Source of the DNA: Candidatus Muproteobacteria bacterium RIFCSPHIGHO2_01_FULL_65_16
GTDB lineage: Bacteria; Pseudomonadota; Gammaproteobacteria; Acidiferrobacterales; Sulfurifustaceae
Assembly (NCBI GenBank): GCA_001785175.1
Contig: MFSY01000040.1
Location: 1-10,629 of the forward strand
Direction: 5' to 3'
Length of the DNA stretch: 10,629 bases
The position numbers were made by a program, and so were the translations under genes. A model generated the notes under the pieces. It was not told where the DNA came from. It did no database searches and saw nothing but the letters and a program-made list of their open reading frames with translations. Numbering within the stretch: the stretch's first letter is position 1; each line of letters opens with the position of its first letter. Shown piece after piece: positions 1 through 10,629 of this stretch.

Positions 1-76
1 TATTCGCCTCCTGGGCGATCGCCGGCGCCAGGCCGTCGCTGTTCCACTTTACCGCATCGAGCCAGGAATCTGTCAT
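1..76 (-). CDS. hisI: Phosphoribosyl-AMP cyclohydrolase, N-terminal fragment
   Basis: Only the first 25 codons are in the window; the gene runs off the left edge. The reading starts at the ATG at 76-74 and gives [20 protein letters not shown] followed by AQEAN. This matches the family's typical opening (W-L-x-x-V-K-W-N-x-D-G-L, then I-A-Q-E-A). The zinc-dependent cyclohydrolase opens the purine ring of phosphoribosyl-AMP in the third step of histidine synthesis. It follows hisF, the usual order in beta- and gammaproteobacterial his operons. No Shine-Dalgarno is visible upstream of the ATG; the preceding bases are a type A repeat arm. Whether it is fused to hisE cannot be seen. Confidence 0.87.
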
Positions 77-83
77 AAGATCA

Positions 84-166
84 TTTGTCGCAAAGACGCG
101 AAGACGCAAAGGAAGGCACGGAAAACTATGGGAAATCTTAGCGCCTTTGCGCCTTTGCGGCAAAAA
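84..166. repeat. Type A palindrome (CGCAAAG units), hisF-hisI gap
   Basis: The left arm (84-112) carries three units of the form CGC(A/G)AAG with 8-base spacing. The right arm (140-166) is its imperfect reverse complement, again with about three units. A 27-base loop separates them. The element fills almost the whole 93-base gap between the hisF stop and the hisI start. Its right outer end, read on the minus strand, is TTATAAGAGTTTTTGCCGC. That includes the last sense codon (TTA) and stop (TAA) of hisF, and the left end of the murA element is nearly identical. No coding content. Confidence 0.85.
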
Positions 167-169
167 CTC

Positions 170-931
170 TTATAACCTTACTTCGATCCCGGCCGCGGCC
201 AGGCGCTGCTTGGCCTGGCCGATGGTGAATTCGCCGAAGTGGAAGATGCTGGCGGCCAGCACCGCGTCGGCGTGGCCCTCGAGTATGCCCGCGACCAGGT
301 GGTCCAGATTGCCCACGCCGCCGGAGGCGATCACCGGGATGCCGACGGCGTCGCACACCGCGCGCGTGAGCGGCAGATCGAAGCCGTCGCGCGTGCCGTC
401 GCGGTCCATGGAGGTCAGCAGGATCTCGCCCGCGCCATACTCGGCCATTTTCCTGGCCCACGCGACGGCGTCGAGGCCGGTGGCCTTGCGACCGCCGTGG
501 GTGAAGACCTCCCAGCGGTCCGGACCGGCCTGCTTGGCGTCTATCGCCACCACGATGCACTGCGAGCCGAAGTGGTCCGCGGCCTCGCGCACGAGCTCGG
601 GGCGGGCGACGGCGGCGGTGTTGACGGCGACCTTGTCGGCGCCGGCGTTCAACAGGCGGCGCGCGTCCGCGACGCCGCGGATGCCGCCGCCGACCGTGAG
701 CGGGATGAACACCTGCGCCGCCACGTCCTCGACCACGTGCGCCATGGTCGCGCGGCCGTCGGAGCTGGCGGTGATGTCGAGGAAGGTAAGCTCGTCCGCG
801 CCCTGCTCGTCGTAGCGGCGCGCGATCGCGACCGGATCGCCGGCGTCGCGGATGTCAACGAACCTGACGCCCTTGACGACGCGGCCGTTGTCCACGTCGA
901 GACAGGGGATGATGCGTTTGGCTAAACCCAT
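170..931 (-). CDS. hisF: Imidazole glycerol phosphate synthase cyclase subunit HisF
   Basis: 253 aa, normal for the family. This (beta/alpha)8 cyclase uses ammonia from HisH to convert PRFAR to imidazole glycerol phosphate and AICAR. The general acid/base aspartates are visible as D12 (RIIPCLD) and D131 (VVAIDAK). The phosphate loops VGGGIR near 80 and SMDRDGT near 174-180 are also present, as is a late ASGG motif. The start is set at [12 protein letters not shown], the family's conserved N-terminus. The frame stays open 34 codons further upstream, but that stretch is repeat sequence (942-1045) and is not expected to be protein. There is no Shine-Dalgarno; the leader is a type A arm ending in ATTCATATCAA. 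The last codon and stop (TTA TAA) match a recurring repeat end. It lies after hisA and before hisI. Confidence 0.97.
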
Positions 932-941
932 TTGATATGAA

Positions 942-1045
942 TTTTTGACGCAAAGACGCGAAGGCGCAAAGAGAATAAACGATGAAACGAATTTGGCTTT
1001 GAATTTCTTTGCGTCTTTGCGCCTTTGCGTCAAACGATATTACTT
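942..1045. repeat. Type A palindrome, copy 1 of the hisA-hisF gap
   Basis: The left arm is 942-972 and the right arm 1006-1034, each with three CGC(A/G)AAG units at 8-base spacing and a TTGACGC outer edge. Bases 954-1045 are repeated at 1174-1265 with four mismatches in 92 (at 982, 996, 998 and 1000), a constant 220-base offset. The copy ends in TTACTT at 1040-1045. The same string forms the last Lys codon and stop of hisA in copy 2, so copy 1 either carries a hisA fossil or both share the element's own end. Confidence 0.88.
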
Positions 1046-1175
1046 AGGAACCTCTGAACAAGTCATCCCAGCGAAAGCTGGGATCCAGGAAGTATATGAA
1101 TTCTCTGGATTCCGGCTCCCGGCTTACCACATGCCGGGACAGGTCTCGCCGGAATGACGACCGGTACTTAATCAG
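1046..1175. repeat. VIPAKAGIQ-type element, copy 1 (right end shortened)
   Basis: About 130 bases starting AGGAACCTCTGAACAAGT and ending ACTTAATCAG. The ends are inverted (CTGAACAAGT against CTGATTAAGT). Inside is an 8-base hairpin, ATCCCAGC-gaaa-GCTGGGAT (1065-1084), and a second palindromic part with ATTCCGGC and GCCGGAAT. On the plus strand it reads as the familiar spurious peptide VIPAKAGIQ. Compared with the copy at 2849-2986 it lacks the outer part of the right inverted repeat and abuts a truncated type A copy. It is non-autonomous; no transposase is visible. Confidence 0.75.
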
Positions 1176-1265
1176 ACGCGAAGGCGCAAAGAGAATAAAC
1201 GCTGAAACGAATTTGACCTGGAATTTCTTTGCGTCTTTGCGCCTTTGCGTCAAACGATATTACTT
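1174..1265. repeat. Type A palindrome, copy 2, overlapping the hisA 3' end
   Basis: Near-identical to 954-1045 (88 of 92 bases). Its left arm starts within a unit: the outer TTTTTGACGCAA of copy 1 is missing and is replaced by the end of the VIPAKAGIQ-type element. Its right end contains the hisA stop codon (1260-1262) and last Lys codon (1263-1265). The loop sequence GAGAATAAACGCTGAAACGA is also nearly shared, so this is a duplication and not two independent palindromes. Confidence 0.88.
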
Positions 1266-2003
1266 GCTCAATTCGTCCGCGAGTTTCTGCGCGGCGGCGA
1301 GGTCGAGCGTGCCTTCGTAGATCGCGCGGCCGGTGATGGCGCCGACGATGCCGGAGTCGGCGACCGCGCACAGCCGGCGGATGTCGTCGAGGTCGTTGAT
1401 GCCGCCGGACGCGATGACCGGGATCGAGATCGCGTTCGCCAGGCGCACGGTGGCCTCGATGTTGACGCCGCTCAGCATGCCGTCGCGCCCGATGTCGGTG
1501 TAGACGATCGCGTCCACGCCGTCGTCCTGGTATTTGCGGGCGAGATCGCCCACGTCGTGGCCGGAGAGCTTGGACCAGCCGTCAATCGCCACCTTGCCGT
1601 CCCGGGCGTCGAGCCCGACGATGATGTGGCCGGGGAACTCGGCGCACACGTCGCTCACGAAGTGCGGGGCGTTCACCGCCTTGGTCCCGAGGATCGCCCA
1701 GCGCACACCCATGTCGAGATAGGCCTGGATCGTGTCCTCGTCGCGGATCCCGCCGCCCACCTGCACCGGCAGCTCGGGGAAGGCCTTGACGATCGCCTGG
1801 ATCGCCGGCGCGTTCACCGGCTTGCCGGCGTGCGCCCCGTTGAGATCAACGACGTGCAGGCGCCGGGCGCCGGCCTTGACCCAGCGCCCGGCCGTGGCCA
1901 CGGGATCGTCGGAAAACACCGTGGCCTGATCCATCTTGCCCTGGCGCAGGCGCACGCACTTGCCGTCCTTCAGGTCAATCGCGGGGATAATGAGCAAAGA
2001 CAT
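1260..2003 (-). CDS. hisA: ProFAR isomerase HisA
   Basis: 247 aa, the usual length. This (beta/alpha)8 barrel catalyses the Amadori rearrangement of ProFAR to PRFAR, the substrate of HisF-HisH. The conserved start [15 protein letters not shown] holds the first catalytic aspartate (D10), and VGLDARDG near 129-136 holds the second (D132). The phosphate-binding loops QVGGGIR (81-87) and [10 protein letters not shown] are present, and a late ASGGI follows. The ATG at 2003-2001 is the family start. Upstream is a type B repeat and AT-rich bases (ATTTATTTTTATG) with no Shine-Dalgarno. The stop TAA lies at the edge of type A copy 2. It lies between hisH and hisF, the usual order. Confidence 0.97.
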
Positions 2004-2009
2004 AAAAAT

Positions 2010-2138
2010 AAATGGACAGGATTAACAAGATTTTTCAGGATTCACAAGATTAAACCATTACGTGATAGAACCAAAAAGATGACTTAATTTTTGCCCTAAT
2101 CCTGTTAATCCTGAGAAATCCTGTTAATCCTGTCTATT
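2010..2138. repeat. Type B palindrome (CAGGATT units), hisH-hisA gap
   Basis: The left arm (2011-2053) has four (C)A(G/A)GATT units spaced 9-10 bases apart, including ACAGGATTAACAAGATT. The right arm (2094-2138) is the reverse complement with AATCCTGTTAATCCTG. A loop of about 40 AT-rich bases lies between. The arms are imperfect, with G-to-A changes mostly in the left arm. The same family fills the hisD-hisC gap. The 143-base gap holds nothing else I can recognise. Confidence 0.85.
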
Positions 2139-2146
2139 GCCTTTGT

Positions 2147-2797
2147 TCAGGCGCCGCCGTCCCAGGAAACGAAGTTCTCCAGTAATTTTAACCCGGCCGC
2201 CTGGCTTTTTTCCGGGTGGAACTGGACCGCGAAGATATTGGCGCGCGCGGCGGCCGCGGTGAAGCGGATGACGTATTCGGTCGTTCCCGCGGCGTCGGCC
2301 GGATCGGCGGATTCGGCGTAGTAGCTGTGCACGAAATAGAACCGCGAATCCCGCGGTATCCCGCGCCACAGCGGGTGCGCCGCCTCCTGGCGCACCTGAT
2401 TCCAGCCCATGTGCGGCACCTTGAGCGGACGGCCCGTGGCCGCATCCAGCATCTTCTCCGCCGGGAACCGGCGCACCGTTCCGCGCAGTATGTTAAGGCA
2501 GGGCGTTCCGCCGCCCTCCTCGCTGTATTCGTAGAGCGCCTGCAGCCCGAGGCAGATGCCGAGAAACGGCTTCTCGCGCAGCGCCTCCAGCAACGGCGCG
2601 CGCAGGCCGCCGCGCTCGAGCGCGGTCATGCAGCCGCCGATGGCGCCCTGGCCGGGAAAGACCACGCGGTCGGCGCGCCGGATGTCCTCGGCGCGCGCGG
2701 TGAGCCGGACCGACGCCTTCGGCGCGACGTGCTCGAGCGCCTTGCACACCGAGCGCAGGTTGCCCATGCCGTAATCCAGAACTGCGACGGTGGTCAT
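2147..2797 (-). CDS. hisH: Imidazole glycerol phosphate synthase glutaminase subunit HisH
   Basis: 216 aa, a class I glutamine amidotransferase that releases ammonia and channels it to HisF. The catalytic triad is visible as C82 (GICLGLQ), H194 and E196 (QFHPEKS). The conserved opening VAVLDYGMGNLRSV, the PGQGA loop near 48-52 and PHMGWNQV near 128-135 also fit. The ATG at 2797-2795 is set by this opening. The frame is open a further 11 codons into the repeat, which should be ignored. The start codon sits at the outer end of a type A arm (CATATGAATTC on the plus strand), with no Shine-Dalgarno. It lies between hisB and hisA. Confidence 0.97.
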   Translation of the reverse strand: MTTVAVLDYGMGNLRSVCKALEHVAPKASVRLTARAEDIRRADRVVFPGQGAIGGCMTALERGGLRAPLLEALREKPFLGICLGLQALYEYSEEGGGTPCLNILRGTVRRFPAEKMLDAATGRPLKVPHMGWNQVRQEAAHPLWRGIPRDSRFYFVHSYYAESADPADAAGTTEYVIRFTAAAARANIFAVQFHPEKSQAAGLKLLENFVSWDGGA

Positions 2798-2848
2798 ATG
2801 AATTCTTGACGCAAAGGCGCAAAGACGCAAAGAAAATAAAGTATTGAG
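2798..2848. repeat. Type A palindrome, left half (split by an insertion)
   Basis: Outer end CATATGAATTCTTGACGC, then three CGCAAAG units at 8-base spacing, then GAAAATAAAGTATTGAG. The partner arm is at 3001-3051, separated by the 138-base element at 2849-2986. The corresponding arm at 6181-6223 has the same outer end and the same GAAAATAAAGTATTGAG stretch but only two units, so the unit number varies between copies. Confidence 0.85.
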
Positions 2849-2986
2849 CTAAGGAACCTCTGAATAAGTAGTAAAGCTGTCATGCAAGCGAAGGCTGGCA
2901 TCCAGAATCGGCCTTACGGCCGATGCTTTTTCAAGGCCTGGATTCCGGCTTGCGCCGGAATGACGACTTAATCAGGACTTCCCTAA
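2849..2986. mobile_element. VIPAKAGIQ-type element with terminal inverted repeats, MITE-like
   Basis: About 138 bases inserted between the arms of a type A palindrome. The 21-base ends (2849-2869 and 2966-2986) match as inverted repeats at 15 of 21 positions, with core CTGAATAAGT against CTGATTAAGT. The interior has a hairpin ATCGGCC-ttac-GGCCGAT (2907-2924) and the GGATTCCGGCTTGCGCCGGAATGAC-type palindrome (2940-2964) typical of this repeat class. The second copy is at 1046-1175. The equivalent type A element at 6181-6303 has only about 14 unrelated bases at the same point, so it acts as an empty site. There is no transposase and no clear target duplication. Confidence 0.7.
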
Positions 2987-3000
2987 CGATCCGGGTGCAA

Positions 3001-3051
3001 AATTTTAACTCAAAAAAACTTTGCGCCTTCGCGTCTTTGCGTCAAAAATTA
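3001..3051. repeat. Type A palindrome, right half, abutting hisB stop
   Basis: Reads AATTTTAACTCAAAAAAAC, then three units of the reverse arm, then GCGTCAAAAATTATTATAAA running into the hisB stop codon. Bases 2997-3060 closely match 6238-6300 plus a few beyond. The match includes the outer TATTATAAAGCTC, of which TTATAAAGCTC here is hisB coding sequence (GAG CTT-type tail GA-L-stop). The stretch 2987-3000 between the insertion and this arm shows nothing recognisable. Confidence 0.82.
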
Positions 3052-3645
3052 TTATAAAGCTCCTTTCGTGGATGGAATCGTGTCCGCGGCGCGCGCGTCG
3101 GCCTCGAGCGCCATTCGCAGCGCCCGACCGAAGGCCTTGAACACGGTCTCGGCGATGTGGTGCGCGTTCTTGCCCCGCAGGCAATCCACGTGCAGCGTCA
3201 CCAGGGCGTGGTTGGTGAGGCCCTGGAAAAACTCCTGCACCAGGTCCACGTCGAAGTCGTTGACGCGCGCGCGCGGGAAGTTCACGTGGAATTCCAGCCC
3301 CGGGCGACCGGAGAGATCCACGACCACCCGGCTCAGCGCCTCGTCGAGCGGCACGTAGGCGTGCCCGTAGCGGCGGATGCCGCGCTTGTCGCCGGCCGCC
3401 CGCGCCAGCGCCTGGCCCATGGTGATGCCGATGTCCTCGACCGTGTGGTGGGCGTCTATGTGCAGGTCGCCCTCGGCCTTGATGTCCAGGTCCAGACCGC
3501 CGTGGCGCGCGACCTGCTCGAGCATGTGCTCGAGGAACGGCACGCCGGTCGCGAGCGCGCAACGACCGTCGCCGTCGAGGTTCACCTCGACGGTGATCCG
3601 GGTTTCCTTGGTTTTGCGCTCGACCCGAGCGCGGCGTTCGGCCAT
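3052..3645 (-). CDS. hisB: Imidazoleglycerol-phosphate dehydratase HisB (monofunctional)
   Basis: 197 aa, matching the single-domain dehydratase and not the bifunctional enterobacterial HisB, so histidinol phosphatase must be encoded elsewhere. The Mn-binding motifs of the duplicated fold are HHTVED (66-71) and AHHIAE (161-166), with LEHML near 38-42. It ends IPSTKGAL, a normal family C-terminus. The start ATG at 3645-3643 ([20 protein letters not shown]) fits the family. The much longer open frame continuing upstream through hisC is a shadow. It lies 41 bases after hisC, the one his junction without a repeat, yet I see no good Shine-Dalgarno there (GGACTAAACACCCCGATG). The final TTA TAA is repeated at the type A end behind hisG. 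Confidence 0.96.
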
Positions 3646-3686
3646 CGGGGTGTTTAGTCCGTTTCTGAACCGAAATAGTAGCGGAA

Positions 3687-4763
3687 TCAAAGCGCCTTTT
3701 CGAGCGCCGCCAGGAAGGCGGCGTTCTCGTGCGCCGTACCCACGGTGACGCGCAGGCAGTCCTGGAGCGGCCCGGGACCGTCCAGGTTCTTGATCAGCAC
3801 GCCCCGCTGTTTCAAGGCCGTGAATACGTCGGCGGCCGCCCGCCCCTGCACCTGGAACAGTATGAAGTTCGTCCGGCTCGGCCAGGCGCGCACGCCGGGC
3901 ATGGCGCCGAGGGCCGCATACAGCCGGTCGCGGTCGGCCCGGATGCGCGCCGCCTGGGCCTCGAGCGCGGCCGGGTGCGCCAGCGCGAACTCGGCGCTCG
4001 CCTGGGTGAGGCCGCCGATGTTGTACGGCAGGCGCGCCTTGTCGAACTCCGCGAGCCACACGGGCGCGCCCGCGAGGATGCCGAGCCGCAGGCCGGCCAG
4101 GCCCTGCTTCGACAGGGTGCGCATGACCAGCAGGTTGTCGAACGCCCCCAGGCGGTCCATGAAGCTCTCGCCACAGAAGACGTGATAGGCCTCGTCCAGC
4201 ACCACCAGCCCCGGGGCCTCGCGGATCAACGCCTCGACATCCGCGGCGGCGAACAGATTGCCCGTGGGGTTGTTCGGATAGGCGATGAAGACCACCGCCG
4301 GCCGGTGCTCCGCGAGCGCCCGGCGCATGGCCGCGAGGTCGAGCGCGAAATCCGCCGTCAGCGGCACGCCGACGAAGCGCACGGCGACGGTGCGCGCGAT
4401 CTGTTCGTACATGACGAAGGTCGGCGTGGGCGCGAGCGCGACCGCCCCCGGGCGCGCCAGCGCCAGCAGGACGATCTGGATCAGCTCGTCCGAGCCGTTG
4501 CCGAGCAGCAGCTCCGCGTCCGCCGGCGCCGCCAGGGCCGCGCGCAGGCGCTCCTTGAGCGCGCGCGCGGCCGGATCGGGATAGCGGTTGATCTCGACCT
4601 GGCGCAGCACCTCGAGCCACTCGTCCTTCAGCTCCTCCGGCCAGGAATACGGATTCTCCATGGCGTCGAGCTTGATCATCCCGCGCGCATCCGGGACGTG
4701 ATAGGCCTGCAGCGCCCGGATTTCCGGGCGGATCAGGCCTTCGACCTTTTCATCAATTGTCAT
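3687..4763 (-). CDS. hisC: Histidinol-phosphate aminotransferase HisC
   Basis: 358 aa, a fold-type I PLP enzyme that transfers the glutamate amino group to imidazole acetol phosphate. PLP-site residues are visible as N165 (YPNNPTG), D190 and Y193 (LDEAYHVF), the Schiff-base lysine K219 ([11 protein letters not shown]) and R226. The N-terminal substrate region [11 protein letters not shown] and the GNGSDELI loop (88-95) are typical. A late RVTVGT follows. The ATG at 4763-4761 gives a normal start; the leader CTTTTGTCCTTATG has no Shine-Dalgarno. It lies downstream of hisD and upstream of hisB. Paralogues such as cobD or aspartate aminotransferase are unlikely given length and position. Confidence 0.96.
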
Positions 4764-4775
4764 AAGGACAAAAGC

Positions 4776-4880
4776 GAATGGACAGGATTAACAGGATTTT
4801 TCAGGATTTACAGGATTAATTCGTAAAGCTTTTGGGTTTAATCCTGTTAATCCTGTTTAATCCTGTGAATCCTGTCTATT
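4776..4880. repeat. Type B palindrome (CAGGATT units), hisD-hisC gap
   Basis: The left arm (4776-4819) has four clean CAGGATT units at spacings 9, 10 and 9. The right arm (4838-4880) has four AATCCTG units as its reverse complement. The loop is about 18 bases. It is better conserved than the copy at 2010-2138. On the minus strand the right arm starts AATAGACAGG, and the TAG at 4878-4876 is the hisD stop codon, so the repeat ends the hisD frame. Confidence 0.88.
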
Positions 4881-6180
4881 TTTTTATCCGATACTCCGCC
4901 GAGCGCGCGTGCGCCTCCAGCCCTTCCGCGCGCGCGAGCACGGAGGCGGTCCGGGCCAGCGCCGTCGCGCCCTTCTCGGAGCACCGGATCAGGCTCGTGC
5001 GCTTCTGGAAATCGTACACGCCCAGGGGCGACGAGAAGCGCGCCGTGCCCGCGGTCGGCAGCACGTGGTTCGGGCCGGCGCAGTAATCGCCGAGCGCCTC
5101 GGGCGTGTTGCGCCCGAGGAAGATCGCGCCCGCGTGGCGCACGCGCGCCGCGACCGCCTCGGCGTCGTCGAGCGCGAGCTCCAGGTGCTCGGGGGCGATG
5201 CGGTTGGCGAGCGTCACGGCCTCGTCCAGATCGCGCACGCCGATCAGCGCCCCGCGCGCCGCGAGCGCGGCCGCGATGATGTCGCGCCGTTCGAGCGTGG
5301 GCAGCAGCCGCGCGACGGCGGCGCGGACCTTCTCGATGAACCCGGCGTCGGGGCTGATCAGGATCGCCTGCGCGTCCTCGTCGTGCTCGGCCTGCGCGCA
5401 CAGGTCCATCGCCGCCCATTCGGGATCGGTCCTGCCGTCGCACACGACGACGATCTCGGACGGCCCCGCGATCATGTCTATGTCCACGGCGCCGAACACC
5501 AGGCGCTTCGCCGTGGCGACGTAGACGTTGCCCGGGCCGACGATCTTGTCCACGCGCGGGACCGTCTCGGTTCCGTGCGCGAGCGCGGCGATCGCCTGCG
5601 CCCCGCCGATGGCGAACACCCGGTCCACGCCGGCGATCGCGGCCGCCGCGAGCACCATGTCATTCAGCTCCCCGTCCGGCGCCGGCGTGGCCATGATCAG
5701 CTCGCTCACGCCGGCGACCCGGGCGGGAATGGCGTTCATCAGCACCGACGACGGATACGCCGCCTTGCCGCCCGGGACATAAAGCCCGACGTGCTCGAGC
5801 GGCGTCACCCGCTGGCCGAGCATGGTCCCGTCGGCCTCGGTGTAGCTCCAGGATTCGAGCTTCTGGCGCTCGTGGTAGACGCGGATCCGATCCGCCGCCG
5901 TCTCGAGCGCCGCCAGCCGATCCGGCGCGACCGAGCGCCGCGCCTGCGCCAGCCGGGGGGGCGGGATTTCCAGCGCCGCGGCCGACGCCGGCTGGTGGCG
6001 GTCAAACCGGCGCGTGTAGTCGAGCAGCGCCGCGTCGCCGCGCGCGCGCACCTGCGCGATGATCTCGCGCACGTCGGCCTCGACCCCGGCCTCCGCCGTC
6101 CGGGCGCGATCGAGCAGGCGCGCGAGCTCGGCCGCGAAGCCGGGATCGGCGGTATCCAATACGCGCACGTCAATTTTCAT
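4876..6180 (-). CDS. hisD: Histidinol dehydrogenase HisD
   Basis: 434 aa, normal length. It oxidises histidinol to histidine in two NAD-dependent steps with a catalytic zinc. The catalytic pair is visible as E331-H332 (IAPEHLEL). Zinc ligands Q263 and H266 lie in [11 protein letters not shown]. The signature [15 protein letters not shown] (212-226) and GPSEIVV (239-245) are present. The ATG at 6180-6178 starts [10 protein letters not shown]. It directly touches a type A repeat end (CATATGAATGC), with no Shine-Dalgarno. The C-terminus SAEYRIKK ends at a TAG that lies within the type B arm. The stop may therefore be element-derived, although the length is still normal. Confidence 0.97.
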
Positions 6181-6303
6181 ATGAATGCTCGACGCAAAGG
6201 CGCAAAGAAAATAAAGTATTGAGACGGCAATTTCAGCGCAATGTTTTGACTCGGAAAAACTTTGCGCCTTTGCGTCTTTGCGTCAAAAATTATTATAAAG
6301 CTC
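6181..6303. repeat. Type A palindrome, hisG-hisD gap (uninterrupted)
   Basis: The left arm is 6190-6207 (two CGCAAAG units) and the right arm 6260-6284 (three units). The loop contains GAAAATAAAGTATTGAG and GACTCGGAAAAAC. Both halves match the split element of the hisB-hisH gap, including outer ends CATATGAAT on one side and TATTATAAAGCTC on the other. Here TTATAAAGCTC is non-coding, lying about 17 bases beyond the hisG stop. In the hisB-hisH gap it is the end of hisB. Confidence 0.88.
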
Positions 6304-6320
6304 ATTAACGCATATCAAGC

Positions 6321-6962
6321 TCATTCCACCGCCCCGGCGATGCGGTCAACGAGCGCCTTGAGCGGCGCGCGCTTCATCTTCAGCGCGGCCTTGTTCGCCA
6401 CGAGCCAGGCGCTGATGTCGGCGATGCGCTCGACGGCGATTAGGCCGTTGGCCTTGAGCGTCTGCCCGCTCGCGACCAGGTCCACGATGCGGTCGGACAA
6501 CCCCACCAGCGGCGCCAGCTCCATCGAGCCGTAGAGCTTGATGATGTCGGTCTGGATGCCCTTGGCGGCGAAGTGGCGCTGCGTGGTCTTGACGTACTTG
6601 GTCGCCACGCGCACGCGCGTCCAGCTCTCCGGGTCGTCGCGCGCCGCCAGGCTCGCGGGCTCGGCCACCATCATGCGGCAGCGGGCGATCTTGAGGTCGA
6701 GCAGCTCGTACAGGCCGTCGCCGTCGTATTCCATGAGCACGTCCTTGCCCGCGATGCCGAGATCGGCGGCGCCGAACTGCACGTAGGTCGGCACGTCGGC
6801 GGCGCGGATGACGGTGAGCTTCACGTCCGGCAGATTGGTGTCCAGGATCAGCTTGCGGCTCGTGAGCGGATCCTCCACCGGCTTCACCCCCGCGCGCGCG
6901 AGCAGCGGCAGACTCTCTTCCAGAATCCGCCCCTTGGACAAAGCGATGTTTAAAACAAGCAT
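6321..6962 (-). CDS. hisG: ATP phosphoribosyltransferase HisG, short form
   Basis: 213 aa. It catalyses the first and normally feedback-controlled step of histidine synthesis, joining ATP and PRPP. The N-terminus IALSKGRI, the two periplasmic-binding-like lobes and a PRPP loop near 143-169 ([19 protein letters not shown], then ASGQTL) are clear. The protein stops after the catalytic domains and lacks the C-terminal regulatory ACT-like domain of the about 300-aa form. Short HisG is known to need the HisRS-like partner HisZ for activity and histidine sensing. No hisZ is in the window. The start [12 protein letters not shown] is chosen by homology. Upstream is a type C palindrome with no Shine-Dalgarno (GAAAATAGTATG). 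It is the first his gene, 113 bases after murA. Confidence 0.96.
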
Positions 6963-6972
6963 ACTATTTTCG

Positions 6973-7063
6973 GAACCACGGATGAACGCGGATAAACACG
7001 GATAAAACGAATGGATGACAACCGGTTTTCATCAGTGTTCATCCGTGTTTATCCGTGGTTTTT
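6973..7063. repeat. Type C palindrome (CGGAT units), murA-hisG gap
   Basis: The left arm (6973-7007) has three units, ACGGATGA, GCGGATAA and ACGGATAA, at exact 10-base spacing. The right arm (7027-7063) is the reverse complement with GTTCATCCGTGTTTATCCG. The loop is about 20 bases. The arms begin with AACCACGGAT. It is unrelated in sequence to types A and B but has the same layout. No other content in the 113-base gap. Confidence 0.87.
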
Positions 7064-7075
7064 ATAACTAAAAAA

Positions 7076-8503
<1,428 letters not shown>

Positions 8504-8533
8504 AAAAAACAAAGGCCGCCGGAAGGCGGCCTT
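8504..8533 (-). terminator. Intrinsic terminator downstream of grxD
   Basis: On the minus strand, a perfect 9-base stem AAGGCCGCC / GGCGGCCTT with a TTCC loop (8512-8533) is followed by T-G-TTTTTT (8511-8504). It lies 22 bases after the grxD stop codon. This is a standard Rho-independent terminator and the only clear one in the window. Confidence 0.88.
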
Positions 8534-8555
8534 GTCGTCCGCGGCGCGCCGGGAC

Positions 8556-8870
8556 TCAGCCCGTCGCCCTGGCGACCAGTTTCTGCAGCTCGCCCTTCTG
8601 GTACAGCTCCGCCATAATATCACAGCCCCCGACGAGTTCGCCGTTCACGTAGAGCTGGGGGAAGGTCGGCCAGTTGGAGTGCTCCTTGAGCCCCTGGCGC
8701 AGGTCGGGATCGGCGAGCACGTCGTGGGACTGGTACTGCGCGCCGCAGGCGGCTAGCAGCTTCACCGCCCTGGCCGAGAAGCCGCACTGGGGGGACTGCG
8801 GGGTGCCCTTCATATAGAGCACGATCTTAGCCGCGCCGAGCTGTTGTCTGATCCGGTCCTGCACGTTCAT
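8556..8870 (-). CDS. grxD: Monothiol glutaredoxin, Grx4/GrxD family
   Basis: 104 aa, single thioredoxin-fold domain. The active site is CGFS at 29-32 within MKGTPQSPQCGFS, the hallmark of monothiol glutaredoxins that bind [2Fe-2S] clusters with glutathione, often with BolA partners. The glutathione-binding segments WPTFPQLYVNGE and GGCDI are present. The start is the ATG at 8870-8868 because GAGGAAG lies 6 bases upstream; a longer frame to 8900 is less likely. It is one of the few genes here with a good Shine-Dalgarno. It lies between mlaB and murA, where related genomes often have bolA; no bolA is seen. It ends at a strong terminator. Confidence 0.95.
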   Translation of the reverse strand: MNVQDRIRQQLGAAKIVLYMKGTPQSPQCGFSARAVKLLAACGAQYQSHDVLADPDLRQGLKEHSNWPTFPQLYVNGELVGGCDIMAELYQKGELQKLVARATG

Positions 8871-9019
8871 GTCGCTTCCTCGTGGTTCCGCCGTTAACAA
8901 AATGAATATGATCCTGAACCGCCAGGGCGCCAGGCCTGCCCCGGCAGGCTGTAAGGCGGGGGTCGCCAGGAACGGCGTTCTTCGTAAAATCTATCTCAAA
9001 ATGGTTTATGGTTTCAATG

Positions 9020-9093
9020 CAGGTTGAGTTAGGCGCGAAGCGCCGTAACCCAGCGGTTTGTTGGGTTTCGCTGCGCTCAACCCAACCTACCTG
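9020..9093. repeat. GTAGGTTGGGTT-type palindromic repeat
   Basis: The left arm starts CAGGTTGAGTTAGGCGCGAA. The right arm, on the minus strand, is GTAGGTTGGGTTGAGCGCAG followed by CGAAACCCAAC. The arms pair imperfectly over about 30 bases. It is a widespread intergenic repeat whose spurious translation contains WVERSETQ. Here it is nested inside the type D element. Confidence 0.8.
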
Positions 9094-9107
9094 GGCTGAA
9101 AGAATGA

Positions 9108-9192
9108 TTTTCACCGCAGAGAACGCAGAGTACGCGGAGAAAAATCCGTTTTTGTTTCAATAACTCCGCGCCTCTGCGCCTCCGCGGTGAGC
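9108..9192. repeat. Type E palindrome (CGCAGAG units)
   Basis: The left arm (9108-9143) has three units CGCAGAG, CGCAGAG, CGCGGAG at exact 9-base spacing after TTTCAC. The right arm (9162-9192) is the reverse complement with CTCCGCGCCTCTGCGCCTCC. The loop is about 18 bases. Same architecture as types A-D, nested in the type D interval. Confidence 0.86.
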
Positions 9193-9248
9193 AGACGGTT
9201 CTTCTGGCGGCCCTGGCGTCTTGGCGGTTCAAAATCATATTCATTTTG

Positions 9249-9545
9249 TTAAACAAAGGCCGAATCGAGCCCGCTCACGCGGATGATGTGGCGCACCTGC
9301 TCCGGCAGGTTGGCGAAGCGCAGCTCGCGCCCCGCGGCGCGGGCGCGTTCGCGCCACTCGAGCATGAGCGCCACCCCGGCGCTGTCCACGCGCGTCACGT
9401 TCTTGAGGTCCACGGTGAGCGCCTCCGGCCCGCCGTCGAGCCAGTCGCCGCTGCCCGCGAAAAACTGCGGCACGGTCTCGAACGTGAGCGCCCCGTTCAC
9501 CTCGATCGCGCCGTCGGCGCGCCGGACCACGCCGTTGCCGTTCAT
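9249..9545 (-). CDS. mlaB: STAS-domain protein MlaB of the Mla phospholipid transporter
   Basis: 98 aa, one STAS domain. It is predicted to bind the MlaF ATPase on the cytoplasmic side and regulate the MlaFEDB inner-membrane complex. The STAS signature appears as VDLKNVTRVDSAGVALMLEW, with S55 in the position of the conserved phosphorylatable or polar residue. The ATG at 9545 overlaps the mlaC stop as ATGA, so the two are translationally coupled. Sequence identity within small STAS proteins is low, so the name rests mainly on position after mlaD-mlaC. The stop TAA lies at the outer end of the type D inverted repeat. Confidence 0.88.
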   Translation of the reverse strand: MNGNGVVRRADGAIEVNGALTFETVPQFFAGSGDWLDGGPEALTVDLKNVTRVDSAGVALMLEWRERARAAGRELRFANLPEQVRHIIRVSGLDSAFV

Positions 9546-10210
9546 TCCGCGGCCCTGGCGTCCCGGCGCGCGCCCGACTTCGGACCGAGCGGCTGATCCG
9601 TCTTGCCGGCCTTGTTGTCCGCCGCGAGGCCGGAGATCAACGCCTCCAGCCCCCGGTTGCGGATCTTGTCGGCGTAGGTGGAGCGATAATTGGTCACGAG
9701 GCTGATGCCGTCAATCTTCACGTCGTAGACCTTCCACGGCGCGTCCTTGTCCTTGAGATAGAACGAATACTCGAGCGGGATGTTGGGCCCGCCCGCGGCC
9801 GGCTTCACCTCGACCTTCACCACCGCGGTCCGGTCGTCCAGCGGGCCGCGGTAGGGCAGATAGATCATCTCCTCGTTGTTGTACTTGAGCAGCGCGGTGG
9901 AGTAGGTGCGCACCAGCAGATCGCGGAACTCGGCGGTGAAGCGCGCGCGCTGATCCTCCGTTGCCTCGCGCCAGGCCTGCGCCAGCACGAGCTTGGCCAT
10001 GGCGCGGAAGTCGAAGTGCGGCAGCACCAGCTCGTCCACCATGGCGTAGAGCTTCTTCTTGTCCTTGGCGTAGGCGTCCTTGTTGGTCTTGATGCGCTTG
10101 AGGATCTCGTCGGTGTTCTCGCGCACCAGCACGTCGGGTGCGGTCGCCGCCCAGGCGGCGGCAACACCCAGCGCCCACATCACCCCCAGCGTCACCGCGA
10201 TGCGCCGCAT
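9542..10210 (-). CDS. mlaC: Periplasmic phospholipid carrier MlaC
   Basis: 222 aa. The N-terminus MRRIAVTLGVMWALGVAAAW-A is a Sec signal peptide with likely cleavage after AWA at 21. The mature part is a typical MlaC/Ttg2D protein that shuttles phospholipids between the outer-membrane MlaA complex and inner-membrane MlaFEDB. Family features are DEILKRIKTNKD, LPHFDFRAMAKLVL, a Y-S-T-A-LLKY segment and WKVYDVKIDGISLVTNYRSTY. The C-terminal tail after about residue 195 is Lys/Arg/Ala-rich and low complexity. AAGGAG lies about 7 bases before the ATG at 10210. It follows mlaD by 25 bases and overlaps mlaB by 4. Confidence 0.95.
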   Translation of the reverse strand: MRRIAVTLGVMWALGVAAAWAATAPDVLVRENTDEILKRIKTNKDAYAKDKKKLYAMVDELVLPHFDFRAMAKLVLAQAWREATEDQRARFTAEFRDLLVRTYSTALLKYNNEEMIYLPYRGPLDDRTAVVKVEVKPAAGGPNIPLEYSFYLKDKDAPWKVYDVKIDGISLVTNYRSTYADKIRNRGLEALISGLAADNKAGKTDQPLGPKSGARRDARAAE

Positions 10211-10221
10211 GTCGTTCTCCT

Positions 10222-10243
10222 TAATTACTTGCTAATTACTTGC
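10222..10243. repeat. Perfect 11-base tandem duplication at the mlaD stop
   Basis: TAATTACTTGC occurs twice in direct succession. One copy contains the mlaD stop and last Lys codon (minus-strand AAGTAAT); the second repeats them as a non-coding echo just before the mlaC Shine-Dalgarno. It fills most of the 25-base mlaD-mlaC spacer. Confidence 0.85.
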
Positions 10244-10629
10244 TCTTGGACTCGCCCGCGGCGAAGCTGGTCACGAACTGACCGATGAGCTTCTCGAGCA
10301 CGATGGCCGACTGCGTGAGGCGTATGGTGTCGCCCTCCTTCAGATACTCCTCCTCCGCCCCGGGCTCGAGCCCGACGTACTGCTCGCCGAGCAGGCCGGC
10401 GGTGAGGATCGTCGCGCTCGTGTCCGTCGGCAGGGTCTTGTAGCGGCCGTCCACGTCCATGGTGACAACCGCCTGGTACTTGCCGGTGTCGAAGGTGATG
10501 TCCGACACGCGCCCGATGCGCACCCCGGCCATGGTCACGGCGGCCTTGACCTTGAGGCCGCCGATGTTGTCGAAGCGCGCCTTGATCTTGTAACCGTTGA
10601 GCACGTCCGCGGTCGCGAGGTTGCCGACC
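10236..10629 (-). CDS. mlaD: MCE-domain protein MlaD, C-terminal fragment
   Basis: 130 residues of the 3' part are present; the N-terminal membrane anchor lies beyond the right edge. The frame is open to the window end (VGNLATADVLNGYKIKARFD at its start), so the internal GTG and ATG codons are not starts. The MCE domain is clear: FDNIGGLKVKAAVTMAGVRI, then GRVSDITFD, the LLGEQYVGLEPG strand and the C-terminal helix SAIVLEKLIGQFV. MlaD forms a hexameric ring in the inner membrane that passes lipids to or from MlaC. It ends FAAGESKSK. Confidence 0.95.
   Translation of the reverse strand, partial: VGNLATADVLNGYKIKARFDNIGGLKVKAAVTMAGVRIGRVSDITFDTGKYQAVVTMDVDGRYKTLPTDTSATILTAGLLGEQYVGLEPGAEEEYLKEGDTIRLTQSAIVLEKLIGQFVTSFAAGESKSK

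What the first reader, a model, noticed from the sequence alone, without database searches (positions are those of the whole stretch)
77..9251. Five sequence-unrelated palindrome families share one design: arms of tandem 8-10 base units
Types A (CGCAAAG, 8-base spacing), B (CAGGATT, 9-10), C (CGGAT, 10), D (CGCCA, 8-9) and E (CGCAGAG, 9) all have arms of 2-4 tandem units facing each other across a 15-60 base loop. The unit sequence differs but the layout is the same, and some type A arms have units drifting toward type E (CTCTGCG at 8462-8492). This suggests one mechanism making or copying unit-based palindromes, not five chance repeats. I know such sequences mainly from spurious ORF peptides ([12 protein letters not shown] and similar) and know of no characterised mobiliser.
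Basis: partly seen in the sequence, partly recalled or inferred. Interest (0 to 1): 0.85.

Follow-up and report, generated by a model that had tools for sequence, protein, structure and literature searches.

The report
Mobile palindromes built from tandem units
Between the genes of this bacterium sit many copies of small palindromes whose two halves are each built from a short unit repeated two to four times; several unit types share this design, are copied as whole pieces and replace one another in the same gene gaps of related species, and the enzyme that moves them is unknown.

Summary
All five unit types are in the window, and the four counted genome-wide are far above chance. A, C, D and E are not unrelated: their units share the head (A)CRC. 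Of the five only B stands apart. Two long loops hold nested insertions.

The layout is general. A detector allowing periods of 3-20 bp found 134 such palindromes; 116 have units of 7-10 bp and 17 more fit two units (Markov controls: 1 in all). Many further unit types appear; one tailed-phage contig has 12 elements of three types.

In 19 family genomes the same histidine-operon gaps hold different unit types: seven of nine gaps are ever occupied and all seven hold two or more types. Elements copy whole, in both orientations; orthologues can differ by exactly one 9-bp unit.

'One mechanism' is only partly supported. A and E co-occur outside the family, the 7-bp type F weakly; B and C do not, though positives there are few. 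Of two enzyme families tested, Y1_Tnp is weakly associated and IS630 DDE_3 not at all.

Best reading: non-autonomous, MITE-like mobile palindromes whose arms change by unit slippage; mobiliser unknown.

The parts
77..172 (.). Type A element downstream of hisF
   Evidence: units at 89, 97, 105 (+) and 145, 153 (-); listed with flanks
940..1042 (.). Type A element in the hisF-hisA gap, copy 1
   Evidence: (I5); RNA fold z -7.0
1046..1172 (.). X-shell MITE (ends AGGAACCTCTGAACAAG / CTTAATCAG) carrying an SFPRRRESR-type palindrome, between two A copies
   Evidence: label recalled
1175..1262 (.). Type A element, copy 2 of the hisF-hisA gap (95.7% identical to copy 1 over 92 bp)
2009..2140 (.). Type B element in the hisA-hisH gap; the same element, loop included, lies in this gap of G001
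   Evidence: (I3); RNA fold z -8.7
2795..3055 (.). Type A element in the hisH-hisB gap, loop interrupted by a MITE
   Evidence: (I4)
2851..2990 (.). X-shell MITE with SFPRRRESR-type palindrome nested in the A loop
   Evidence: label recalled
4777..4880 (.). Type B element in the hisC-hisD gap
   Evidence: I1, 52-nt arms; RNA fold z -10.1
6178..6300 (.). Type A element in the hisD-hisG gap (12 of 19 genomes have only 5-14 bp here; four relatives also hold an element)
6972..7062 (.). Type C element in the hisG-murA gap
   Evidence: I6; RNA fold z -7.0
8372..8503 (.). Type A element in the murA-grxD gap with two E-type units in the right arm
8893..8940 (.). Type D element, left half with outer end TTAACAAAATGAATATG
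   Evidence: (I2)
9015..9095 (.). VGWVERSETQ-type palindrome nested in the D loop
   Evidence: sequence; label recalled
9108..9192 (.). Type E element nested in the D loop, same subfamily as several others in the genome
   Evidence: RNA fold z -8.3
9203..9252 (.). Type D element, right half
   Evidence: I2

Best explanation
These are non-autonomous, MITE-like mobile palindromes whose arms are short tandem arrays. Shown: families are dispersed as whole elements, loop included, in both orientations. Shown: they lie between genes, nest in one another and in other MITEs, and occupy the same gene gaps with different families in related species. Shown: orthologous elements can differ by exactly one unit in one arm. 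Inferred: an enzyme acting in trans copies or inserts the hairpin-forming DNA; unit slippage plus point mutation then changes unit number and unit sequence; insertions at operon junctions survive because they harm no gene. A, C, D and E form one superfamily; B and the 7-bp types share the layout but perhaps not the ancestry. The mobiliser is unidentified.
For: Inverted whole-element copy: the G019 hisF-hisA D element is the reverse complement of the G016/G019 hisC-hisD element, homology running from about AACCGCC to GGCGGT. 347 element pairs align over the whole element in G000 (overlapping and tandem entries included, and many only at 70-80% identity; the best separate pairs, C1, D and E copies, reach 85-92% with loop). 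One 9-bp unit differs in one arm between orthologues, twice. Seven of seven occupied his gaps hold two or more families. 88 of 88 elements with loop up to 130 are not inside ORFs of coding composition (simple ORF caller, which misplaces hisB). Empty and filled hisD-hisG and hisG-murA gaps. Period 7-10 in 116 of 134, 14-19 in 17 more. A phage contig with 12 elements of three unit types.
Against: No mobiliser found, and only two enzyme families were tested. Y1_Tnp is absent from G007 (87% complete) and G008 (95%), which carry many elements, and only weakly associated; DDE_3 is missing from G005, a one-contig genome with 10 A, 111 B, 54 C and 19 E double-unit hits. A ends have TA on both sides in 28 of 39, but TA is its own complement and part of the end motif, so this does not prove a target duplication; B shows none. 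Among 9 widely spaced arm pairs no autonomous copy was recognised, by reading the first residues of the longest ORF only. B and C do not co-occur outside the family. His loci are at most 85% identical in all but one genome pair (88%), so junctions are not base-exact.
Confidence: 0.62

Rival explanations
1. Several independent ordinary MITE families, each with its own transposase; the tandem units are incidental.
For: C1, D1, D2, E1 and X have their own outer ends; the C1 and X shells are mostly flanked by TA, as for IS630/Tc1-like elements (read by eye); family distributions differ.
Against: The 7-10 bp restriction across unrelated units, shared unit heads in A, C, D and E, A-E co-occurrence outside the family, and DDE_3 absent from most element-rich genomes of the family.
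Confidence: 0.22
2. Palindromes made in place by replication slippage and template switching between arms, without transposition.
For: One-unit length changes; one-sided long arrays such as 13 B units at G008 C12; A/E mixed arms.
Against: Loops are shared between distant copies and in both orientations. Variable A/G positions of the two arms do not match each other: 5, 3 and 5 of 14 equal where about 7 are expected, so arms do not seem to be kept in register by correction.
Confidence: 0.1
3. Functional RNA hairpins kept by selection (operon-internal mRNA stabilisers or translation leaders).
For: Very stable folds, z -7 to -10 for five elements; placement between co-directional genes in 56 of the 66 elements whose two flanking ORFs could be read, without a background rate.
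Against: In the RNA orientation arm mismatches are not biased to G.U (58 G.U versus 70 A.C); no Rfam family reaches its gathering score in the window; unit identity turns over at the same site; the lack of a Shine-Dalgarno-like motif next to elements is not significant within the same gaps.
Confidence: 0.06

Closest known systems
MITEs (incl. Correia-type and IS630-derived; Thiomargarita MITEs, PMC4853749, abstract and passages seen)
   Same: Short, non-coding, inverted-repeat, intergenic, high copy; A, C1 and X ends often flanked by TA
   Different: Arms are tandem 7-10 bp units; unit types swap at one site; no parent transposase found
REP / REPIN with RAYT (PMC3733652, abstract and passages seen; PMC3116915, search listing only)
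   Same: Dispersed extragenic palindromes, inverted doublet layout, weak association with Y1_Tnp
   Different: Single arms do not fold by themselves; the Y1_Tnp genes looked at are not flanked by these elements
BrickBuilt, a minisatellite inside a MITE of Porphyromonas gingivalis (PMC4596501, abstract seen)
   Same: Tandem repeat inside an intergenic MITE
   Different: 23-bp unit in one array, not mirrored in two arms
TAACTGA heptamer repeats (PMC4679880, abstract and passages seen)
   Same: 7-bp tandem units in front of start codons, indels in 7-nt steps, scattered across phyla
   Different: Direct repeats; only one inverted set reported in the Beggiatoa genome
Geobacter multicopy nucleotide sequences (PMC2996986 one section read; PMC2700814 and PMC3543383 passages seen)
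   Same: Many intergenic families, palindromes and direct repeats of 6-42 nt, several per gap
   Different: Alignments are in supplements that could not be read; the tandem-unit palindrome layout is not stated in what I saw

Membership tests
REPIN / REP | Each half is itself a 20-40 bp hairpin | tested here: not met
   Three single arms (one each of A, B, E) fold no better than shuffles (z -0.40, 0.24, -1.17)
REPIN / REP | A RAYT (Y1_Tnp) gene flanked by the repeat | tested here: not met
   20 Y1_Tnp contexts of 3-11 kb, a part of the listed hits: unit-type palindromes in 4 (G000, G001, G005, G045), 1 kb or more from the gene and never on both sides
REPIN / REP | GTAG or CGTC tag at the hairpin end | not tested
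   No systematic search for the tag was made
MITE | Terminal inverted repeats and small size, no ORF | tested here: met
   Whole-element alignments with defined ends
MITE | Target-site duplication | tested here: inconclusive
   A: TA at both ends in 28 of 39; B: none among 17
MITE (IS630-derived) | Parent DDE_3 transposase in element-rich genomes | tested here: not met
   In the family only G000, G016 and a weak G010 hit; absent from G005; no association with A or B
Tandem-repeat mini/microsatellite | Head-to-tail array without inverted partner | tested here: inconclusive
   Arms face each other in the listed elements, but in the wider set plus-arm chains without a partner within 250 bp are common (A 52 orphan against 64 complete)

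The most novel reading that the evidence does not exclude
Tandem-unit palindromes are a distinct class of mobile DNA: one unidentified enzyme system recognises the layout (hairpin-forming arrays of 7-10 bp units, 5' arm mostly purine-rich) rather than a sequence, copies or builds such palindromes from many different units, and spreads them through bacterial operons and phage genomes.
Probability: 0.2. Interest if true: 0.92.

Novelty: new variant of a known kind. Interest (0 to 1): 0.6.

Why it matters
A single layout recurs with many unit sequences, fills the same gene junctions with different types in related species and reaches a phage genome. If one enzyme does this, it would be a mobiliser that recognises architecture rather than sequence. 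Even as ordinary MITEs these elements are a source of spurious small ORFs in environmental genomes and give a tractable system (the his operon of one family) for following palindrome turnover.

Tried and rejected
Shine-Dalgarno loss next to elements: 0 of 45 element gaps versus 19 of 76 others looked significant, but most of the 19 come from two gaps that never hold elements; within the seven gaps that do, it is 0 of 45 versus 4 of 47, p=0.12, so I dropped it. Conserved two-arm asymmetry of type A: not upheld (4 of 39 elements). Arm-to-arm correction: no sign. RNA-pairing selection: no sign. RAYT/Y1_Tnp: weak association (A p=0.03 over 116 genomes; within the family Spearman 0.48 and 0.50, p=0.03 and 0.02, for A and B), not flanking. 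IS630 DDE_3: no association. Autonomous version with an ORF between arms: 9 widely spaced pairs, none recognised, no family scan done. Plasmid and phage records: A none in either, C none in plasmids, E one partial plasmid match, X-shell MITE none in plasmids, B one plasmid record with 3 places, Candidatus Thiodictyon syntrophicum. Rfam: nothing over gathering score. Literature: nine searches; unit sequences as text gave 0 papers; in what I saw no paper describes this layout, but subscription papers and supplements were out of reach. A whole-genome presence/absence comparison was not possible.
Full report
SETTING. It holds hisF, hisA, hisH, hisB, hisC, hisD, hisG, murA, grxD, a STAS gene, mlaC and mlaD, all on the minus strand (names by recalled homology). 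Most of the 80 named loci found with HisD are gammaproteobacterial; the closest is the bin FW104_bin.7 at 71%, whose values match those of relative G008.

OBSERVATION. All five unit types are there. Double units across the genome versus the same pattern read backwards: A 98 vs 0, B exact 40 vs 0, C 209 vs 0, E 77 vs 5, and a sixth, 7-bp type F (AGCAAGT, triple unit) 101 vs 0. D was not counted genome-wide. In 345 kb of stretches (89 segments, most chosen around A, B, C or E hits; 10 contigs taken because they had no A double unit) I list 39 A, 17 B, 17 C, 11 E and 7 D elements with two or more units in each arm; nested C and tandem B entries overlap.

LAYOUT. With periods of 3-20 bp allowed, 134 tandem-unit palindromes were found in four sets (50 in G000, 22 in his loci of 18 relatives, 54 in 88 viral-contig loci, 8 in 80 named his loci): 116 have period 7-10, 17 have 14, 16, 17 or 19, which fits two units, and one has 3; order-2 Markov controls of the four sets gave 1 in all. 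The G000 and viral sets were picked by unit patterns and are biased; the two his-locus sets were picked by HisD only and give the same spectrum (30 of 30 at 7-10, 14, 17 or 19). The 5' arm is purine-rich in 49 of 50, 21 of 22, 38 of 54 and 8 of 8; other inverted repeats of the G000 and relatives' sets gave 84 purine-rich and 40 pyrimidine-rich of 135. The bias is strong in this family and weak in the viral loci, and copies of one family are not independent.

RELATEDNESS. A (CGCAAAG), C (CGCAGATGA, CACGGATGA), D (CGCCAAG, CGCCAGG), E (CGCAGAG, CACAGAG) and an ACACGGGGA type share the head (A)CRC, often with a cap ACCRC, and differ in the tail (read by eye; most A elements of this genome have GACGC instead of the cap). 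A arms with an outer E unit occur in the window and in five other elements. B, F, TTTCAGG, TGAATG, AGGAGTT, ATTTTGG and others do not share this head.

SLOT TURNOVER. HisD was found in 19 of 20 family genomes, and their his gaps were compared gene by gene where both genes were on the stretch. hisF-hisA holds A in G000 and G013, B in G005 and G018, C in G015, D in G019, E in G001 and G011, a TGAATG type in G003, and no tandem-unit type in G008, G012 and G014; G007, G009 and G017 could not be scored because the hisF hit was a paralogue. Seven of nine gaps are occupied somewhere and each of the seven holds two or more types; hisB-hisC (0 of 18) and mlaC-mlaD (0 of 13) never. hisD-hisG is 5-14 bp in 12 of 19 genomes, 34 and 49 bp in two, and 111-144 bp with an element in five (lengths are off by up to a few codons because they rest on alignment ends). 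hisG-murA is 15 bp in G005, G011, G013 and G014, and holds A in G018 and C in G000, G015 and G016. In hisA-hisH a plain gap of 61-63 bp (G011, G014, G015, G019) has no recognisable counterpart in G005, G013 and G018, which hold elements, so it was replaced and not only interrupted.

MOVEMENT AND SLIPPAGE. The G019 hisF-hisA element is an inverted copy of the hisC-hisD element of G016/G019, and homology ends at about AACCGCC and GGCGGT. Orthologous D elements of G005 and G011 differ by one 9-bp unit in one arm and one substitution; those of G016 and G019 also by one unit, with two further differences outside. In G000 347 element pairs align over the whole element (overlapping and tandem entries included, many at 70-80% identity). 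Homology runs typically about 5 bp past the B units, 13-16 bp past the A units, 26 bp in C1, 21-31 bp in D and 3-48 bp in E. A ends read TA-TGAnTtnTTGA, with TA on both sides in 28 of 39; B ends read AATRG after an A-rich stretch. Some cores lie in other shells: X shells (GGGAACCTCTGAATAAG) hold either an SFPRRRESR-type palindrome or an A core, C1 shells hold C or a VGWVERSETQ-type palindrome, E1 shells hold E or the latter (labels recalled, read by eye).

PLACEMENT. 88 of 88 elements with a loop up to 130 are not inside ORFs of coding composition; 56 lie between co-directional ORFs, 10 between opposed ones, 22 could not be judged. The ORF caller is simple and puts hisB and the STAS gene of the window on the wrong strand, and no background rate was computed. 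Arm mismatches in the transcript show G.U 58 versus A.C 70, so RNA pairing does not seem to be selected, although the RNAs would fold strongly (five elements, z -7 to -10). No element-bearing his gap (0 of 45) has a Shine-Dalgarno-like 4-mer just before the next start codon, but in the same seven gaps only 4 of 47 without an element have one (p=0.12); the larger contrast is due to gap position.

PHAGE. Scans of viral contigs gave 69 stretches with three A units and 19 with three B units; 18 of 70 A matches and 5 of 17 B matches sit in a palindrome by my test, so most do not. Contig L308 has phage capsid, portal, S49 peptidase and terminase domains in 4 of 10 proteins scanned and 12 tandem-unit palindromes of three unit types in 14.2 kb. 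Against 12 ORFs that I picked from the 48 listed, 10 lie between genes and 2 inside open ORFs, one of them between the two terminase domains.

MECHANISM AND CO-OCCURRENCE. Over 116 relatives, at 2 or more hits: A-E 17 both, 4 A only, 3 E only, 92 neither, p=6e-14, and outside the family 8/1/3/84, p=1e-8; A-F outside 3/6/3/84, p=0.01; E-F outside 3/8/3/82, p=0.02; A-B, A-C, B-C, B-E, B-F, C-E and C-F outside the family are not significant, with only 2 B-positive and 3 C-positive genomes there. G045 is a strong single case: A 45, C 137, E 85 hits in a family whose six other sampled genomes have no A. In a phylum sample C occurs in 70 of 398 genomes, many with one or two hits, and B in 2 of 398 including G000. 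Shared ancestry inflates these p-values. Y1_Tnp is weakly associated (A p=0.03, B p=0.06, E p=0.10) and the 20 genes looked at are not flanked by the elements; DDE_3 is not associated (p=0.42 and 0.22). I therefore hold transposition in trans by an unknown enzyme, followed by unit slippage, as most likely.

CAVEATS. Most genomes are fragmented assemblies, but G005 is one contig of 2.9 Mb at 99% completeness and carries the elements, so they are not assembly artefacts. Gap boundaries and family labels in the slot table come from my scripts and simple patterns.

Noticed in passing
window 1046-1172 and 2851-2990; also C8, C16, C50, C74, C129 of G000: An X-shell MITE, mostly TA-flanked, with ends GGGAACCTCTGAATAAG carries an SFPRRRESR-type palindrome or, elsewhere, an A core: different cores in one shell.
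   Followed up: partly
window 9015-9095; G000 segments C30, C51, C60: A VGWVERSETQ-type palindrome recurs inside different MITE shells and inside the D element.
   Followed up: partly
L308 1-14211 (IMGVR_UViG_3300037843_000663): A tailed-phage contig with 12 tandem-unit palindromes, two inside open reading frames, one in the terminase gene between its two domains.
   Followed up: partly
L309 (IMGVR_UViG_3300035698_021332): Eight tandem-unit palindromes of several unit types within 7.3 kb, including CGCGAATGAA.
   Followed up: no
G000 C12 about 8267-8600, C19 about 25000-25300, C30 about 19080-19400: Mosaic clusters of several C and D elements nested or head-to-tail at one site.
   Followed up: partly
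his gaps of the family genomes: Genes downstream of an element start after an A/T-rich stretch behind the hairpin without a Shine-Dalgarno-like motif, but matched gaps without elements rarely have one either.
   Followed up: yes
G020 C30 50147-50236, G008 C12 5-120, G035 C47 10349-10411: Long arrays of F, B and A units (up to 13 or so), as if one arm had expanded alone.
   Followed up: no
grxD-STAS interval, window 8871-9248: Many relatives have about 2-2.7 kb of other sequence here; this genome has 0.38 kb holding D, E and a further palindrome.
   Followed up: no
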